Assembly (NCBI RefSeq): GCF_900142985.1
Contig: NZ_LT670849.1
Location: 4,294,501 to 4,358,500, forward strand
DNA: 64,000 bases
Origin: Bradyrhizobium erythrophlei
Lineage (GTDB): Bacteria > Pseudomonadota > Alphaproteobacteria > Rhizobiales > Xanthobacteraceae
Reading direction: 5' to 3'
The notes under the pieces: model-generated
Databases searched by the model: none
What the model was told of the DNA's origin: nothing
What the model saw: the letters and a program-made list of their open reading frames with translations, nothing else
Position numbers and translations under genes: made by a program
In this document: positions 1-64,000 of the stretch, in pieces
Position numbering within the stretch: position 1 is the stretch's first letter
Layout of the letters: each line of letters opens with the position of its first letter

Positions 1-1
1 C

Positions 2-913
2 TTGGCGATGATCCTGTTCTCGGAGGCGCAGGGCGTCGGGCAATTGATCCTGGCGCGAATGGTGCAGGGGCTTAGCGTCGGTGTCGGCACGACCGCGTTG
101 GGGGCCGCGATTCTCGATACCAACCGCGCCCGCGGACCTCTTCTCAATAGCGTTACGGCGTTTCTGGGCATGACCGCCGGCTCGCTGGGAGCGGCGGCGC
201 TGATTACGTTTGCAACCGACCCGTTGCATCGGGTGTATGAGGTTCTACTCGCGCTGACGGCACTGATGATCGCACTGCTTTATGTCATGCCCGAAAGCAG
301 CACGCGAAAGATCGGTGCGCTGGCCTCGTTACGTCCGCAGATCCGCGTGCCGCCGCAGTCGCGGACTATTCTTGCCAGGCTCACGCCGGCCAATGTCGCA
401 GCCTGGGCGCTTGGCGGCCTCTATCTGTCGCTGATGCCGACCGTGGTTGCGACGACGATGGGAATCGCTTCGCCCTGGGTCGGAGGTTTGGTGGTCGCGG
501 CGTTGATGCTGACCGCAGCCATCGCGGTCGCGACGTTCCGCAATTGGCCGGTGCGGCGTTTGATCCTGATGAGTACCAGCACGCTGGGGCTGGGCGTGGC
601 CGTATCGATGATCGGAATCCAGCAACAACAGGTGGTTGCGCTACTCGCGGGCACCATGATCGCAGGCGTAGGATTTGGGTCGACTTTTTCGGGAACGCTG
701 CGCGCGTTGCTGCCGACCGCCGAACCCCATCAGCGCGCCGGACTGCTCTCGGCGTTCTATCTGCAATCCTATCTCGCGTTCAGCGTGCCCGCGGTCGTGG
801 CCGGACTATCGGTCCCGCATATCGGGCTTTCGACCACGGCCTATCTCTATGGCGCTGTCATCATCCTGCTCGCCTTCATCTCGATGATGGCGTCGCTGTG
901 GGCGGATCGTTGA
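2..913 (+). CDS. MFS transporter, C-terminal part (5' end outside window)
   Basis: An open frame enters from the left edge and stops at 911-913. The roughly 303 visible residues are a chain of hydrophobic segments with short polar loops, as in the later helices of a 12-helix major facilitator transporter. The stretch GVGFGSTFSGTLRALLP near residue 225, followed by a segment like HQRAGLLSAFY, resembles the end of helix 10 and its loop in drug and sugar exporters. Inner-membrane secondary transport is likely; the substrate cannot be told. The N-terminal helices are missing only because the window begins here. Confidence 0.85.
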   Translation: MAMILFSEAQGVGQLILARMVQGLSVGVGTTALGAAILDTNRARGPLLNSVTAFLGMTAGSLGAAALITFATDPLHRVYEVLLALTALMIALLYVMPESSTRKIGALASLRPQIRVPPQSRTILARLTPANVAAWALGGLYLSLMPTVVATTMGIASPWVGGLVVAALMLTAAIAVATFRNWPVRRLILMSTSTLGLGVAVSMIGIQQQQVVALLAGTMIAGVGFGSTFSGTLRALLPTAEPHQRAGLLSAFYLQSYLAFSVPAVVAGLSVPHIGLSTTAYLYGAVIILLAFISMMASLWADR

Positions 914-1093
914 CGGCCGCTGAAGTTGCTGGCTAGCCGCGCCAAAACGAAAGACCTGTGTGCGCCGCGCCACATCCGAGAACCGAAATTTGGGTTCGCG
1001 AGCAATGTCATTCGATCGGGGGATACCGCGGCAGTCGGGAGTCGTGCATCCGTAGGCGCAGTGAGCATCGCTTAACGTATTCGCGGAATTCGC

Positions 1094-1918
1094 ATGAAAA
1101 AGATCATTCTGGCGACGGTTCTCGCCGGGATCGGTTCGACCGCTGCCTGGGCGGCCGACCTCGGCGCGTCGAACGCGCCGGTTATGGCCGAGGTCTATAG
1201 CTGGACCGGGTTTTACGTCGGCGGCGACGCCGGTATGGCGGGCGTGAAAAACAATTTCACGTCGAATTTCTCACAGCGGGATTCCGATCCGACCCTTACC
1301 AATAATGTCCAGGACAACCCGTTCAGTCCCACGCCGTTCATCGGCGGCGGCCATGCCGGATTTAACTGGCAGTTCGCGCCGAACCTGGTGGCTGGTGTCG
1401 AGGGCGACTGGCAGTCGGTGCGCTCGCGTCAATCGTTCTGCCGCCAGACGGACTTCACGAGTGTGGCTTGTGTGGACGGCCCAACGAACGATCGCGGCTT
1501 TGCATCCGCCAGCGGCGAGCTGGACTGGGTTGCCACCGCGCGGGGGCGCGTCGGCTGGGCGACGGGTCCCTTGATGATCTACGGCACTGGCGGTGCGGCG
1601 TTTGCAAAGGTCGCGAACTCGGTGGGGTTGAGCTGTTTGCAAGGGGGTTGCGCTGATAGCGGCGGTCCGAGCCGCCATCTTTCGGCTTCGGTCAGTTCGT
1701 CGACGCAGCAGACCGGATGGGTGATCGGCGCCGGCGTCGAATGGATGTTCGCCCAGAACTGGATCGTCCGTGGAGAATATCAACACATCGATTTGGGCAG
1801 CATGTCCTCGGCAATCAGTCCCGCTGGTTGCTCTAACGTTAGCTGCAGCTTCTCGGCGACGCAGAAGATGGGCCTCGATATCCTGCGCGCGGGCGTCAGC
1901 TACAAGTTCGGCGGCTGA
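1094..1918 (+). CDS. Outer-membrane beta-barrel protein (Omp25/31-like porin family)
   Basis: 274 residues. An N-terminal signal peptide ends near AWA-AD, followed by the SWTGFYVGGDAG motif that opens the barrel of rhizobial Omp25/31-type proteins. Alternating glycine/aromatic strands follow (WVATARGRVGWA, TGWVIGAGVEWMF) and the C-terminal strand LRAGVSYKFGG ends close to the terminal aromatic residue, as expected for BAM-assembled barrels. It is a structural or small-solute porin. A paralogue lies at 29769-30551. Its terminator hairpin, just past the stop, is split by the insertion sequence at 1959. Confidence 0.85.
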   Translation: MKKIILATVLAGIGSTAAWAADLGASNAPVMAEVYSWTGFYVGGDAGMAGVKNNFTSNFSQRDSDPTLTNNVQDNPFSPTPFIGGGHAGFNWQFAPNLVAGVEGDWQSVRSRQSFCRQTDFTSVACVDGPTNDRGFASASGELDWVATARGRVGWATGPLMIYGTGGAAFAKVANSVGLSCLQGGCADSGGPSRHLSASVSSSTQQTGWVIGAGVEWMFAQNWIVRGEYQHIDLGSMSSAISPAGCSNVSCSFSATQKMGLDILRAGVSYKFGG

Positions 1919-1993
1919 TCGGCGGTTCACACTCCGGCTATCGAAAAGCCCGGCGTCACAGGCTGTGTGAGAACTGGGGCAAATCAGATAGAG

Positions 1994-2024
1994 AGGCCGC
2001 ATCATTAATGATGCGGCCTTTTTC
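1994..2024 (+). terminator. Terminator inside the IS, just before the transposase start
   Basis: A perfect 12-bp inverted repeat (AGGCCGCATCAT, loop TA, and its complement, 1994-2019) followed by TTTTTC ends one base before the transposase ATG at 2025. It should stop transcription entering from the flanking gene and may also hide the start region in a stem. This is a common way for insertion sequences to limit impinging transposase expression. The same hairpin precedes copy 2 at 18018-18043. Confidence 0.8.
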
Positions 2025-3437
2025 ATGCGCTACATTCGAGGTGGGGACCGTAACCAGGCGAGTTTTTTGCCGGCACGGATCGATGATTACGTTGCCGCTG
2101 ATGCGGCGGTGCGGGTAATCGATGCCTTTGTTGAAGGTCTCGATATGTTCGGGCTCGGCTTGGTTCGAGCGACACCGGCGGCGACCGGGCGGCCCGGCTA
2201 TGACCCGCGCGATCTTCTGAAGCTCTATATCTACGGGTACCTCAACGAGGTTCGTTCGAGCCGCAAGCTGGAACGCGAGTGCCGGCGCAATGTCGAACTG
2301 ATGTGGCTGTTGGGGCGGCTTGCCCCCGACTTCAAAACAATTGCGGACTTTCGGCGGGACAATGCAGCCGGGATCGTAGGGGCATGCCGGGCCTTCGTGC
2401 TGTTCTGCCGCGAGCAAGGACTATTTGCGGCCCGTCTGGTGGCCCTCGACGGTTCGAAGTTCCGGGCGGTGGCGAGCGCCAAGCGGATTATGGGCGAACG
2501 CAAGGTCGCCGAAGAGGCCGGCCGGATCGATCAACAGATCGCGGCTTATCTTGCCAACCTCGACAGCATCGATGCGGGCGAGCGGGCCGATAGCGATGCG
2601 GAACAAACGGCTGCGGCTCTCCAGGCTCTCAGGGCACGCCGCACCGACCTTGATGCTCTGGCGGCGCGACTTAAGGCGGAAGATCGGACTAGTCTTGTAG
2701 AAGGTGAGCTCGATGCGCGGCCGATGGGTAAAGGGGCAGGCTCCAAGCCTCCTTCCTACAATGTCCAGACGGCGGTCGATGCTGCGACGGGGCTGATCGT
2801 CCACCATGAGGTTACAACCGAACCCACCGACAACCGGCTGCTCCATCCGATGGCCAAGGCGACGAAGGATGCGGTGGCGGCCGATACGCTCACGGTGGTG
2901 GCGGACGCTGGCTATTCGAACGGAGCAGACGCGGCAGCCTGCGAGAACGATGGCATCACGCCTTGTGTGCCAGCGAACCGGGCCGTCAACAATCAAGGCG
3001 ACTTCTTCGACCGCACGGCCTTCATCTATGAGCCGCAAACCGACAGTTTTCGTTGTCCGGCGGGCCGAACACTGGTGCGCAAGCAAATCCTCACCAGAAA
3101 GCAGAGCGTCTTGTATATCGCCGACGATTGTTCGGGTTGCGCGCTCAAGCCGAGATGCACCCGCGTCGAGCGCCGCTTCGTTCAAAGACACCTTTACGAG
3201 GACGCGCTTCAACGCATGAATGCCCGCGTCGAAGCCGATCCACACCTCATGCGGCAGCGGCGATGCGCGGCTGAACACCCGTTCGGAACCATCAAGCGGA
3301 TGACGGCTGGCGGCAGGTTCCTCACCCGAGGCCTTACCAACGTCAAGACTGAAGCCGCCCTCAGCGTTCTTGTCTACAACATCATGCGGGTCATCAATCT
3401 CATCGGCTCGCAAAGCCTCAAGATTAGGCTCGCCTGA
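2025..3437 (+). CDS. IS1182-family transposase
   Basis: 470 residues. The N-terminal DNA-binding region (about 10-125) starts with the family-typical RYIRGGDRNQASFLPARIDDY. The catalytic DDE core is visible as D142 (LVALDGSKF), D294 (VVADAGYSNG) and E417 (RRCAAEHPFGTIKR). A cysteine cluster CSGCALKPRC (369-378) sits before the E motif, as in IS1182 transposases. The start at 2025 fits the conserved N-terminus. Protein is identical to that of copy 2. Confidence 0.93.
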   Translation: MRYIRGGDRNQASFLPARIDDYVAADAAVRVIDAFVEGLDMFGLGLVRATPAATGRPGYDPRDLLKLYIYGYLNEVRSSRKLERECRRNVELMWLLGRLAPDFKTIADFRRDNAAGIVGACRAFVLFCREQGLFAARLVALDGSKFRAVASAKRIMGERKVAEEAGRIDQQIAAYLANLDSIDAGERADSDAEQTAAALQALRARRTDLDALAARLKAEDRTSLVEGELDARPMGKGAGSKPPSYNVQTAVDAATGLIVHHEVTTEPTDNRLLHPMAKATKDAVAADTLTVVADAGYSNGADAAACENDGITPCVPANRAVNNQGDFFDRTAFIYEPQTDSFRCPAGRTLVRKQILTRKQSVLYIADDCSGCALKPRCTRVERRFVQRHLYEDALQRMNARVEADPHLMRQRRCAAEHPFGTIKRMTAGGRFLTRGLTNVKTEAALSVLVYNIMRVINLIGSQSLKIRLA

Positions 3438-3532
3438 CCCTAAAAATTAAAAAAGAGGCCCCGGATCACCGCAGCCTCTCGTTTCCACACAGCCTGATTT
3501 CGGCCGGGTTTTCGAAGTTCAGGGTGTTGCGA

Positions 3533-3796
3533 TCAATCGCAGTACTGAACGCGGCGGAAGCGCCAATCATAACCATCCCAGTAACGCTCACGCACCCAAC
3601 GGCAGGGCGGTCCGGGCGGAGCCACGTAAACCGGAGCGGGAGCCTGCTGAGCCGCGATCGCGCCACCGACGATCGCGCCACCGATGATGCCACCGGCAAC
3701 CGCGGCGCCAAGCGCGCGCTGGGCGTTGGCCGGGGTCGCGCTGAGTGCGCCGGCGACCGTTGCGACCGCAAGGAGCGCAGCAAATGTCTTCTTCAT
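3533..3796 (-). CDS. Small secreted glycine-rich protein
   Basis: 87 residues: a signal peptide cut after ANA, then RALGAAVAGGIIGGAIVGGAIAA, a glycine-zipper-like segment, a proline linker, and a C-terminal CRWVRERYWDGYDWRFRRVQYCD with two cysteines. AGGAG precedes the ATG. It is a tandem paralogue of the gene at 4031-4357, sharing the RALGAA..GG.IGGAIVG core and the W(D/N)GY.WRFRRVQ.C ending. A periplasmic or surface location is inferred; function unknown. It converges on IS copy 1. Confidence 0.75.
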   Translation of the reverse strand: MKKTFAALLAVATVAGALSATPANAQRALGAAVAGGIIGGAIVGGAIAAQQAPAPVYVAPPGPPCRWVRERYWDGYDWRFRRVQYCD

Positions 3797-3977
3797 GTTC
3801 AGGACTCTCCTGGAGATGCGGCGCCTCTCAAGCGCCAGAGGTTAAGTTGATTCGTACGCCGAGCTTGGAATGTACCCTGTCGCCGAAGAAGCGCACAACG
3901 GTCAACCCGAAGTGAACCTGTTAGCACATCCGTCTCAAAAACGGTTTTTTCGCGCCATTATTCAGCACGATTTGAAA

Positions 3978-4013
3978 ATCGGGCGGGATGACGCGATCAT
4001 CCCGTCCGATTTA
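3978..4013 (-). terminator. Intrinsic terminator of the 4031-4357 gene
   Basis: Inverted repeat of 14-bp arms with one mismatch (ATCGGGCGGGATGA and its complement, loop CGCGA, 3978-4010). Read leftward it is followed by TTTT. It sits 20 bp past the stop of the leftward gene. The remaining intergenic sequence up to 3797 shows nothing else recognisable. Confidence 0.6.
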
Positions 4014-4030
4014 ATGAAGATGAATGTTTA

Positions 4031-4357
4031 TCAGCCGCAAACCTGGACGCGGCGGAAGCGCCAGGCATAGCCGTCCCAGAAGCGCTGACGCTGCCAGTAA
4101 CAGCCATACGGCTCTTCGGCGACGTAGGCCGGACGGTAGGCCGGGCCATAATAGGCGCCGGGTGCGTAGCCGGGTCCGTAGTAGTGGGGGCCGGGACCGT
4201 AATAATAGGGGCTGGCCGCGACGGCGCTGCCGACGATCGCACCGCCGATAAGTCCACCCGCGATGGCCGCGCCAAGGGCGCGTTGAGCGTGGGCGGGGGC
4301 CGAGGCGGAGAAAGCCAAGGTGCCGATGGTGGCCAGTGCCACCAGAATTTTCCTCAT
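4031..4357 (-). CDS. Small secreted glycine- and tyrosine-rich protein
   Basis: 108 residues with a signal peptide ending APAHA, a glycine-zipper core RALGAAIAGGLIGGAIVG, a YYGPGPHYYGPGYAPGAYYG tyrosine/glycine/proline tract not present in the paralogue at 3533, and the shared ending FWDGYAWRFRRVQVCG. Likely exported; function unknown. The pair probably arose by duplication and diverged in the middle tract. Confidence 0.75.
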   Translation of the reverse strand: MRKILVALATIGTLAFSASAPAHAQRALGAAIAGGLIGGAIVGSAVAASPYYYGPGPHYYGPGYAPGAYYGPAYRPAYVAEEPYGCYWQRQRFWDGYAWRFRRVQVCG

Positions 4358-4537
4358 GGCATCACCTTTCTGATTGGATCACGAGACTACGCTGTCCAAG
4401 CGGTCCGTCGATTGAAGGTTCCACATTCCACTTGAATGATCAATGAACGAGGTCGTCATAATAGCGGCTCAATCCAGCAACTTACGTGTCCATTGTGCCA
4501 TGCACAATGGTTCCGCCACCTGCCGGAGACAGGGGCC

Positions 4538-4687
4538 GTGAGGGACCGGTTGTTGGCGATGATCGTCGTGGTCGGCGCGCTGGTTGCCGGCTGGATGGTG
4601 GTGAGCGGTACAGGCCGCAATCAGCGGGGGCGGGGGTCGACCTCAGATGGCTCATCCGGCGGAGATGGCGGTGGCGGCGGCGACTGA
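4538..4687 (+). CDS. Small single-pass membrane protein with Gly/Asp tail
   Basis: GTG start at 4538 preceded by GGAG; 49 residues VRDRLLAMIVVVGALVAG.. with one transmembrane helix and an acidic glycine tail ending SSGGDGGGGGD. The same frame stays open further upstream to 4436, but the ribosome site favours 4538. Its gene-like character rests on the compact helix-plus-tail design and position; function unknown. Confidence 0.5.
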   Translation: MRDRLLAMIVVVGALVAGWMVVSGTGRNQRGRGSTSDGSSGGDGGGGGD

Positions 4688-4697
4688 CGCACGCAGA

Positions 4698-4714
4698 TTT
4701 AGATTCATTCCAGA
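4698..4714 (+). promoter_or_regulatory. Degenerate iron-control element before bfd (candidate)
   Basis: TTTAGATTCATTCCAGA matches the Irr-box form TTTAGAA-N3-TTCTAAA at 11 of 14 positions. It lies 112 bp before the bfd start, while a perfect copy stands before bfr at 5169. Iron-dependent control of bfd would make sense, but this copy is weak and may be chance. Confidence 0.35.
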
Positions 4715-4825
4715 GTAGGCCGCCTATCAGTTTGGAATTACTTGAAAATGCCGTTTTAGCCTTTGCATCGGGCGCCGCGCTTTTATATCGAAAGGCTCCA
4801 CTCACCGATGGGCCTGCCGTTTTCG

Positions 4826-5095
4826 ATGATCGTTTGTTCCTGCAACGTGCTTAGCGACCATGATGTCCGCAGTGCCGTCGAAGGCTCGCAACATCTTCCC
4901 CGCAACGCCAAGCAAATCTATGGATGCCTCGGATGCAGCGCCGAGTGCGGCCGTTGCGCGCGCACGATCAAGACCATCATCGATGAGGCGCTAGGGGCTT
5001 GCGCCAAGGCCTGCTGCAGCGGTTGCCCGCACAGCCAGAGCCACAGCCATTCCGCGACACACGAGCCGGTCGACTTCGCCATCGCGGCGGGCTAA
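4826..5095 (+). CDS. bfd: Bacterioferritin-associated ferredoxin (Bfd)
   Basis: 89 residues beginning MIVCSCNVLSDHDV. The four [2Fe-2S] cysteines appear as CSC in the first residues and CLGCSAECGRC (Bfd pattern C-X-C...C-X2-C). An ATG at 4808 is in frame, but 4826 gives the family N-terminus. Bfd feeds electrons to the haem of bacterioferritin to reduce stored ferric iron and release it. The extra C-terminal CSGCPHSQSHSHSATH is cysteine/histidine rich and longer than usual. It precedes bfr by 135 bp. Confidence 0.88.
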   Translation: MIVCSCNVLSDHDVRSAVEGSQHLPRNAKQIYGCLGCSAECGRCARTIKTIIDEALGACAKACCSGCPHSQSHSHSATHEPVDFAIAAG

Positions 5096-5168
5096 CCCTC
5101 CCGTATCATCCTGAATATTTTTCCTTTTTTGCCGGTCAGGCAAAAGGGTTGCTCGTCTTCTCAATCTC

Positions 5169-5187
5169 ATTTAGAAGCGTTCTAAAT
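5169..5187 (+). promoter_or_regulatory. Iron-control element (Irr box) before bfr
   Basis: ATTTAGAAGCGTTCTAAAT is a perfect inverted repeat of 8-bp arms around GCG, the exact form of the rhizobial ICE motif bound by the haem-responsive regulator Irr. It lies 43 bp upstream of the bfr ATG. In Rhizobiales Irr represses iron-storage genes when iron is scarce, so bfr should be expressed under iron sufficiency. Confidence 0.85.
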
Positions 5188-5230
5188 CATCGCGTGAGAC
5201 TCCTCCGCGATCATTCAACCGGAGTGCACC

Positions 5231-5719
5231 ATGCAGGGCGACCCAAAGGTCATCGACTATCTCAACAAGGGTTTGCGGCACGAACTCACGGCCATCAATC
5301 AATACTGGCTGCACTACCGGCTGCTCGGCAATTGGGGTCTGCTCGAGATGGCCAAGGTCTGGCGCAAGGAATCCATCGAGGAGATGGAGCACGCCGACAA
5401 GCTCGTCGATCGCATCATCTTCCTCGACGGCTTTCCGAACATGCAGGTGCTCGATCCCTTGCGGATCGGCCAGAACGTCAAGGAAGTCATCGATTGCGAT
5501 CTCGCCGCCGAGATCAGCGCGCGCCTGCTCTACCAGGAAGCCGCCACGCACTGCCACAGCGTGAAGGACTACGTCTCGCGCGACCTGTTCGAAAAGCTGA
5601 TGAAGGACGAGGAACACCACATCGACTTCCTCGAAACCCAGATCGACCTGATCGGGCGGATCGGGCTCGAGCTCTACACCCAGAAGCATGTCGGCGGGCT
5701 CGAGAGCGGCGAGCACTGA
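5231..5719 (+). CDS. bfr: Bacterioferritin
   Basis: 162 residues, the usual length. All ferroxidase ligands are present at canonical positions: E18, E51, H54, E94, E127 and H130, and the haem ligand M52 in EEMEHAD. It forms the 24-subunit haem-containing iron-storage shell, oxidising Fe(II) and storing it as a mineral. A GGAG ribosome site precedes the ATG, with the perfect Irr box upstream and bfd before it. Confidence 0.96.
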   Translation: MQGDPKVIDYLNKGLRHELTAINQYWLHYRLLGNWGLLEMAKVWRKESIEEMEHADKLVDRIIFLDGFPNMQVLDPLRIGQNVKEVIDCDLAAEISARLLYQEAATHCHSVKDYVSRDLFEKLMKDEEHHIDFLETQIDLIGRIGLELYTQKHVGGLESGEH

Positions 5720-5761
5720 TTTTTCGCTTACCGTTCCCTCGGCGGCGCTTTCTCTTTCATC

Positions 5762-5790
5762 GTCATGGCCGGGCTTGTCCCGGCCATGAC
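5762..5790. terminator. Palindrome between convergent bfr and PPOX genes
   Basis: Perfect 12-bp arms GTCATGGCCGGG and complement around CTTGT. The same GTCATGGCCGGG core occurs in the repeat at 46893, so this is probably a minimal copy of that dispersed repeat serving as a bidirectional terminator. Confidence 0.55.
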
Positions 5791-5798
5791 AGAAAGTG

Positions 5799-6404
5799 TC
5801 ACAGCTGCGTCTTGTAGCGCGCCTCGACCTCGGTCTGCGTTTCGGGGTCGCCGAGCCTGGTCTGGTCGTGGATCACCTGGCTGATCGAGGGAAACACCTC
5901 GCGCTCGACCTGCGTGTCGCGCGACCACAGCTTCGAGCGCATCAAGGCCTTGCCGCAGTGGAAGTAAGCTTCCGACACTTCGATGCGCAGCACCGCGCGC
6001 GGCAGCTTGCCGAACTCTTCCATCGCAGCGAGCAGCGCGGGATCCGTCGTGACCGCACCGCGGCCGCCGACGCGCAGCGTCTCGTCGATGCCGGGCACGA
6101 AGAAGATCAGTTGCAACAGGCCGCTGCCCTCGACGATGTTCTTGAAACTGTCGATGCGGTTGTTGCCGGGGCGATCGGGCATCAAGAGATCGTGGGGGCC
6201 GTCGACGCGGATGAAACCCGGATGGCCGCCGCGCGGCGAGGCGTCGACGCTGCCGTCGGAACCTGACGTCGCCAGCACGCAGAACGGCGACATCTCGATG
6301 AACTTTCTCGCATGAATGTCGATCTCGGGCCGCGCCTTGGCGAGCACGCGCGCGGTCGGCTTGGCGTAGATCGTGGCGAGGTCGGTGGAGGTGACGTCGG
6401 TCAA
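5799..6404 (-). CDS. Pyridoxamine 5'-phosphate oxidase-like flavoprotein (MSMEG_1061-type)
   Basis: 201 residues with the split-barrel PPOX pattern: FCVLATSGSDGSVDASPRGG near residue 41, IRVDGPHDLLMPDRPGNNRIDSFKNI near 65 and LLQLIFFVPGIDETLRVGGRG near 96, as in FMN-binding PPOX proteins of the MSMEG_1061 type. It probably reduces a small cofactor or xenobiotic with FMN or F420; substrate unknown. It is cytosolic, stands alone, and converges on bfr. Confidence 0.8.
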   Translation of the reverse strand: MTDVTSTDLATIYAKPTARVLAKARPEIDIHARKFIEMSPFCVLATSGSDGSVDASPRGGHPGFIRVDGPHDLLMPDRPGNNRIDSFKNIVEGSGLLQLIFFVPGIDETLRVGGRGAVTTDPALLAAMEEFGKLPRAVLRIEVSEAYFHCGKALMRSKLWSRDTQVEREVFPSISQVIHDQTRLGDPETQTEVEARYKTQL

Positions 6405-6477
6405 GGCTGTGCTCCAGCAGGTTCAACGCGAAGCGTATCAGCCAGTCATCGTCCGGTCATGTGCCAATTTTGCACCC

Positions 6478-6541
6478 CGTCATTGCCTGCGACAAACGCA
6501 CAGCGTTTGCGCAAGGGAGTGAAACGACGAAGTAGCGACCG
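6478..6541. repeat. Fragment of dispersed palindromic repeat
   Basis: GTCATTGCCTGCGACAAACG at 6478 and the following GCAAGGGAGTGAAACGACGA recall parts of the repeats at 58621-58728 and 60328-60409, without the full pairing partner. It looks like a decayed copy in the gap between the two leftward genes. Confidence 0.5.
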
Positions 6542-6552
6542 ATGGACGAATC

Positions 6553-6906
6553 TTACACCGCGTCCGCCGGCACGAAACAGCTGATGACGATGCTGCCGCG
6601 ATGATGGACATACCATACCACCGCCTGGCCGACCGGATTGCCGCGATCGCGGATGATCGCGTGCGCCGGCACCTCCATCCACTGGCCCTCGATCGGCACC
6701 CAATAGGCGCCGGAGCGGAAATCATATTCGGTCTGGTGGCCGTCTGAGATGTCGCAGCAGGGTACGCCGTTCGGCGCGATCACGCCCTTGAACCAGGCGC
6801 GGATATCGGCGGGTACGTTTTCATATTGTCCGTTGTCGAAGGCGAGCGCCGTACCCGCCAGTGTGCAACATGCAAGCAACAGGGCGATGGGCGCGAGCTT
6901 TCGCAT
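6553..6906 (-). CDS. Exported hypothetical protein
   Basis: 117 residues with a signal peptide ending TALA-FDNG. The mature part has CCDISDGHQT with paired cysteines, a WVPIEGQWMEVPAHAI segment and NPVGQAVVWYVHH near the C-terminus, conserved-looking tryptophan-rich motifs that I associate with unnamed rhizobial periplasmic proteins. Function unknown. It is transcribed away from an upstream 138-bp gap with no recognised element. Confidence 0.7.
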   Translation of the reverse strand: MRKLAPIALLLACCTLAGTALAFDNGQYENVPADIRAWFKGVIAPNGVPCCDISDGHQTEYDFRSGAYWVPIEGQWMEVPAHAIIRDRGNPVGQAVVWYVHHRGSIVISCFVPADAV

Positions 6907-7044
6907 TCGATCCTCCAGACGATCTTGGCGAATCCAACGCGGTGATTAGGCCCGAGACGTTTGGCGGATGCACGCTCAAATAATATGCGTTGGCAGTGCA
7001 ACGCAATTGATGCGGCGCGAAAAGGGTGCGACGGAGAGGCGCCG

Positions 7045-8112
7045 TTACATCCCGCGTGCGGGTGCCGAACGCAACAATTGCTCGATCTGATCCTTGTAGA
7101 ATTTGGCGTTGCCGGTCGTGCTGTGGCCGCGCGTCTCGCTTGATGCCGGGATCAAATAGAGTTTGCCGTTCTTGACGTGGCTGAGCGCGTCAAAGATGAC
7201 GCCGGTCTCGGGCGGGTTGCGTTCGTCGTCGACCGAGTTGATGGCGAGCAGCACGGCCTCGATCCGCGACAATTTCGCGGATGCATCGTAGTCGTGCGAA
7301 GCCTGCCATTGATAGATGAAGTCGTTGGCGTCGGTTGTGAGCGGCGCGGCAAGCCGTTCGTCAACCATCTTGTCGGCCGTGGCTGTCGTCGGCGCTTGCT
7401 CCTGATAGGCGAGCGTGCCGCCGGAACTCGCAAAGCCGTAAGCAGCGACCGCATATTTCATCATGCGCGGCTGGCTCGTGTAGTTGCCGTTGTTGTAGTC
7501 GGGGTCGTTGCGGATGGTCTCGATCATCATCCGCCGCAGCATCCAGTTGCGCGCCGCCATCGCGGTCGGTTGCGAGGCCATCGGCACCACCACATCCATC
7601 ATGTCCGGATACTTTTCAGCCCACAGCCAGGCATGCATGCCTCCCATGGAATTGCCGATCACGAGCCGCAGATGCTTGATGCCGAGGCCTTCCTTGACCA
7701 GGCGATATTGCGCCTCGACCATGTCGTCGTAGTCGTAACTCGGAAACGCGGTCTTTGCGCCGTCGGAGGGCTTTGACGATTTGCCGTGGCCGATGCCGTC
7801 GGGAATGATGATGTAGTATCTGGATGCATCGAGCGGTTGGCCCGCGCCGAACAATTCACCCGCAAAGGTTGGCGTCAGCATGCTGGCCGCCGAGCCGCCG
7901 GAGCCGTGGAGCACCAGTACCGGCTGGCCGGTCGGCTCGCCGACGGTGGTGTAATGCAACTTCAATTCCGCGATCGTCTCGCCGCCGTGGAATTTGAAAT
8001 CACGCGCGATGAAATCGCCTTGCTTTGGCGCCGGATAGTCGGCGGCCATCGCGGCAAACGAAGTGACGGCAAAGATGGCCGACAGCAGACCTCTCATGGC
8101 CTCATTCCGCAT
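7045..8112 (-). CDS. Exported alpha/beta hydrolase (homoserine acetyltransferase-like fold)
   Basis: 355 residues. A signal peptide ends FAAMAAD. The nucleophile elbow is GNSMGGMHAW with S155, the oxyanion strand is VLVLHGSGGS, and a C-terminal SSETRGHSTTGNAKF supplies the histidine. Overall design resembles MetX-like hydrolases, but the signal peptide argues for a periplasmic esterase or hydrolase and against methionine synthesis. The start overlaps the stop of the upstream DUF2188 gene as TAATG, indicating translational coupling; an internal ATG at 8097 is the alternative start. Confidence 0.82.
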   Translation of the reverse strand: MRNEAMRGLLSAIFAVTSFAAMAADYPAPKQGDFIARDFKFHGGETIAELKLHYTTVGEPTGQPVLVLHGSGGSAASMLTPTFAGELFGAGQPLDASRYYIIIPDGIGHGKSSKPSDGAKTAFPSYDYDDMVEAQYRLVKEGLGIKHLRLVIGNSMGGMHAWLWAEKYPDMMDVVVPMASQPTAMAARNWMLRRMMIETIRNDPDYNNGNYTSQPRMMKYAVAAYGFASSGGTLAYQEQAPTTATADKMVDERLAAPLTTDANDFIYQWQASHDYDASAKLSRIEAVLLAINSVDDERNPPETGVIFDALSHVKNGKLYLIPASSETRGHSTTGNAKFYKDQIEQLLRSAPARGM

Positions 8113-8357
8113 TATGGATGGTCTTCGACGTCGGTGTCCGGACGGTCGTCACCGGCGGCGGTCTCGGTGTGCCATTTGCCGTCCGCCGTCTCATACTCGA
8201 TCGCCTCGGTGCGTCCGGGCACGCGCTGTTCGGAAGCGGCGCGCCGGGCGGCGGCGAGAGCCTTGGCGTGGCTGGCGAAGCTCTCCGAGAACACACCGTC
8301 GACAGTGTACGCCCAGCCGCCATCGTGCTCGACGATCTTGTAGGTGACGTGACTCAT
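8112..8357 (-). CDS. DUF2188-type small protein
   Basis: 81 residues, MSHVTYKIVEHDGGWAYTVD..., with a W-x-V-D..SE.F.SH..AL.AARRAA pattern of DUF2188-like proteins; function unknown. AAGGAAGG precedes the ATG by six bases. The stop codon overlaps the start of the hydrolase (TAATG), so the two form an operon. Twin-hairpin element A begins 22 bp upstream of the start codon, within the probable 5' leader. Confidence 0.78.
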   Translation of the reverse strand: MSHVTYKIVEHDGGWAYTVDGVFSESFASHAKALAAARRAASEQRVPGRTEAIEYETADGKWHTETAAGDDRPDTDVEDHP

Positions 8358-8379
8358 CGGCAACCTTCCTTTTGTGGGG

Positions 8380-8550
8380 CTAGTGTCCACTTTTCCGAAG
8401 TTCGTGCTCTGTCGCAGCACCCACCTTTCACGAACTTCGGAAAGTCATGGACACTAGCAAACTTATTGATTCCAGTACCGCTTCCCTATTTGAAGTTCCT
8501 GGATCGAATTCGCCGCTTGTGGTGCAGGAACTTCGAACAGGCGGTACTGG
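8380..8550 (-). repeat. Twin-hairpin element A
   Basis: Two hairpins joined by 14 nt. H1 (8380-8457) has outer arms CTAGTGTCCA/TGGACACTAG, an inner stem of about 16 bp ending at CCGAAGTTCGTG, and a 22-nt loop (8407-8428) holding TCGCAGC. H2 (8472-8550) has outer arms CCAGTACCGC/GCGGTACTGG, an inner stem with TTGAAGTTCCTG and a 23-nt loop (8502-8524) holding CGAATTCGCCG. An inverted copy lies at 16676-16843 and a diverged third member at 44035-44203. H1 faces the start codon of the leftward DUF2188 gene. No coding sequence is convincing here; the 300-bp gap holds only this element. Confidence 0.85.
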
Positions 8551-8657
8551 CGGGGCTTACGGGAAGCAGGCGCGCCGCCTATTCTATGACAAAATGGGCG
8601 GTGAAACAGCCCGCCCACCATCAGGCGTCGCGAAGTCTTGTAACAGGGAAATGAAAA

Positions 8658-8924
8658 ATGTGCCGAAACATCAAGACGCTGTTTAACTTTGAGCCGCCGG
8701 CGACGGCGGACGAAATTCACGCTTCCGCCCTGCAATTCGTCCGCAAGCTCTCCGGCTTCAACAAACCGTCACAGGCAAATGCTGAAGCATTCGACCGTGC
8801 GGTAGCCGAGGTCAGCGCGGCCGCGCATCGGCTGCTGGACTCGCTCCACACCCATGCGCCGGCGCGCGATCGCGAGATCGAGGCCGAAAAGGCCAAGGAA
8901 CGGTCGCGGGCAAGATTCGCCTGA
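8658..8924 (+). CDS. DUF2277 family protein
   Basis: 88 residues beginning MCRNIKTLFNFEPPATADEI, the hallmark of DUF2277, an all-helical small family with conserved C-R-N-I-K-x-L near the N-terminus and F-V-R-K-L-S-G-F in the middle. Role unknown. ATG at 8658 preceded by GGGAA. Monocistronic, just right of twin-hairpin element A. Confidence 0.9.
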   Translation: MCRNIKTLFNFEPPATADEIHASALQFVRKLSGFNKPSQANAEAFDRAVAEVSAAAHRLLDSLHTHAPARDREIEAEKAKERSRARFA

Positions 8925-8986
8925 GTCTTTGTCAAATGGCGCCTGATCGGGTAGTGGGTTCGCGAACTGCGAGGTGCAAGAGTTCT

Positions 8987-9307
8987 ATGGTCTGGTATGT
9001 CTATCTCGGCTGGCTCTTCGCCGGTGCGTTTCTGGCCAACGCAATTCCCCACACCGTACAGGGCATCTCGGGCAATCCGTTTCCGACCCCGTTTGCTTCC
9101 CCGCCGGGCCGCGGCAACTCCCCGCCGGTGCTCAATGTCATCTGGGGCTTCTTCAATCTTATCGTCGGGGCTGCGCTGATCTACATCACCCTGCCGCAGC
9201 TTCCGCCGCCCTGGCCGCTGGTTGCGCTCGCGCTGATCGGCGCACGCCTCGTGGCGCTACGTCTTGCCAATCATTTTGGAAAGGTGCGCAAGCAAGCGCA
9301 CCCATAG
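8987..9307 (+). CDS. Integral membrane protein
   Basis: 106 residues, start ATG at 8987 (MVWYVYLGWLFAGAF). Three or so hydrophobic segments: residues 4-20, 48-66 and 72-92, separated by a proline-rich loop (PFPTPFASPPGRGNSPP). Unknown function; the upstream in-frame ATG at 8936 has a weaker context. It converges on the collagen-like gene with four bases between the stops. Confidence 0.7.
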   Translation: MVWYVYLGWLFAGAFLANAIPHTVQGISGNPFPTPFASPPGRGNSPPVLNVIWGFFNLIVGAALIYITLPQLPPPWPLVALALIGARLVALRLANHFGKVRKQAHP

Positions 9308-9311
9308 CGCC

Positions 9312-9791
9312 TTACTCCTTGTCCTTATCTTTGTTCTTGTGCTTGTGTTTGTGCTTCTTGTCTTTTTTATCTTTCTTGTCTTTCTTCTTCCGCTTCCTGT
9401 CACGGTCCTCGTCGCCATCGCCCTCGTCGAACAGCACCTCGTCGCGATCCTGCTCGGCGAAGGCCCGTTGCGTGGCCGCATCGCGTTCGGCGGCCTCTAA
9501 CGCCTCGCGTTCGCGCTGCCGCTTGTAGTCTTCATAGGCATCGAACAGTTGATGCAGCCAAGGCAGCACCTGCTCGATGGAAGGCAACGGGCCGGCGGGG
9601 CCGACTTCGCCGCGCGGCCCCTTCTCGCCTTGAACGCCTTGTTTACCTTGAGGACCCGGCTCGCCGCGTTTGCCTTGCGCACCAGGCTTTCCCGGCTTGC
9701 CTTGCACGCCGGGTTTGCCCCGCGCTCCCTCGGGGCCCGGACGCCCCGGATGGCCCTGAGGTCCCGGGCGGCCAATCAAACTGTTCGCCAC
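9312..9791 (-). CDS. Collagen-like protein with lysine-rich tail
   Basis: 159 residues. Residues 7-68 are about 20 uninterrupted Gly-X-Y triplets rich in proline, lysine and arginine ([26 protein letters not shown]), sufficient for a short triple helix. A helical stretch follows ([20 protein letters not shown]) and may be the trimerising domain, then an acidic patch and a tail of lysine, aspartate and histidine repeats ([21 protein letters not shown]). No signal peptide is seen. Function unknown; bacterial collagen-like proteins are often surface or structural. Confidence 0.8.
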
Positions 9792-9942
9792 GTGTTTAAC
9801 TCCTGGTGAATCTTACTCCCGTTTTAGCAGACCGCGAATGGCACCAGCAATTGTACGGGGAACGGATCAACATCAATCGTAAACCTCGCTCCGCCTAGGA
9901 TGAGCCAAGGATAAACCAGGGGTGGCAATACGAGGCGCGACG

Positions 9943-10227
9943 ATGAACGAGGGCTGGAAGGTATTTTGGTTGTTCGCTGTGGTTTTCGCCGTGGCATTTG
10001 GCGCCGAGCGGACGTTCGTTGCCGATGTGGTGCCGGTCGCATTCGCCGATTTGCCGCAGCCTTTATGGGCGGTCCTGACGGCGATGGTTTTGCGCGCGCT
10101 TGAACTGATATCAGGCAGCGTGTCGCTGATCGCGCTGATTTTGATGTGCGGCGTGTGGGCCGATCACCTGCGGCAAGTCCAGGTCAGCGCGCAGGAGCGG
10201 CTGAAAGCACGGTTCATCGAAAAGTAG
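9943..10227 (+). CDS. Small membrane protein
   Basis: 94 residues with two transmembrane helices (about 6-24 and 52-70) and a basic cytoplasmic C-terminus ending ERLKARFIEK. ATG at 9943 (MNEGWKVFWLF) is chosen because it starts right before helix 1. Unknown function. Confidence 0.65.
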   Translation: MNEGWKVFWLFAVVFAVAFGAERTFVADVVPVAFADLPQPLWAVLTAMVLRALELISGSVSLIALILMCGVWADHLRQVQVSAQERLKARFIEK

Positions 10228-10248
10228 TACGCACCTGGATCCGCGCCT

Positions 10249-10737
10249 CTAGCCGCATTTGCCGAATGCCTCGCGCCAGCCAACGGCGTCGACCGGCGGC
10301 AAGGTATAGCTATCCCGGCCGGCTGAAATCTTGAGCGCCTTGCCGGAATCAAGCAGATCGAGAAGACGGTTCCTGAGCGCCCTCCACTTCTTGCCGTAGA
10401 GAGCGAGGTCAGCCCGCCGATAGCCGAGGTCGAATTGGACGAATGTGGTTGCGAGGTCATCGAACGGCGCCTCGAAATCCCCCAAGAACGCCATGCTTCT
10501 CTTTCCCGAAGCGATAACGAGGCGGGTATTGCCCTCCGTCTTTGCCTTGCCCGGATATTTGGCATGTAATGCGAAGGCGCGGCCGCAGCCGATGAGGAAC
10601 GTCGCCTTGCCGTCTTCGGAATAACTCAGGATGCTGTGATCCCGTTCGTCGAGTTCGTACTTCCAGGAGCCTGCAACGGCCGGCTGGGCAATCATGCCGG
10701 CAAGCCATATCACGAGCCCTGGTGCGTGCATCCGCAT
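10249..10737 (-). CDS. Exported hypothetical protein
   Basis: 162 residues with a signal peptide ending QPAVAGSWKY. The mature domain has alternating strands (HSILSYSEDGKATFLIGCGRAFALHAKYPG) and one cysteine near each end (C51, C161), possibly a disulfide. It resembles unnamed periplasmic proteins of Rhizobiales; no function assigned. Lies downstream of the SDR gene in the same direction with a 15-bp gap, so probably co-transcribed. Confidence 0.68.
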   Translation of the reverse strand: MRMHAPGLVIWLAGMIAQPAVAGSWKYELDERDHSILSYSEDGKATFLIGCGRAFALHAKYPGKAKTEGNTRLVIASGKRSMAFLGDFEAPFDDLATTFVQFDLGYRRADLALYGKKWRALRNRLLDLLDSGKALKISAGRDSYTLPPVDAVGWREAFGKCG

Positions 10738-10752
10738 ATGTTTCCCCGCGGT

Positions 10753-11523
10753 TCAGATCGCGCGATAGCCGCCATCCGCCATCACGATCGATCCCGTGAC
10801 GTAAGCGGCGAGATCGGAGGCGAGGAAGATCGCCGGTCCCACGATATCTTCCGGCTGGCCGGCGCGGCCTAGCGGCGTGTGGTCGATGAAGATCTTGATC
10901 AGTTCCGGGTTGTTGGCGCGCACCGCGGCATTGAGCGGTGTTTCGATCAGGCCGGGGCCGATCGCATTGACGCGCACGCCATATTTGCCGAGTTCGGCGG
11001 CCAGCGCCCGCGTAAAGCCGAGCACGCCGTGCTTGGAGGTGGTGTAGGCCACGGAATTCGGCGTGCGCACATGCACGAAGGATTGGATCGAGGCGATGTT
11101 GACGATGCGGCCCTTGCTGGCGCGGATCGGCTCGAGAAAGGCGTGCGTGACGTTGAAGACGCCGTCGAGGTTGATGGAAATGATGTCGTCCCAATCCTTG
11201 ATCATCGCCGCGCCGTCGCCGGCAAAGGCGTTGCGGCGGTTGATGCCGGCATTGTTGACGAGGATCGAGACCTGGCCGACCTGTTCACTGACGCGTTTGG
11301 CGAGCGCCACGCAATCCTCGCGCCTGACGACGTCGAGGTGGAAACTGGACGCGAGACCGCCGGCGCGGCGGATCTCCTCGGCGGCGTCCTCGGCCGCCTG
11401 TTCGTTGATGTCGATCAGCGCGACCTGCGCGCCCTCGCGGGCATAGCCAAAAGCGATCGCCCGGCCGATGCCGGAGCCTGCGCCGGTGACGGCGGCGATA
11501 TGGTTCTCGAGAAGTCCGGGCAT
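10753..11523 (-). CDS. SDR family NAD(P)-dependent oxidoreductase
   Basis: 256 residues, a classical short-chain dehydrogenase. Cofactor motif TGAGSGIG (13-20), NNAG (90-93), catalytic S145, Y160 and K164 (YTTSK), and a C-terminal ASDLAAYVTGSIVMADGGY typical of glucose/3-oxoacyl reductase-type enzymes. D38 at the end of strand 2 (ALIDIN) favours NAD(H) over NADP(H). Substrate unknown, likely a sugar or hydroxy acid. Confidence 0.92.
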   Translation of the reverse strand: MPGLLENHIAAVTGAGSGIGRAIAFGYAREGAQVALIDINEQAAEDAAEEIRRAGGLASSFHLDVVRREDCVALAKRVSEQVGQVSILVNNAGINRRNAFAGDGAAMIKDWDDIISINLDGVFNVTHAFLEPIRASKGRIVNIASIQSFVHVRTPNSVAYTTSKHGVLGFTRALAAELGKYGVRVNAIGPGLIETPLNAAVRANNPELIKIFIDHTPLGRAGQPEDIVGPAIFLASDLAAYVTGSIVMADGGYRAI

Positions 11524-11673
11524 TGTTTTTCCTCCGCTGTTTGTTGGCCGGAAGCTTAACATCCGCTCGCCGCCGCGACAGCGCTTTTCGTTACAATCTG
11601 ATTCGAATTAGCCGAAACCGGAACGGAAAGTGTTAGCACCGCATCGTGCTTAATGGTTCTCGGGTAATTCGTC

Positions 11674-12165
11674 ATGAATCGGCGACTTGCGGAGTGGAAG
11701 CTCGAATTCGATCGCATCTGGTCGGCGCACGCGCCTGACTATGGTGAGGCGGTGACGCTCGCGCAGTTGATTGCGGACTGCGCCGAAGATGAGGCGTTGC
11801 GTCAGGCGGCGGCCCAGGCGCTGCCGATCCTGCGATGTGCCGCGCAAGACAGCACCGACCATGCGACTTGCGTTGCGGCACGGCGGCGGATCAGTGTCAT
11901 TCGCGAGGTGATGGCCGCCCTCACCGCGCCGCAATTCGGCAGGCGTTCGGCGCTGCCGAAATCGCTCACGCCGGAAGAACGCTCGCGCCAGCTTCTGGGA
12001 TTGCCGCTCGATCGCCGCCTGTCCGAGAGTGAAATCCATCGCGCCTACAAGCTGCTCGCCAAGCGCACGCATCCGGATGCCGGCGGCAGCGAAGAGGCAT
12101 TCTTGAGGATATCGGCCGCGCACGAGGCGCTGATGAAAGAGCGGCGCATGCCGCCGCGCCACTAA
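11674..12165 (+). CDS. J-domain protein
   Basis: 163 residues. The C-terminal third is a J domain: helix II (ESEIHRAYKLLAKR), HPD at 133-135 and helix III (EEAFLRISAAHEALMKERR). The N-terminal 95 residues are helical and unlike DnaJ. It should stimulate ATP hydrolysis by DnaK on a specific client; the client is unknown. No zinc finger or G/F region. Stands alone, diverging from the SDR gene. Confidence 0.85.
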   Translation: MNRRLAEWKLEFDRIWSAHAPDYGEAVTLAQLIADCAEDEALRQAAAQALPILRCAAQDSTDHATCVAARRRISVIREVMAALTAPQFGRRSALPKSLTPEERSRQLLGLPLDRRLSESEIHRAYKLLAKRTHPDAGGSEEAFLRISAAHEALMKERRMPPRH

Positions 12166-12184
12166 GCCATTAGTAAGTCATTGG

Positions 12185-12526
12185 TCAGTGATAGCGCGCG
12201 CGGCGATCGTAAAACGGCGAAAAAGACTTTCGGATTCTCGCGTCGGCCTCGTCGTCGAGAAACACGACGTCGAGATGGGCTTCGGTATTGAACAGCGCCC
12301 CAAAGGCGCGGTCCATCTGTAGCGCGAGCTTGCCGCTTTCCTGCCTGTCGTGGGTCAGGAGAACCAGCACGGTGCCACCGCTATGGTTGGCGCGCAGAAG
12401 ATAGGCCCGCGCCACGGTGGTATCGAGATCGAGCAGAACGGAAATCGCTTCCTTGAGGCGCTGCTCGTGCGCGCCATCCTGTTCGCCCATGAAGGCGATG
12501 CCTGTTGCGGAGAACTGGTGAAGCAA
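12185..12526 (-). CDS. Conserved hypothetical protein
   Basis: About 113 residues if translation begins at the TTG at 12526, five bases after GGGAGG; an ATG at 12490 is the alternative, and the frame stays open to 12634 through two hairpins. The alternating helices and strands (RLKEAISVLLDLDTTVARAYLLR, GTVLVLLTHD, LDVVFLDDE) suggest a small alpha/beta domain with a resemblance to the C-terminal part of SseB-like proteins, which I could not confirm. Cytosolic; function unknown. Confidence 0.6.
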   Translation of the reverse strand: MLHQFSATGIAFMGEQDGAHEQRLKEAISVLLDLDTTVARAYLLRANHSGGTVLVLLTHDRQESGKLALQMDRAFGALFNTEAHLDVVFLDDEADARIRKSFSPFYDRRARYH

Positions 12527-12549
12527 TCGAACCTCCCGCCAAAAGCGAA

Positions 12550-12634
12550 GGTGAGCACTGGACGCGTAAACGCTCAACCCGTGCTCACCGTTCCTCTTTT
12601 GTGGGTATGATTTTGTCGGAAGATTGATACCCAC
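12550..12634 (-). promoter_or_regulatory. Two tandem hairpins in the leader of the 12185-12526 gene
   Basis: Arms GTGGGTAT/ATACCCAC (12601-12608 and 12627-12634) and GGTGAGCAC/GTGCTCACC (12550-12558 and 12581-12589) are both perfect. They lie just before the ribosome site of the leftward gene and after the end of the interrupted gene at 12655. They could terminate the upstream transcript or act as a leader structure. The loops lack the motifs of the twin-hairpin family. Confidence 0.45.
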
Positions 12635-12654
12635 TTATTGCCGGATTTTGCCGC

Positions 12655-12909
12655 TTACAGCGAGCAGTAGCCCTTGTGCAGCAGCCAGCCCTTGACGGCG
12701 ACCGCGCGCTCGAAAGTGGCCTGGCGGTGGGTCATGACGGTGTAGCTGGTCGGCCACGGCGAGATCGCGAAGCCGTTGTCCCAGATCTGGCAGTAGCCGG
12801 TGTCGGCCTACTTGATCACATGGAAGGGCGCGGCTTCGGCCGGGCTTGCGGCGGCGAAGGCGGTGGCGGCAACGACGGCGGCAGCGGCAAGGGTGCGGAT
12901 GTGATGCAT
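12655..12909 (-). pseudogene. Small secreted protein interrupted by an amber codon
   Basis: ATG at 12909 after GGAG; 84 sense-length codons ending TAA at 12655. Codon 34 is TAG (12808-12810). The product would be a signal peptide (AAASPAEA-APFHVIK) then, past the stop, ADTGYCQIWDNGF and ATFERAVAVKGWLLHKGYCSL. The paralogue at 16221-16484 has YYVIRWDNTGVCQIWN, so the stop replaces a tryptophan codon: one TGG to TAG change. No other damage is visible, so the lesion is recent, is read through, or is a sequencing error. Confidence 0.8.
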
Positions 12910-13183
12910 GGTTATCTCCTTAAGTATGGGTTGGTGATCCGCTGGACCTGCTAATGGAGGCCTTTCGCGGCTTGTGTCTTCCGGGTCAGGGGGATCGACC
13001 CGAATGCCCATGAGTGTCGGTGGCGGCGAAACCGGTTCAAACCAATCGGGTTTCAAGATGACTTCAAAATGGTTTTCGTCGGGGCGCTTGCAAAGATGCT
13101 TTCCTTAACGCAAAAGCGGCCTCGGCTAATGTTTGAGCAAGACGCCGCGGCATTAACGAATGGCGTCACGCGGGGAGGAGAAG

Positions 13184-13600
13184 ATGACGGCTGCGAGCGA
13201 GGAGAAGGTTAACCCGGTTGCGCCGGAGCGGCTGCATCAGGCGCTCGGCATTTACCAGTCCGCGCTGGTTGGCGAGCCGGACGAGAAGGGCGAAGCGCCG
13301 GCGGTGGACGAGCCTGCGAGCCAGCGTGCGCTGCTTGCGGTCAAGCGCGAATTTGCCGATCCGAAGGAATTCTTCAGCCTCAGTCTCCGGCTCCAGCGCT
13401 TCACGGAAATCGTCGGCGACAGGACGCTGATCAAGTGGGGGATGGTCAAGCACTCGGAAGGCGGTATTGAGGTTCACGACGCCGTCGTCAACGCACTCGC
13501 CGCAGCTCCCTTCCGCAAGTCAGGCGTACTCGACAAGGACGTGTTTCACGAACTGGTCAAGGCCGAGTTCAACCGGCTCGAGGCAGCGGAGAAGAGCTGA
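13184..13600 (+). CDS. Conserved hypothetical cytosolic protein
   Basis: 138 residues starting MTAASEEKVNPVAPERL; GGGGAGGAGA just before ATG 13184 makes this start stronger than the ATG at 13160. Mostly helical and charged, with VKREFADPKEFFSLSLRLQRFTEIVGD in the middle. I do not recognise the family. It stands alone; the preceding 270 bp hold no clear signal beyond a short GGGTCAGGGGGATCGACCC palindrome at 12985. Confidence 0.65.
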   Translation: MTAASEEKVNPVAPERLHQALGIYQSALVGEPDEKGEAPAVDEPASQRALLAVKREFADPKEFFSLSLRLQRFTEIVGDRTLIKWGMVKHSEGGIEVHDAVVNALAAAPFRKSGVLDKDVFHELVKAEFNRLEAAEKS

Positions 13601-13625
13601 AGCGGTTCGCGCACCTCTCCTCATC

Positions 13626-13734
13626 GTCATTCCGGGATGCGCCGTCAGGCGCAGGCCCGGAATCCACAGCGCCGCTCGAACAAGCTCAGAAATGGATTCC
13701 GGGTTCGCTCGTTTCACTCGCGCCCCGGAATGAC
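13626..13734. repeat. Dispersed palindromic repeat, GTCATTCCGGG class
   Basis: GTCATTCCGGG at the left pairs with CCCGGAATGAC at the right; inside lie GGCCCGGAATCCA and TGGATTCCGGGTTCGCTCG. A second copy sits at 38030-38136. This folds as a long imperfect hairpin at the end of two convergent genes and probably acts as a terminator. Confidence 0.8.
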
Positions 13735-13738
13735 GAAT

Positions 13739-14206
13739 TCACCCATCCGCCGCCGTCGCCGCGACGACCTCGCTCGCCGTCTCGCCGGCCACCTTGCGGC
13801 GTTGCCATAGCTCGTAGCCGAACATGCCGAGCACCATCGCCGCGACAAACACGATCATCGGCATGGTGAGACCGGCGAGGTTTACCAGCGCAGGACCTGG
13901 ACAAATTCCGGAAAGGCCCCAGCCGATTCCGAACAGCGCTGAACCTGCCACGAGCGGTGCATCGATATCGTTGCGCGCGGGCCAGGAGAATTTTGCGGCG
14001 AATAGCGGCGCGCTCCGCCGCCGCGCCAGCGCAAAGCCCGCGCCGGCCACGATGACCGCACCCGCCATTACGCAGGCGAGCGTGGCGTCCCATGTGCCGA
14101 AGAAATCGAGGAAGCCGAGAACCTTTTCCGGTTCGGTCATGCCGGAGATCAGTAATCCCAGTCCGAACACGACGCCGCAACCGAAGCTCGCGAGGATCAG
14201 CATCAT
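13739..14206 (-). CDS. YeeE/YedE-type (DUF6691) membrane protein, second half
   Basis: 155 residues, four hydrophobic segments. MMLILASFGCGVVFGLGLLISGMTEPEKVLGFLDFFGTWD is the family N-terminus, and GIGWGLSGICPGPALVNLA carries the conserved cysteine. With the gene at 14211-14633 it forms a split thiosulfate/sulfur-compound transporter of the YeeE (TsuA-like) type. The start lies four bases after the stop of its partner, so they are coupled. Confidence 0.85.
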   Translation of the reverse strand: MMLILASFGCGVVFGLGLLISGMTEPEKVLGFLDFFGTWDATLACVMAGAVIVAGAGFALARRRSAPLFAAKFSWPARNDIDAPLVAGSALFGIGWGLSGICPGPALVNLAGLTMPMIVFVAAMVLGMFGYELWQRRKVAGETASEVVAATAADG

Positions 14207-14210
14207 CGCA

Positions 14211-14633
14211 CTACCCTCCGAAGCCGTGACGAACCAGCGCAACCGTGACGATCGCCGCGCCCATGAATATCAGCGTGGCGACGATCGAGCGCGCCGAGAC
14301 GCGCGCGAAACCGCAGACGCCGTGGCCCGAGGTGCAGCCATTGCCCATTCGGGTGCCGAACCCGACCAGAAGACCGGCGATCGCGTAGAGCACGAGGTTT
14401 GACGATGAGAGCCGCGCCGGCCCTGATGTGCCCAACAGCGGTCCGATCAGTGCTGCAGCTATAAGGCCAACGATGAAGGCGAGCCGCCAGGCGCGGTCGC
14501 GGCTCGTGGTCAACACTCCGCCGAGGATGCCGGACACGCCAGCCAGCCGTCCGGCCGACAGCATCAGAGCTGCGGAGGCGAGCCCGATCAGTGCACCGCC
14601 GATCAGTCCGCTCGTGGGCGTGAAATGGTGCAT
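14211..14633 (-). CDS. YeeE/YedE-type membrane protein, first half
   Basis: 140 residues, start ATG 14633 after GGAGGGCAGAAC. Contains the sulfur-transport signature GNGCTSGHGVCG with two cysteines near residue 105 and several glycine-rich helices. Probably imports thiosulfate or a related sulfane compound together with the downstream half. No sulfurtransferase, rhodanese or ArsR-type regulator is next to it here, unlike many such loci. Confidence 0.88.
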   Translation of the reverse strand: MHHFTPTSGLIGGALIGLASAALMLSAGRLAGVSGILGGVLTTSRDRAWRLAFIVGLIAAALIGPLLGTSGPARLSSSNLVLYAIAGLLVGFGTRMGNGCTSGHGVCGFARVSARSIVATLIFMGAAIVTVALVRHGFGG

Positions 14634-14786
14634 GTTCTGCCCTCCTGCTATAGCTGAGGCCTGCGAATTGCCACGATAGAGTCGCCCGTAGCCGCCGCCA
14701 ATGCCTTTTTGCCGGCGCTTTCGATCGGTTACACTCCCGCCGCCAAACGATTCGATTGTTTTCAAACGCAAATCTGGGGGAAACCA

Positions 14787-15221
14787 ATGAGACTATCATC
14801 CGCCGTCCGCACGATCGTCCTCGTGCTTGTTGCTTTCGTTGGGCTCTCGTCGGCCGCGCGCGCCGATGAAGGCTATGTGCAGCTCACGATCATCAAGGCC
14901 GGATGGATCATCGGCGGCAACGGCGGCAGCGGCGTCTTGGATTTCCACGGCCGCCGTTATCCGCTCACGGTTGGCGGCATCGATTATGGTCTGGTGTTCG
15001 GCGGATCGCGCGCGGTGCTGCGCGGCCGCGTCAGCAACATCTGGCGGCCGTCGGATATCGCGGGCGCCTATGCGGCAGGCGGCGCCGGCATCGTGGTCGG
15101 CGGCGGCGTGCGCGGCATCCTGCTCACCAATGCGCGGGGCGTCACGCTCGAACTCGCCGGCTCGCAGTTTGGCCTGATGGCGAATGCGGATTTGAGCGGC
15201 CTTGCGATCGGCCTGAGGTAG
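14787..15221 (+). CDS. Exported glycine-rich hypothetical protein
   Basis: 144 residues; ATG 14787 gives a signal peptide ending SSAARA-DEGY. The mature part is strand/glycine rich (IIKAGWIIGGNGGSGVLDF, GGAGIVVGGGVRGILLTN), recalling EipA/DUF1134-like envelope proteins, though I am not sure of the match. Periplasmic; role unknown. The extension back to 14709 lacks a start context. Confidence 0.65.
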   Translation: MRLSSAVRTIVLVLVAFVGLSSAARADEGYVQLTIIKAGWIIGGNGGSGVLDFHGRRYPLTVGGIDYGLVFGGSRAVLRGRVSNIWRPSDIAGAYAAGGAGIVVGGGVRGILLTNARGVTLELAGSQFGLMANADLSGLAIGLR

Positions 15222-15270
15222 AGCTCCTTTCTTATCCCCCACGCGTTCCGCGGGGGAGGGATCAAGGTGC

Positions 15271-16089
15271 TCAGCCGCCGGTTCGCCTGAAAATGTCCTC
15301 AGGCGGCACCGGCGGCGTTATCCCAAAGGTTTCACGCAATACATCGTCGAGCTCACCGGCGTTCGCCAGCGTGCGCTCCTTGGTCAATTCGCCGTCGCGT
15401 GCCTCCAGCGTCAGCGCGCGATCGACCAGCCGAATGCGCCGGTTGCCTGACAGCCGCTCGACGATCAGCCTTGTGGTGAGCGGAATCGTCGAGTTGGTCG
15501 AGGTGAACCAGTTGCCGAGCTCGTAGTCGGCCTGAAGCTGTGGATGCAGGTCGAAGACGTACATCGCGCGCCAGCTGCCGTCGCGTTTGGCATTGAGCCA
15601 CAGCAAACCGTCCGTCTCGGTGAGACGATAGGTGCCGAGCACGGTGGTCTGCTCGATGTCGGTTTTGAATTGCAGGGGCGCATCCAGGAGGCAGGCGCCA
15701 AACCCGGCGTCGACGAGATAAGCGCCGTCCGCAAGATCGACCTTCAGCAGCATGTGTGTTTTTGGCCCGAGCGGACTGCCTGGCGGCGACATCCAGCGCA
15801 CCCGCCCCCCAAGCCCGGTGACCTCAAAGCCGATCGCCTGGAGCGCCGCCCGCAACAGCAGATTGTGCTCGTAGCAATATCCGCCGCGGCTTCCCTCGAC
15901 GAGCTTGGCCTGGATCGAGGTGAGATCGAGCTTGACCGGGCGGCGCAACAGCGGATCAATCGCCTCGAACGGGATCGCAGCGAGATGCGCGGTCTGGAGG
16001 GCTTTCAGCGTCGCGAGATCGGCCGCGACCGGGCCGCTATGGCCGATCCGCGCCAGGTATTTGTCCAGCCGAAATTCATGATCCATCAT
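15271..16089 (-). CDS. nat: Arylamine N-acetyltransferase
   Basis: 272 residues. The cysteine-protease-like triad is intact: C72 in RGGYCYEHN, H111 in KTHMLLKV and D126 in LVDAGFGA. FEAIDPLLRRPVKLD matches the N-terminal domain. Transfers acetyl from acetyl-CoA to arylamines and hydrazines; in soil bacteria it detoxifies or takes part in amide-bond formation of secondary metabolites. Stands alone between a small gene and the 16173 terminator. Confidence 0.93.
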   Translation of the reverse strand: MMDHEFRLDKYLARIGHSGPVAADLATLKALQTAHLAAIPFEAIDPLLRRPVKLDLTSIQAKLVEGSRGGYCYEHNLLLRAALQAIGFEVTGLGGRVRWMSPPGSPLGPKTHMLLKVDLADGAYLVDAGFGACLLDAPLQFKTDIEQTTVLGTYRLTETDGLLWLNAKRDGSWRAMYVFDLHPQLQADYELGNWFTSTNSTIPLTTRLIVERLSGNRRIRLVDRALTLEARDGELTKERTLANAGELDDVLRETFGITPPVPPEDIFRRTGG

Positions 16090-16172
16090 GCGCCGCCTCT
16101 GTCGGCTGCGATACTATGCCAGGGAACGGCGCCAAGGCCAGCGCGGGAGCGCTGGCAACATGAAAGCAAAGG

Positions 16173-16199
16173 AAAAGGCCGGGGTTCGCCCGGCCTTTT
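16173..16199 (-). terminator. Intrinsic terminator of the 16221-16484 gene
   Basis: Perfect 11-bp arms AAAAGGCCGGG and CCCGGCCTTTT around GTTCG. With A-run and T-run on either side it works in both directions; it sits 22 bp past the stop of the leftward gene. The core is the same type as the hairpin targets of the two IS copies. Confidence 0.8.
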
Positions 16200-16220
16200 G
16201 ATTTCCCGATGTTGCGAGCC

Positions 16221-16484
16221 TCAGAACGTGCAGGCGCGGCTCACCCGCATCTTTTCCTGGATCGCGGCGGCTTCGGTGAACGTCGGCACCGGCTTGCTGA
16301 CGACCTTGTAGTCGGACAGGAAGTGCACCGGCTGTTGTTGCAAGTTGGTGTTCCAGATCTGGCAGACGCCGGTGTTGTCCCAGCGGATCACGTAATAGCC
16401 CTGCGGCATGGGCATGGGGCGGGCGAACGCGGCTGACGAAGCCAGGATGGCGGCGGCGGCGGCGAGAGCGGTGGTGCGACGCAT
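16221..16484 (-). CDS. Small secreted protein, intact paralogue of 12655-12909
   Basis: 87 residues with a signal peptide ending SAAFA-RPMP. The mature part YYVIRWDNTGVCQIWNTNLQ, then a threonine/valine stretch and a C-terminal cysteine (SRACTF), matches the interrupted gene at 12655 in design: aromatic-VI-x-W-x-x-TG-x-CQIW and two cysteines. Probably periplasmic; function unknown. GGAG precedes the start. Confidence 0.78.
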   Translation of the reverse strand: MRRTTALAAAAAILASSAAFARPMPMPQGYYVIRWDNTGVCQIWNTNLQQQPVHFLSDYKVVSKPVPTFTEAAAIQEKMRVSRACTF

Positions 16485-16675
16485 GAAAGTCTCCTTTGGT
16501 GATGACTGAGAGTTATAGTTCCCCGCGCCCCATGAAGCCAGTAGCGGCCTCTAACGGTGGCGCTGACGGCGGAGTGGTGCGTCAAAAGGGTGACAGGCGC
16601 CAGTAGCAAGCGCGTGATTGGTGGACGTCACGCCAGGATGAGATATCGTGGTGATGCCGAACATGGCAGGGAGGA

Positions 16676-16843
16676 CCAGTGCCGCCTATTTGAAGTTCCT
16701 GCACCACAAGCGGCGAACTCGATCCAGGAACTTCAAATAGAAAGCGGCACTAGAATCATGAGTTTGCTAGTACCCATAACTTTCCGAAGTTCGTGGATGG
16801 TGGGTGCTGAGATGGTGCACGAACTTCGGAAAGTGGGTACTAG
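16676..16843 (+). repeat. Twin-hairpin element B (inverted copy of element A)
   Basis: Reading rightward: H2 (16676-16753), outer arms CCAGTGCCGC/GCGGCACTAG, perfect inner stem CTATTTGAAGTTCCTG; 13-nt spacer; H1 (16767-16843), outer arms CTAGTACCCA/TGGGTACTAG, inner CCGAAGTTCGTG. In the orientation of element A the loops read CGAGTTCGCCG (H2) and TCTCAGC (H1). Relative to A, two base pairs of the H1 outer stem and one of the H2 outer stem are exchanged on both sides. H1 ends seven bases before the DUF3280 start at 16851 and overlaps its ribosome site. Nothing else was found in the 16485-16850 gap. Confidence 0.85.
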
Positions 16844-16850
16844 GATGAGC

Positions 16851-17369
16851 ATGACAGGTCGAGCCAGCGGTATCGCAACGTTTGGTGCGGCTGCCGCGCT
16901 GTTATCTCAGATGATTCAGCTCAGTCCCGGATTTTCGGCGGCGCCGCTCACCGTCGCGGTGGCCGACTTCGACTATTTCGACACCTCAGGCGAAGTCAGG
17001 GATCAGCGCGCGGAGCATCGGGCGCGCATGCTGCGTTTCACCGAACTGCTCCGCGAGAGCCTCAGCTCGCAAGGCGATTATCACGTGCAGCCTCTCGAAT
17101 GCACTGATCCGCCCTGTACGCCCATCAACATGCAGCCGGCCAGGTTCATCGACGCCAGCCGCCGCTCGGGCGCGCGCTTCGTCGTCTATGGCGGCATCCA
17201 CAAGATGAGCACGCTGGTGCAATGGGGCGACATCCAGTTGCTCGACCTCGAGGCCGACAAGGTGCTGTTTCGCCAGAACGTCACCTTTCGCGGCGACACC
17301 GACGAAGCCTACCGTCGCGCCGCCGCCTTCGTCAGCGGCAGCGTCAGGGATGCGCTGGAGAAGAGGTGA
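16851..17369 (+). CDS. DUF3280 domain-containing exported protein
   Basis: 172 residues. ATG 16851 follows AGGA by five bases; ATG 16845 is the alternative. A signal-like N-terminus (IATFGAAAALLSQMIQLSPGFSAAP) is followed by the family core VAVADFDYFDTSGEVRDQRAEH, RSGARFVVYGGIHKMSTLVQWG and a C-terminal FRGDTDEAYRRAAAFVSGSVR. Such proteins are periplasmic with unknown function and sometimes accompany PQQ-related alcohol oxidation genes, which are absent here. The HD-domain gene follows by 22 bp. Confidence 0.85.
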   Translation: MTGRASGIATFGAAAALLSQMIQLSPGFSAAPLTVAVADFDYFDTSGEVRDQRAEHRARMLRFTELLRESLSSQGDYHVQPLECTDPPCTPINMQPARFIDASRRSGARFVVYGGIHKMSTLVQWGDIQLLDLEADKVLFRQNVTFRGDTDEAYRRAAAFVSGSVRDALEKR

Positions 17370-17391
17370 GGGCCTTCGTTCAAGCACCGGA

Positions 17392-17946
17392 ATGCGCATG
17401 ACCCGCGAAGATCTGATCGCCGCTTATTCGGCGGCGAACCGGCATTATCACAATCTGGCTCATATCCAGGACTGTCTCGACCAGCTCGCTCGTGTCGATG
17501 CCCTGTCGGGGGCCGAGCGCACCATTCTGGAAGCGGCGATCTGGTGGCACGACGTCGTCTATGATCCGACGCGATCGGACAATGAGGAGCTCAGCGCACA
17601 ACTCGCTGAACAGAATCTCGGTGCGGAGATGCGTGAGGAGGTCGGCAGGCTGATCCGCCTGACCAGGACGCATCAGGTCGAGGCGGGCGATAAATTAGGA
17701 ACCATCCTGATTTCGATCGATCTGTCGATCCTGGCCGCCGAGCCGGCGCGTTACGACACCTATGCTGCGGCCATTCGCAAGGAGTTCGCGCACGTACCGG
17801 ATGCCGTCTATCGGGCGGGCCGGTCCGACGTGCTGCAGCGCTTCGCAGCAAAGCCGGTGATCTTTCCCGATGCGGTTTTTGCACAGGCGCTTGATTGGAG
17901 AGCGCGGGAGAATCTGGCGCGCGAACTTGCGGTTCTTAGCGAGTGA
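17392..17946 (+). CDS. HD-domain metal-dependent phosphohydrolase-like protein
   Basis: 184 residues, start ATG 17392. N-terminal YSAANRHYHNLAHIQDCL gives the first H pair (YHNLxH), AAIWWHDVVYDP carries the HD dyad, and SIDLSILA the distal aspartate, the pattern of small stand-alone predicted HD phosphohydrolases. Substrate unknown, perhaps a nucleotide. Follows DUF3280 closely. Its terminator is broken by IS copy 2. Confidence 0.85.
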   Translation: MRMTREDLIAAYSAANRHYHNLAHIQDCLDQLARVDALSGAERTILEAAIWWHDVVYDPTRSDNEELSAQLAEQNLGAEMREEVGRLIRLTRTHQVEAGDKLGTILISIDLSILAAEPARYDTYAAAIRKEFAHVPDAVYRAGRSDVLQRFAAKPVIFPDAVFAQALDWRARENLARELAVLSE

Positions 17947-17982
17947 AGGCGAAGATTTTCAGAAGAAAAAAGCCGGGCTTTC

Positions 17983-19521
17983 CAGGCTGTGTGAGAACTG
18001 GGGCAAATCAGATAGAGAGGCCGCATCATTAATGATGCGGCCTTTTTCATGCGCTACATTCGAGGTGGGGACCGTAACCAGGCGAGTTTTTTGCCGGCAC
18101 GGATCGATGATTACGTTGCCGCTGATGCGGCGGTGCGGGTAATCGATGCCTTTGTTGAAGGTCTCGATATGTTCGGGCTCGGCTTGGTTCGAGCGACACC
18201 GGCGGCGACCGGGCGGCCCGGCTATGACCCGCGCGATCTTCTGAAGCTCTATATCTACGGGTACCTCAACGAGGTTCGTTCGAGCCGCAAGCTGGAACGC
18301 GAGTGCCGGCGCAATGTCGAACTGATGTGGCTGTTGGGGCGGCTTGCCCCCGACTTCAAAACAATTGCGGACTTTCGGCGGGACAATGCAGCCGGGATCG
18401 TAGGGGCATGCCGGGCCTTCGTGCTGTTCTGCCGCGAGCAGGGACTATTTGCGGCCCGTCTGGTGGCCCTCGACGGTTCGAAGTTCCGGGCGGTGGCGAG
18501 CGCCAAGCGGATTATGGGCGAACGCAAGGTCGCCGAAGAGGCCGGCCGGATCGATCAACAGATCGCGGCTTATCTTGCCAACCTCGACAGCATCGATGCG
18601 GGCGAGCGGGCCGATAGCGATGCGGAACAAACGGCTGCGGCTCTCCAGGCTCTCAGGGCACGCCGCACCGACCTTGATGCTCTGGCGGCGCGACTTAAGG
18701 CGGAAGATCGGACTAGTCTTGTAGAAGGTGAGCTCGATGCGCGGCCGATGGGTAAAGGGGCAGGCTCCAAGCCTCCTTCCTACAATGTCCAGACGGCGGT
18801 CGATGCTGCGACGGGGCTGATCGTCCACCATGAGGTTACAACCGAACCCACCGACAACCGGCTGCTCCATCCGATGGCCAAGGCGACGAAGGATGCGGTG
18901 GCGGCCGATACGCTCACGGTGGTGGCGGACGCTGGCTATTCGAACGGAGCAGACGCGGCAGCCTGCGAGAACGATGGCATCACGCCTTGTGTGCCAGCGA
19001 ACCGGGCCGTCAACAATCAGGGCGACTTCTTCGACCGCACGGCCTTCATCTATGAGCCGCAAACCGACAGTTTTCGTTGTCCGGCGGGCCGAACACTGGT
19101 GCGCAAGCAAATCCTCACCAGAAAGCAGAGCGTCTTGTATATCGCCGACGATTGTTCGGGTTGCGCGCTCAAGCCGAGATGCACCCGCGTCGAGCGCCGC
19201 TTCGTTCAAAGACACCTTTACGAGGACGCGCTTCAACGCATGAATGCCCGCGTCGAAGCCGATCCACACCTCATGCGGCAGCGGCGATGCGCGGCTGAAC
19301 ACCCGTTCGGAACCATCAAGCGGATGACGGCTGGCGGCAGGTTCCTCACCCGAGGCCTTACCAACGTCAAGACTGAAGCCGCCCTCAGCGTTCTTGTCTA
19401 CAACATCATGCGGGTCATCAATCTCATCGGCTCGCAAAGCCTCAAGATTAGGCTCGCCTGACCCTAAAAATTAAAAAAAGAGGCCCCGGATCACCGCAGC
19501 CTCTCGTTTCCACACAGCCTG
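17983..19521 (+). mobile_element. IS1182-type insertion sequence, copy 2 (1539 bp)
   Basis: Same ends, orientation and content as copy 1. Distinguished by G at 18441 and 19020 (both silent in Gln codons) and one extra A near 19475. Flanked by a TTTC direct repeat. The internal hairpin-terminator before the transposase is at 18018-18043. Confidence 0.94.
18049..19461 (+). CDS. IS1182-family transposase (copy 2)
   Basis: 470 residues, identical in protein sequence to the transposase at 2025-3437, with D142, D294 and E417 as the DDE residues. Intact and probably active; two identical copies in direct orientation 16 kb apart could recombine and delete 3.5-19.5 kb. Confidence 0.93.
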   Translation: MRYIRGGDRNQASFLPARIDDYVAADAAVRVIDAFVEGLDMFGLGLVRATPAATGRPGYDPRDLLKLYIYGYLNEVRSSRKLERECRRNVELMWLLGRLAPDFKTIADFRRDNAAGIVGACRAFVLFCREQGLFAARLVALDGSKFRAVASAKRIMGERKVAEEAGRIDQQIAAYLANLDSIDAGERADSDAEQTAAALQALRARRTDLDALAARLKAEDRTSLVEGELDARPMGKGAGSKPPSYNVQTAVDAATGLIVHHEVTTEPTDNRLLHPMAKATKDAVAADTLTVVADAGYSNGADAAACENDGITPCVPANRAVNNQGDFFDRTAFIYEPQTDSFRCPAGRTLVRKQILTRKQSVLYIADDCSGCALKPRCTRVERRFVQRHLYEDALQRMNARVEADPHLMRQRRCAAEHPFGTIKRMTAGGRFLTRGLTNVKTEAALSVLVYNIMRVINLIGSQSLKIRLA

Positions 19522-19550
19522 TTTCGCCCGGCCTTTATTTGTCCGATGGA

Positions 19551-19612
19551 TGACCGGGTCCCGCCTTCGCCGAGGCTACGGCGGGCATGCAAGCCCGGGC
19601 ACGACTTGCGGA
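19551..19612. repeat. Dispersed repeat fragment after thiC
   Basis: GACCGGGTCCCGCCTTCGCC, then a GGCTACGGCGGGCATGC and AAGCCCGGGCACGAC. The same building blocks (CGGGTCCCG, CCCGGCC) occur at 46893 and 23134. It lies between IS copy 2 and the thiC stop. Confidence 0.5.
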
Positions 19613-19615
19613 AGG

Positions 19616-21493
<1,878 letters not shown>

Positions 21494-21589
21494 TTAATTA
21501 CTCACACGTCGTTCCGGACGAGCCGCGTAGCGGCGCGATCCGGAACCTCGAGGTTGTTGCGTTGTAAAGCCGCGAGCGACGCTCTCTCA

Positions 21590-21689
21590 CTCCCTCCCCC
21601 CTTGTGGGGGAGGGTGGGGAGAGGGGTAGCGATGAGCCATCGTGCGGCTCACCCCCACCCCTAACCCCTCCCCACAAGGGGGAGGGGAA
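21590..21689. repeat. Dispersed palindromic repeat between thiE and thiC
   Basis: CCCTCCCCCCTTGTGGGGGA at 21592 is complementary to CCCCACAAGGGGGAGGGGAA at 21671; a GTGAGCC-type inner arm ATGAGCCATCGTGCGGCTCA forms the tip. A long G/C hairpin that could attenuate thiC transcription. Confidence 0.8.
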
Positions 21690-21745
21690 CAGAGACTGCG
21701 GGAGCCTCTGCGCGCGATAATATAGGAACACAATAGAAGCTCGCA

Positions 21746-22351
21746 TCACGCGGCCTCCTTCAGTCTGAGCCAGGCGCGTACCCGCTTGTCGGGGTCGGCG
21801 TTCTGGGTGACGTCGGAAACGACCGCGATCGAATCCGCGCCGGCTGCAAAAATCTCGGGCGCTTGTTCAAGCCTGATGCCGCCGATCGCAACCAAAGGAA
21901 TCGCGCCGACGCGCTGCTTCCATTCGGTGATCTTCGCAATGCCCTGCGGCGCGAAGCGCATCGACTTCAGCGTGGTCGGAAAGATCGGGCCGAGCGCGAC
22001 ATAATCGGGCTTGGCGGCAAGCGCGGTCTCGAGTTCCGCATCGTCATGGGTCGAGATGCCGAGTGTGAGGCCGGCGGCGCGGATCGCCGGCACGTCGGCC
22101 TGGCTAAGGTCTTCCTGGCCGAGGTGCAGATGTTTCGCACCCGTTGCAATCGCCGCGCGCCAGTAATCGTTGACGACGAGCTTGGCGGCGGTGCCCCTGA
22201 TGACTTCAAGGGCGTCCTTCACCGTCTGCAACGCGTCCGCCTCGGTCAAATTCTTGGCGCGAAGCTGAATCGTGCCGACGCCGAGCAGCGCCAGCCGCGC
22301 GACCCAGGCGACGCTATCGACGACGGGATAAAAGCGATCAGGATACGGCAT
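21746..22351 (-). CDS. thiE: Thiamine phosphate synthase ThiE
   Basis: 201 residues from ATG 22351 ([13 protein letters not shown]). TIM-barrel motifs: [18 protein letters not shown] [36 protein letters not shown] and VAIGGI near the C-terminus. Couples the pyrimidine and thiazole phosphates to thiamine phosphate. The start overlaps the thiG stop by 14 bp, indicating coupling. Confidence 0.94.
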
Positions 22352-23120
22352 GCCAGAACGGTGTCCCAACGACAGGGGTTGAAGGGGAGGCGAAGTCGCG
22401 CGCTTCCATCAGGCCAGCCTCAAAAGCGGTGCGTCCGGCCTCGACGCCGACGCGGAACGCGCCTGCCATCGCGACCGGATCGGTCGCTTTTGCGATCGCG
22501 GTGTTGAGCAGCACGGCGTCGTAGCCGAGTTCGAGCGCGCGTGCGGCGTGGCTCGGCGCGCCCAGACCCGCATCGACCACCAGCGTCACGTCCGGCAGGC
22601 GGTCGCGCAGCAGTTTCAGCGCGTCCGCGTTGATGATGCCTTTCGCGCTGCCGATCGGCGCGGCCCAGGGCATCACCACCTTGCAGCCGGCATCGACCAG
22701 CCGCGTTGCTACAGATAAATCCTCGGTGCAATAGGGGAACACCTCGAAGCCGTCCTTGGTGAGGATATCGGCGGCTTCGACCAGGCCGACCACGTCGGGC
22801 TGGAGCGTGTCGTTGTCGGCGATCACTTCCAGCTTGATCCAGTTGGTGGCGAACAATTCGCGCGCGAGTTTTGCGGTCGTCACCGCTTCGCGCACGCTGC
22901 GGCAGCCGGCGGTGTTCGGCAATACCGTCACATTGAGCTCGCGGATCAGATTCCAGAACGCATCGCCGGTCTTGCCGCCGGCGGCCTCGCGCCGCAGCGA
23001 CACCGTGACGATCTCGCTGCCGGAGGCGCGGATCGCGTTTTGCATGATCGCGGGCGAGGGATAGAGCGCCGTGCCGATCAGGAGGCGGGACGCGAAGGTT
23101 TTGCCGTAGAAGGTTAGCAT
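22338..23120 (-). CDS. thiG: Thiazole synthase ThiG
   Basis: 260 residues. Schiff-base lysine K96 in [11 protein letters not shown], phosphate-binding loops [13 protein letters not shown] and [14 protein letters not shown]-terminal [14 protein letters not shown]. Builds the thiazole ring from deoxyxylulose phosphate, dehydroglycine (from ThiO) and sulfur on ThiS. Confidence 0.96.
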
Positions 23121-23133
23121 CAGTGTCTATCCT

Positions 23134-23273
23134 CGTCGTCCCGGCCAAGAGAGCGCAGCGAACGCGAGCCGGGACCCATACCGCGTGATATCAGTAGCTG
23201 GCACGCAGGGAGACGCTCGTGGCCGTTCTTCAAGCCGGTGGTTATGGGTCCCTGCTTTCGCAGGGACGACGTA
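23134..23273. repeat. Dispersed palindromic repeat between thiS and thiG
   Basis: CGTCGTCCCGG at 23134 pairs with the GGGACGACG end at 23273; inner arms GGGACCCATACCGCG and GGTTATGGGTCCC also pair. It lies inside the operon between two genes that work as partners. Confidence 0.75.
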
Positions 23274-23299
23274 AGACGATGGGGCGCGGGCATGACGAA

Positions 23300-23497
23300 C
23301 TATCCTCCCTGCCGCGGCGTGATGATCTCGATCTCGTCGCCAGCCTTGAGTTGAGTTTCGGCCCAGCGGCTTCGCGGCAGCACGTCGTAATTCACCGCGA
23401 TCGCAAAATGCGTGCCTTCGTAGTCGAGCTCACTGAGCAGCGCATCGACGCTCATCGCGGCGATCTCGCGGGCTTCGCCGTTGATGATCACGCGCAT
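23300..23497 (-). CDS. thiS: Sulfur-carrier protein ThiS
   Basis: 65 residues ending PRQGG; the C-terminal Gly-Gly is adenylated and thiocarboxylated to carry sulfur to ThiG. The beta-grasp pattern MRVIINGEAREI ... GDEIEIITPRQGG is clear. Overlaps the thiO stop by about ten bases. Confidence 0.95.
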   Translation of the reverse strand: MRVIINGEAREIAAMSVDALLSELDYEGTHFAIAVNYDVLPRSRWAETQLKAGDEIEIITPRQGG

Positions 23498-24519
23498 CGC
23501 ATCACCTCATTGTCGATGGTGCCGCGCTCGACATAGCCGAGCGTGAGTTCGGCAAGCGCCGGCGCCAGCAGGAAGCCGTGGCGATAGAGCCCGTTCACCG
23601 CGATGCGCTCGTTATCGATCGCGATGCGCGGCAGGTTGTCAGGGTAGGCCGGGCGCAGCCCCGAGCCGAATTCGAGGATGCGCGCTTCGCCAAAGGCCGG
23701 ATGCACGGCATAGGCCGCGCCCAATAGCTCAAGCGCCGAGCGGACGCTGACGCCGCTGTTCTCGCTCTCGATCGAGGTCGCCCCCAGCATGAAACGGTGG
23801 TTCTCGCGCGGGATCACGTACAGCGGAAAGCGCGGATGGATCAGCCGCACCGGGCGCTTGAGCTCGACCTCGTCGGTCTCGATCAGGATCAGCTCGCCCT
23901 TGACGCCGCGAAGCTCGCTTTGTTCGTTTCGCGCGGCGAGCCCGCGGCAATCGATCACGATGCCGTCGACATCCTCAGGCTCGATCCGGCTGTCGAACGC
24001 GATGTTGCCGCCGGCTGCGCGAATGCGCGCATGGATCTCGGGCAGGATCTTGCGCGGCTCGACATGGCCTTCCTCGGCATAGAACAGTCCCTCGCGAAAG
24101 CGTCCTTCGAGCCAAGGCTCGATCTCGCTGACGCCTTGCGCATCGAGCCGCTGGTAGCCGCTCGTCAGCCGCGCGAAGCGTTCGAAATCGGCGCGGTCGC
24201 GCGCATGCGCCACCACCAGCGAGCCGTTGAAGGCGGTGTCCGGAAAATAGTCGCGCCACAGTTTCAGCGAACGAAGGCCCAGCCGTACGATCGCGGGCTC
24301 GGTGGCTTCGGCCTCGCAATAGGGCGCGAGCATGCCGCCGGCCCAGTGGCTGGTGGATTGCGTCATCGCGGCGTCGCTGCGCTCGTGTAGCGTCACGCTG
24401 CGGCCGGCGTTGGCGAATAACAGCGCTTGCCAGGCACCTGCGATGCCTGCGCCGATCACAGAAATCGGGGTGACGGAAATCGGGGAATCCCCCCGCGGGT
24501 TCGTCGAATTCTGGTACAT
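23488..24519 (-). CDS. thiO: Glycine oxidase ThiO
   Basis: 343 residues. FAD-binding GxGxxG as VIGAGIAGAWQALLFANAG near residue 20 with the acidic end HERSD, and the C-terminal LPRIAIDNERIAVNGLYRHGFLLAPALAEL of D-amino-acid-oxidase-type enzymes. Oxidises glycine to dehydroglycine for the thiazole ring. First gene of the operon; the ATG is five bases past the TPP riboswitch. Confidence 0.93.
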   Translation of the reverse strand: MYQNSTNPRGDSPISVTPISVIGAGIAGAWQALLFANAGRSVTLHERSDAAMTQSTSHWAGGMLAPYCEAEATEPAIVRLGLRSLKLWRDYFPDTAFNGSLVVAHARDRADFERFARLTSGYQRLDAQGVSEIEPWLEGRFREGLFYAEEGHVEPRKILPEIHARIRAAGGNIAFDSRIEPEDVDGIVIDCRGLAARNEQSELRGVKGELILIETDEVELKRPVRLIHPRFPLYVIPRENHRFMLGATSIESENSGVSVRSALELLGAAYAVHPAFGEARILEFGSGLRPAYPDNLPRIAIDNERIAVNGLYRHGFLLAPALAELTLGYVERGTIDNEVMRCA

Positions 24520-24524
24520 CCCTG

Positions 24525-24636
24525 TCCCTTCGCCGGCATGACCCGGATCAGGTTCAAAGGGTCACCGCGGTCTCCTGGTCCTGAAAATGGGACCCGGAGG
24601 GTGCAGTCTCTCAGCTCCTCGTCGGAGCTCCCCTCG
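24525..24636 (-). promoter_or_regulatory. TPP riboswitch (THI element)
   Basis: Read leftward: GGGG-AGC opening, GAGCTGAGA (pyrimidine-sensor CUGAGA), ACCC with an extended P3 arm, then ACCCTTTGAACCTGATCCGG and GTCATGCCGGCGAAGGGA, the universal ACCUGAUC and closing AAGGGA. The closing strand of P1 doubles as the ribosome site (AAGGGA) a few bases before the thiO ATG, so thiamine pyrophosphate binding should block translation. Confidence 0.95.
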
Positions 24637-24721
24637 GAACAGGCTCAATTTAGGCTTATGGACGAAGCTGTCAACGCGTCCGACCGGGAACTGCACCGAT
24701 TGCATAGCTCAGACGCTTTGC

Positions 24722-24815
24722 CTGCGTGCCCCGGACGCAGTGCAACGCACCCGGGACAGGGCTCAGCGGGGCATCACGTCATTCCGCACCCTGTCCGGGA
24801 CGTCGGACCCGAGGC
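24722..24815. repeat. Dispersed repeat, CCCCGGACGC class
   Basis: CGTGCCCCGGACGCAGTGCA and CACCCGGGACAGGG plus ATTCCGCACCCTGTCCGGGA form nested hairpins; related blocks occur at 45611-45739. Its right part encodes the C-terminal residues of the transglycosylase. Confidence 0.65.
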
Positions 24816-25227
24816 TAGATTCATGGCGCTGCCGCTTGGCGACATAGTAGTAGCCGCCCGCATAGTAGCTGACCGCCCGGTTCTGATTGCCGTTTGCAGC
24901 GCGATAGGCGCCGGCGAGATACTTTACCGCGTAAGTCAGATTGGTCTCGGGGTCGCGCAGTCCTTCGGCCGTGCCGGTATAGCCGAGGCCCCGCGCCGTC
25001 GCGAGTTTGATCTGCATCATGCCGATGGCCCCGCCGCGTCCGACCAGGCCCGGGCGATAGCGGCTTTCGCGCACGATCACGCGATGCACCAGCTCGACCG
25101 GCACGCCATTGGCCTGCGCGTGCCGCGCGACCATCTCGTCATATTGGCTGCGCTGGGCGAACGCCGATCCCGGGAAGACGAGGGTCAGGGCCAAGCCAAG
25201 CGAGGCGAGGGCTACAAGGTGCTTCAT
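24763..25227 (-). CDS. Lytic transglycosylase SLT-domain protein
   Basis: 154 residues, start ATG 25227 giving a signal peptide ending GSAFA-QRS. Catalytic glutamate in VIVRESRYRPG, then GRGGAIGMMQIKLATARGLG, NLTYAVKYLAGAYR and SYYAGGYY: the family-1 SLT motif series. Cleaves peptidoglycan glycan strands in the periplasm. The last 16 or so residues (SDVPDRVRNDVMPR) are encoded by a dispersed repeat, so the original stop was probably lost. Confidence 0.88.
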   Translation of the reverse strand: MKHLVALASLGLALTLVFPGSAFAQRSQYDEMVARHAQANGVPVELVHRVIVRESRYRPGLVGRGGAIGMMQIKLATARGLGYTGTAEGLRDPETNLTYAVKYLAGAYRAANGNQNRAVSYYAGGYYYVAKRQRHESSLGSDVPDRVRNDVMPR

Positions 25228-25561
25228 CCGATATGGCCTCCAGCCGCGCGATGCGATGCTGCAGTGAAGCATCGAAATCCGCGCAATGACTTGGCTTGCT
25301 GCGACATAGATGTGGCGAAAAACCGGCCTGCCATATTTGGCCGCCTCAAAAAGCAGGCGGGCCGCATTTAATCGAAATGTGCGGCGAATTTGAATCATCG
25401 CGGCGTCGCGTCGCGGTGACTTCGCCGTCGATTTGCCTCATTACTGCTTCATCAAAGTCTCGCTCGCAACACGTCGCATCCGACAGCAACTCTGTCCCAT
25501 CGCGACTCATGCCCGAGCTTCAGGACGTCACGCCATACAAACAAAAAACGGGAGGTGCGCC
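25228..25561. other. Divergent intergenic region with no recognised element
   Basis: 334 bp between the transglycosylase and zinc-ribbon genes, holding both promoters presumably. I see only a weak stem GGCCGCCTC/GGCGGGCC near 25340-25370 and no clear operator. Confidence 0.5.
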
Positions 25562-25759
25562 ATGGCCGGATCAGGACTCCGTTCTTTGCCTCGGGAAAAT
25601 CCCTGCGCTCAATGCGGCAGATTGATTTCGCTCCCCGAATGGGTCGAGCAAGAACCCGGCCGCACCTTCTATCTGTGGCGATGCATGGCCTGTGACTATC
25701 ACTTCGAGTCGGTCGCTTATTTCGATGCACAAGAGACCGACGACGCGATCGCCGCGTAG
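25562..25759 (+). CDS. Small zinc-ribbon-like protein
   Basis: 65 residues, ATG 25562 after GGGAGG. Two CxxC knuckles, CAQC (15-18) and CMAC (41-44), separated by an aromatic strand, typical of a zinc ribbon. Function unknown; many rhizobia carry such small proteins. Confidence 0.75.
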   Translation: MAGSGLRSLPRENPCAQCGRLISLPEWVEQEPGRTFYLWRCMACDYHFESVAYFDAQETDDAIAA

Positions 25760-25794
25760 AGCGACGTCCGCGCGCTAGCGCAAGAGCTCCAAAC

Positions 25795-27132
25795 TTATTC
25801 CGCTGCGAGCTGCCGGCTAACCTGCCTCACGGGCAATTCGATGCGTACGATCAGCCCGTGCGGTTGCCGGTCGTGAAGCGACAACTCGCCGCCATGCGCG
25901 AGCACGATCGCGCGTGCGATCGAAAGGCCGAGGCCAAAGCCGGTGGTGTCATCCATGTTGCGCGCATCATCGCCGCGCACGAACGGCTCCAGCATGACTT
26001 CCTTGCGGGCATCCGAAATGCCGGGCCCGTCATCCTCGACCTCGATGGTTGCGGTGTCGGCCGAGACTTCGAGACGAATGGTGGCGTGGGCGCCGTAGCG
26101 GACGGAATTCTCCACGAGGTTGTTGACGCTGCGCGTCAGGTCGTCCGGCCGCACGGTCGCCATGGCGCGCTGCGGGCCTTCGTAGACCACCTTGTGGCCG
26201 ACGTCGGCAAACTGATCGGCGACGAGCTGAAGCGTGGATGCGATATCGGTCAGCGTCATCGCCTCCAGCTTGCGGTCGTTGCGCAGGAACGACAACACCG
26301 CTTCCAGCATCGAGCGCATCTGGTCGAGATCGCTCATCATGCGACGGCGATGGCCGTCATCCTCGATGAATTCCGCCCGCAGCCGCATCCGCGTGATCGG
26401 CGTCCGCAGGTCGTGGCTGATCGCAGCCAGCATCTTGGTGCGGTCGTCGATCAGGGTGGAAATGCGTTCGCGCATCCGGTTCAGCGCCTTGGCCACGAAG
26501 CGGATCTCCTCCGGGCCGCGTTCGGGAAGGGACGCCGTCGCGCCGTTGACGCTGAAATTCTCGGCCGCCTTCGCAAACGCCGACAGCGGCGCTGTCAACG
26601 CCCGCGCCGCCCACAGGCTGAGCAGGCTGACGCTGACGATCGCGAATAATAGCGTCGCGAGCCACGGTCCGCCCCAGAACGGCCGCGGCCGCGGATCGCG
26701 CAGCACGCGCGCCGAGATCATCGCGCCGTCGGGCAACACAATGCCGACGCGCTGGTGCTTCTGGTCGTTGACGAGCGGAAAAATGCGATAGCTCGCGTCG
26801 AGCCGCCGGTGTAGGCCGCGCAGGTCGAATTTTTCAGGATCGCCTGCTTCGGGAACGGGTCCCGGCGGCAACGGCTGGATGTCGAGCTTGGGAAAGGCGC
26901 GCGCCAGATCAACGAGCAGCCGCGGGCGCTCGGTGGCCGGCGCGGCGCCGAGCAACTGCACCGCGGCGGCGAACTGCGCGTGACCGCGATCGACGCTCAG
27001 GTCGGGCTGCTCCGGGCGGCTGATCAGGAAGATGATCGTCAGGATGAGGTGAATGGCCGCGATCGAGGTGAGCACCAGCGCGGTGATCTGCCCGCTGATG
27101 GTCCTCAGGTTGAGGAAGTCGGCCAGTTTCAT
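25795..27132 (-). CDS. Sensor histidine kinase (EnvZ-like)
   Basis: 445 residues. Two transmembrane helices (about 14-38 and 157-177) enclose a 120-residue periplasmic sensor; HAMP at about 178-232; H-box AISHDLRTPITR with H240; N box LVENSVRYG, then DDGPGISD and GFGLGLSIAR ATP-lid motifs. Phosphorylates the response regulator encoded just before it, with a 4-bp ATGA overlap. Signal unknown. Confidence 0.93.
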   Translation of the reverse strand: MKLADFLNLRTISGQITALVLTSIAAIHLILTIIFLISRPEQPDLSVDRGHAQFAAAVQLLGAAPATERPRLLVDLARAFPKLDIQPLPPGPVPEAGDPEKFDLRGLHRRLDASYRIFPLVNDQKHQRVGIVLPDGAMISARVLRDPRPRPFWGGPWLATLLFAIVSVSLLSLWAARALTAPLSAFAKAAENFSVNGATASLPERGPEEIRFVAKALNRMRERISTLIDDRTKMLAAISHDLRTPITRMRLRAEFIEDDGHRRRMMSDLDQMRSMLEAVLSFLRNDRKLEAMTLTDIASTLQLVADQFADVGHKVVYEGPQRAMATVRPDDLTRSVNNLVENSVRYGAHATIRLEVSADTATIEVEDDGPGISDARKEVMLEPFVRGDDARNMDDTTGFGLGLSIARAIVLAHGGELSLHDRQPHGLIVRIELPVRQVSRQLAAE

Positions 27133-27878
27133 TTGGCTCCGTCGACCGGCATCGCCGCAGGCTCCACCGTCGGTGTGAACAGATATCCGCCCGAGCGCAC
27201 GGTCTTGATCATGCTGGAGTCCTGCGGGTCGGTTTCGATCTTGCGGCGGATGCGGCTTACTAGCACGTCGATGGATCGTTCGAAAGAACCGGCGTTGCGG
27301 CCCTGCGTCAGGTCGAGCAGGCTGTCGCGCGACAGCACCCGGCCCGGGCGTTCGCAGAAGGCGCGAAGCAGGTCGAATTCAGCTGACGTCATCGCCACGC
27401 GCGCGCCGGCCGGGTTGCGCAGTTCGCGGAGGCGGAAGTCGATCCGCCAGCCCTGGAAGTTCAGCGCGGTTGCGCCCATCACCGCGCTTGCGGTTTGCGC
27501 CGCTGCCTGGCGGCGCAACACGGCATTGATGCGGGCGAGCAGTTCGCGGGGATTGAAGGGCTTTGCGAGATAATCGTCGGCGCCCATCTCGAGGCCGAGG
27601 ATGCGGTCGACGTCCTCGCCGCGCGCGGTCAGCATGATGATCGGCACCTGCGACTCGCCGCGGATCTTCCGGCATAGGCTCAGGCCATCCTCGCCGGGCA
27701 ACATGACGTCGAGGATCACGAGGTCGACGCGATGGTCGGTCATGGCGCGGCTCATCTCGCGCCCATCATTGGCCGTCGTGACGTTGCAGGCGTTGTTACG
27801 GAGATATTTCGCGATCAGCGTCCGCGTTTCGCGGTCGTCTTCGACGACAAGAATGTTCGGCGGTACGGGGGCCATCAT
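27129..27878 (-). CDS. OmpR-family response regulator
   Basis: 249 residues, ATG 27878 (or 27875). Receiver with acidic pair ED and phosphoacceptor D57 (VILDVMLPGEDG), T in LTARGE, K in LAKPFNP; then a winged-helix domain (RELRNPAGARVAMTSAEFDLLRAFCERPG ... SRIRRKIETDPQDSSMIKTVRSGGYLF). Forms an operon with the kinase. Confidence 0.95.
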   Translation of the reverse strand: MMAPVPPNILVVEDDRETRTLIAKYLRNNACNVTTANDGREMSRAMTDHRVDLVILDVMLPGEDGLSLCRKIRGESQVPIIMLTARGEDVDRILGLEMGADDYLAKPFNPRELLARINAVLRRQAAAQTASAVMGATALNFQGWRIDFRLRELRNPAGARVAMTSAEFDLLRAFCERPGRVLSRDSLLDLTQGRNAGSFERSIDVLVSRIRRKIETDPQDSSMIKTVRSGGYLFTPTVEPAAMPVDGAK

Positions 27879-28070
27879 GAATCCTCTGCCTGACAATACC
27901 ACTCCACTGCGCCACTTTTTTGTTTCCAGATATTTCCGTCTTCGCAGGCGCAACACCGTGCAACAAGTCCGCTTTTGCCAGATGGGCGCGCCTTCCGGAA
28001 AGATGTCCCCGTCACTTCGAAGCGATTCCCTTAGCACGGCGTCGGCAGCGAAAATTCTTACAAAAAGCTC

Positions 28071-28775
28071 ATGTTCGATACCGTTATCCTCCTGACCGGC
28101 CCGATCGAACGAGCGGTTCTGCCGTCGGCGCTGCTCGGCCATAACCCCGGCCTCACCGTGGTGTCGATCGAGCGCGCGAGCGAACTGGCCGGCTTGAGCG
28201 AAGCGGTGCTGAAGCGTTCGCGGCTGATCGCCTTCGTGACGCCGGTGATCGTGCCGCGGTCGATTTTGGCTCTGGTCGGTTACGGCGCTTTCAACTTTCA
28301 TCCGGGACCGCCGACTTATCCCGGATGGGCGCCGGCGCATTTTGCAATCTACGATCAGGCGGCGGATTTCGGCGCGACCGTCCATGCCATGGTCGAACAG
28401 GTCGATGCCGGTCCGATCATCGAACTCGCCTCGTTTCCAATTCCGCCGCACACCACGGTGCTCGGGCTCGAAGGTCTCGCTTATGCCCATCTCGCGCTTT
28501 TGTTCTGGCGCACGGCGAAGTGGCTGGCGACGGACCGCGATCCTCCGCCGGCTCTGCCAGTTGCGTGGAGCAACAGGAAATATTCGCGCCAGAACTATCG
28601 CGCGATGTGCGAGATCCCGCTCGACATTTCCAAGAGCGAACTCGAGCGGCGGCTGAAGGTGTTCGGCGGCAACTACTTCGGCGTCGCGCCGTCGATCCGT
28701 CTGCACGGCGTCGAATTCCGCGCCGTCACCGAGCCCCAAGCGGTGAGTGAACTCGAGACGCTCGGCAGAAACTGA
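28071..28775 (+). CDS. Formyltransferase-like protein
   Basis: 234 residues. NFHPGPPTYPGWAPAHFAIYDQ with the FHPGP motif, then GATVHAMVEQVDAGPII, the H/D formyltransferase signature of tetrahydrofolate-dependent transferases (as in Fmt and PurN). Lacks the full Fmt C-terminal domain. Probably formylates an amine or sugar amine; substrate unknown. Diverges from the response regulator. Confidence 0.8.
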   Translation: MFDTVILLTGPIERAVLPSALLGHNPGLTVVSIERASELAGLSEAVLKRSRLIAFVTPVIVPRSILALVGYGAFNFHPGPPTYPGWAPAHFAIYDQAADFGATVHAMVEQVDAGPIIELASFPIPPHTTVLGLEGLAYAHLALLFWRTAKWLATDRDPPPALPVAWSNRKYSRQNYRAMCEIPLDISKSELERRLKVFGGNYFGVAPSIRLHGVEFRAVTEPQAVSELETLGRN

Positions 28776-28919
28776 GTTCCCCGGCTCGCAGCGGATTGCA
28801 GGAACTGTGTCACAGCGGAACACGCGTTGCATTGTCGCATTCGAAATTCGGGGAACAACGGAACGCCGATTGCAGCATCGTGTTTTCTCTTCACCTTTGG
28901 GCTTAAGGAGGAGACACAC

Positions 28920-29492
28920 ATGTTCGCAAAAGCTTTCACGGCGGCGTTGGCCAGCACGGCGCTACTCGCCACCATCGCATCGGCGCAAACCCCGACCCCG
29001 ACCACCGACCGCGCAGATACGGCTGCGAGCTCGAGCACATCGGGTTCGACGACACTGTCAAGCTCGCAGTTGCAGGGCGACTGGCGCGCCTCGAAGGTCG
29101 TGGGGCTGAGCGTCTACAACGAAAACAACGAGAAGCTCGGTTCGATCAATGACCTCTTGATGGACAAGGGCGGGAACATCAAGGCGGTGGTGCTTGGCGT
29201 CGGCGGCTTCCTCGGCATGGGCGAACACCTCGTTGCTGTTCCGCTGGAGAAAGTGAAGTTCTCCAGTGAAGCCATCGCCTATACCGGCACGGCCAGCACC
29301 GGCACGCCGGGCGCGGGTGGCGGCAGCATGGCCAATCGCCCGGCCAATCCGACCACGATGCCTCCGACCACGACGGGTTCGGCCGGCACCGCGAGCGCGA
29401 CCAAGTCCAATCCCTGGTATCCCGACCACGCGGTGTTCAACGCGAACAAGGACGAACTGAAGTCGATGCCCGAGTTCAAGTACGCGCAGTAA
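28920..29492 (+). CDS. PRC-barrel domain exported protein
   Basis: 190 residues, ATG 28920 after GGAGGAG. Signal peptide ending IASA-QTP, a serine/threonine linker, a PRC barrel (WRASKVVGLSVYNENNEKLGSINDLLMDKGG ... VAVPLEKVKF) and a glycine/proline/threonine tail ending KSMPEFKYAQ. Likely periplasmic; commonly stress-related in rhizobia, role unproved. Confidence 0.85.
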   Translation: MFAKAFTAALASTALLATIASAQTPTPTTDRADTAASSSTSGSTTLSSSQLQGDWRASKVVGLSVYNENNEKLGSINDLLMDKGGNIKAVVLGVGGFLGMGEHLVAVPLEKVKFSSEAIAYTGTASTGTPGAGGGSMANRPANPTTMPPTTTGSAGTASATKSNPWYPDHAVFNANKDELKSMPEFKYAQ

Positions 29493-29530
29493 GGCTGAAT
29501 TCGGCATCCATAAGCAGCGGCAGTGAAGAG

Positions 29531-29558
29531 CGCGCCCGGTTTTGCCGGGCGCGTTTTT
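29531..29558 (+). terminator. Intrinsic terminator
   Basis: CGCGCCCGG, loop TTTTG, CCGGGCGCG, then TTTTT, 39 bp after the PRC-barrel gene. Confidence 0.9.
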
Positions 29559-29768
29559 GCAGTGCGGTAGATTGATCATTCCGTCGTGCGGCAAATCTAG
29601 GCTCGGCCGTCATGCGCTCCGTTGCTTTTTGTTGCAGATAGATCACTTCCGGCAGCAAAAACGCCTTGGAACCGGGCAAATGCATAATGTATTCGTCGCC
29701 TTTGGAGGCACTGGCGCTATGCTAGCGGCAAGTTCACTTTTTTGAATGAGTCGTTTGGGGGGAGTGCC

Positions 29769-30551
29769 ATGAAGAGAATCGCATTGCTGCTTTCCGCGCT
29801 GGCCTTCGGAACCAGCACGGCCATCGCCGCGGATTTGCCGGTCAAAGCGCCGCCACCACCGATCATTCCGGAATTCAACTGGACCGGCGTTTACGTCGGC
29901 GCCAACTTCGGCGGCATGTGGACGTCCCAGAGCGCCGTCTGGCCCAACATCGGCGCGACCCGCTTCGACCACAACGGGTCGTTCGGCGTTGGCGGCTTGA
30001 ATGGCGGGGCTCAATATCAGTTCAGCAACAACTGGGTGCTCGGCGTAGACTTCTCGTGGTTCTCCGGCTTCGACGACACGCAGGTTGCCGGCTCGCCGGC
30101 TACCGGTTGTGCCAATCCTTTCTTGCTCAGCTGCGCCGCAGGCCTTCAGAGTGTTGTCACCGTGGGTCCGCGGGTAGGCTACGCGTGGCGGGACGTCTTC
30201 TTCTATGGCCAGGGCGGCTACGCAAGTGGAGAAATCAATACGAGTTCTTTCGTCAGGGTTGGTCCAGCGCTCCTTCAGTTTGACAACTTTAGCAAGCGCC
30301 ATGACGGGTGGTTCGCAGGCGCCGGCGTCGACTGGGCTGTCTGGAAGGGCAGGCAGACCGCGATCGTCATCGGTCTGGACTACAAGCATGTCGACCTTGG
30401 CACGACCACGATGATCAGCCCGGGAGATGGTGTTGCCTTCTGCTCCGTCGACTGTCGCTCCATCAAGACCAGTGCGGACGTCGTTCAGGCGCGCTTCTCG
30501 CTGAAGTTCGATCCGATCACCCCGCTTACGCCGGTGGTGGCGAAGTACTGA
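29769..30551 (+). CDS. Outer-membrane beta-barrel protein (Omp25/31-like)
   Basis: 260 residues, ATG 29769. Signal peptide ending AIAA-DLPVKAPPPP, then NWTGVYVGANFGGMW and barrel strands through SADVVQARFSLKFDP. Same family as 1094-1918 and followed by a strong terminator. GGGGGGAG precedes the ATG. Confidence 0.86.
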   Translation: MKRIALLLSALAFGTSTAIAADLPVKAPPPPIIPEFNWTGVYVGANFGGMWTSQSAVWPNIGATRFDHNGSFGVGGLNGGAQYQFSNNWVLGVDFSWFSGFDDTQVAGSPATGCANPFLLSCAAGLQSVVTVGPRVGYAWRDVFFYGQGGYASGEINTSSFVRVGPALLQFDNFSKRHDGWFAGAGVDWAVWKGRQTAIVIGLDYKHVDLGTTTMISPGDGVAFCSVDCRSIKTSADVVQARFSLKFDPITPLTPVVAKY

Positions 30552-30575
30552 CCGCACACGGTCGTTCAGACATCG

Positions 30576-30606
30576 AGGGCCCTGACTTCGGTCAGGGCCC
30601 TTTTTG
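30576..30606 (+). terminator. Intrinsic terminator of the porin gene
   Basis: Perfect 11-bp arms AGGGCCCTGAC and complement around the stable TTCG tetraloop, then TTTTT. Confidence 0.93.
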
Positions 30607-30705
30607 CTGAAGCGACTTTGCGCCTTTCAGCGTCGATGTCCCCCTGTTAGTCTTGGCCTACGGCAGAGGCATCTGCCTCCTGCCAAGACCGAACGGGAGG
30701 ACGAC

Positions 30706-30918
30706 ATGACCGAGAGCGTCTACAAAGTCATTGAACTGATCGGTACCAGCAAGGAATCATGGGAGAAGGCGGCCGCGGCCGCCGTCGACAGGGCCGGCAA
30801 AACATTGCGAGATCTTCGCGTCGCCGAAGTCGTCAAGCTCGACCTGCAACTCGATGCCAAAGGCAAGGTTGAAGCCTATCGCGCCAAGCTCAACGTCTCC
30901 TTCAAATTCGAGGACTGA
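30706..30918 (+). CDS. Dodecin
   Basis: 70 residues, MTESVYKVIELIGTSKESWE, then AVDRAGKTLRDLRVAEVVKLD and the C-terminal strand YRAKLNVSFKFED: the standard dodecin fold, a dodecameric flavin (or CoA) store. Strong GGGAGG site before ATG 30706. Stands alone with its own terminator. Confidence 0.93.
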   Translation: MTESVYKVIELIGTSKESWEKAAAAAVDRAGKTLRDLRVAEVVKLDLQLDAKGKVEAYRAKLNVSFKFED

Positions 30919-30953
30919 CTAGAGCATTTGAGCTCGAGTGTCAGAATGAAGAA

Positions 30954-30984
30954 AACGCGTCCGGTTTTGCCGGGCGCGTTTTTT
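30954..30984 (+). terminator. Intrinsic terminator of the dodecin gene
   Basis: AACGCGTCCGG, loop TTTTG, CCGGGCGCGTT then a T run; a near-relative of the hairpin at 29531. Confidence 0.85.
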
Positions 30985-30992
30985 GTTTGGTC

Positions 30993-31078
30993 GTCATTGC
31001 GAGCGAAGCGAAGCAATCCAGTCATGACCGCGGATAAGGATTCTGGATTGCTTCGTCGCCTGCGCTCCTCGCAATGAC
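30993..31078. repeat. Dispersed palindromic repeat, GTCATTGCGAGCG class
   Basis: GTCATTGCGAGCGAAGCGAA and TGCGCTCCTCGCAATGAC are the outer arms; GCAATCCAG and CTGGATTGC the inner arms. Related copies at 58621 and 60328. Confidence 0.88.
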
Positions 31079-31092
31079 GGTGCGAACAAACC

Positions 31093-32298
31093 TCAGTTCG
31101 TCTTCACCAGCGGGCAATTGCCCTTGTCGAGCGGACGGAAGGCTTCGTCGCCCGGCACCGTGGCGAGCAGCTTGTACAGATCCCACTCGCCCTTCGATTC
31201 CTCGGGCTTCTTGACCTCGAACAGATACATGTCGTGGACCATGCGGCCGTCGATGCGGATCTTGCCACCGTGAGCGAAGAAATCGTTGACCGGGGTAGCG
31301 CGCATCTGCGCCATCACCTTTTGCGAGTCGTCGGTGCCGATCGCCTCGATGGCGTTCAGGTAATGCATGGTCGCCGAATAGAGGCCGGCCTGGATCATGG
31401 TCGGCATGTGGCCGACCTTGTCGTTGAAGCGCTTGGAGAAGGCGCGCGTCTCGTCATCGCGATCCCAGTAGAAGGCGTCGGTGACGATCAGCCCCTGCGT
31501 CGCCTTGATACCGAGCGAATGTACGTCGGTGATTTCGGTGAGCAGCGCGATCATCTTCTGCCCGCCCTGCGTGATGCCGAACTCGGCTGCCTGCTTCAAC
31601 GCGTTCTGGCTGTCGCCGCCGGCGTTGGCCAGACCGATCACCTTGGCCTTCGAGGATTGAGCTTGCAGCAGGAAGGAGGAGAAATCCGAATTGTTGAGCG
31701 GATGACGCACGTCGCCGAGCACCTTGCCGCCGTTCTCCTTCACGACATTGGCAGCATCGCGTTCGAGTGCCATGCCGAAGGCATAGTCCGCGGTGACGAA
31801 GAACCATGTGTCCTCGCCGCGCTTGACCATCGCCTTGCCGGCGACGTTGGAGAGCGAATAGGTGTCGTAGGTCCAGTGCACCGTGTTGGGCGAGCACGCA
31901 ACGCCGGTGAGGTCGGACGTGCCGCCGCCAGAGTTGATATGGATCTTGTTCTTCTCGCGGGTCAGCGCCGAAATCGGCAGCGCGACGGAGGAGGTGGGCA
32001 CGTCGAAGATCGCGTCGACCTTCTCGTTGTCGTACCAGCTGCGGGCGATGGACAAGGCGATGTCGGGCTTGTTCTGGTGGTCGGCCGAAATCATTTCGAC
32101 CTTCAGCTTGCCCTTGTAATCGTCGATCGCCATCTGCACGGCGGCGACCGACCCCTTGCCGGTGGCGTCCGCATAAAGGCTCGACATGTCGGTCAGGACG
32201 CCGATCTTGACGACGTCGTCGGAGATCTGTGCGCTCGCGGCCCCACCGGACACAGCGAGTGCAAGTCCGGCCATGAGCGTGGCTGCAAATGATTTCAT
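31093..32298 (-). CDS. ABC transporter substrate-binding protein (branched-chain amino acid type)
   Basis: 401 residues with signal peptide ending AASA-QIS. The type I periplasmic-binding fold is evident: DDVVKIGVLTDMSSLYADATGKGSVAAVQMAIDD, NSGGGTSDLTGVACSPNTVHWTYDTYSL and WFFVTADYAFG. Binds an amino acid, amide or aromatic acid. No permease or ATPase genes are adjacent, so it is an orphan binding protein here. Confidence 0.9.
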   Translation of the reverse strand: MKSFAATLMAGLALAVSGGAASAQISDDVVKIGVLTDMSSLYADATGKGSVAAVQMAIDDYKGKLKVEMISADHQNKPDIALSIARSWYDNEKVDAIFDVPTSSVALPISALTREKNKIHINSGGGTSDLTGVACSPNTVHWTYDTYSLSNVAGKAMVKRGEDTWFFVTADYAFGMALERDAANVVKENGGKVLGDVRHPLNNSDFSSFLLQAQSSKAKVIGLANAGGDSQNALKQAAEFGITQGGQKMIALLTEITDVHSLGIKATQGLIVTDAFYWDRDDETRAFSKRFNDKVGHMPTMIQAGLYSATMHYLNAIEAIGTDDSQKVMAQMRATPVNDFFAHGGKIRIDGRMVHDMYLFEVKKPEESKGEWDLYKLLATVPGDEAFRPLDKGNCPLVKTN

Positions 32299-32419
32299 AA
32301 TCCCTCCCTGGATATTGCTGTTGTTTTATTACCGCTTTTGTACCCGGCTTCGCGTGCGTCCGCCAAGCCTGAAAAGATGTCAGCCGGGAGCGGTACAGGA
32401 AGGAGGACTCGTTAACCCT

Positions 32420-32592
32420 CATGGTGAGGAGGCGGGTGCCCGAGCAGACCGAGCGCTGGCGAGGTCGTTAGCGAACGGCACGAAAGACGATACGCCGTCG
32501 CTGGACGATGCTCCGCATCGCCAGGAGAACAATGAGGCCCGGCCGGTGGCCTCATCCGACGCATCGCTTTTGCGATGCTCCTCAGGATGAGG
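32420..32592. repeat. Dispersed repeat, CTCATCCTGAGGAG class
   Basis: GTGAGGAGGC at the left, CCTCATCCGACGCATCGC, TGCGATGCTCCTCAGGATGA at the right. Shares the CTCAGGATGAGG core with 41741 and 56320. The interval 32299-32606 holds no gene. Confidence 0.75.
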
Positions 32593-32606
32593 AAAAGCAG
32601 CTTGCC

Positions 32607-34157
32607 TCAAAACCCGGGCAGCGCCGCGACCGTCACGTTGATGGTGCCGGAGACCTCCGCGATCAGCCGCAGCGTGTTGGAATCGTAGGCGATGTCGGAC
32701 AAAGCGAGGTTGGCGATATCGGTCGTCACCCGCGCGCCGTTGTCGCTTCTTTGCAGGTCCGAGACCGCGCTTGCGATCATCTTTTGCGCATCGCCCAGGA
32801 ACGGCTTGAGGTCCACGGTGGTCTTCTCGGCCAGCACCTTCTGAAGATGCGGCATAACGGCGCGTGCCGCCGCGCCGAGCAGCCCGAAGGCGGCCTCGGA
32901 CTCCACCGCCATCTCCACACTGGTGAGCCTAAGGATCTGGCTCTTCTGATCGAGCGTCGGCTTGCCCCAGATGTAGACGGTGGCCTCGCCGCCGAACGAC
33001 AGGAAGCTCGCCTTCTCCTTGGCGTTGATCAGAAGCGAAATCAGAAGCCGGTCGCCGGAAGCCGCCACCTGCACATGCTTGACGGTTACATCGGTCGAAC
33101 TCGATCCGTCCTCGGGAAAGTGGCGTCCGATCAGTTGCGCTTCCACCAGCTTGTCGACGTCGGCAAAGGGAATGTCGATGGGGATGCCGATGCTGACGGT
33201 CGGCTGCGTCGGCGGCACGATCGAAAGTTTTTCCGGGAACGGACACATCGGCGTGGTTTCTTTCGGCGTGATGCGGGTTTCCGCCTCGATGCCGAGGGTC
33301 ATCATGATCGTGGTGGCGCTGACACTGGGCTGCACCGCGACTGCCCGCGTCGGCCGTAACTCCAGCCACAGCGGCGGCGCCGAAGCATTGCCGGCCGTGA
33401 GCGGAATCGAACGGCAGGCCTTGCTCCACTGGATGCGCGCATTGCGTTCGAACGAAGGATCGTTGCGAATCCGGTTGCCTGCGGCCTCGACCTGGTCGGC
33501 GACATTCTTGTCGATCACCGGCTTGATCTGCGCCGGCACGTTGACGCGGGCGCCGGCGACCGCGAGGCTGGTGTCGCCGAGATTCACCTGGCCGCTCAGA
33601 TTGGGTTCGATCCGCCAGGTAGCCGAGAACTTCGGTCGCGAACTGACGGTCACGTTGCCCTTGATCTCGGCGGACGCATTGACGCCCTTGATGTTGATGC
33701 TGCTGATCTGCTTGGCGACGTTGCCGCCGAGCAGCCCGCCGATGGCATCTCCGACCGCGCCGGTGGTCTTGGCGGCCAGCGAACCCGTGACGTTCAGCTT
33801 TCCGCTCAGGCCGGTGGTGAGGGACAGGGCGTCCTGTCCGCCGGAAACCCCGATCGGCCCGCGCGAGGCGGTCCAGCCGATGTCGGCGTTTTGCAGCACC
33901 TGCGACACCGGATTATCCGCCTTGCCGGAAAAATTGCGCGGCGTGCCGCGATCCGCCGCGGCCTGGATCGCGGTGATGGGAATGGCGATCTGGGCCATGA
34001 TGACGGAGCTGCGGGGGGCGGACGGCAGTGGTGGGAGTTCGGCCACGGCCGGGCGGAAGGCCGAGCCACGCGGAGAAAGCCAGTCCATCGCCAGCAAACT
34101 GGCGACAAACGAGATCGCGAGCACTGCGGCCCCGATCAGAATGACCTTCAAACGCAT
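32607..34157 (-). CDS. DUF4403 family protein
   Basis: 516 residues, ATG 34157 (MRLKVILIGAAVLAISFVAS), one N-terminal membrane anchor. The core SSVIMAQIAIPITAIQAAADRGTP, then repeated beta-rich domains with VNVPAQIKPVIDKNVADQVEAA and a C-terminal YIWGKPTLD region fit DUF4403, a lipid-binding SMP/BPI-like periplasmic family. Probably anchored in the inner membrane and handling lipids or envelope components. Confidence 0.85.
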   Translation of the reverse strand: MRLKVILIGAAVLAISFVASLLAMDWLSPRGSAFRPAVAELPPLPSAPRSSVIMAQIAIPITAIQAAADRGTPRNFSGKADNPVSQVLQNADIGWTASRGPIGVSGGQDALSLTTGLSGKLNVTGSLAAKTTGAVGDAIGGLLGGNVAKQISSINIKGVNASAEIKGNVTVSSRPKFSATWRIEPNLSGQVNLGDTSLAVAGARVNVPAQIKPVIDKNVADQVEAAGNRIRNDPSFERNARIQWSKACRSIPLTAGNASAPPLWLELRPTRAVAVQPSVSATTIMMTLGIEAETRITPKETTPMCPFPEKLSIVPPTQPTVSIGIPIDIPFADVDKLVEAQLIGRHFPEDGSSSTDVTVKHVQVAASGDRLLISLLINAKEKASFLSFGGEATVYIWGKPTLDQKSQILRLTSVEMAVESEAAFGLLGAAARAVMPHLQKVLAEKTTVDLKPFLGDAQKMIASAVSDLQRSDNGARVTTDIANLALSDIAYDSNTLRLIAEVSGTINVTVAALPGF

Positions 34158-34314
34158 CGTCCCCCCGGACTGATTCAATAAGACTCTATAGGGCCGGGGT
34201 GGGGGGCGGCTACCCCGCTTGCCGGTAATTCGATAGGCCCAAGATATGCTCGAAGGCTCCGGCTGCAATATGGTCGGATTGTTTCTGTTAGGAAAAGCAG
34301 GGCCTTACAAAAGC

Positions 34315-34354
34315 AGGAAAGGTGCGGGGGGACGCCGCGCCTTTCTTTATGTGG
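34315..34354 (-). terminator. Terminator-like hairpin after the L,D-transpeptidase gene
   Basis: AAAGGTGCGG, GGGGACG, CCGCGCCTTT pairs with one wobble and is flanked by T-rich sequence in the leftward reading. The rest of 34158-34398 has several short repeats (CTAGGAAACTAG) of unknown meaning. Confidence 0.55.
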
Positions 34355-34398
34355 GACCTTGGGGGAGGTCCCTGGGGGAAACTAGGAAACTAGAAGCG

Positions 34399-35076
34399 TT
34401 AGCTTCGCTGGGCCGGCGCGTTATCGGCGCGGCGTTCCATCGGCATCACGATCACCCGGGTGCCGACGTTCACGCGTGAGTAGAGATCGGTGACATCCTG
34501 GTTGGTGAGGCGAATGCAACCGGAAGAAACGTGGGTGCCGATGGTTGAAGGCTGATTGGTGCCGTGAATGCGATAGACCGTGCCGCCGAGATACATCGCG
34601 CGTGCGCCGAGCGGATTGCCGGGGCCGCCGGCCATATGACGCGGTAGATAAGGTTGACGCGCGATCATCTCCGGCGGCGGAGTCCAGTCCGGCCACTCGG
34701 CCTTCTTCGTGACCGTCTGCACGCCCGACCAGGTGAAACCATCGCGGCCGACGCCGATGCCGTAGCGGATCGCCTGTCCGCCTCCGAGCACATAATAGAG
34801 ATAAGTGTTGGGATTATCGATGATGATCGTGCCCGCCGGCTCGCGCGTCGGATAGTTGACGGTCTGACGTTTGAAGCGCGCCGGCAGTTCGAACGGCGCA
34901 TCGCCCTCGTCGGACGGGGCGGGCTGAACGGCCCGCGGTTGTTCGAGCGCCGGGAAAGGAAACAGCGGCAAGGGTGCGGCGGTAGCCGAGCCGGTCAACG
35001 CCATCGCGCCAGCGATCAGTGTCACGCTCGCCAAAGCGCGGCGCGAATACGAAACGAGATTACGAGATCCGAACAT
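34399..35076 (-). CDS. L,D-transpeptidase (YkuD domain)
   Basis: 225 residues, signal peptide ending SATA-AP. Catalytic H171 (RIHGTNQPS) and C187 in HVSSGCIRL complete the YkuD motif. Cross-links peptidoglycan by 3-3 bonds or attaches proteins to it in the periplasm. Divergent from the glycosyltransferase across a 296-bp gap in which I see no clear regulatory site. Confidence 0.93.
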   Translation of the reverse strand: MFGSRNLVSYSRRALASVTLIAGAMALTGSATAAPLPLFPFPALEQPRAVQPAPSDEGDAPFELPARFKRQTVNYPTREPAGTIIIDNPNTYLYYVLGGGQAIRYGIGVGRDGFTWSGVQTVTKKAEWPDWTPPPEMIARQPYLPRHMAGGPGNPLGARAMYLGGTVYRIHGTNQPSTIGTHVSSGCIRLTNQDVTDLYSRVNVGTRVIVMPMERRADNAPAQRS

Positions 35077-35372
35077 CTACCGCCCCCTGTTGTTAGCGTT
35101 GCGCGACCGTTTGGGCCACGTCGTTGGGAACGATCCTTAACCGCAAACCGTTTCCGGACATTTTCGCCGATTAGCGAAAATGTCTTCACCGCCTTCATGA
35201 ATCGTTTCATCTCAGTGTCATGAAGCGGCGGGAAGGGCCCCGCAAACAACCATTAACCCCGGAAAGTGGTCGCCATGCGAAAATCGGGGTCGTTAACCTC
35301 TATGACGTCACACGCTTGAAATATCTCTGACGCAACGTCGCGCCGAAAAGAATCAGCAGGGCTGAATCGGCG

Positions 35373-36428
35373 ATGCGAATCTTGATAGCGACAGACGCCT
35401 GGCATCCGCAGGTCAACGGCGTGGTGCGCACATTGACCTCGCTCCAGCGAGCCGCAGGCCCGCTCGGCGCGGAGATTCAATTTCTGACCCCTGAGGGTTT
35501 TCCCTCGATGGAATTGCCGACCTATCCGGGCTTGCGCGTCGCGTGGACGAACCGGCGCGAGATTGCAGCTAGAATCGAAGCCGCGAACCCTGAAGCGATC
35601 CACGTCGCGACCGAAGGTCCGGTCGGCTGGGCAGTGCGCGCCTATTGCCGCCGGCACGGGCTTGCGTTCACGACGTCCTATACGACGCGCTTTCCGGAAT
35701 ATATCGCGGTCCGCTCAATTATTCCGGCCGCGGTCAGCTACGCGGTGTTGCGCCATTTCCACAATTCGGCGGCGACCACGATGGTCGCGGTGCCGTCCCT
35801 TTATAACGAACTCGCCGGGCGTGGCTTCCGCAAGCTCGGCTTCTGGGGTCGCGGCGTCGATACGAAGTTGTTCAACCCGGATCATCCGGCGCTGCTCGAC
35901 CTGCCGCGCCCGATCTTCATGACCATGGGACGCGTCGCGGTCGAAAAGAACATCGAGGCGTTCCTGTCGCTCGACTTGCCCGGCACGAAGGTCGTGGTCG
36001 GCGACGGGCCGCAGCGGGCCGAGCTCGCGCAAAAATATCCCGATGTGAAATTTTTGGGGGAAAAGAAGGGCGCGGACCTAACCGCGCATCTCGCCGCCGC
36101 GGATGTTTTCGTCTTCCCCAGTCTCACCGACACCTTTGGCGTCGTGCAACTCGAGGCGCTGGCCTGCGGCACGCCGGTCGCGGCGTTTCCGGTCACCGGC
36201 CCGATCGACGTGATCGCAGATCATCCGATCGGCGCGCTCGATAACGACCTGCGCGCGGCGTGCCTGCGTGCGCTTAACCAATCGCGTGAAACCTGCCGGC
36301 AATTTGCGCTGGAGCGGTCCTGGGAAAACAGCGCGCGTCAGTTCATCGGTAACCTGAGTGCCTTGCAACCGAGCCGGTCGCCACGTCAGGTGCCGATCGT
36401 GGCGGAAAGTCATGCAGTGGGTGGCTAA
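35373..36428 (+). CDS. Glycosyltransferase family 4 (GT-B)
   Basis: 351 residues: MRILIATDAWHPQVNGVVRTL is the classic start of GDP-mannose/UDP-sugar-dependent lipid glycosyltransferases; C-terminal FMTMGRVAVEKNIEAFL, VVVGDGPQRAEL and SLTDTFGVVQLEALACGTPV with the EALACGTPV donor-binding motif. Acts at the inner-membrane face, probably glycosylating a lipid. Followed after 82 bp by pmtA. Confidence 0.9.
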   Translation: MRILIATDAWHPQVNGVVRTLTSLQRAAGPLGAEIQFLTPEGFPSMELPTYPGLRVAWTNRREIAARIEAANPEAIHVATEGPVGWAVRAYCRRHGLAFTTSYTTRFPEYIAVRSIIPAAVSYAVLRHFHNSAATTMVAVPSLYNELAGRGFRKLGFWGRGVDTKLFNPDHPALLDLPRPIFMTMGRVAVEKNIEAFLSLDLPGTKVVVGDGPQRAELAQKYPDVKFLGEKKGADLTAHLAAADVFVFPSLTDTFGVVQLEALACGTPVAAFPVTGPIDVIADHPIGALDNDLRAACLRALNQSRETCRQFALERSWENSARQFIGNLSALQPSRSPRQVPIVAESHAVGG

Positions 36429-36510
36429 GAGTCAACGTCAGGACCACACATCAGACGCCGGATCGGGCTACGCCGGATCGGCGCTTTACGAAGGAAACGA
36501 GAAAACGACG

Positions 36511-37191
36511 ATGGCAGAGAGCATCAAGCTGGACGGCACTGAACTCGACTTCGACCGCGAAATGGTCGAACAGGCCTATGACCGCTGGGCCCCGGTTTAC
36601 GACCTCGTGTTCGGAGGCGTGTTCTCCAAGGGTCGCGACGCCGCGATCCAGGCCACCAACAAGATCGGCGGCCGCGTGCTGGAAGTCGGTGTCGGCACCG
36701 GCATTTCATTGCCGCTCTATTCGCCAAACTTGCGGATTTTCGGCACCGACATTTCGGAAGCCATGCTCAACAAGGCGCGCAAGCGCGTCGCCGAGCAGAA
36801 GTTGAAGAATGTCGAGGGGCTTGCGGTGATGGATGCCGAGAAGCTCGAATTCGAAGACGACAGCTTCGACGTCGTGATGGCGCAATATGTCGTCACGGCT
36901 GTACCGAATCCGGAAGTGGCGCTCGACGAATTTGCCCGTGTGCTGCGGCCCGGCGGCGAACTGATCATCCTCACCCGCGTCAGCGCCGATCAGGGTATGC
37001 GCCGGTTCATCGAGCAGGGGTTGCAGCCGGTGGTTCGCCACCTCGGTTTCCGTACGGCCGAGTTCGCGTGGTCGCGCTACACCAACTGGCTGTCAGGCGC
37101 CAAGAAGGTGGAGCTGGTGGAGCGCCGCCTGATCCCGCCGTTCGGCCATTTCTCGCTGGTCCGTATCCGGAAGATTGCGGCATCGGCCTAA
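36511..37191 (+). CDS. pmtA: Phospholipid N-methyltransferase (PmtA-like)
   Basis: 226 residues from ATG 36511. SAM-binding VLEVGVGTGISLPLY, FGTDISEAMLNKAR and the post-II motif YVVTAVPNPEVALDEFARVLRPGGEL. Length and sequence style fit Rhodobacter/Bradyrhizobium PmtA, which methylates phosphatidylethanolamine to phosphatidylcholine. The neighbouring decarboxylase makes that substrate. A generic class I methyltransferase remains possible. Confidence 0.78.
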   Translation: MAESIKLDGTELDFDREMVEQAYDRWAPVYDLVFGGVFSKGRDAAIQATNKIGGRVLEVGVGTGISLPLYSPNLRIFGTDISEAMLNKARKRVAEQKLKNVEGLAVMDAEKLEFEDDSFDVVMAQYVVTAVPNPEVALDEFARVLRPGGELIILTRVSADQGMRRFIEQGLQPVVRHLGFRTAEFAWSRYTNWLSGAKKVELVERRLIPPFGHFSLVRIRKIAASA

Positions 37192-37318
37192 GGCCTTGCT
37201 CGCGCACCTGAGTTTTATGACAGCGTCACTGCAAAGAGTTTTGTGACATTATGATGATGTCACACACCAGACATCGAAATCCTGTAAAGTTCCTTCGAAT
37301 CACCTTTTGGGGAAGACC

Positions 37319-37954
37319 ATGATCAAGAATTTCCGGGAGCAGCTGCGGATCCAGCGCTGGGATGACCATCGCTTCTATCACCACAGCCGGATCAATCAGA
37401 GCCTGCACTTCGTCAGCGCCGTGAGCTTCCTCATCGGCTACGTGATGATGTTCTTCGATCCCTTGATGTCGGCGCTGATCGGCTGGCTGGTCTCGATGAC
37501 CTCGCGCCAGGCCGGACACTTCTTCTTCGAGCCGCGCGACTACGACCATCTCAACCACGCGACCCACGAGCACAAGGAAGAGATCAAGGTCGGCTATAAC
37601 CTGCGCCGCAAGATCGTTCTGATGACGATCTGGGCCTTGTCGCCGGTCGTGCTCTATGTCGATCCGACGCTGTTCGGCCTAGTCACGCCCTGGGCTTCGC
37701 CGGCCGACTTCATGCGTCAGGTCGCCAAAGTGTGGCTCGTGGTGGGTCTCGGCGGTTTGCTGTTCCGCGGTGTGCAGCTCTTCTTCATCCGCGACGTCGA
37801 AACCGGCCTCGTCTGGATGACCAAGATCCTCACCGACCCCTTCAACGACTTCAAGCTCTACTGCAAGGCGCCGCTCGCGCTGCTGCGTGGCGAACTGATC
37901 GATCCGGGCCTCGATATCATCGAGCACAACGAGCTCGTCGAAAAGCACGCCTGA
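37319..37954 (+). CDS. Integral membrane protein, Mpo1/DUF962-like
   Basis: 211 residues, ATG 37319 after GGGGAAG. HHSRINQSLHFVSAVSFLIGYVMMF and the following RQAGHFFFEPRDYDHLNHATHEH put histidines in the pattern H..N..LH...GH..fE seen in DUF962/Mpo1, an iron-dependent fatty-acid alpha-oxygenase; the likeness is by eye. Four hydrophobic segments. Lipid-metabolic role fits its neighbours. Confidence 0.6.
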   Translation: MIKNFREQLRIQRWDDHRFYHHSRINQSLHFVSAVSFLIGYVMMFFDPLMSALIGWLVSMTSRQAGHFFFEPRDYDHLNHATHEHKEEIKVGYNLRRKIVLMTIWALSPVVLYVDPTLFGLVTPWASPADFMRQVAKVWLVVGLGGLLFRGVQLFFIRDVETGLVWMTKILTDPFNDFKLYCKAPLALLRGELIDPGLDIIEHNELVEKHA

Positions 37955-37986
37955 GATCTGAAACGTTGCGTCGTTACGAATCTTCG

Positions 37987-38020
37987 AATGCCCGGTCTTG
38001 CGCCGGGCATTTGCGTTTTT
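37987..38020 (+). terminator. Intrinsic terminator
   Basis: AATGCCCGG, loop TCTTGCG, CCGGGCATT, then TGCGTTTTT, shortly after the 37319-37954 gene. Confidence 0.75.
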
Positions 38021-38029
38021 CAATGCGAC

Positions 38030-38136
38030 GTCATTCCGGGGCGCGAGTGAAACGAGCGAACCCGGAATCCATCTGTCGATGCGGCGCGTGGCGAAATGGA
38101 TTCCGGGTCTGGTCCTTCGGACCATCCCGGAATGAC
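38030..38136. repeat. Dispersed palindromic repeat, GTCATTCCGGG class
   Basis: GTCATTCCGGGGCGCGAGTG and ACCATCCCGGAATGAC outer arms, ACCCGGAATCCA and TGGATTCCGGGT inner arms; counterpart of 13626-13734 in opposite sense. Confidence 0.88.
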
Positions 38137-38181
38137 GGCGTGACGATCAAGTCGGGGCGGAAAGGTACGACGAGCCTAGAC

Positions 38182-39846
38182 TCAGCGCCGAAACTTGCTT
38201 GCCAGCATCTCTTTGAGGATCTGGCGGCGGATTGCCTTGTTGGTGAGCGTGGGCAGATGCCACCACCAGCCGTCGCGCTTCATCTTTTGCGCGGCCGCGA
38301 CAAAGCGGCTCTCGACTTCCGCGAAATCGGCGTCGGTGAAGTTCAGGCTGAAGATGAAGCGTCCAGTGCCGACCCAGCTCAGGTGCAGCCCTTCGGCGCG
38401 CAGATAATACTGGAGCATCCAGTTGTAGCGGGACGGTTCGGTGTATTGCACCGTCCAGACCGAGGAGAAGTTGGCGACGCGAACGGGAAGGTCTTCCTTC
38501 TCGAGCCGGGTGTTGAGCGCCTCGGCGCGACCGTTCCAGGTCTCGTCCAGCCGGTCATAGATGCTGCGGAAGTTCGGGCTCGCCAGGCGCGACAGGAACT
38601 CGTCCATCGCGGTCATCACGTAGGGATGTGCATTGAAGGTGCCGCGGGCAAAGCAGACGTCAGCCGGGCGATCGTCGCGGAAGCGGCGCATCAGCTCCTT
38701 CTTGCCGCAGACGACGCCGATGGGCAGGCCGCCAGCGAGGCTCTTGCCGTAGGTCACCATGTCGGCGTGGACGCCGAAATATTCCTGGGCACCGCCGGCC
38801 GCGATCCGGAAGCCGAGAAACACCTCGTCGAAGATCAGCACGATGCCGCGTTCGGTGCAGACCTCGCGCAGTTGCTTCAGCCAGGCGGTGTAGGCCTCGC
38901 GGTCGAAGCGTGCGTTGCGCGAGGAATCGACCAGCGCGGAATCGCCGGGCGCGTTGACGTTCGGATGCAGCGCCTGCAACGGATTGACCAGCACGCAGGC
39001 GATGTCGCGGCGGGTACGCAGCACATGCAGCGTCTTCTCCGACATGTCGGCGAGCGTGTAGGTCTCGTGCGCGGCGATCGGATTGCCGACGCCGGGCTGC
39101 ACGTCGCCCCACCAGCCGTGATAGGCGCCGGCGAAGCGAACCAGATGCGTGCGCTTGGTGTGGTAACGCGCCAACCGCACCGCCTGCATCACGGCCTCGG
39201 TGCCGGACATGTGGAACGAGACTTCGTCCTGGCCGGAAAGCTCGCAGATGCGCTTGACGTTGTCGGCGACGACGGGATGGTAGCTGCCGAGCACGGGGCC
39301 GAGTTTTTCGGCACGCTTCTCGCCCTCAGTGATGCACTCCTTATAGAAGTCGTTGCCGAAGATGTTGACGCCGTAGGAGCCGGTGAGGTCGTAGAACACG
39401 TTGCCGTCGACGTCGGTCACGGTGACGCCGGAGGAAGACTCCATGAAGGCCGAGGTGCCAAGATTTTTCTGTACCAGGCTGGAGAACTGGAACGGCACGC
39501 GGTAGGCGCGAGTGAATTGCAGGTCGGAGATGTGCGTGACGGCTTCCGCCGTCATCTGCCGCCCCTTGGCGTAACGCTCGGCGTAAAGCCTGGCGAGCGC
39601 AAAGAAGGCGTCCTTGCGCTGGCTGGCGATTTCAGCCGGCGCGCCGTCGGCGCTGAAGTACTGGTCGCCGGAGAATTCGTAGAACGGCAACAGCTTCGCC
39701 ACGCGCCGGGACATCTTCGAATGTCCGCTCAGCGAGCGGTGCTTGGCCCGCGACAATTCGAGGCGTGCCTTGACCTTGGGGAAAGCAGCGGCGGCGCCGG
39801 CCACGGCTGCGGCGGATAGAGAGAGAATCGGGAGAGACGAATCCAT
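38182..39846 (-). CDS. Class III PLP-dependent aminotransferase
   Basis: 554 residues, longer than usual because of an N-terminal helix (SLPILSLSAAAVAGAAAAF). Core: VSFHMSGTEAVMQAVRLAR, YHGWWGDVQPG, IFDEVFLGFR (PLP ring aspartate) and YGKSLAGGLPIG with the Schiff-base lysine. Resembles glutamate-1-semialdehyde aminomutase-type enzymes, but the location with phospholipid genes and a membrane anchor point to a different amine substrate. Its ATG shares the tetranucleotide CATG with the divergent decarboxylase start. Confidence 0.85.
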   Translation of the reverse strand: MDSSLPILSLSAAAVAGAAAAFPKVKARLELSRAKHRSLSGHSKMSRRVAKLLPFYEFSGDQYFSADGAPAEIASQRKDAFFALARLYAERYAKGRQMTAEAVTHISDLQFTRAYRVPFQFSSLVQKNLGTSAFMESSSGVTVTDVDGNVFYDLTGSYGVNIFGNDFYKECITEGEKRAEKLGPVLGSYHPVVADNVKRICELSGQDEVSFHMSGTEAVMQAVRLARYHTKRTHLVRFAGAYHGWWGDVQPGVGNPIAAHETYTLADMSEKTLHVLRTRRDIACVLVNPLQALHPNVNAPGDSALVDSSRNARFDREAYTAWLKQLREVCTERGIVLIFDEVFLGFRIAAGGAQEYFGVHADMVTYGKSLAGGLPIGVVCGKKELMRRFRDDRPADVCFARGTFNAHPYVMTAMDEFLSRLASPNFRSIYDRLDETWNGRAEALNTRLEKEDLPVRVANFSSVWTVQYTEPSRYNWMLQYYLRAEGLHLSWVGTGRFIFSLNFTDADFAEVESRFVAAAQKMKRDGWWWHLPTLTNKAIRRQILKEMLASKFRR

Positions 39847-40744
39847 GCCAGAAGCGCTAGCCGGTCGATCTGACAGATTCATGACAGTGAAGGGCCTGAT
39901 CACAGCCCTGACCGAGCAGGAAAACCTTAATTTCCTGCTGACCAACCGTATTCCGCGTGCCGCGATCACCCGTTTCATGGGCTGGTTCAGCAAGATCGAA
40001 AACCCTTATGTCTGCGCGGCCTCGATCGCGCTCTGGCGGCTGTTCTCCGACCTCGACCTCTCCGAGGCGAAAAAGACTGAATTCAAGAGCCTGCACGACT
40101 GCTTCACCCGCGAGTTGAAAGACGGCCTGCGGCCGTTCGATCCCGACCCGTCCGTCGTCACGAGCCCGAGCGATGCGATCATCGGCGCGCATGGCGCGAT
40201 CGAGGACACCGAGCTGTTCCAGATCAAGGGCGCGAACTATTCATTGAAGGACCTGCTCGGCGACGACCGTCTGGTGGAAACCCACCGCAATGGCCGCTTC
40301 GTCACCTTGCGGCTGACCTCGAGCATGTATCACCGCTTCCACGCGCCGGCCGACTTCCGCATCGAACACGTCACCTTCATCTCGGGCGACGTCTGGAACG
40401 TCAACCCGATCGCGCTGAAGCGGGTCGAAAAACTGTTCTGCAAGAACGAACGCGCGGTGATCGAGACGCATCTCTCGTCCGGCGAGGCGCTGACGATTGT
40501 GCCGGTCGCCGCGATTCTGGTCGCAAGCCTGCGGCTGCACTGCATCGAGGCGACGCTGAACGCGCAGACGCGCGGGCCGACCACGTTTCCCTGCGATGCG
40601 CAGGTGCGGAAGGGCGACGAACTCGGCTGGTTCGAGCACGGCTCGACCATCATCGTGCTGACGCCGGATCGTTTTGAGTTTTGCGACAATGTGCGCGAGG
40701 GCGCGCGGATCAAGGCCGGACAGCCATTGTTGCGAAAGCCTTGA
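39845..40744 (+). CDS. Phosphatidylserine decarboxylase-type protein
   Basis: 299 residues if ATG 39845 (after CGGGAGAGACG) is used; ATG 39881 is the alternative. RLTSSMYHRFHAPADFRIEHVTFISGDVWNVN and the pyruvoyl-forming site ELGWFEHGSTIIVL with GST near the C-terminus are the hallmarks: the serine is self-cleaved to pyruvoyl. Makes phosphatidylethanolamine at the inner membrane, the substrate of PmtA. The -1 residue is H instead of the common L. Confidence 0.85.
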   Translation: MPEALAGRSDRFMTVKGLITALTEQENLNFLLTNRIPRAAITRFMGWFSKIENPYVCAASIALWRLFSDLDLSEAKKTEFKSLHDCFTRELKDGLRPFDPDPSVVTSPSDAIIGAHGAIEDTELFQIKGANYSLKDLLGDDRLVETHRNGRFVTLRLTSSMYHRFHAPADFRIEHVTFISGDVWNVNPIALKRVEKLFCKNERAVIETHLSSGEALTIVPVAAILVASLRLHCIEATLNAQTRGPTTFPCDAQVRKGDELGWFEHGSTIIVLTPDRFEFCDNVREGARIKAGQPLLRKP

Positions 40745-40890
40745 GGTTGCAAAAGCCACAGTGAGTTGTGGATTCTTCAGGCGGGATACGAAAATGAGAA
40801 TCCATCGTCGATTTTGTGGAACTTCTGACGTATAAAAAACATGAGTCGATTGGACCCGGCTCGCTTCATGGATTGATTAAGGATTGAGAG

Positions 40891-41715
40891 ATGGCGCGTA
40901 CGCCTGTTCTGGCGGCGGGAGGTATTGTGTTGCGGCAGTCGAGGCCCCGGCTGATCGCGGTGGTGCGCTTACGTAAAGGTGAGTGGGTTTTGCCGAAGGG
41001 CAAGCTCGACGACGGCGAAACGCCGCGCGATGCCGCCGAGCGCGAGGTGCTGGAAGAGACCGGACACGACGTCTCGGTGCACGAATTCCTCGGCACGCTG
41101 GCCTATGACGCCGGCGGACGCCCCAAGATCGTTCACTATTGGCGGATGGAAACACAGGGCGGCCCGACGCGCGACCTCATGCGCGATGTGATCGCAGTCG
41201 ACTGGTTGCCGCTGGAGGCCGCCGTCGAACGGTTGTCACGCGATCACGAGCGGGCATTCCTCGCCAATGTCGGACCGCTGGCGCTGGAAAGCGCGGCGCT
41301 CGCGCGTCGTTCGCGCGAGATGAAGGTAGCCCAGCCTGCCAAGCGCCCGCGCCGCCGTTCGGTAGCGAAGCCGACATCTGCGATTTCTCCGCCGGTTGCG
41401 CCGGTGGCCGATGAAGCGGCGATCGAACGGAACGGCGTTGAGCATGGCGTCATCGAGCGAAACGTCATCGAGCGGGACGTCATCCAGCATGAGGCTTTAT
41501 TGCCTGACGACGACGCGATCGATGCCTTCGCCTCGCTGCTGACGCGGGAGATCGCTCCGTCATCCGCGGAAGCGGAACGTTTCGATGCCGGCTCTTCCCG
41601 GGCGATCGGTGCTGAGGCGATTGTCGCTCGGGATAATGCGACGAGCGAGGCGCCGCATGGCTCGCGCGTCAACGTGATGCAGCGCGTGCGCGGCTGGTTG
41701 CGGCGGGCGGTGTAG
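40891..41715 (+). CDS. NUDIX hydrolase with disordered tail
   Basis: 274 residues. NUDIX box GKLDDGETPRDAAEREVLEETGHD (37-60) with REVLEETG coordinating metal; about 130 residues form the domain and resemble diadenosine/diphosphoinositol polyphosphate hydrolases. The C-terminal half is low-complexity and has a repeated VIERNVIERDVIQHE stretch. A GATTGAGAG context precedes the ATG. Confidence 0.88.
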   Translation: MARTPVLAAGGIVLRQSRPRLIAVVRLRKGEWVLPKGKLDDGETPRDAAEREVLEETGHDVSVHEFLGTLAYDAGGRPKIVHYWRMETQGGPTRDLMRDVIAVDWLPLEAAVERLSRDHERAFLANVGPLALESAALARRSREMKVAQPAKRPRRRSVAKPTSAISPPVAPVADEAAIERNGVEHGVIERNVIERDVIQHEALLPDDDAIDAFASLLTREIAPSSAEAERFDAGSSRAIGAEAIVARDNATSEAPHGSRVNVMQRVRGWLRRAV

Positions 41716-41740
41716 GTGGGGGCTGTGCGTTGCGCGGATC

Positions 41741-41850
41741 GGCCTCATGGTTCGAGACGCGCTTGCGCGCTCCTGACCATGAGGGTCGTTCTTGACCGCT
41801 TGCTCAGGCCTCATCCTGAGGAGCCGCGTGAGCGGCGTCTCGAAGGATGA
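41741..41850. repeat. Dispersed repeat, CTCATCCTGAGGAG class
   Basis: CCTCATGGTTCGAGACGC at 41743 and CCTCATCCTGAGGAGC plus GGCGTCTCGAAGGATGA near 41840 make nested hairpins; related to 32420 and 56320. Confidence 0.85.
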
Positions 41851-41854
41851 TTCT

Positions 41855-43234
41855 TTACCGCTTTCTTTCCCTCGGCGGCTTTTTCGGCGGCGGCGGACGC
41901 TTTGGCGGCGCGGCTGCCCGGTTCGGCGCTCCGCCTGGATGGAGGGCGGGCGCGTTCACCGGCCGCTGCGCGCCGGGCGGCTGTTGCGGCTGACCCTGTT
42001 GGGTGCTGCGGTTTGGCGCCGCCGGTTGTCCGCTCGGCGCTCCACCTTGCCCGGGCTGCCGGTTCTCACCGGCGCGGTTCGGCGCACCCGTTTGTCCCGT
42101 TTGTCCCGGCGGACCGTGTTGGCCGGTGCGGTTGGGCGAAGCCGGTTGCTGCGGGCCGCCGGGCCGCTGTTGCAGGTTGTTCTGCCGCTGACCCGGTTGG
42201 CCCTGACCCGGCTGACGCTGGTTCGGCCGGCCTTGACCAGGTTGACTTGGCGCGTTGCGCTGGTTGTTGCGGTTCAGGTTCGGATTGGCGCGGCGTAACG
42301 CGCGTTGTTCGGTCACCACCTGCCGTCCCACGGCTTGCGCGGCATGGACCTGACGCACGACGCCCTGGTCGCGCGCCGCCTGTTGCGGCGAGATCCGAAG
42401 CGGCGCCGCCGTGAAGCGTCCGCCGGCGCCGGCACGGACCGTAAAGCCGCTGGCGCCCTGGTTGAGCGTGCCGAGCCGCGCGCCGCTCGAGCGATCGGCG
42501 ACGTCGATGGTGCCGACATGGCCGTCCGGATCGGGATAGAGCTTGATGTTGTGAGCGCCGCTGCCGGCGCCGTCCACTTCGACGAGCCCGGTGGTGCCGC
42601 GGATGCCGAGCGTCGCGGTCGGCGTCGTGATCTCCATGTTGCCGGTCTTGGCGACGGCGGAAGCGACAAACGCAACCGTGCCCTTGGTGACGTCGAACAG
42701 CGCCGAGTTCTGCTTGCCGCCGTCCTCATAGATGAAGTCGTCGATCTTGATCGAGGCTTTGGCCGTGAGGTTGAAGGTGGTCTCGTCGTTGAAGGTGATG
42801 CCGAGGGTGGAATCGGCAAACGTCGTCACGACGTCGTTGAGATAGATGTCGTCCTTGAGCTTGAGCGGCAGCGTATTCTGGTTGCGGACGACGCTGGCGC
42901 TGCCGGTCAGCGTTGCGACATTGCCGATCGGCTCGTCGGACGCCGCGCCCTGCGCCGGAGGCGTCGTGGCAGGTGCAGGCGCGGCCGCAGCGGGCGAGGT
43001 CGGGTTCGCTGCGGGCGCAGGAGCTGGAACAGGTGCGGGCGAGGGCGCAGCCGGCTGGGCCTGCGCGAGCTGCATCTCGCCTGAGTTCAGATGCATCGCC
43101 GGCACGGCGTCCTCAGTAGGCACTGCATAGGCGTGCGCTGCGCCCGGCAGCGTCAGGCTGAAAAGAAACGCGATCGCGCACGATCGCAAACCCTTCGATC
43201 TGTCAGAGCGCGGGCCGCTTGATAACAGGATCAT
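41855..43234 (-). CDS. FecR-domain protein with Gln/Pro-rich tail
   Basis: 459 residues. Signal peptide ending AAHAYAV, an alanine/proline linker, then a FecR-type domain (IGNVATLTGSASVVRNQNTLPLKLKDDIYLNDVVTTFADSTLGITFNDET; LGIRGTTGLVEVDG). C-terminal third is Gln/Pro/Asn/Gly low-complexity ending in a basic patch (PPPKKPPRERKR). Periplasmic; probably a surface-structure or sensor protein, not a sigma regulator, since no FecI gene is near. Confidence 0.82.
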   Translation of the reverse strand: MILLSSGPRSDRSKGLRSCAIAFLFSLTLPGAAHAYAVPTEDAVPAMHLNSGEMQLAQAQPAAPSPAPVPAPAPAANPTSPAAAAPAPATTPPAQGAASDEPIGNVATLTGSASVVRNQNTLPLKLKDDIYLNDVVTTFADSTLGITFNDETTFNLTAKASIKIDDFIYEDGGKQNSALFDVTKGTVAFVASAVAKTGNMEITTPTATLGIRGTTGLVEVDGAGSGAHNIKLYPDPDGHVGTIDVADRSSGARLGTLNQGASGFTVRAGAGGRFTAAPLRISPQQAARDQGVVRQVHAAQAVGRQVVTEQRALRRANPNLNRNNQRNAPSQPGQGRPNQRQPGQGQPGQRQNNLQQRPGGPQQPASPNRTGQHGPPGQTGQTGAPNRAGENRQPGQGGAPSGQPAAPNRSTQQGQPQQPPGAQRPVNAPALHPGGAPNRAAAPPKRPPPPKKPPRERKR

Positions 43235-43491
43235 CTCTGCCTTCGGATTGCCGGGGGACGCGCAGGGGAGAGGTTCACATCATAGGTTTGATACTTTTGC
43301 CGATCGGACCGATGGCGGCAAGAACGCAATCGGCGACGGCGGTTGCGATTGAGGGGGTCTTCGGCTGAACGCCGCATGAATGACCGGACCTACCCGGACA
43401 CCACATTTCGAATTTGTCATCCAATCCATCTGAACCGGAGCGGGCATCCATCGCGACCGACGGATGCTTGTTATTGAGATGGAGAATTCAA

Positions 43492-43836
43492 ATGAAACGT
43501 ATTGCCTTGATAGTCGTGCTGCTGATCGGCAGCGTTGTCGGTGCGAAGGCCGATCATGATGTCTACACCAACGTCGCCAAACATCCGCGCGGCGACGCCG
43601 TGCTGCAAGCCGACACCAGTGCTTGCACGGGATTGCTCGGTGCGCCGCAGAACGGCGTACCGACGTCGCGCGAATACAAGAGCTGCATGTTGAGCCACGG
43701 ATGGCGGTTCAGCCACACGGTGCGGGAGCGTACGTCGCGCTCGGGATTTTATCCCGACCCGGACAATCCCGGCATGATGTGCAAGAGCTTCAAGATCGGT
43801 GACGTCACCGGTTCGGACTGCTCGAATGTCTGGTAG
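43492..43836 (+). CDS. Small exported cysteine-containing protein
   Basis: 114 residues from ATG 43492; signal peptide ending GAKA-DHD. Mature protein has four cysteines ([26 protein letters not shown]), suggesting two disulfides. Unknown function. Followed by a terminator. Confidence 0.72.
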
Positions 43837-43859
43837 CCGCGATGTCTGCTGGCAAAATA

Positions 43860-43896
43860 AAGCCGGCGGCTGGATCAATCCAACCGCCGGCCTTCT
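43860..43896 (+). terminator. Intrinsic terminator
   Basis: AAGCCGGCGG, then CCGCCGGCCTT with a mid loop CTGGATCAATCCAA that itself pairs; downstream TTCTGATTT. Confidence 0.75.
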
Positions 43897-43918
43897 GATT
43901 TCGGATGGGTCTCGTGTC

Positions 43919-44011
43919 CTAGAACATGCCAAGCACGATCGCGCCGACAAAGGCGAACGCGACATAGGCCGTCACGATGCTCAACTTGTTGATGAAAGGA
44001 CTCAAGGTCAT
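43919..44011 (-). CDS. 30-residue membrane protein
   Basis: ATG at 44011 after GGGAGG (spacing 7), stop TAG at 43919. The peptide is MTLSPFINKLSIVTAYVAFA followed by FVGAIVLGMF, a single helix of about 20 residues. The strong ribosome site and clean helix make it a likely real gene, though it is short. Twin-hairpin element C lies 23 bp upstream of its start. Confidence 0.65.
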   Translation of the reverse strand: MTLSPFINKLSIVTAYVAFAFVGAIVLGMF

Positions 44012-44034
44012 CACAAACCTCCCGAGGGTCAGAG

Positions 44035-44203
44035 CCAGTGGTCCGATTTCAACATTCGCATCCCTTCTCAGCGGGCAGTCTTGCGAATGTCGAAATCAAA
44101 GGGCCACCTGAAGAAATTCATCTTCACTGGAGCTTTGGATTTTGCATTCGCCTTACGAACTCGCCGTCAGGTCTGCAGCGAATGTCAAATCCGCTCCAGT
44201 GGT
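44035..44203 (-). repeat. Twin-hairpin element C
   Basis: H1 (44035-44110): outer CCAGTGGTCC/GGGCCACCTG, inner GATTTCAACATTCGCA, 21-nt loop (44061-44081) with TCTCAGC. H2 (44125-44201): outer CACTGGAGC/GCTCCAGTG, inner GGATTTTGCATTCGC, 26-nt loop (44152-44177) with CGAACTCGCCG. Architecture and loop motifs match elements A and B; the inner stems have no sequence in common with them. CCAGTGGTCCG occurs at both ends. H1 faces the small gene at 43919-44011. The 44204-44367 remainder holds nothing recognisable. Confidence 0.75.
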
Positions 44204-44367
44204 CCGCCATAACGCTTAAGGCTAACGATCCGTTCCACGCCAAAAAAGGCAGCGTTGCTGTCCATCCGTTCCATCTCGGCGGCGCACAACGGTTCGTCAC
44301 GTGGTTAAAGAGTCGTGAAAACAAGGCGTTGATGAGTCCTTAAATAAATTCGTTGAAGTTCTCCCGC

Positions 44368-45606
44368 ATGACGCGCGGAGTTTGTTTGTATCTCGTCGGC
44401 TCCTTCGTCCTTGTTTCGCTTGCGGGATGCGGCCGCGGATTCTTCTCCGAGGAGCGCGAGCCGTGGCGGGCCGAGGCTGAGATCGCCTGCCTGAAATCCG
44501 GCGAGGTCAAGGAAGGCCCTGATCTGGTTCGGATAAGTCCGATCTCCGGCCCCGGTGCCTGCGGCGCCGATTTTCCGCTGAAAGTCTCTGCGCTCGGCGA
44601 AAGCTCCGCGAGTTTCGGTTTTGCCGACGAGGATATGCGTCCGCCCGCCGGCATCGGCAATCAGCCGCGCTGGCCGGGCGGCCAGCCGCCTCCGCCGCCG
44701 CCGTCGACTTATTATCCGGACCAGCCGTATCGCGCGCCTGGCTATAGCGGCTCGAACTACGACGCCCCCAGTAATTATGGCGCGTCGTCCAACGGTCCGG
44801 TTTCGTTGCGCGCGCCTGGCCTCGCGCCGGACCAGGAGGATGAAAGCGCATCGCATGGCTGGCAGGCAGGGCCGTCATCACCCTATGCGCCGCAGCCGAA
44901 CTATTCGCGCGACCGCTATCCGCCGGGCGCGCCGGAGCGCGTCGAAGCGCCGCCTCTCGCGCCGTCGTATCAGCCACCACCGCGGCTCGGTCCGGGGCCG
45001 ATGCAGGCGATAGCCGCGGGGCCGGTCGCGGTGAAGCCCGCCGCGACGCTCGCGTGCCCGCTCGTCTCGGTGCTCGACCGGTGGATCGCCGAGACCGTGC
45101 AGCCGGCGGCGCAGCGCTGGTTTCGCCAGCGCGTGGTCGAGATCAAGCAGATCTCGGCCTATTCCTGCCGCGGCATGAACGGCAATTCGAGCGCGCATAT
45201 TTCCGAACATGCGTTCGGCAATGCGCTCGACATTGCCGCCTTTACGTTGGCCGACGGACGCCACGTCACGGTGAAGGATGGCTGGCGCGGCTTGCCGGAA
45301 GAGCAGGGCTTCCTGCGCGATGTCGAGGCGGGCGCGTGCCAGCAATTCACCACAGTGCTGGCGCCGGGCTCTAACGTCTATCACTACGACCACATTCATG
45401 TGGACCTGATGCGCCGTGCCTCGCGTCGTCTGATCTGCCAGCCTGCCGCCGTCTCCGGCGAGGAAGTCGCCTCGCGCGCCATGCAGCGCAACCCTTACGC
45501 CTCGTCGCGTGAGCCATATGCGACGGGATCGCTCGGCGCGCGCAAGGCCGCCTCGCGCAGGCACGGCGAAAAGGTCAACGAGGAAGACGAGTTCGAGGAC
45601 GAGTAG
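44368..45606 (+). CDS. Extensin-like C-terminal domain lipoprotein
   Basis: 412 residues from ATG 44368. Lipobox LAGC at residues 18-21 (VSLAGCGRG); long Pro/Tyr/Gln middle; C-terminal extensin-like domain: SCRGMNGNSSAHISEHAFGNALDIAAF, then NVYHYDHIHVDLMRR, with histidine/aspartate residues of a peptidase-like (M15-type) site. Anchored to the outer membrane, likely acting on peptidoglycan. A TTG at 44353 is in frame but less plausible. Confidence 0.85.
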   Translation: MTRGVCLYLVGSFVLVSLAGCGRGFFSEEREPWRAEAEIACLKSGEVKEGPDLVRISPISGPGACGADFPLKVSALGESSASFGFADEDMRPPAGIGNQPRWPGGQPPPPPPSTYYPDQPYRAPGYSGSNYDAPSNYGASSNGPVSLRAPGLAPDQEDESASHGWQAGPSSPYAPQPNYSRDRYPPGAPERVEAPPLAPSYQPPPRLGPGPMQAIAAGPVAVKPAATLACPLVSVLDRWIAETVQPAAQRWFRQRVVEIKQISAYSCRGMNGNSSAHISEHAFGNALDIAAFTLADGRHVTVKDGWRGLPEEQGFLRDVEAGACQQFTTVLAPGSNVYHYDHIHVDLMRRASRRLICQPAAVSGEEVASRAMQRNPYASSREPYATGSLGARKAASRRHGEKVNEEDEFEDE

Positions 45607-45610
45607 GCAT

Positions 45611-45739
45611 TCCCCGGACGCGGCGCGACACGAAGTGGTGCGCTGCTGATCCGGGGTCCACTATCTTCACATCGTATTGTATATGCATGGGCCCCGGCTC
45701 TGCGGGGCAGCGTTACGCGCTGCACCGCGTCCGGGACAC
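45611..45739. repeat. Dispersed repeat, CCCCGGACGC class
   Basis: TTCCCCGGACGCGGCGCGAC at 45611 and CTGCACCGCGTCCGGGACAC at 45720 are the arms; between lie GATCCGGGGTCCACTATCTT and GGGCCCCGGCTCTGCGGGGC. Related to 24722. Confidence 0.75.
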
Positions 45740-45828
45740 GCGAGCGCCCGCCGTCACCCGTACACATTCCGCCCTATTCAGGTCTATAAAGCCCCCAATC
45801 ATCCGCCACCGGCACAAGGGAGCTTTTC

Positions 45829-46866
45829 ATGTCAGACCCGATCGATCGCCGCCGTTTCCTCGGAGCTTCCGCAACCACCATTGCCGCAACGCAATTTTCC
45901 CTGAGCGCCGCCGCGAATGCGCAGACGCCATCGGCAAGCGGTTCGGCGAAGGGCGGCGGCAACACGTCCTTTGCGTCCCTGAAGCAGATCAACGCGGGCG
46001 TGCTCAACGTCGGTTACGCGGAAGCCGGACCTGCGGACGGCAAGCCGGTGATCCTGCTGCACGGCTGGCCCTACGACATCCACGCCTTCGTCGACGTGGC
46101 GCCGATCCTGGTGTCATCGGGTCATCGCGTCATCATTCCGCACTTGCGCGGCTATGGCACGACGGCGTTTCTGTCGGATGCCACGTTGCGCAGCGGCCAG
46201 CCCGTGGCGGTTTCCGCCGACATTGTCGCGCTGATGGATGCGCTCAAAATCGAGAAAGCGACGCTGGCCGGTTTCGACTGGGGCGCGCGCTCGGCCGACA
46301 TCATCGCAGCGCTATGGCCGGAGCGCTGCACCGCGCTGGTTTCCGTCAGCGGTTATCTGATCGGAAGCCAGGAAGCCGGCAAGCTGCCGCTGCCGCCGGC
46401 GGCCGAACTGCAATGGTGGTATCAGTTCTACTTCGCGACCGAACGCGGGCGATTGGGTTATGAAAAATATCGCCGTGAATTTTCCAAGCTGATCTGGAAG
46501 CTCGCCTCGCCGAAATGGAATTTCGACGACGCCACGTTCGAGCGCAGCGCGAAAGCCTTCGACAATCCGGATCACGTCGCGATCGTGATTCACAATTATC
46601 GCTGGCGGCAGGCATTGGCTGAAGGCGAAGCGAAATTTGACGAGCTCGAAGCGAAGCTTGCGAAAGCGCCGGTGATCGCCGTGCCGACGATTACGATGGA
46701 GGGCGATGCCAACGGCGCACCGCATCCGGAGCCATCGGCCTATGCGAAAATGTTCTCGGGCAAATATTCGTATCGCCTGATATCAGGCGGCATCGGGCAC
46801 AACCTGCCGCAGGAAGCGCCGCAGGCCTTTGCCGACGCGGTGATCGATGTGGCGAAGGGCGGGTGA
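45829..46866 (+). CDS. Tat-exported alpha/beta hydrolase (epoxide hydrolase-like)
   Basis: 345 residues. Twin-arginine signal DRRRFLGAS, then LLHGWPYD oxyanion region, nucleophile elbow AGFDWGARS with D150 in place of serine, as in epoxide hydrolases and haloalkane dehalogenases, and terminal IGHNLPQEAP with the catalytic histidine. Periplasmic hydrolase of an epoxide or halide; substrate unknown. Strong Shine-Dalgarno AAGGGAG. Confidence 0.85.
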   Translation: MSDPIDRRRFLGASATTIAATQFSLSAAANAQTPSASGSAKGGGNTSFASLKQINAGVLNVGYAEAGPADGKPVILLHGWPYDIHAFVDVAPILVSSGHRVIIPHLRGYGTTAFLSDATLRSGQPVAVSADIVALMDALKIEKATLAGFDWGARSADIIAALWPERCTALVSVSGYLIGSQEAGKLPLPPAAELQWWYQFYFATERGRLGYEKYRREFSKLIWKLASPKWNFDDATFERSAKAFDNPDHVAIVIHNYRWRQALAEGEAKFDELEAKLAKAPVIAVPTITMEGDANGAPHPEPSAYAKMFSGKYSYRLISGGIGHNLPQEAPQAFADAVIDVAKGG

Positions 46867-46892
46867 TCGCACGCCGTAATGGCCATCTCTTC

Positions 46893-47135
46893 GTCATGGC
46901 CGGGCTTGCCGCCTTCGCTAAAGCTTCGGCGGCCAAGTGAGCTAGTGGCCCCGGCGAAGCCTTGGCGGAGACGGGACCCGGCCATCCACGTCGTCGGTCT
47001 CCCAAAGTAAGACGTGGATCACCGGGCATAGGCGAGTGGAAGCTACGCCGTTCTTCGAACGGCTAGGCCCGGTGATGACGAGTGGATAGATTGCTTCGTC
47101 GCTAACGCTCTCTTGCGTTTGTCGCACGCAATGAC
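46893..47135. repeat. Composite dispersed repeat
   Basis: GTCATGGCCGGGCTTGCC, then GGACCCGGCCATCCACGTCG and the GTGATGACG, GATTGCTTCGTCGC, GCACGCAATGACGG blocks: at least two repeat families end to end. It fills the gap between the convergent hydrolase and Bug-type genes. Confidence 0.75.
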
Positions 47136-47161
47136 GGGGGTGCAGCCAACGACGCCAACGC

Positions 47162-48145
47162 CTATTCCGGCTTGATATTGGCGGCCTTGATGATCGGCCA
47201 CCATTTCTCCATTTCGGCTTTCTGAAAGCTGCCGAGCGCCTGCGGGGTCTGCTGATCGGGCGCGGGAATGTCCTGACCGAGTTCTGCCAGTCTCGCGCGG
47301 ACGGTTGAATCCGCCAGCGCATCGACAACGGCGGAATTGAGACTGGCGATGACGCTGGCCCGGGTATCCTTCGGGACCCATAGCCCGTGCCAGACGGCGA
47401 CGTAAAAGCCCGGCAAGCCGGCTGCATCCGTCGTCGGGATGTCGGGTGCGACTGAAGATGGATTCTTTGCCGTGACGGCATAAGCCTTGATGGTTTTCGC
47501 CCTCACCTGCGGCAGGGCGTTCGAGACCTGGTCGAAAAGAATGTCGATCTGCTCTGCCATTAAAGCCTGTAACGCGGGTCCGGTGCCACGAAAGGGGACC
47601 ATCGTCGCCGAAATCTTCAGATGTTGCTCGAGATACACCCCGCTGAGGTGGGCTGCACTTCCGGGCCCGCCCGTTCCGATCAGAATCGCGCGGGGCTGCG
47701 CCTTGATCCAGGTGATCAATTCCTCGAGCGTCGTTGCGGGTATGCCGGGTTTACCGAGAAGCAACTGCGCATTGCTGGCAACCAGCGCAACCGGTTTCAG
47801 GTCGTTCAGCAGATCATACGGTAGCGAATAGATGGCGCCGTTGAAAACGTGTGAACCAACGTTGCCGATGCTGAGCGTCGTGCCATCCGGCGAGGCGCGC
47901 GCGACACGACCGACGCCTATGCTTCCGCTCGCGCCCGGCACATTTTCGATTAAAACGTTTTGCCCAAGCCCGACCGAGATGCGCTGGGCCAGAATTCGCG
48001 CGAGCGTGTCGGTCGGGCCACCCGCCGCATAGGGCACGATGATGGTGACCGGACGCGAAGACTGTGCAAGCGCGCCAGGCAGGCGCGCCACGACCGGCCA
48101 TCCGGCCATGCCAGCCACCAGGGCGATAAATTGACGACGTTTCAT
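47162..48145 (-). CDS. Bug-family tripartite tricarboxylate-type binding protein
   Basis: 327 residues with a Tat-like or Sec leader (MKRRQFIALVAGMAGWPVVARLPG). RPVTIIVPYAAGGPTDTLARILAQRIS is the Bug fingerprint; later WHGLWVPKDTRASVIASLNSAV and PDIPTTDAAGLPGFYVAVWHG match. Binds a carboxylic acid in the periplasm. No TctAB partners are adjacent. Confidence 0.9.
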   Translation of the reverse strand: MKRRQFIALVAGMAGWPVVARLPGALAQSSRPVTIIVPYAAGGPTDTLARILAQRISVGLGQNVLIENVPGASGSIGVGRVARASPDGTTLSIGNVGSHVFNGAIYSLPYDLLNDLKPVALVASNAQLLLGKPGIPATTLEELITWIKAQPRAILIGTGGPGSAAHLSGVYLEQHLKISATMVPFRGTGPALQALMAEQIDILFDQVSNALPQVRAKTIKAYAVTAKNPSSVAPDIPTTDAAGLPGFYVAVWHGLWVPKDTRASVIASLNSAVVDALADSTVRARLAELGQDIPAPDQQTPQALGSFQKAEMEKWWPIIKAANIKPE

Positions 48146-48190
48146 GCCTGCTTCACATCGAGGGATCGTTGCGCGTCGAACTCAGCGATT

Positions 48191-48610
48191 TTACTCGGCG
48201 CCAGATCGTAAAATCTTGTCCCGCTCGAATAGCTGCTTTTCGCTTTGGCCGTTGCGATGGGTTGCGACGATTTGAAGGCGTGCGCCGGCGTCGATGGCCT
48301 CGAACGAAATCCTGTCGTCTTTCGGATCATTGCGCCATCGCCCGGGCTCATCGGCCCAGACAACGCGGCTGCCCTCGATCCTGCATCGATACGTCCAGAC
48401 GAAACTGTCGATGGGCCGCGTGTAGGTAAGGAAGAAAACGTCGCCTCTTGTCAGGGCGACCTTGATTAATTTCGGATCGCGGTCCTTGATTGCTGCAATC
48501 GCAGTCCGGCAAATCGCCTCAGGCTCAAACAACGGCGCCGCTGCGACAAACGATCCGGTCGCCGGCCACGCAATCAACAGAACCATCGCGAAAGTCTTTA
48601 CCCGATCCAT
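48191..48610 (-). CDS. Exported hypothetical protein
   Basis: 139 residues, ATG 48610, signal peptide ending GSFVAAAPLF. Mature LFEPEAICRTAIAAIKDRDPKLIKV and YTRPIDSFVWTYRCRIEGSRVVWAD, with two cysteines, suggest a small disulfide-containing periplasmic domain. Function unknown. Confidence 0.7.
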   Translation of the reverse strand: MDRVKTFAMVLLIAWPATGSFVAAAPLFEPEAICRTAIAAIKDRDPKLIKVALTRGDVFFLTYTRPIDSFVWTYRCRIEGSRVVWADEPGRWRNDPKDDRISFEAIDAGARLQIVATHRNGQSEKQLFERDKILRSGAE

Positions 48611-48780
48611 CGGCCGCCCCCACCAAACCGCAGCATCGCTCCGAAGCCGTTCGGACTCGGTCCTGCTGAGCTTGGTCAGACTAGAAGCAGAATGCGGGTG
48701 CGTCCACATCAGGAGGTTTTCGCACCGCAATCGGTCGCTCGGACGACGGAGAGACCGTGTTGAGAGCCGTTGTGAAGAAC

Positions 48781-49278
48781 TTAGTCATCCTTCTTCCAAA
48801 TGAAGAACGCAGTGCACGCAATCTCTTCGGTGGTCTCCGCGAAACACATCTGCGTAGGGTACTCGGCATTTTCGACCGAGATCGGCACGCTGAAATCGTG
48901 GTTTTTCCCTTCACTGTCCTGGCGAGCGACATGGAGAAGGCCCGCTCCGTCGATCCAGTAGGTGCCTTGCATTGAGACCTGCAAAGTCGCCCGGGGTCCT
49001 GTTGCAAGGTTGTAGCTGCCCTCGCGATGCTGAACTTTGACTTCGAGGCAGCCAAGCGTCATCCATTCGTCGCGTTCCCAGTCTTGCCAGGCCCCTTTAA
49101 ATCTACAGTCAGGTTCGGAATGCAGTTTGAAGTAGGCTGCTGTCATCGCGTCGGCGGGCAAGGCTTGGCCGATCTCTTTCCGAGCACTGCGGAAAGTCGC
49201 CGCCGTTAGCACGACAAACCCGACGATCACCATCGTGGTGATGTAACGGATGACGCTGCCTTGTGCATTCATCCCCAC
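48781..49278 (-). CDS. Single-pass membrane protein with periplasmic domain
   Basis: 165 residues from ATG 49278 or 49272. N-terminal helix RYITTMVIVGFVVLTAATF, then a soluble domain with four cysteines (DCRFKGAW, LGCLEVKV, MCFAET, IACTAFF). Unknown function. It ends near a helical AATTC-rich strand; no neighbours in operon. Confidence 0.65.
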   Translation of the reverse strand: MGMNAQGSVIRYITTMVIVGFVVLTAATFRSARKEIGQALPADAMTAAYFKLHSEPDCRFKGAWQDWERDEWMTLGCLEVKVQHREGSYNLATGPRATLQVSMQGTYWIDGAGLLHVARQDSEGKNHDFSVPISVENAEYPTQMCFAETTEEIACTAFFIWKKDD

Positions 49279-49457
49279 CGTTCCTTGCGTCAGCGCGGTG
49301 CTTGGTCCCCTTTTCGCCAGAAAGGGCCGCTCCTTGATACCCGAGCTCGCTGATGAACGGTGTGAACTGGGTCACAAGCGGCCGCTCGTCTGGAGACCGA
49401 GGCGCGCCGCCGGCCTCACCAGGAGGCGGACATCACGACTATCGAACACGAAGTCAG

Positions 49458-49530
49458 CTTCGGGTCACTAACGGATGTCACAGCTCGACGTCGTCATGTC
49501 TGTTTCGTCCTCAAGCAGCGGACATCGACG
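49458..49530. repeat. TCACTAACGG repeat, copy 1
   Basis: CTTCGGGTCACTAACGG, then TCACAGCTCGACGTCGTCATGTC and AGCAGCGGACATCG. Same order of blocks at 50491-50565 and 55675-55767. The 49279-49777 gap otherwise holds only a doubtful small frame. Confidence 0.8.
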
Positions 49531-49549
49531 CAACCGTCCGTGATGTCCG

Positions 49550-49642
49550 CTAACGGTCAACAGGAGAACATCCTGCTGCCTTTACGACGAGAAGGGCGGC
49601 CTTGCGTTTTTGCTTGGACAGCGCCAAAATTCCGTAGGTCAT
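49550..49642 (-). CDS. Possible 30-residue peptide
   Basis: ATG 49642 after GGGAGG (spacing 6), stop at 49550; basic peptide MTYGILALSKQKRKAALLVV and a short tail. Could be a small gene or a decayed one; it abuts the ACTAACGG repeat, so it may be chance. Confidence 0.3.
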   Translation of the reverse strand: MTYGILALSKQKRKAALLVVKAAGCSPVDR

Positions 49643-49777
49643 CGCTCGCCTCCCGGTTCCCCCGTTTCCTACGGCATGGCAAAGAGCGATAGTTATTCTT
49701 CTGACGCCAACCACCTTGGTTTGCGGGCAGGCGAACGGAACCCCGTCTGAGACAACCCGCGAGCAAAGGAAGTTGTC

Positions 49778-50458
49778 GTGTCATCAATCGATGAACTCAA
49801 ATCCGAGGCCGCAGCGCTTGAAGCGAAAGCGAGCGCTCAGGGGCATCCCCTCAAACACTGCGACGCCCTTGAGCAGGTCGCAAGAAATCACGGGTACGAT
49901 AGCTGGCGTGCTTGTCGTGCAATCTTGGGCGATCAAGTCTCAGGCACTGGCAGCACGCTGCCGGAAAAGTCCCCTATCAACAACATCGAGATGAAGCGTT
50001 ATACCAGCAAGGAATGGAACTTCGCGCTGGATATCCCCGCGCGTTGGAATGCATTTCCTGCCGTGCCAACCAACAGCCCGTACGAGGTGATTCGTTTCGC
50101 TTCGCATGAAGGCGGCGTGCACGTCTCAATCATTTTTCGGCAACCCTACGATCCCGGACAGGGTCTCAAGGCATACGTCGATCAAATACAACAATCTCTG
50201 GTTAACGCCGGTTTCGGAAATTTTGTTCCGGGTGAAACTACCATCGGATCGCGTGTGGTGCCGACACTCGACTTTGACAAGCCTGACGACAAAGGTGGCA
50301 CCTGGAGTGTTCGCCATTACTTCGTGCTTTATGGCACGCTTGCGTACGTGGTGAGTTTTGGCACCAGCAGATGGCACGCAATGGCCGATCTGTTCGACCG
50401 AATAGCGAAAACCTTCGTCGTGGACGTGGAGGCGAAATCTTCGTCGCTTGAACCGTGA
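49778..50458 (+). CDS. Two-domain hypothetical protein
   Basis: 226 residues from GTG 49778 with AAGGA upstream. The N-terminal 55 residues KSEAAALEAKASAQGHPLKHCDALEQVARNHGYDSWRACRAIL resemble the small helical domain found in glyoxalase-like and toxin-associated proteins, where H-x2-A-L-E-x-V-A-x2-H-G-Y-x-x-W is recurrent. The rest (YTSKEWNFALDIPARWNAFPAV) is a beta-sheet PsbP/DUF-like fold. Function unknown. Confidence 0.65.
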   Translation: MSSIDELKSEAAALEAKASAQGHPLKHCDALEQVARNHGYDSWRACRAILGDQVSGTGSTLPEKSPINNIEMKRYTSKEWNFALDIPARWNAFPAVPTNSPYEVIRFASHEGGVHVSIIFRQPYDPGQGLKAYVDQIQQSLVNAGFGNFVPGETTIGSRVVPTLDFDKPDDKGGTWSVRHYFVLYGTLAYVVSFGTSRWHAMADLFDRIAKTFVVDVEAKSSSLEP

Positions 50459-50490
50459 CACTCAATCGGAGGGCTCCGCGTCGACGGTCG

Positions 50491-50565
50491 CTTCCGCTCC
50501 GGGTCACTAACGGAAGCCACAGCTTGGCGTCGTCATGTCTGTTTCGCGCTTGGCAGCGGACATCG
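50491..50565. repeat. TCACTAACGG repeat, copy 2
   Basis: CTTCCGCTCCGGGTCACTAA, CGGAAGCCACAGC, GTCGTCATGTCTG, GCAGCGGACATCG in the same order as copy 1. A MITE-like element lies 31 bp downstream. Confidence 0.8.
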
Positions 50566-50596
50566 TATCGGCTGCCAATCATGTCGGCGAAGTGCC

Positions 50597-50814
50597 GATT
50601 GTGTTGCAAAAGTCGAAAGTTGCAGCGGTCCAAATTTTTGGCGAAAACCCGAAGCGCAAAGAGGTCGATGATTCGCATAGTCTCAGTCGCGCTGCCGAAG
50701 TCGCCGACGAATTTGTCGCAAGGCGACGAGGTCCCTCAGATCATTACACGAATAACGCGCCAGCGGCCCTGAGAAATTTTGCATTTCCTGCAAAACGACT
50801 TTTGCAACACTATC
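50597..50814. mobile_element. MITE-like element with 19-bp inverted ends
   Basis: GATTGTGTTGCAAAAGTCG at 50597-50615 and its inverse complement (one mismatch) at 50796-50814. About 218 bp, no intact transposase; the frame across it carries no recognisable protein. The ends resemble the CTGTTGCAAA-type ends of IS6-related elements, so it is probably an internally deleted relic mobilised in trans. No target duplication is obvious. Confidence 0.65.
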
Positions 50815-50852
50815 TGCCAACAGGCGACGCTACACGCTCAGGGATGCTACGA

Positions 50853-50882
50853 AAAAGGGCCGCCAACTGAGGCGGCCTTTAT
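50853..50882 (+). terminator. Terminator-like hairpin
   Basis: AAAGGGCCGCC, loop AACTGA, GGCGGCCTTTAT; T run short. It follows the MITE-like element and precedes the small gene at 50954. Confidence 0.65.
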
Positions 50883-50953
50883 CATCCCGTAGTGGTACGG
50901 ACACGCCAGGAATTGTCGCCTTGTGCTAGAGTTACCCTGTAGTAGGGGACTCT

Positions 50954-51160
50954 ATGACGACCATTTACGGGGATGCCGTGCCTACACCAAACGGCGCTAA
51001 ACCTTGGGCTGCCGTTCTGTATTCAGACAGTGGCGAAATCAGTCGGACTGCCGCAGACACTAGAGAGCTTGCTGAGGCTATGGTCGCTTATTTCCTCGAA
51101 AAGCTTGCCGCCTACGCCCGGATGTCTTTTGCCGATCACGCCAGCGCGGAGCGGTACTAA
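50954..51160 (+). CDS. Small hypothetical protein
   Basis: 68 residues MTTIYGDAVPTPNGAKPWAA..., ATG after GTAGGGGACTCT. Short strand/helix protein with W, no known motif. The AGAGT/ACTCT arms just before the start form a small stem holding GGGGA. Unknown function. Confidence 0.55.
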   Translation: MTTIYGDAVPTPNGAKPWAAVLYSDSGEISRTAADTRELAEAMVAYFLEKLAAYARMSFADHASAERY

Positions 51161-51188
51161 TTCAAACTAGGCCACTGTGATTTTCAAA

Positions 51189-51218
51189 ACCGGCCACCAG
51201 GGTCGGAAACAGGCCGGT
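51189..51218 (-). terminator. Hairpin ending the leftward DUF4239 transcript
   Basis: ACCGGCC and GGCCGGT arms (7 bp); leftward reading continues into TTTTG. Confidence 0.45.
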
Positions 51219-51228
51219 ACCCGAGCGT

Positions 51229-51306
51229 CTATGGAACGAACCAGAATCCTAGCTGCAGCGCCAGGATGACGAGCTGACAACCGCCGATCAGCGCGCGCAG
51301 GATCAT
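51229..51306 (-). CDS. Possible 25-residue hydrophobic peptide
   Basis: ATG 51306 starts four bases after the DUF4239 stop; MILRALIGGCQLVILALQLG plus FWFVP. The ribosome site GAGG is close (2 bases), which makes it marginal; may be a small inner-membrane peptide in the DUF4239 operon. Confidence 0.3.
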   Translation of the reverse strand: MILRALIGGCQLVILALQLGFWFVP

Positions 51307-51310
51307 GGCC

Positions 51311-52072
51311 TCACGGACCTAGCGGCAAAAGCGCATGGCGCAGCGTCGCGCTTGAAACCCCCATCAGCCCCGTGAAGGGGCTGTCGAGTTCCAGAACCAG
51401 AAAAATCGCCCCGGCAAATGACAGCGCGCAGACAAGCAATGAGGCTATCACGACCGGATTGGTTGGCGCGAACAGAGTGAAGCTGACGAAAATCGCGCTC
51501 AGCCAGAAAACCAGAATGATCAGAAACGGTGTCGGGATTGAACCGCCGGCCTGCGCAAACAGAAGCAGCCGGGTCTGCGCGCCTTCGGTAAAGGCCGCGA
51601 TGGCGCGTGATTGCAGTGAGCGCTGCGTGTCATTGCTCGGCGACAGGCTTTCCAGTTCATTCTCGAAGGCCAAAGACTGGGCGCTCGCCCTGAAAGGAAC
51701 CGGCTTGTCGGCCGCAACCTCTCCCTCATGCCAAATGCTGTTGGCCAACGGCTCAATGCTTTGCCGCAGACGGGTTCGGACGGGAATTGCGTTCGGACCA
51801 TATTGCGCGAGCAACTCGTCAAGAAGAATGATTTTGGCGGTCATCTGCCTGACCTGGCTGGTCTTCTGGTCGAACGAGCCTTTCGCCGATGCGATCAACA
51901 GTCCCAGTACAAGGGCGGCCAGTGTACCGATCAGGCCCGTTGCTATTTTGACAACGTCCTTGGAGTCCGGCTGAAGATGACTTTCCGACAGCAGGGGTCG
52001 AGCGGCGGCGCCGGCCAGGGCGCCGCCTGATATCACCACGAAGACAAGAAGCGAGATCAACAGGTCAGTCAT
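51311..52072 (-). CDS. DUF4239 membrane protein
   Basis: 253 residues from ATG 52072. Helices at about 3-22, 42-62, 181-205 and 208-230; the loop RPLLSESHLQPDSKDVVKIATGLIGTLAALVLGLL is the DUF4239/bestrophin-like signature (...D...VVGTLYALLLGFL in relatives). Possibly an ion channel; unproved. Confidence 0.75.
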   Translation of the reverse strand: MTDLLISLLVFVVISGGALAGAAARPLLSESHLQPDSKDVVKIATGLIGTLAALVLGLLIASAKGSFDQKTSQVRQMTAKIILLDELLAQYGPNAIPVRTRLRQSIEPLANSIWHEGEVAADKPVPFRASAQSLAFENELESLSPSNDTQRSLQSRAIAAFTEGAQTRLLLFAQAGGSIPTPFLIILVFWLSAIFVSFTLFAPTNPVVIASLLVCALSFAGAIFLVLELDSPFTGLMGVSSATLRHALLPLGP

Positions 52073-52132
52073 GATATCTCCGTCAGCTACGCCGACCGAC
52101 ACCCGACTCTGACGTCGATCAATCCGAGGTGC

Positions 52133-53533
52133 TTATGGTACTTTCGTCACCGACGCCGGGCTCCATTTTCCCGTGAGTGCGTCGGACTTTGGACCATAAA
52201 GACGCATGGTCAGATTAAACGCTCCCTTCGGCGCCGGAAGCCAGTTGGCCTCCTTATCCTTGCCAGGATTCTCGTTCTGGAAATAGAGGTCGAGCGATCC
52301 ATCTGCATTGGTCTTGAACGGCATCCAGCTCGCGACCGCGAAACGATTCAAGCTGTTTCCGACTTGAAACCCTTCGGTGTCATAGAGGGTGATGGACCAG
52401 AAGGCGTTCACCGGCGGCGCGGCGCCCTTGTCGTAGTGGATTGTGTATTTGTTTGCGCCGTCGAGCGGCTTGCCGGTGTTGTCGCCCAGATTCAGCGGAT
52501 ATATGGCATCCTCCGGAAGATTGGCGCCGAGGCCTACCTGGGACACCATGGCGCGCTTGAGATAGTAATTACCGTAGACACCCATGGTGTCGGTGTTCAT
52601 CGACCAGCCGTTCACGACGCGGGCGAGGGTCGCGATCTTCCACGTCATGAGGTGCTGGGCGTCCGCAGGCGCGCTCTCCAGCGCTTTCTTCACGGCCGGG
52701 TCGAGTTTTTCGAAATCGAAGCTCTTGCCAGGCTCGATGCCGATACGCTTCATCTGTGAGATGATCGGCTGATCGGTATCGTGAGGCGGATGCAGCTTCA
52801 GCAGTTCAGCTGCGTAGGCAAAGTATTTCGCGGCTGGCATGGTATCGACCTGAATCTTCGGCGGCGTCTTCATATCGATGCCGGGGTCGATTTTTACAAT
52901 CGCGGGCTCAGGTGGCTTGCCCCAACGCGAGAGCGGCGTGACCACGTAGCCAGCTTGGATTTTATGCACCGCTTCGTAATCGGCCGGGCCGTCAGTCTTG
53001 GTACGACCAATGATCCAGACATAGGGAGTAGGCGCGCTGATGCGCGTAAATCCTTCCGGTACCGTTCCTGTCCAGCCGGGCGGGGTCATCAGAAAATTGG
53101 CCGCCGTCGTCCCCGTCGTCCGCCAGCCTGGGGACGCAAAGACGTCGGTCCACATGTCGAGCATCGGCAGCAGATAAAATCTCCCGTCAGTGTCGGGCGC
53201 AGAGACGACCAGCGGCTCCTTGGTTAAATCCAGCCAGGCGATGGAATAGAGCGTGTCGAAATTGGAGCGAACAACCCCCTTGAAGTCAGCGGGAGGATAT
53301 TCCGGGACGTTGACAAATGTATTCATCGGACCTTTACCGAACTCCGTGCCCGGCTCGACGTTGGTGAATTGCTTGCGCGTGATGTCCATCGTCAGCAGGG
53401 GATAGAAGTAGACATAGGCATCGATGCCGATGGCGCGCGCCGCCTCCTCGGTGATGGACGAAGAAGCGCTCTGTGCCATCGCTGATTGTATGAAGCTTCC
53501 TGCGAGAAATAATGCGATCATCGAGCGCTTCAT
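52133..53533 (-). CDS. DUF1254/DUF1214 exported protein
   Basis: 466 residues. Signal peptide ending SAMA-QSAS. The DUF1254 part includes AYVYFYPLLTMDITRKQFTN and RSNFDTLYSIAWLDLTKEPLVV; the C-terminal DUF1214 part NAFWSITLYDTEGFQVGNSLNRFAV and GSLDLYFQNENPG. Widely duplicated in soil proteobacteria; enzymatic role unknown. Confidence 0.92.
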   Translation of the reverse strand: MKRSMIALFLAGSFIQSAMAQSASSSITEEAARAIGIDAYVYFYPLLTMDITRKQFTNVEPGTEFGKGPMNTFVNVPEYPPADFKGVVRSNFDTLYSIAWLDLTKEPLVVSAPDTDGRFYLLPMLDMWTDVFASPGWRTTGTTAANFLMTPPGWTGTVPEGFTRISAPTPYVWIIGRTKTDGPADYEAVHKIQAGYVVTPLSRWGKPPEPAIVKIDPGIDMKTPPKIQVDTMPAAKYFAYAAELLKLHPPHDTDQPIISQMKRIGIEPGKSFDFEKLDPAVKKALESAPADAQHLMTWKIATLARVVNGWSMNTDTMGVYGNYYLKRAMVSQVGLGANLPEDAIYPLNLGDNTGKPLDGANKYTIHYDKGAAPPVNAFWSITLYDTEGFQVGNSLNRFAVASWMPFKTNADGSLDLYFQNENPGKDKEANWLPAPKGAFNLTMRLYGPKSDALTGKWSPASVTKVP

Positions 53534-53602
53534 GACGGTTCTCCCTGTTAAGGCTCAAATTTCGTCAATCCTGGCTTCCCGTCGATTGCCGAGGCCCATT
53601 AA

Positions 53603-53815
53603 TCAGTACACCCTGCGGTGAACGACCACGGCGCGCCGCGGCGCAACTACAACGGCGCGGTGGTGGACCCGAGGGGCTCCAACGACTACGGCGCCGCGGG
53701 TGGAGACACAGCCCGCACGATAGACGCCGCGGGCGCAGACAACCGCGCTTGCCTCCATCGTGCTCAAGGCAATGAAGCTTCCTGCCAGCAATAGAGAGAT
53801 CGTAAGGCGTCTCAT
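53603..53815 (-). CDS. Small exported valine/arginine-rich protein
   Basis: 70 residues, signal peptide ending MEASA-VVC. Two cysteines and then a chain of VVV and RR/HR repeats (HHRAVVVAPRRAVVVHRRVY). The N-terminal leader resembles that of the DUF1254 gene next to it. Function unknown. Confidence 0.7.
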   Translation of the reverse strand: MRRLTISLLLAGSFIALSTMEASAVVCARGVYRAGCVSTRGAVVVGAPRVHHRAVVVAPRRAVVVHRRVY

Positions 53816-53868
53816 GACTGTTCTCCTTGGGTTAAGGGCCCAAACCCGTCGGTCGCGCGCCGCGTCGC

Positions 53869-55194
53869 TCAGGCCGCGGAGACCACCGCGGGTCTCTTCG
53901 CAAGCATCGCTCGTCGATCGTGTATCAAACCCTCCAGCCGATGCGCAGCCACATTGAGCGTCGCGTCATCTACCGCGTTCTCGTCCCCGCCGGCGGATTT
54001 GGTGCGCTGCGCATTGAGGATGTCGTCGATCTCTTCTTCGATGTCTGACAACTCGGCCTCGGTGCTTGCCTTCCGGATCCGGCGTCCCAGCGCATAAAGA
54101 GAATCCAGCGGACCTTGTCCGGTTGAGGGCTGGGCCAGTCCAAGGAATTTCCAGGCCGCGGCGAGTAAGGTGGCCGCGCCCCCGAGTGCCATCGGCGTCA
54201 GGTAAATCCAGTTGCCGTATTCATCCATGAAGCTTTGCTGGGTGCTGTTGTATACGGCTGCCGCGCCGGGATGCAGCGGAAGGTAGGCATCCTGATCGGT
54301 GCTGGGCGCGGTGATCTGTGCGAAAATCGGGTCCTCGGCGAGAAGCTCCCTGCGCACTTTCATGATCGTTAGCGTAAGGCTGGTGATCAAATCAGCGCTG
54401 AGCTTCTTGTGTGCAACCAGATACAATGAAGCCCTCAAGGTCGTCAGGTCATCGTCCGGCACTGGTGGCGACCCGCGCAGCGTGCCCTTGGGAACGTCGA
54501 AGCTCTCATAAGCGCGTTCGGCTTGTGCGATTGCCCCGGCGGACTCGATCGGGACCAGCACCGGCAACGCTTTGGAGCCTCCCTGTTGAAAGAAGTCCCG
54601 CACCAGTGACAGATATTTTCCAGCCAGTGGAATCACGACCAGCAGCGCACTCACCTCTTTGGATTGAATGGCGCGCCGGGCATCCGTCAACGCGATATCC
54701 TTGAAGACCTTGGCGCGGTCGAGGCCGAATTCCCTGCTCAGCACGTCGACAATTTTGCTATTGGCGTCCCCGCCAATCACGCCGACGCGGCGGCCCTTCA
54801 ACTTGTCGATACCGTCGATGGGAGAACCCGGCGGCGCGATGATGAGCACGACCACATGGCTCACGACGACGACGGCTTGCGCTTGCGACAGATCGCCGGC
54901 GTCACCGCGAACCACCGCGAGATCGACCTTGCCCGCCGAAAACGAGCTCGCCGCTTCAAGCGCCGTGCCGTTGTCGATAACCTTGAGGCGCACCGGCGCG
55001 TTGGTCGAAACCAGCCGGCTCGCAATGGCCGACATCGCCTTGGCGGCTTCGCCGTCGATCGACCCCACCGCCACGCTCAGCGTTACCGGGCGCGTGTAAT
55101 ACCGATAGGCAAGGAGGCTCGCGCCCGACGCAAGTCCAACCACACCGACAAGCAGGACAAAACGAAGCCAGACTGGCCAATTTTGCGAAACCAT
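53869..55194 (-). CDS. TAXI-family TRAP solute-binding protein
   Basis: 441 residues from ATG 55194 after AGAGGAACG. A membrane helix (RFVLLVGVVGLASGASLLAY), a periplasmic-binding domain with VDLAVVRGDAGDL and RRVGVIGGDANSKI, and a C-terminal second helix (YGNWIYLTPMALGGAATLLAAAW) plus cytosolic tail. Membrane-anchored TAXI proteins are usual next to a TRAP permease, absent here; it may act as a sensor. Confidence 0.82.
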   Translation of the reverse strand: MVSQNWPVWLRFVLLVGVVGLASGASLLAYRYYTRPVTLSVAVGSIDGEAAKAMSAIASRLVSTNAPVRLKVIDNGTALEAASSFSAGKVDLAVVRGDAGDLSQAQAVVVVSHVVVLIIAPPGSPIDGIDKLKGRRVGVIGGDANSKIVDVLSREFGLDRAKVFKDIALTDARRAIQSKEVSALLVVIPLAGKYLSLVRDFFQQGGSKALPVLVPIESAGAIAQAERAYESFDVPKGTLRGSPPVPDDDLTTLRASLYLVAHKKLSADLITSLTLTIMKVRRELLAEDPIFAQITAPSTDQDAYLPLHPGAAAVYNSTQQSFMDEYGNWIYLTPMALGGAATLLAAAWKFLGLAQPSTGQGPLDSLYALGRRIRKASTEAELSDIEEEIDDILNAQRTKSAGGDENAVDDATLNVAAHRLEGLIHDRRAMLAKRPAVVSAA

Positions 55195-55674
55195 GCTCGT
55201 TCCTCTAACGGGTCGACACAATCCTTCTGGTGCTGTCTTTGAGGTCAGCTGATCCCGAACTGCGGCACGCGATCAGAGTCATGGCATTCATTTGCCGCCT
55301 TGTTCGATCCCATGCGGAACGTACCGCCGGGAACGAGCCGCATGCCGGCTTGCTTCCGATGTCGGGCCGGAGAGTCCGCGTCGGCAAGACTCATGGGGAC
55401 CTGACTTGATCTGGTGAAGGTGCGCCCTTCGGCACATCAACAGCGCTGTCGGGGGTTTAAGGTCGATCAATTTCAGAGCAGAAATTTTCGATAATTGCCG
55501 CATGACGAAGATCGGCATAAAGCCAGTGCGGGCGGTCACGCAAAGCGTGTCAGGCACCCTGACACTTATGACCGTTGTTTATCTCCGATGGAAATTCTGC
55601 ACCCGATGCAACTTGGGAGCAAGCACGTTTGTCACCGCAATTGCGAAACCATTGAGGGAAGGAATTCAGCCGCC
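55195..55674. other. Gene-poor stretch upstream of the TAXI gene
   Basis: Holds the presumed TAXI promoter and a short perfect hairpin GTGTCAGG/CCCTGACAC around 55546-55566. A frame from 55502 (71 codons) has no recognisable features, so I do not call a gene. Confidence 0.45.
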
Positions 55675-55767
55675 ACTCCGTTTGGGGTTACTAACGCACT
55701 CCGTTTGGGGTTACTAACGGAAGTCACATCTCGGCGTCGTCATGTCGGCCGCAGCAGCGGACATCGC
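55675..55767. repeat. TTACTAACGG repeat, copy 3, with internal tandem duplication
   Basis: ACTCCGTTTGGGGTTACTAA followed by CG occurs twice in succession (about 23-bp period, 55675-55720), then the same AGTCACATCTCGGCGTCGTC, ATGTCGG and AGCAGCGGACATCG blocks as copies 1 and 2. Confidence 0.82.
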
Positions 55768-55780
55768 AAGCGCAGTAGAT

Positions 55781-56319
55781 TCACTTGACACGAATTTGCA
55801 TCCCCCAACTGATTTGCCCGTCGTGCCAATGTGCCGCAGGCGTTTGCCTTGTGACGACGGGCAAATCACGAGCAGATTTCCGCGCGTCCTGTGCCCGCCA
55901 GGAGGGGCGCTTCGCGATCGTCACGAACGTTGGCGCAGGATGCGATGGACGCCTTCGCGCGCCGGACGATGCGCGCTTCAGGGCGGACGGTGAAGTCGTG
56001 TGGTCCTGGCATCCGATGCTGATGCCAAGCGAGCGACAATGCTTCGCATTGCGCTGGCGACGGTGGCAAGAAAGCCGGTCACCGGGGAGAGCACGAAGGA
56101 AGCCGTTAAAACCAATCGCGCAGGGAATGCCGGAATGTTCGGCGAACCTGTGGTGACTTATCTGCGTGCTTTTATTTTTTCGCACGCGGAGCTGCGGGTG
56201 CGTCTCGCATCCGGCATTTCCTGCGCCCTCTGTTTTGGAGGAGGGATGTTGTTTTGCAAGGACTCGGAGGCGATGGCCCTCGCGGGAGGGAAAAGCTATG
56301 TCCGATCGTTGTCCCGTCC
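55781..56319. repeat. Non-coding dispersed repeat of Bradyrhizobium type
   Basis: No believable gene, although frames are open on both strands. The leftward frame contains SSKTEGAGNAGCETHP and PTFVTIAKRPSWRAQ, strings I recall from many spurious proteins in Bradyrhizobium and Rhodopseudomonas annotations, so this is probably a known dispersed repeat. Identification rests on memory. Confidence 0.5.
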
Positions 56320-56430
56320 ATCCTTCGAGACGCATCGCTTACGCGATGCTCCTCAGGATGAGGTCGGAGCAAGCCGTTCAAGCCCCTCATGGTGAGGAGG
56401 TGCGAAGCGCCGTCTCGAACCATGAGGCCC
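56320..56430. repeat. Dispersed repeat, CTCATCCTGAGGAG class
   Basis: TCCTTCGAGACGCATCGC, GCGATGCTCCTCAGGATGAG, CCCTCATGGTGAGGAGG, GCGCCGTCTCGAACCATGAG: a nested palindrome that is an inverted relative of 41741-41850. It ends 24 bp before the TetR gene stop. Confidence 0.88.
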
Positions 56431-56453
56431 GGACGTTCGCATCGACGATGCCC

Positions 56454-57089
56454 TCACTTCTTCCCATACGCGGACAAAAATACCCGCGTGGCGCTGGCGA
56501 TCACCTGGTGGATGCGCTCGGGCGAGGGCGCGGGCGCGGCTTGAAAAATAAACGGCTGGAACAGCGAGGCCTGGCACATCTGGGTGAATTGGGTCGCGGC
56601 CAGCGGGATGTCGTCGATGGCGAGATCGCCGAGGCCCACCCGCACCTCGAGATAGGCCGAAAACCGCGCGGTCGTGACCGCGATCACGTTGTTATAGAAA
56701 TTCCGTCCTACCTCCGGCATCCGTTCGGCGATTGCCATCACCGTGCGGATCGCCGAGCCGCCGCCCGGTCGGCACAGCACCCCGATATAGGCCTGGCCGA
56801 AATCCATCAGTGTGGTGGTGACGTCGCGTTCCGGGTCGAAGTTAAAGACCTGCTTGCCGTGCTCGAGGCTTTCCTCCTCGACGATCGCCTCAAACAACCG
56901 GCTCTTGTCGTCGAAGTAGACGTAGAGTGTGCCCTTGGAGACGCCGGCGGCGCGGGCAATCTCGCCCATGCTGGCGCCGTCAAAGCCCAGATCCATGAAG
57001 ACCTTGCGGGCGCCGTCGACGATCTGCCGGCGCTTGGCGGAATCCACTTCGCCGACCAGACGGAGAGGTGACGTGTTCTCTGCAACCAT
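56454..57089 (-). CDS. TetR/AcrR-family repressor of the adjacent efflux pump
   Basis: 211 residues from ATG 57089. N-terminal HTH: KRRQIVDGARKVFMDLGFDGASMGEIARAAGVSKGTLYVYFDDKSRLFEAIV; C-terminal ligand domain in the AcrR style (FNFDPERDVTTTLMDFGQAYIGVL). Divergent from the EmrA-type gene over a palindromic operator at 57171; expected to repress both until a drug binds. Confidence 0.92.
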   Translation of the reverse strand: MVAENTSPLRLVGEVDSAKRRQIVDGARKVFMDLGFDGASMGEIARAAGVSKGTLYVYFDDKSRLFEAIVEEESLEHGKQVFNFDPERDVTTTLMDFGQAYIGVLCRPGGGSAIRTVMAIAERMPEVGRNFYNNVIAVTTARFSAYLEVRVGLGDLAIDDIPLAATQFTQMCQASLFQPFIFQAAPAPSPERIHQVIASATRVFLSAYGKK

Positions 57090-57170
57090 TGGTTTATCTT
57101 CCGGGAAGATTTGGCGGCGGGAAACAACTTCGAAGGGTGTTCCCCGTATAGTATCCGGGTAAGATATATA

Positions 57171-57191
57171 TTGACCGAACGGTTCGGTCAA
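57171..57191. promoter_or_regulatory. TetR operator palindrome
   Basis: TTGACCGAAC and its exact complement GTTCGGTCAA around one central G. It lies 82 bp before the tetR ATG and 77 bp before the pump gene, between divergent promoters, so it is the obvious binding site of the divergent TetR protein. Confidence 0.88.
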
Positions 57192-57267
57192 TGATACTTT
57201 GATCACAATCGGCGGAGGCCTGTGCGGCCTTCGTCAGCAATATATTTTTAGTGTGGGAGGGGCCGCG

Positions 57268-58599
57268 ATGGCCGCAGCGAGAGATCAGGCGGCGCGGATT
57301 TTGCGCGAGGAGCTGGAAGTGACCGGCAACGAAGGCCCCAAGGCTTCGTCCGAAAAGGCTTCGTCCGAAAAGGCTTCGTCCGAAATCGCCGAACCGATTC
57401 GCGCCCATGCTTCCGACGAGACCACCCGCCGTGGTCCTGATGTGACCGATCGCCCGGGCGTCGCAAAGCCCGTGGCCGCGGAAGCCAAAGGAGCGCCGGC
57501 GGCAAAACCCCAGAACCGCAAGAAGACCGTGTTCTTCGGCGTGGTCGCGCTGCTTGCGCTCGCAGCTTGCGCTTACGGCGTGCACTGGTTCCTGGTCGGC
57601 CGCTTCCACGTCGCGACCGATGACGCCTATGTGCGCACCAACAACACCGTGCTCGGTGCGCGGGTATCCGGACACATCGCAACGATCCTGCCGCGCGACA
57701 ACGCGCTGGTTCATGCCGGCGACGTCGTCTTCAAGATCGACGACGGCGATTATCGTATCGCGGTCGACGCGGCGCGCACCCGGATTGCGACCCAGCAGGC
57801 GACGATCGAACGGCTCGGCCGCCAGGTCGTCGCGCAGGAAAGCGCAGCCGAGCAGGCCAGGGCGCAGCTCGCCTCCGCCGAAGCCGGGCTGAAGCGCGCC
57901 GGTCTCGACTACGATCGCCAGCAGCAGCTCAACGAGAAAGGCTACGCCTCGCGCGCCACTTACGAAGTTTCCGAAGCCGGCCGCGATCAGGGCATGGCGG
58001 GGGTGAAGTCGGCCCGCGCCGCTGTCGATGCCGCGCAAAGCAATGTCGAAGTGGCGAAGGCGCAGCAGGCGGAAGCCCGCGCCCAGTTGATGGAATTGCA
58101 GACCACGCTCGCCAAGGCCGAACGCGACCTCGATTTCACCTCGGTGCGTGCGCCGGTCGAAGGCACCTTCTCAAACCGCATGGTCAACACCGGCGACTTC
58201 ATCGCCGTCGGCCAACGGCTCGGCAACGTGGTGCCGCTCGACGACGTCTTCATCGACGCCAATTTCAAGGAAACCCAGCTCAAGCGGATCCGTCCCGGAC
58301 AGCCGGTGACGATCGCGGTCGATGCCTATGGCCATCGCAAGTTCGCCGGTATCGTCGAGAGCATCTCGCCGGCCGCGGGCTCGGTGTTCACGCTGTTGCC
58401 GCCGGATAACGCCACCGGCAACTTCACCAAGATAGTGCAGCGCCTGCCGGTTCGGATTCGCGTGCCGAAGGATGTGGCGCGGCAGAACCTTCTGCGCGCC
58501 GGCATGTCGGTCTACGCCACCGTCGATACCACGGACGGCGCGGCCGACGCCGAAAGCGAAGCCGACCTGGATTCACCGACCGCGACCCATCGGCAGTAA
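57268..58599 (+). CDS. EmrA/HlyD-type efflux adaptor
   Basis: 443 residues from ATG 57268. A cytosolic N-terminus with a 15-bp repeat encoding KASSE three times, one helix at about 92-112, then HlyD domains: VATDDAYVRTNNTVLGARVSGHIATILPRDNALVHAGDVVFKID, a coiled-coil hairpin, and FTSVRAPVEGTFSNRMVNTGDF. Bridges the inner-membrane pump (next gene) to the outer membrane. Confidence 0.92.
   Translation: MAAARDQAARILREELEVTGNEGPKASSEKASSEKASSEIAEPIRAHASDETTRRGPDVTDRPGVAKPVAAEAKGAPAAKPQNRKKTVFFGVVALLALAACAYGVHWFLVGRFHVATDDAYVRTNNTVLGARVSGHIATILPRDNALVHAGDVVFKIDDGDYRIAVDAARTRIATQQATIERLGRQVVAQESAAEQARAQLASAEAGLKRAGLDYDRQQQLNEKGYASRATYEVSEAGRDQGMAGVKSARAAVDAAQSNVEVAKAQQAEARAQLMELQTTLAKAERDLDFTSVRAPVEGTFSNRMVNTGDFIAVGQRLGNVVPLDDVFIDANFKETQLKRIRPGQPVTIAVDAYGHRKFAGIVESISPAAGSVFTLLPPDNATGNFTKIVQRLPVRIRVPKDVARQNLLRAGMSVYATVDTTDGAADAESEADLDSPTATHRQ
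57340..57384 (+). repeat. Tandem 15-bp repeat in the adaptor gene
   Basis: AAGGCTTCGTCCGAA three times in perfect succession, coding KASSE KASSE KASSE. In-frame units allow length variation without frameshift. Confidence 0.92.
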
Positions 58600-58620
58600 G
58601 AGAGACCCATGCCGCCTGCC

Positions 58621-58728
58621 GTCATCGCGAGCGACAGCGAAGCGATCCAGAGTTACTCCTTGGCCCTGGATTGCTTCGTCGCGTGCGCTCCCGTGCGCAA
58701 ACGCTTTGCGTTTGTCGCAGGCAATGAC
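58621..58728. repeat. Dispersed palindromic repeat, GTCATCGCGAGCG class
   Basis: GTCATCGCGAGCGACAGCGA and GTCGCAGGCAATGAC outer arms; GCGATCCAG and CTGGATTGC inner. It lies between the adaptor and transporter genes of one operon. The GCAAACGCTTTGCG inner palindrome also occurs in part at 6478. Confidence 0.85.
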
Positions 58729-58742
58729 GGATCAGTCGCATC

Positions 58743-60323
58743 ATGACCGATACAACAGCATCGCCCGCTATGATCGCCGCGCCGGCCGAACGCATCGAGC
58801 CGCGGCGGCTGGTGGCGTTTCTGATCATGGTGTTCGGGATGTTCATGTCGATCCTGGACATCCAGGTCGTCTCGGCCTCGCTCACCGACATCCAGGCCGG
58901 CCTTTCGGCGAGCTCGACCGAAGTCTCGTGGGTGCAGACCGCCTATCTGATCGCCGAGGTGATCGCGATACCCCTGTCCGGCTTTCTGTCGCGCGCCCTC
59001 GGCACGCGCTTGTTGTTTGCGATTTCGGCGGCCGGTTTCACCATTTCGAGTTTTCTCTGCGGCTTTGCCTCGACGATCGAGCAGATGATCCTATGGCGCG
59101 CGATCCAGGGATTTCTCGGTGCGGGCATGATCCCGACCGTGTTCGCTTCCGCCTATACGGTGTTCCCGCGTTCGAAGTTCCACATCGTCGGTCCGATCAT
59201 CGGCCTGGTCGCGACGCTGGCGCCGACCATCGGGCCCACGGTCGGCGGCATCATCACCGACCTGATGTCCTGGCACTGGCTTTTCTTCATCAATGTCGTG
59301 CCGGGCGTCATCATCACCTTCGGCGTCCTGGCGCTGGTCGACTTCGACGAACCGAATTTCGCATTGCTCGAACACTTCGACTGGTTCGGCCTGATCACGA
59401 TGGCGGGATTTCTCGGCGCGCTCGAATACGTGCTGGAGGAAGGCCCGCAATATGAGTGGTTGCAGGATACGTCGGTGGCGGTATGTGCCGCGGTCTGCGT
59501 GACCTCGGCCATCGCGTTTTTCTACCGCGTGCTGACGGCGAACGAACCGATCGTCGATATCAGGGCCTTCAAGAATCGCAATTTCGGCGTCGGCTGCCTG
59601 ATCTCGTTCTGCGTCGGCATCGGCCTTTACGGGCTGACCTACATGTATCCGCGCTATCTCTCCGAGGTGCGCGGCTACAGCGCGCTGATGATCGGCGAGA
59701 CCATGTTCGTGTCGGGCGCCACCATGTTCCTGATGGCGCCGATCGTCGGCCGGATGATGCAGAAGGTCGACATGCGTCTGATCATCGCCTTCGGCCTTGT
59801 CGTCTTCGCGGCTGGCTCCTACCAGATGACCTGGATCACCCGCGATTACGATTTCTACGAGTTGCTGTTGCCGCAGATCCTGCGCGGCATCGGCATGATG
59901 TGCGCCATGGTGCCGACCAACACGATCGCGCTCGGGACGCTTGAAGCCGATCGCGTCAAGAACGCCTCCGGCCTGTTCAACCTGACGCGCAATCTCGGCG
60001 GCGCGGTGGGACTGGCCGTCATCAACGAGGTGCTCAACGATCGCACCGATCTGCACATCTCGCGGCTTCAGGATCGCGTTCACTGGGGCAACGTGATGGC
60101 GACCGAAACGCTCAACGATTTCACCCAGCGTATGCAGGGCATGGGCGACGCCGCGTTGATGGCTTTGAAGCAGCTCTCGCAGATCGTCCACCGCCAGGCC
60201 GTAGTGATGGGCTATGGCGACGCCTTCTTCATGTTGACTCTGTTTTACGTCGGCTTGAGCCTGATGGTCATGCTGTTGAAGAAGCCGAACCCGGCCGCGA
60301 CGGCGGGCGGCGGCGGCCACTAA
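58743..60323 (+). CDS. EmrB/QacA-type MFS drug transporter (DHA2)
   Basis: 526 residues, about 14 helices. FLIMVFGMFMSILDIQVVSASL with the D of motif D1, LSRALGTRLLFAISAAGFTISSFLCG (motif A), IQGFLGAGMIPTVFASAYTVFP, GLVATLAPTIGPTVGG (motif C). Forms a tripartite pump with the HlyD protein. Ends near another palindromic repeat. Confidence 0.94.
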   Translation: MTDTTASPAMIAAPAERIEPRRLVAFLIMVFGMFMSILDIQVVSASLTDIQAGLSASSTEVSWVQTAYLIAEVIAIPLSGFLSRALGTRLLFAISAAGFTISSFLCGFASTIEQMILWRAIQGFLGAGMIPTVFASAYTVFPRSKFHIVGPIIGLVATLAPTIGPTVGGIITDLMSWHWLFFINVVPGVIITFGVLALVDFDEPNFALLEHFDWFGLITMAGFLGALEYVLEEGPQYEWLQDTSVAVCAAVCVTSAIAFFYRVLTANEPIVDIRAFKNRNFGVGCLISFCVGIGLYGLTYMYPRYLSEVRGYSALMIGETMFVSGATMFLMAPIVGRMMQKVDMRLIIAFGLVVFAAGSYQMTWITRDYDFYELLLPQILRGIGMMCAMVPTNTIALGTLEADRVKNASGLFNLTRNLGGAVGLAVINEVLNDRTDLHISRLQDRVHWGNVMATETLNDFTQRMQGMGDAALMALKQLSQIVHRQAVVMGYGDAFFMLTLFYVGLSLMVMLLKKPNPAATAGGGGH

Positions 60324-60327
60324 GCCA

Positions 60328-60409
60328 GCCGTCATTGCGAGGAGTGAAACGACGAAGCAATCCAGAATCCTTGAGCGGTTCCGCTGGATTGCTTCGCTAC
60401 GCTCGCAAT
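60328..60409. repeat. Dispersed palindromic repeat, GTCATTGCGAG class
   Basis: GTCATTGCGAGGAGTGAAAC and GCTACGCTCGCAATGAC outer arms, GCAATCCAG and CTGGATTGC inner arms. Confidence 0.88.
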
Positions 60410-60457
60410 GACCGCGTGGATGTTGTCTGATCCGAGAATCCGTGGTTGAAGGGCCGG

Positions 60458-61447
60458 ATGGCGCAAGGCGCATCCATTCCGGCCCGAAGTCCGTTTCAGC
60501 GCGTGCAGATATCGTCCGCGCGATGGATCGCAGGCCTGCTCGTGCTGACGGCGGTGGCGTGGTTGGTTGCGCTCGCCGGTCTACTTGCGGTCGCCAACCG
60601 CGTTCACGATGATGTCCCGGTGTTGCTCTCGCAAAAGCTGCCGCTGCTGGCGTCGCATCCCGACCTGATTTTCGGCGGCGACAGCCGCACGCTCTATCAG
60701 GTCGATCCGCGTCTTGCGGCGCAGTTGGCCGGCAAGGCGGAGGGATCGGCGGTCAATATCGCCTATGACGCCGGCGAGCCGCTGGCGCTGCTTGCCGTGA
60801 TGCGCCGCGAACCTGATCTGTTTCGGAATGCGCATGTCGTCGTCAGCGTTTCGCCGTTTGTGTTCAACGACGGCGCCCGCCAGGCCGTGTTCAATCCGCA
60901 AGATGCCGTCGCCCGGCTCGGCGTGTTCGGGCAAATGACGACGTATTTGCCGCTGCGCGTCTCCACGCTGATCCGTTTCATCCGCGAGGCCTTTGCGGCC
61001 CGGCTTGAATCGCAGCGGCCGACCAGCCGTCCGGTGCAGTCGCTGGCGGCGTCCGGCCTTTTCTTTCTCGATATTTCTCAACCCGAAGACCGCCTGCCTG
61101 CCGCCATCGGCGCCCATCCGCATTACGCCAACTGGAATATCGCAGGCGCCAAGGCTCGCTTCGAGACCGCCGCGCTGTGCGACATGGTGAACCTGGCGCG
61201 CAAGGTGACGGTGGTCATTCCGCCCTGGGCGCCGCGCTACGATCGCGCGAAAGATCCCGAATGGAAGGAAAAGGACAACCGATATGTGTCGCTGGTAACG
61301 GTTGTCGGCCGCGCCTGCGGCTTTGACGTGGTGAACATCATGTCGGTCCCGGGCGTTACGCAGGCCAACTACGCCGACGAGATGCACGTGAATATCTCGG
61401 GCATTCCAATCTATACGCGCTATCTGATGTCGCGATTGGCTCCGTAA
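60458..61447 (+). CDS. SGNH-like protein partner of an MBOAT acyltransferase
   Basis: 329 residues from ATG 60458. One N-terminal helix (WIAGLLVLTAVAWLVALAGLL), then HPDLIFGGDSRTLYQVDP with the GDS nucleophile block of SGNH/AlgX/DltD-like proteins, and a C-terminal NYADEMHVNISGIPIYTRYLM with a DxxH-like pair. Periplasmic acetyl-transfer partner to the next gene. Confidence 0.75.
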   Translation: MAQGASIPARSPFQRVQISSARWIAGLLVLTAVAWLVALAGLLAVANRVHDDVPVLLSQKLPLLASHPDLIFGGDSRTLYQVDPRLAAQLAGKAEGSAVNIAYDAGEPLALLAVMRREPDLFRNAHVVVSVSPFVFNDGARQAVFNPQDAVARLGVFGQMTTYLPLRVSTLIRFIREAFAARLESQRPTSRPVQSLAASGLFFLDISQPEDRLPAAIGAHPHYANWNIAGAKARFETAALCDMVNLARKVTVVIPPWAPRYDRAKDPEWKEKDNRYVSLVTVVGRACGFDVVNIMSVPGVTQANYADEMHVNISGIPIYTRYLMSRLAP

Positions 61448-61458
61448 AGTCCCTCGCG

Positions 61459-62961
61459 ATGCTGTTTTCCTCCTACACCTTCCTGTTTCAATTCCTTCCG
61501 GCCGTAGCGCTTGCCTTCGCCGCGGCGCGGCGTCATTCGCCGCGTGCCGGCATCCTGGTGCTGGCCGTCGCATCGCTGTTTTTCTACGGCGCGTGGAAGC
61601 CGGTCTATCTGGTGCTGCTGATAGCCTCTATCGGGGCGAATTTTTCGCTCGGCCTCCTGATGGAGGATGGCTCGCGCCGACGCGCCGTCGGCATGCTCGG
61701 CGTGGCGCTCAATCTCGCGCTGCTTTGTTATTTCAAATACACGAACTTCATCTTCGACAGCATCAGCACGTTGACCGGCGCGCCGTTGCCGTTCGTGAAC
61801 GTCGTGCTGCCGCTCGGCATCTCCTTCTTCACGTTTCAGCAGATCGCCTATCTGGTCGACGTGATGCGGGGTGCGAAGGTCGAGCGCGACATCGTGGCCT
61901 ACACGCTGTTCGTGTCGTTCTTCCCGCATCTGATCGCCGGGCCGCTGGTCCACCATGCGGAGATGATCCCGCAATTCAAGCGCGGGCGCACCTCGCGTTC
62001 GGCGGCGCTGGCGGCACGGGGATTGGCGATCTTCGCCGCCGGGCTGTTCAAGAAGGTGGTGATCGCGGACAACCTCGCGCAGTTCGTCTCGCCGGTCTAT
62101 GCCCATCTCGACGCCGGCGGCGCGGTCACCCCTAGCTGGGCGTGGCTCTCGACATTGTCCTACGCGTTCCAGATCTATTTCGATTTCTCCGGCTATTCCG
62201 ATATGGCGATCGGGCTGGCGCTGTTGTTCGGCATCCGCCTGCCGGTCAATTTCCGTTCGCCCTACAAGGCGACCTCGATCATCGATTTCTGGCGGCGATG
62301 GCACATCACGCTGTCCCGCTTCCTGCGCGACTATCTCTACATTCCGCTCGGCGGCAACCGGCTCGGAGAGCGCCGCCGCTATCTCAACCTGATGCTGACG
62401 ATGCTGCTCGGTGGACTCTGGCACGGGGCGGGGTGGAATTTTCTGATCTGGGGCGGTCTTCACGGCGTTTATCTCAGCCTCAATCACCGCTGGCAGAAGT
62501 GGCGAGGCGCGGCGCCGAAGGCTGCGTCGTCCAATCACCTTGCTGACATCGCCGCATGGGCCGTCACGTTCAGCGCCGTCGTCATCGCCTGGGTGTTCTT
62601 TCGCGCCAAGACGTTTGCCGGGGCGTGGGCGGTGTTGAGCGCGATGTTCGGCTTTGGCGGCGGCAGTTCGTCCTATGTTTCGCCGGGCATTCTGCGTGTG
62701 ATGGACCTGCCGATTTTGGTAAGCGAAGAGCGTCTGCTCGCGATCGGCAGCGCCGCGGTGGCGCTGTCGCTTGCGCTTGCCTTGTTCCTCCCCAATGTGG
62801 CCGAACTCTACGGCGATCGCGAATATCGCCGCGCGGTGGAACCATCACGCGGGCCGCGCTGGCGGCCGAACTTCGCGTGGGCCTTGCTGTCGGCGCTCGC
62901 GATCGCCGTCTCGCTGTTCGGCATGTGGCAGCGGCTTGAATTTCTCTATTTTCAATTTTGA
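61459..62961 (+). CDS. MBOAT-family O-acyltransferase
   Basis: 500 residues, many helices. Signature SIIDFWRRWHITLSRFLRDYLYIPLGGNRLG and MLLGGLWHGAGWNFLIWGGLHG with the catalytic histidine of the MBOAT/AlgI family. Moves acetyl across the inner membrane for modification of an exopolysaccharide or peptidoglycan. Eleven bases after the SGNH-like gene. Confidence 0.95.
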   Translation: MLFSSYTFLFQFLPAVALAFAAARRHSPRAGILVLAVASLFFYGAWKPVYLVLLIASIGANFSLGLLMEDGSRRRAVGMLGVALNLALLCYFKYTNFIFDSISTLTGAPLPFVNVVLPLGISFFTFQQIAYLVDVMRGAKVERDIVAYTLFVSFFPHLIAGPLVHHAEMIPQFKRGRTSRSAALAARGLAIFAAGLFKKVVIADNLAQFVSPVYAHLDAGGAVTPSWAWLSTLSYAFQIYFDFSGYSDMAIGLALLFGIRLPVNFRSPYKATSIIDFWRRWHITLSRFLRDYLYIPLGGNRLGERRRYLNLMLTMLLGGLWHGAGWNFLIWGGLHGVYLSLNHRWQKWRGAAPKAASSNHLADIAAWAVTFSAVVIAWVFFRAKTFAGAWAVLSAMFGFGGGSSSYVSPGILRVMDLPILVSEERLLAIGSAAVALSLALALFLPNVAELYGDREYRRAVEPSRGPRWRPNFAWALLSALAIAVSLFGMWQRLEFLYFQF

Positions 62962-62997
62962 GTGTTCGGTTTGACTGTTCGGCGCGGCGCTCTTGTG

Positions 62998-63026
62998 TTG
63001 CGAATCCCGCGCGACGCCTTTATATA
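62998..63026 (+). promoter_or_regulatory. Sigma70-like promoter before the leader peptide
   Basis: TTGCGA (62998-63003), 17-bp spacer, TATATA (63021-63026). The expected start is about 63033, giving a 27-nt leader before the small ORF. Confidence 0.6.
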
Positions 63027-63059
63027 GAGCGCATCGTTGCTCGAACCGGGGAGATTTGC

Positions 63060-63146
63060 ATGATTTCGACATTTTCGCAGATCGTATCCTCGCGTCCGAG
63101 GCCGATTTTGGATGCATGTCTTCTGGGTACCCTGCGGGCCGGTTGA
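63060..63146 (+). CDS. Probable 28-residue leader peptide
   Basis: ATG 63060 six bases after GGGGAG, stop TGA at 63144. MISTFSQIVSSRPRPILDAC, then LLGTLRAG. Not membrane-like; has SRPRP and a CLLG segment. Followed by a terminator and the ABC gene, as in attenuation leaders. The motif ACCGGGG (63045-63051) at its ribosome site is complementary to the 3' arm of the terminator (63181-63187). Confidence 0.55.
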   Translation: MISTFSQIVSSRPRPILDACLLGTLRAG

Positions 63147-63166
63147 GGGCCTTATCCGACAGCATC

Positions 63167-63194
63167 GATCGGGGCTGAACCCCCGGTCCTTTTT
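63167..63194 (+). terminator. Terminator between leader peptide and ABC exporter
   Basis: GATCGGGG and CCCCGGTC arms (8 bp with one T-G pair), loop CTGAAC, then CTTTTT. It lies 104 bp before the ABC exporter start, so transcripts must read through it to express the exporter. Confidence 0.75.
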
Positions 63195-63297
63195 CCCAAG
63201 TCGTTGAAATTCAGATCGCCGCGTGCGCGCAAGGCTTTGCCTCGACGCGTCGCGCCCAGAGGAGCCGTCGCGCGTTTTCCCCCGACGGAAGAGAGCC

Positions 63298-64000
63298 ATG
63301 ATTGCAGATGCCAAGAAACGGCCGGCCGCCATCCGCGTGGTCATTCCATTCGTGTTCCGCCACTGGCTCGAGCAGCCGAGGCTGGCTGCCATCGTGGCCG
63401 GCGGTTTTCTCGGCGCGACCGTCGCCGATCTGTTCATGCCGGTTTTCTCCGGCCGGCTGGTCGATGCGCTCGCGCCGGGCGCCGCGCACGAGGTGGCGCG
63501 CCATGATGCCTTCGTTGCATTCGGCGGCATCGTCGCGCTCGGATTCGTGTCGATCATGCTGCGCATCGTCGGGATGCAGGCGATCGTGCCGTTCACGCTG
63601 CGCATCATGTCCGATCTCGCGCGCGATGCGTTTGCGCGCGTGCAGCGCTTTTCGACGGATTGGCACGCCAACAGCTTTGCCGGCTCGACCGTGCGCAAGG
63701 TCACCCGCGGCATGTGGGCGATCGATCTCTACAACGATACGATCCTGATGGCGCTGTTGCCGTCGTTGATGGTGCTGCTCGGTTCGATGATCCTGCTCGG
63801 GCTGCACTGGACCCTGCTTGGTCTCGTCGCCGCGGTGGGCGCGCTGGTCTACGTCCCGATGACGGTGGTGTTCTCGACGCAATACATCGCGCCGGTTGCG
63901 CGGATATCCAATGCCTGGGACACCAAGGTTGGCGGCACGCTGGCCGATGCCATGACCTGCAACGCGGTCGTGAAATCGTTCGGCGCGGAGGCGCGCGAGG
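63298..64000 (+). CDS. ABC exporter, N-terminal transmembrane part (3' end outside window)
   Basis: 234 codons visible from ATG 63298 after GGAAG. Helices at about 30-50, 66-86, 150-170 and 172-195 with short loops; RFSTDWHANSFAGSTVRKVTRGMWAIDLYNDTI is the transmembrane-coupling pattern of type IV ABC exporters, and ADAMTCNAVVKSFGAEARE is the usual intracellular loop segment before TM5. The nucleotide-binding domain should follow beyond the edge. Confidence 0.9.
   Translation, partial: MIADAKKRPAAIRVVIPFVFRHWLEQPRLAAIVAGGFLGATVADLFMPVFSGRLVDALAPGAAHEVARHDAFVAFGGIVALGFVSIMLRIVGMQAIVPFTLRIMSDLARDAFARVQRFSTDWHANSFAGSTVRKVTRGMWAIDLYNDTILMALLPSLMVLLGSMILLGLHWTLLGLVAAVGALVYVPMTVVFSTQYIAPVARISNAWDTKVGGTLADAMTCNAVVKSFGAEARE

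What the first reader, a model, noticed from the sequence alone, without database searches (positions are those of the whole stretch)
44035..44203. Third twin-hairpin element: same architecture and loop motifs, wholly different stems
Element C has the same 76 + 14 + 77 nt layout, but its inner stems have CATTCGC motifs where A and B have GAAGTTC. Even so, the H1 loop keeps TC(G/T)CAGC at the same distance from the 5' side of the loop in all three (TCGCAGC, TCTCAGC, TCTCAGC), and the H2 loop keeps CGA(A/G)(T/C)TCGCCG (CGAATTCGCCG, CGAGTTCGCCG, CGAACTCGCCG). Conserved loops on freely diverging stems are the hallmark of a structured family whose loops are recognised. All feet start with C(C/T)AGT or its mirror. 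I do not know a named family with this form.
Basis: seen in the sequence. Interest (0 to 1): 0.85.

Follow-up and report, generated by a model that had tools for sequence, protein, structure and literature searches.

The report
Twin-hairpin jumping DNA repeat
The finding is one of many copies of a small, gene-less jumping DNA element made of two hairpins that most likely borrows the enzyme of a larger transposon family; its paired stems look like transposon ends, not like a new RNA.

Summary
The element is real and one of a dispersed family: 18 sites in an 800-kb sample of the host genome, about 170 per genome, with hits in 145 of 296 genomes of the family. It is best read as a miniature transposon (MITE) moved in trans by IS630/Tc1-mariner transposases. 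(1) Orthologous sites without the element carry CTAG at the junction in 7 of 10 loci read. (2) Outer hairpin arms match IS630 ends (17.0 of 26 positions; shuffles 10.2); inner arms do not (10.75; outer better in 168 of 172). Element C's own arms score 18 and 17. (3) One twin sits in the inner CTAG of another, and that composite occurs at two sites. Inner arms are mirror copies of the end, put out of register by a bulge, mostly 3 or 4 nt. Stem changes are strongly paired but show no G-T preference, which fits DNA template-switch correction better than RNA selection. A short loop core is conserved across both subfamilies, role unknown. The mobilising IS was not identified. New variant of a known kind; the twin plan was not found in my literature searches.

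The parts
44035..44110 (+). Element C, hairpin 1 (X type, CATTCGC subfamily)
   Evidence: 73.2 bits
44035..44059 (+). Outer arm of hairpin 1 = left IS630-like terminal inverted repeat (end decayed to CCAG)
   Evidence: 18 of 26 against an IS630 end; inner arm 11
44098..44100 (+). 3-nt bulge (AAA) in the inner arm of hairpin 1, which shifts the inner arm out of register with IS ends
44111..44123 (+). 13-nt spacer between the hairpins
   Evidence: spacer 11-16 nt in 89 distinct twins, 13 in 50
44124..44202 (-). Element C, hairpin 2 (Y type; mirror image of hairpin 1, bulge on the 5' side)
   Evidence: 65.0 bits
44178..44202 (-). Outer arm of hairpin 2 = right IS630-like terminal inverted repeat (end decayed to CCAC)
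   Evidence: 17 of 26; inner arm 8
8380..8457 (+). Element A, hairpin 1 (GAAGTTC subfamily)
   Evidence: its outer arm matches IS ends weakly (12 of 26)
8472..8550 (-). Element A, hairpin 2
   Evidence: 14 of 26
16767..16843 (-). Element B, hairpin 1 (GAAGTTC subfamily; element on the minus strand)
   Evidence: 17 of 26
16676..16753 (+). Element B, hairpin 2
   Evidence: outer arm matches IS ends weakly (12 of 26)

Best explanation
The twin hairpin is a ~165-nt non-autonomous transposon (MITE) mobilised in trans by IS630/Tc1-mariner-type DDE transposases. Shown by sequence: it inserts at CTAG; outer arms match IS630 terminal inverted repeats in register from CTAG; stem types mostly agree with IS630 end types; near-identical copies stand at different places in single genomes; copies nest in each other at CTAG, and one nested composite occurs at two sites; each hairpin is the end, a loop of about 21-27 nt and a mirror copy of the end, and the mirror copy is out of register with IS ends (mostly 3 or 4 extra nt). 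Inferred: that shift silences the inner ends, so the pair moves as one unit. Inferred: complementarity of the arms is kept by replication template switching in the hairpin (quasipalindrome correction), not by selection on an RNA. Inferred from the literature on IS630 and ISY100: TA within CTAG is the duplicated target.
For: Empty sites: of 10 orthologous loci read at 5 of 7 insertion sites, 7 carry CTAG at the junction, at least one for each of the 5 sites. Adjoining elements share one CTAG (L164 in the host, L394). A GAAGTTC-type twin lies in the inner CTAG of a CATTCGC-type twin, and this composite stands at two places with different flanks (L406, L408). Outer arms match the best of 37 IS630 ends at 17.0 of 26 positions; inner arms 10.75; shuffled arms 10.2 +/- 1.7; outer better in 168 of 172, equal in 3, worse in 1. 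With only the 20 AGTTCG-type ends: outer 15.4, inner 7.7, shuffled 8.6. Element C: 18 and 17 of 26, inner arms 11 and 8. The G010 twin arm matches an IS630 end at 22 of 26. Stem type and IS end type mostly agree. Near-identical twins at 7 sites in G010. IS630 relatives at E <= 1e-30 in 107 of 195 genus genomes.
Against: No IS630 transposase is detected in the host genome (0 for DDE_3 at E <= 0.001; 0 at E <= 1e-30), so its copies must be relics or depend on a lost or undetected enzyme. G010 has 17 DDE_3 matches but no further copy of its twins' ends within 3 mismatches: 14 arms form exactly 7 twins, so the mobiliser was not identified. 3 of 10 empty loci lack CTAG at the junction. Best arm matches are 20-22 of 26, not identity, and 9 of 172 outer arms score 13 or less, and one arm each of window elements A and B scores 12 of 26. 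I chose the query after seeing that its IS had ends like the twins, which biases the set of IS ends towards a match. TA or CTAG as the duplicated stretch cannot be told apart. No transposition was observed.
Confidence: 0.87

Rival explanations
1. A structured RNA family (sRNA, mRNA element or terminator) kept by selection on RNA pairing, with loops recognised by a protein or RNA.
For: Strong covariation (22 of 26 pairs with a compensatory change; 42 paired double changes against 2.3 expected), conserved loop core, 0 of 21 elements inside a predicted gene.
Against: Insertion at CTAG, nesting and IS630 ends explain the stems. Single changes show no G-T excess (29 against 24). No Rfam match at gathering score. 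Near-identical copies at different places in one genome.
Confidence: 0.07
2. REPIN-like elements moved by Y1 (RAYT/TIRYT) transposases, with CTAG as the cleavage site.
For: Inverted pair of hairpins; self-complementary, often dimeric TIRs of TIRYTs are described (PMC3733652, section read); Y1 matches in 67 of 117 genus genomes.
Against: The host and G010, which has near-identical twins, have no Y1_Tnp match at E <= 0.001; many genus Y1 proteins score near the cut-off, so a diverged one could be missed. 0 of 30 fetched Y1 loci (1.5 kb each side) carry the hairpin. Ends match IS630.
Confidence: 0.03
3. Another DDE transposase with CTAG preference (IS5-group or IS481-type) is the mobiliser, and the resemblance to IS630 ends is chance or shared target bias.
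For: CTAG preference of those families is recalled, from no call; their ends were not compared here.
Against: The IS630 match runs well inside the foot: positions 15-30 give outer 11.2 of 16, inner 5.9, shuffled 6.8.
Confidence: 0.03
4. Origin variant, not exclusive with the best explanation: each hairpin is itself a minimal foldback MITE with CTAG on both sides, and the twin is a composite of two of them that now moves as a unit.
For: CTAG at both feet in 88 of 172 hairpins; adjoining hairpins with a shared CTAG and no spacer in L400.
Against: Lone hairpins are rare: 15 of 215 placed hairpins had no partner in that scan, and at least 6 of the 15 have a weaker-scoring partner.
Confidence: 0.3

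Closest known systems
RUP (repeat unit of pneumococcus), proposed to be mobilised by IS630-Spn1
   Same: Small, about 110 copies, non-coding, ends resemble those of an IS630-family IS, TA-containing target (passages read: PMC2229807; PMC3049150)
   Different: RUP is 107 bp and its two ends pair with each other; here each end has its own hairpin with an out-of-register mirror copy
IS630 / ISY100 (Tc1-mariner family)
   Same: Ends, and insertion at TA (PMC2170065, passages read). Preference for TA in CTAG is the title of Tenzen and Ohtsubo 1991, seen only in that paper's reference list
   Different: Autonomous, about 1.14-1.21 kb in the copies measured, encodes the transposase; ends not folded into own hairpins (three elements looked at)
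REPIN / REP with RAYT; TIRYT TIRs (Di Nocera 2013, PMC3733652)
   Same: Hairpins in inverted pairs, high copy, mostly between genes; the paper reports GTAG and CGTC repeats in Bradyrhizobium (passages and section 16 read)
   Different: REPs are 20-40 bp with GTAG or CGTC on one side; no Y1 link found here
Nezha MITE (cyanobacteria)
   Same: MITE with IS-like ends, proposed to be moved by ISNpu3-like elements (one passage, PMC3049150)
   Different: No twin-hairpin plan in the passage seen; the paper on Nezha itself was not read

Membership tests
IS630-dependent MITE | No transposase gene, under ~200 nt, many copies | tested here: met
   164-172 nt in 89 distinct twins; 18 sites per 800 kb
IS630-dependent MITE | Ends homologous to IS630-family ends, in register | tested here: met
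   17.0 of 26 against 10.2 in shuffles; subset controls; 9 of 172 arms at 13 or less
IS630-dependent MITE | Insertion at TA (here in CTAG) with duplication | tested here: met
   7 of 10 empty loci carry CTAG at the junction; filled sites have CTAG on both sides. TA or CTAG duplication not resolvable
IS630-dependent MITE | Cognate IS in the same genome | tested here: not met
   0 in host; G010 has IS630s, none with its twins' ends within 3 mismatches. A lost IS would explain this, and the term MITE does not require one, but the mobiliser stays unidentified
IS630-dependent MITE | Transposition by an IS630 transposase | not testable with these tools
   needs a mobility assay
REP/REPIN with RAYT | Resident or linked Y1 transposase | tested here: not met
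REP/REPIN with RAYT | GTAG (or CGTC) tag on one side of a 20-40 bp palindrome | tested here: not met
   hairpins of about 75-80 nt, CTAG on both sides in 88 of 172
Known Rfam RNA family | Score above gathering threshold | tested here: not met
RNA under selection for pairing | Excess of G-U over A-C among single stem changes | tested here: not met
   29 against 24 in 84 host hairpins

The most novel reading that the evidence does not exclude
A self-correcting transposon end: each end carries a built-in mirror copy, shifted by 3-4 nt so that the transposase ignores it, which serves as a template for repairing or rewriting the real end through hairpin template switching. This would let the MITE keep intact ends over long times without selection between copies and change both arms of a hairpin in concert to follow new transposase types, while the loop core is kept for a separate function (for example transposase or host-factor binding).
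Probability: 0.25. Interest if true: 0.8.

Novelty: new variant of a known kind. Interest (0 to 1): 0.55.

Why it matters
It is a widespread mobile element (hits in 32 of 47 genera of the family) with a plan that I did not find in print in the open library searched. It suggests that strong stem covariation with conserved loops, usually read as a sign of a functional RNA, can come from transposon ends plus palindrome correction at the DNA level. It offers many copies per genome, with orthologous and nested copies, for measuring that correction, and a candidate case of a transposon that carries a template for its own ends.

Tried and rejected
Rfam: nothing at gathering score on the element; one chance-level microRNA match (E 1.9). 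Y1/RAYT partner: not found. Solitary arms that might mark an autonomous copy: in the host sample those inspected were truncated halves or decayed copies, and no IS was recognised in the 320 bases shown for each; in G010 none within 3 mismatches. Inverted repeats around insertion points, seen by eye, were not tested. Direct repeats longer than CTAG at the G010 sites: none seen by eye. First empty-site alignment used wrong locus numbers, redone. A TA-only rule for IS ends gave some wrong boundaries; the CTAG rule was used for counts and drops 7 of 30 loci (6 without a CTAG pair, L363 a fragment). Of three loop patterns tried one, C[AG]GC, is not in excess in CATTCGC-type Y loops (18 of 57, shuffles 17.1); the pattern I report was chosen after looking at the loops.

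Limits: R1 was built from 32 hairpins chosen by me and favours that structure. One search scored 150 of 3831 candidates, up to 40 per genome, up to 16 per genome. The IS ends come from a protein query (L289) chosen after I saw ends like the twins. The double-change test treats copies as independent; the 54 paired double changes of X come from 19 distinct events and the 18 of Y from 15. Left flanks in several empty-site alignments are poorly conserved. Gene calls are crude (71% coding). Absence from print rests on listings and abstracts of an open library that lacks most subscription papers.

Full report
OBSERVATION. The element at 44035-44202 consists of a 76-nt hairpin, a 13-nt spacer and a 79-nt hairpin and folds much better than shuffles. 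Elements A (8380-8550) and B (16676-16843) share the plan. Hairpin 2 is the mirror image of hairpin 1: read in reverse complement, 32 hairpins of both kinds align as one family with a 10-bp foot, a bulge on the 3' side, an inner stem of about 15 bp and a loop of about 21-27 nt. Of 26 predicted pairs, 22 show a compensatory change. Over 172 distinct hairpins the best-fitting bulge is 3 nt in 110, 4 nt in 51, and another size in 11.

COPY NUMBER AND RANGE. In the host genome (7.525 Mb) a search with element C scored 40 of 174 candidates and reported 43 matches, of which 40 cover most of the element. The hairpin model R1 scored 150 of 3831 candidates, all at E <= 1.7e-13. A systematic sample of 40 stretches of 20 kb holds 18 element sites (one a lone hairpin, one two adjoining twins; a copy cut by a stretch edge and a decayed one not counted), that is about 170 per genome. 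R1 hits occur in 75 of 117 genomes of the genus at E <= 1e-3 and in 145 of 296 genomes of the family at E <= 1e-6, in 32 of 47 genera. A DNA search hit none of 24 genomes of other families in the order; R1 was not run on those.

MOBILITY. G010 has seven near-identical twins at different places, bounded by CTAG. Flanks of the seven sites, joined without the element, were searched in 41 genomes, G010 included, and 10 orthologous loci at five of the sites were read. In 7 of 10 the empty site carries CTAG at the junction: site 1 in G003, sites 3 and 4 in G004, site 6 in G003, G020 and G008, site 7 in G003. In three it does not: site 1 in G004 has CTTAA, site 6 in G007 has CTAA, and site 6 in G004 has a displaced CTAG. 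The left flanks of some site-6 loci align poorly. Sites 2 and 5 were not read. Adjoining elements share one CTAG in the host (L164) and in L394, and a CTCG in L398; in L093 two twins meet at a decayed CTCG. In G221 a GAAGTTC-type twin sits in the inner CTAG of a CATTCGC-type twin, and the same composite is present at two places with different flanks (L406, L408). The simplest reading is that the nest formed once and then moved by the outermost ends. CTAG is rare in the host (506 in 864 kb, 905 expected from trinucleotides).

MOBILISER. The host has no Y1_Tnp match at E <= 0.001; G010 has none either and had no first-look candidate. None of 30 fetched Y1 loci elsewhere carries the hairpin. IS630-family elements do fit. 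G010 has 17 DDE_3 matches, and two of its multi-copy IS630s are bounded by CTAG. A protein search found IS630 relatives at E <= 1e-30 in 107 of 195 genomes of the genus; I had picked its query because the ends of that IS resembled the twins, which biases the comparison. Of 30 fetched loci, 23 gave a CTAG-bounded pair of ends. Over positions 5-30 from the end, the outer arms of 172 hairpins match the best of 37 IS ends at 17.0 of 26 positions; shuffled arms reach 10.2 +/- 1.7 and inner arms 10.75. Inner arms with 3 nt removed reach 15.0, as the best of seven removal points, which biases it upward. The outer arm is better in 168 of 172, equal in 3, worse in 1. The result holds with only the 20 AGTTCG-type ends (outer 15.4, inner 7.7, shuffled 8.6), with only the 17 others (15.9, 10.7, 9.8), and for positions 15-30 alone (11.2, 5.9, 6.8 of 16). 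Element C scores 18 and 17 (inner arms 11 and 8); element B 17 and 12; element A only 12 and 14; 9 of 172 arms score 13 or less. Best cases are 22 of 26 for the G010 twin and 20 of 26 for the CATTCGC consensus. CATTCGC-type arms mostly prefer the non-AGTTCG ends (X 49 against 6 with 5 ties, Y 38 against 11 with 8 ties) and GAAGTTC-type arms the AGTTCG ends (X 20 against 7, Y 21 against 4 with 4 ties). Grouping IS ends by the AGTTCG string makes part of that agreement built in.

WHAT IS NOT SHOWN. The host has no IS630 match now, so its copies look like relics of an earlier burst; the best 13 copies are 90-93% identical to L009. In G010 no further arm with the twins' ends exists within 3 mismatches (14 arms, 7 twins), so the enzyme that moved its copies was not identified. 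TA or CTAG as the duplicated stretch cannot be told from sequence; TA is taken from the literature (PMC2170065, passages read).

THE INNER ARMS. The inner arm is complementary to the outer arm, but the bulge puts its inner half out of register with IS ends. I infer that this keeps the inner ends from being used, so that the pair moves as one. Of 215 placed hairpins 15 had no partner in that scan, and at least 6 of these have a weaker-scoring partner. In host copies, single changes fall more on the inner than on the outer side (60 against 36). Truncated host copies end in or near a loop, which suggests deletion at the hairpin tip.

WHY THE STEMS COVARY. In the host's CATTCGC-type copies, paired double changes are far above independence (X 42 against 2.3; Y 18 against 0.6). 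The foot covaries too: of 84 hairpins in which the outer or inner foot is not CTAG, 40 have both changed and still complementary. Single changes do not favour G-T over A-C (16 against 14 in X, 13 against 10 in Y), as they would if an RNA of this strand were under selection. Template switching at quasipalindromes in E. coli makes imperfect inverted repeats more perfect (PMC7202029, abstract and part of the introduction read), and I take this as the most likely cause. Shared descent of copies and the model's preference for paired sequences inflate the counts.

LOOPS. By eye the IS ends do not continue with it.

GENE CONTEXT. None of 21 elements (18 sampled sites and three in the window) lies inside a predicted gene; 10 lie between genes in the same direction, 8 between divergent genes, 2 between convergent genes, 1 at a stretch edge; several overlap or end within a few bases of a predicted gene end (crude gene calls).

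COMPARISON. By behaviour and by ends this is an IS630-type MITE, as RUP is proposed to be (PMC2229807, PMC3049150, passages read). RUP's ends pair with each other; here each end has its own hairpin. It is not a REP or REPIN as described in PMC3733652 (passages and section 16 read). The host is probably Bradyrhizobium: I infer this from named relatives of an IS630 transposase of the same-genus genome G010 (94-97% identity); the host itself is unnamed.

Noticed in passing
window 24507-24644 (-): TPP riboswitch, 69.3 bits against a gathering score of 54.3.
   Followed up: no
window 1944-2243 and 17968-18267: A 300-nt direct repeat, 99% identical, 16 kb apart.
   Followed up: no
window 6475-6519, 30993-31068, 47086-47139, 58666-58730, 60350-60412: What looks like a second dispersed repeat family (GGATTGCTTCGTCGC / GCAATGACGG type), several copies in both orientations.
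   Followed up: no
window 49454-49507, 50493-50546, 55700-55753: Three copies of a 54-nt repeat, 78-89% identical to the reference copy.
   Followed up: no
L138:4044, L151:18826, L165:18138, L144:19027, L137:9521 (host genome): Half-elements: one arm plus part of the loop and then other sequence, as if deleted at the hairpin tip.
   Followed up: partly
L083, L084, L085 (G018, G129, G027): Twins at the same place between flagellar-type genes (my reading of the ORFs, from no call) in three species, with compensatory foot changes: an old, inherited insertion.
   Followed up: partly
L400-L410 (G221), L411-L415 (G226), L416-L419 (G269): Genomes of sister genera with many near-identical hairpins (10 of 11 fetched G221 places share one X hairpin) and arrays of three or four hairpins of mixed type; good places to look for the active IS630.
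   Followed up: partly
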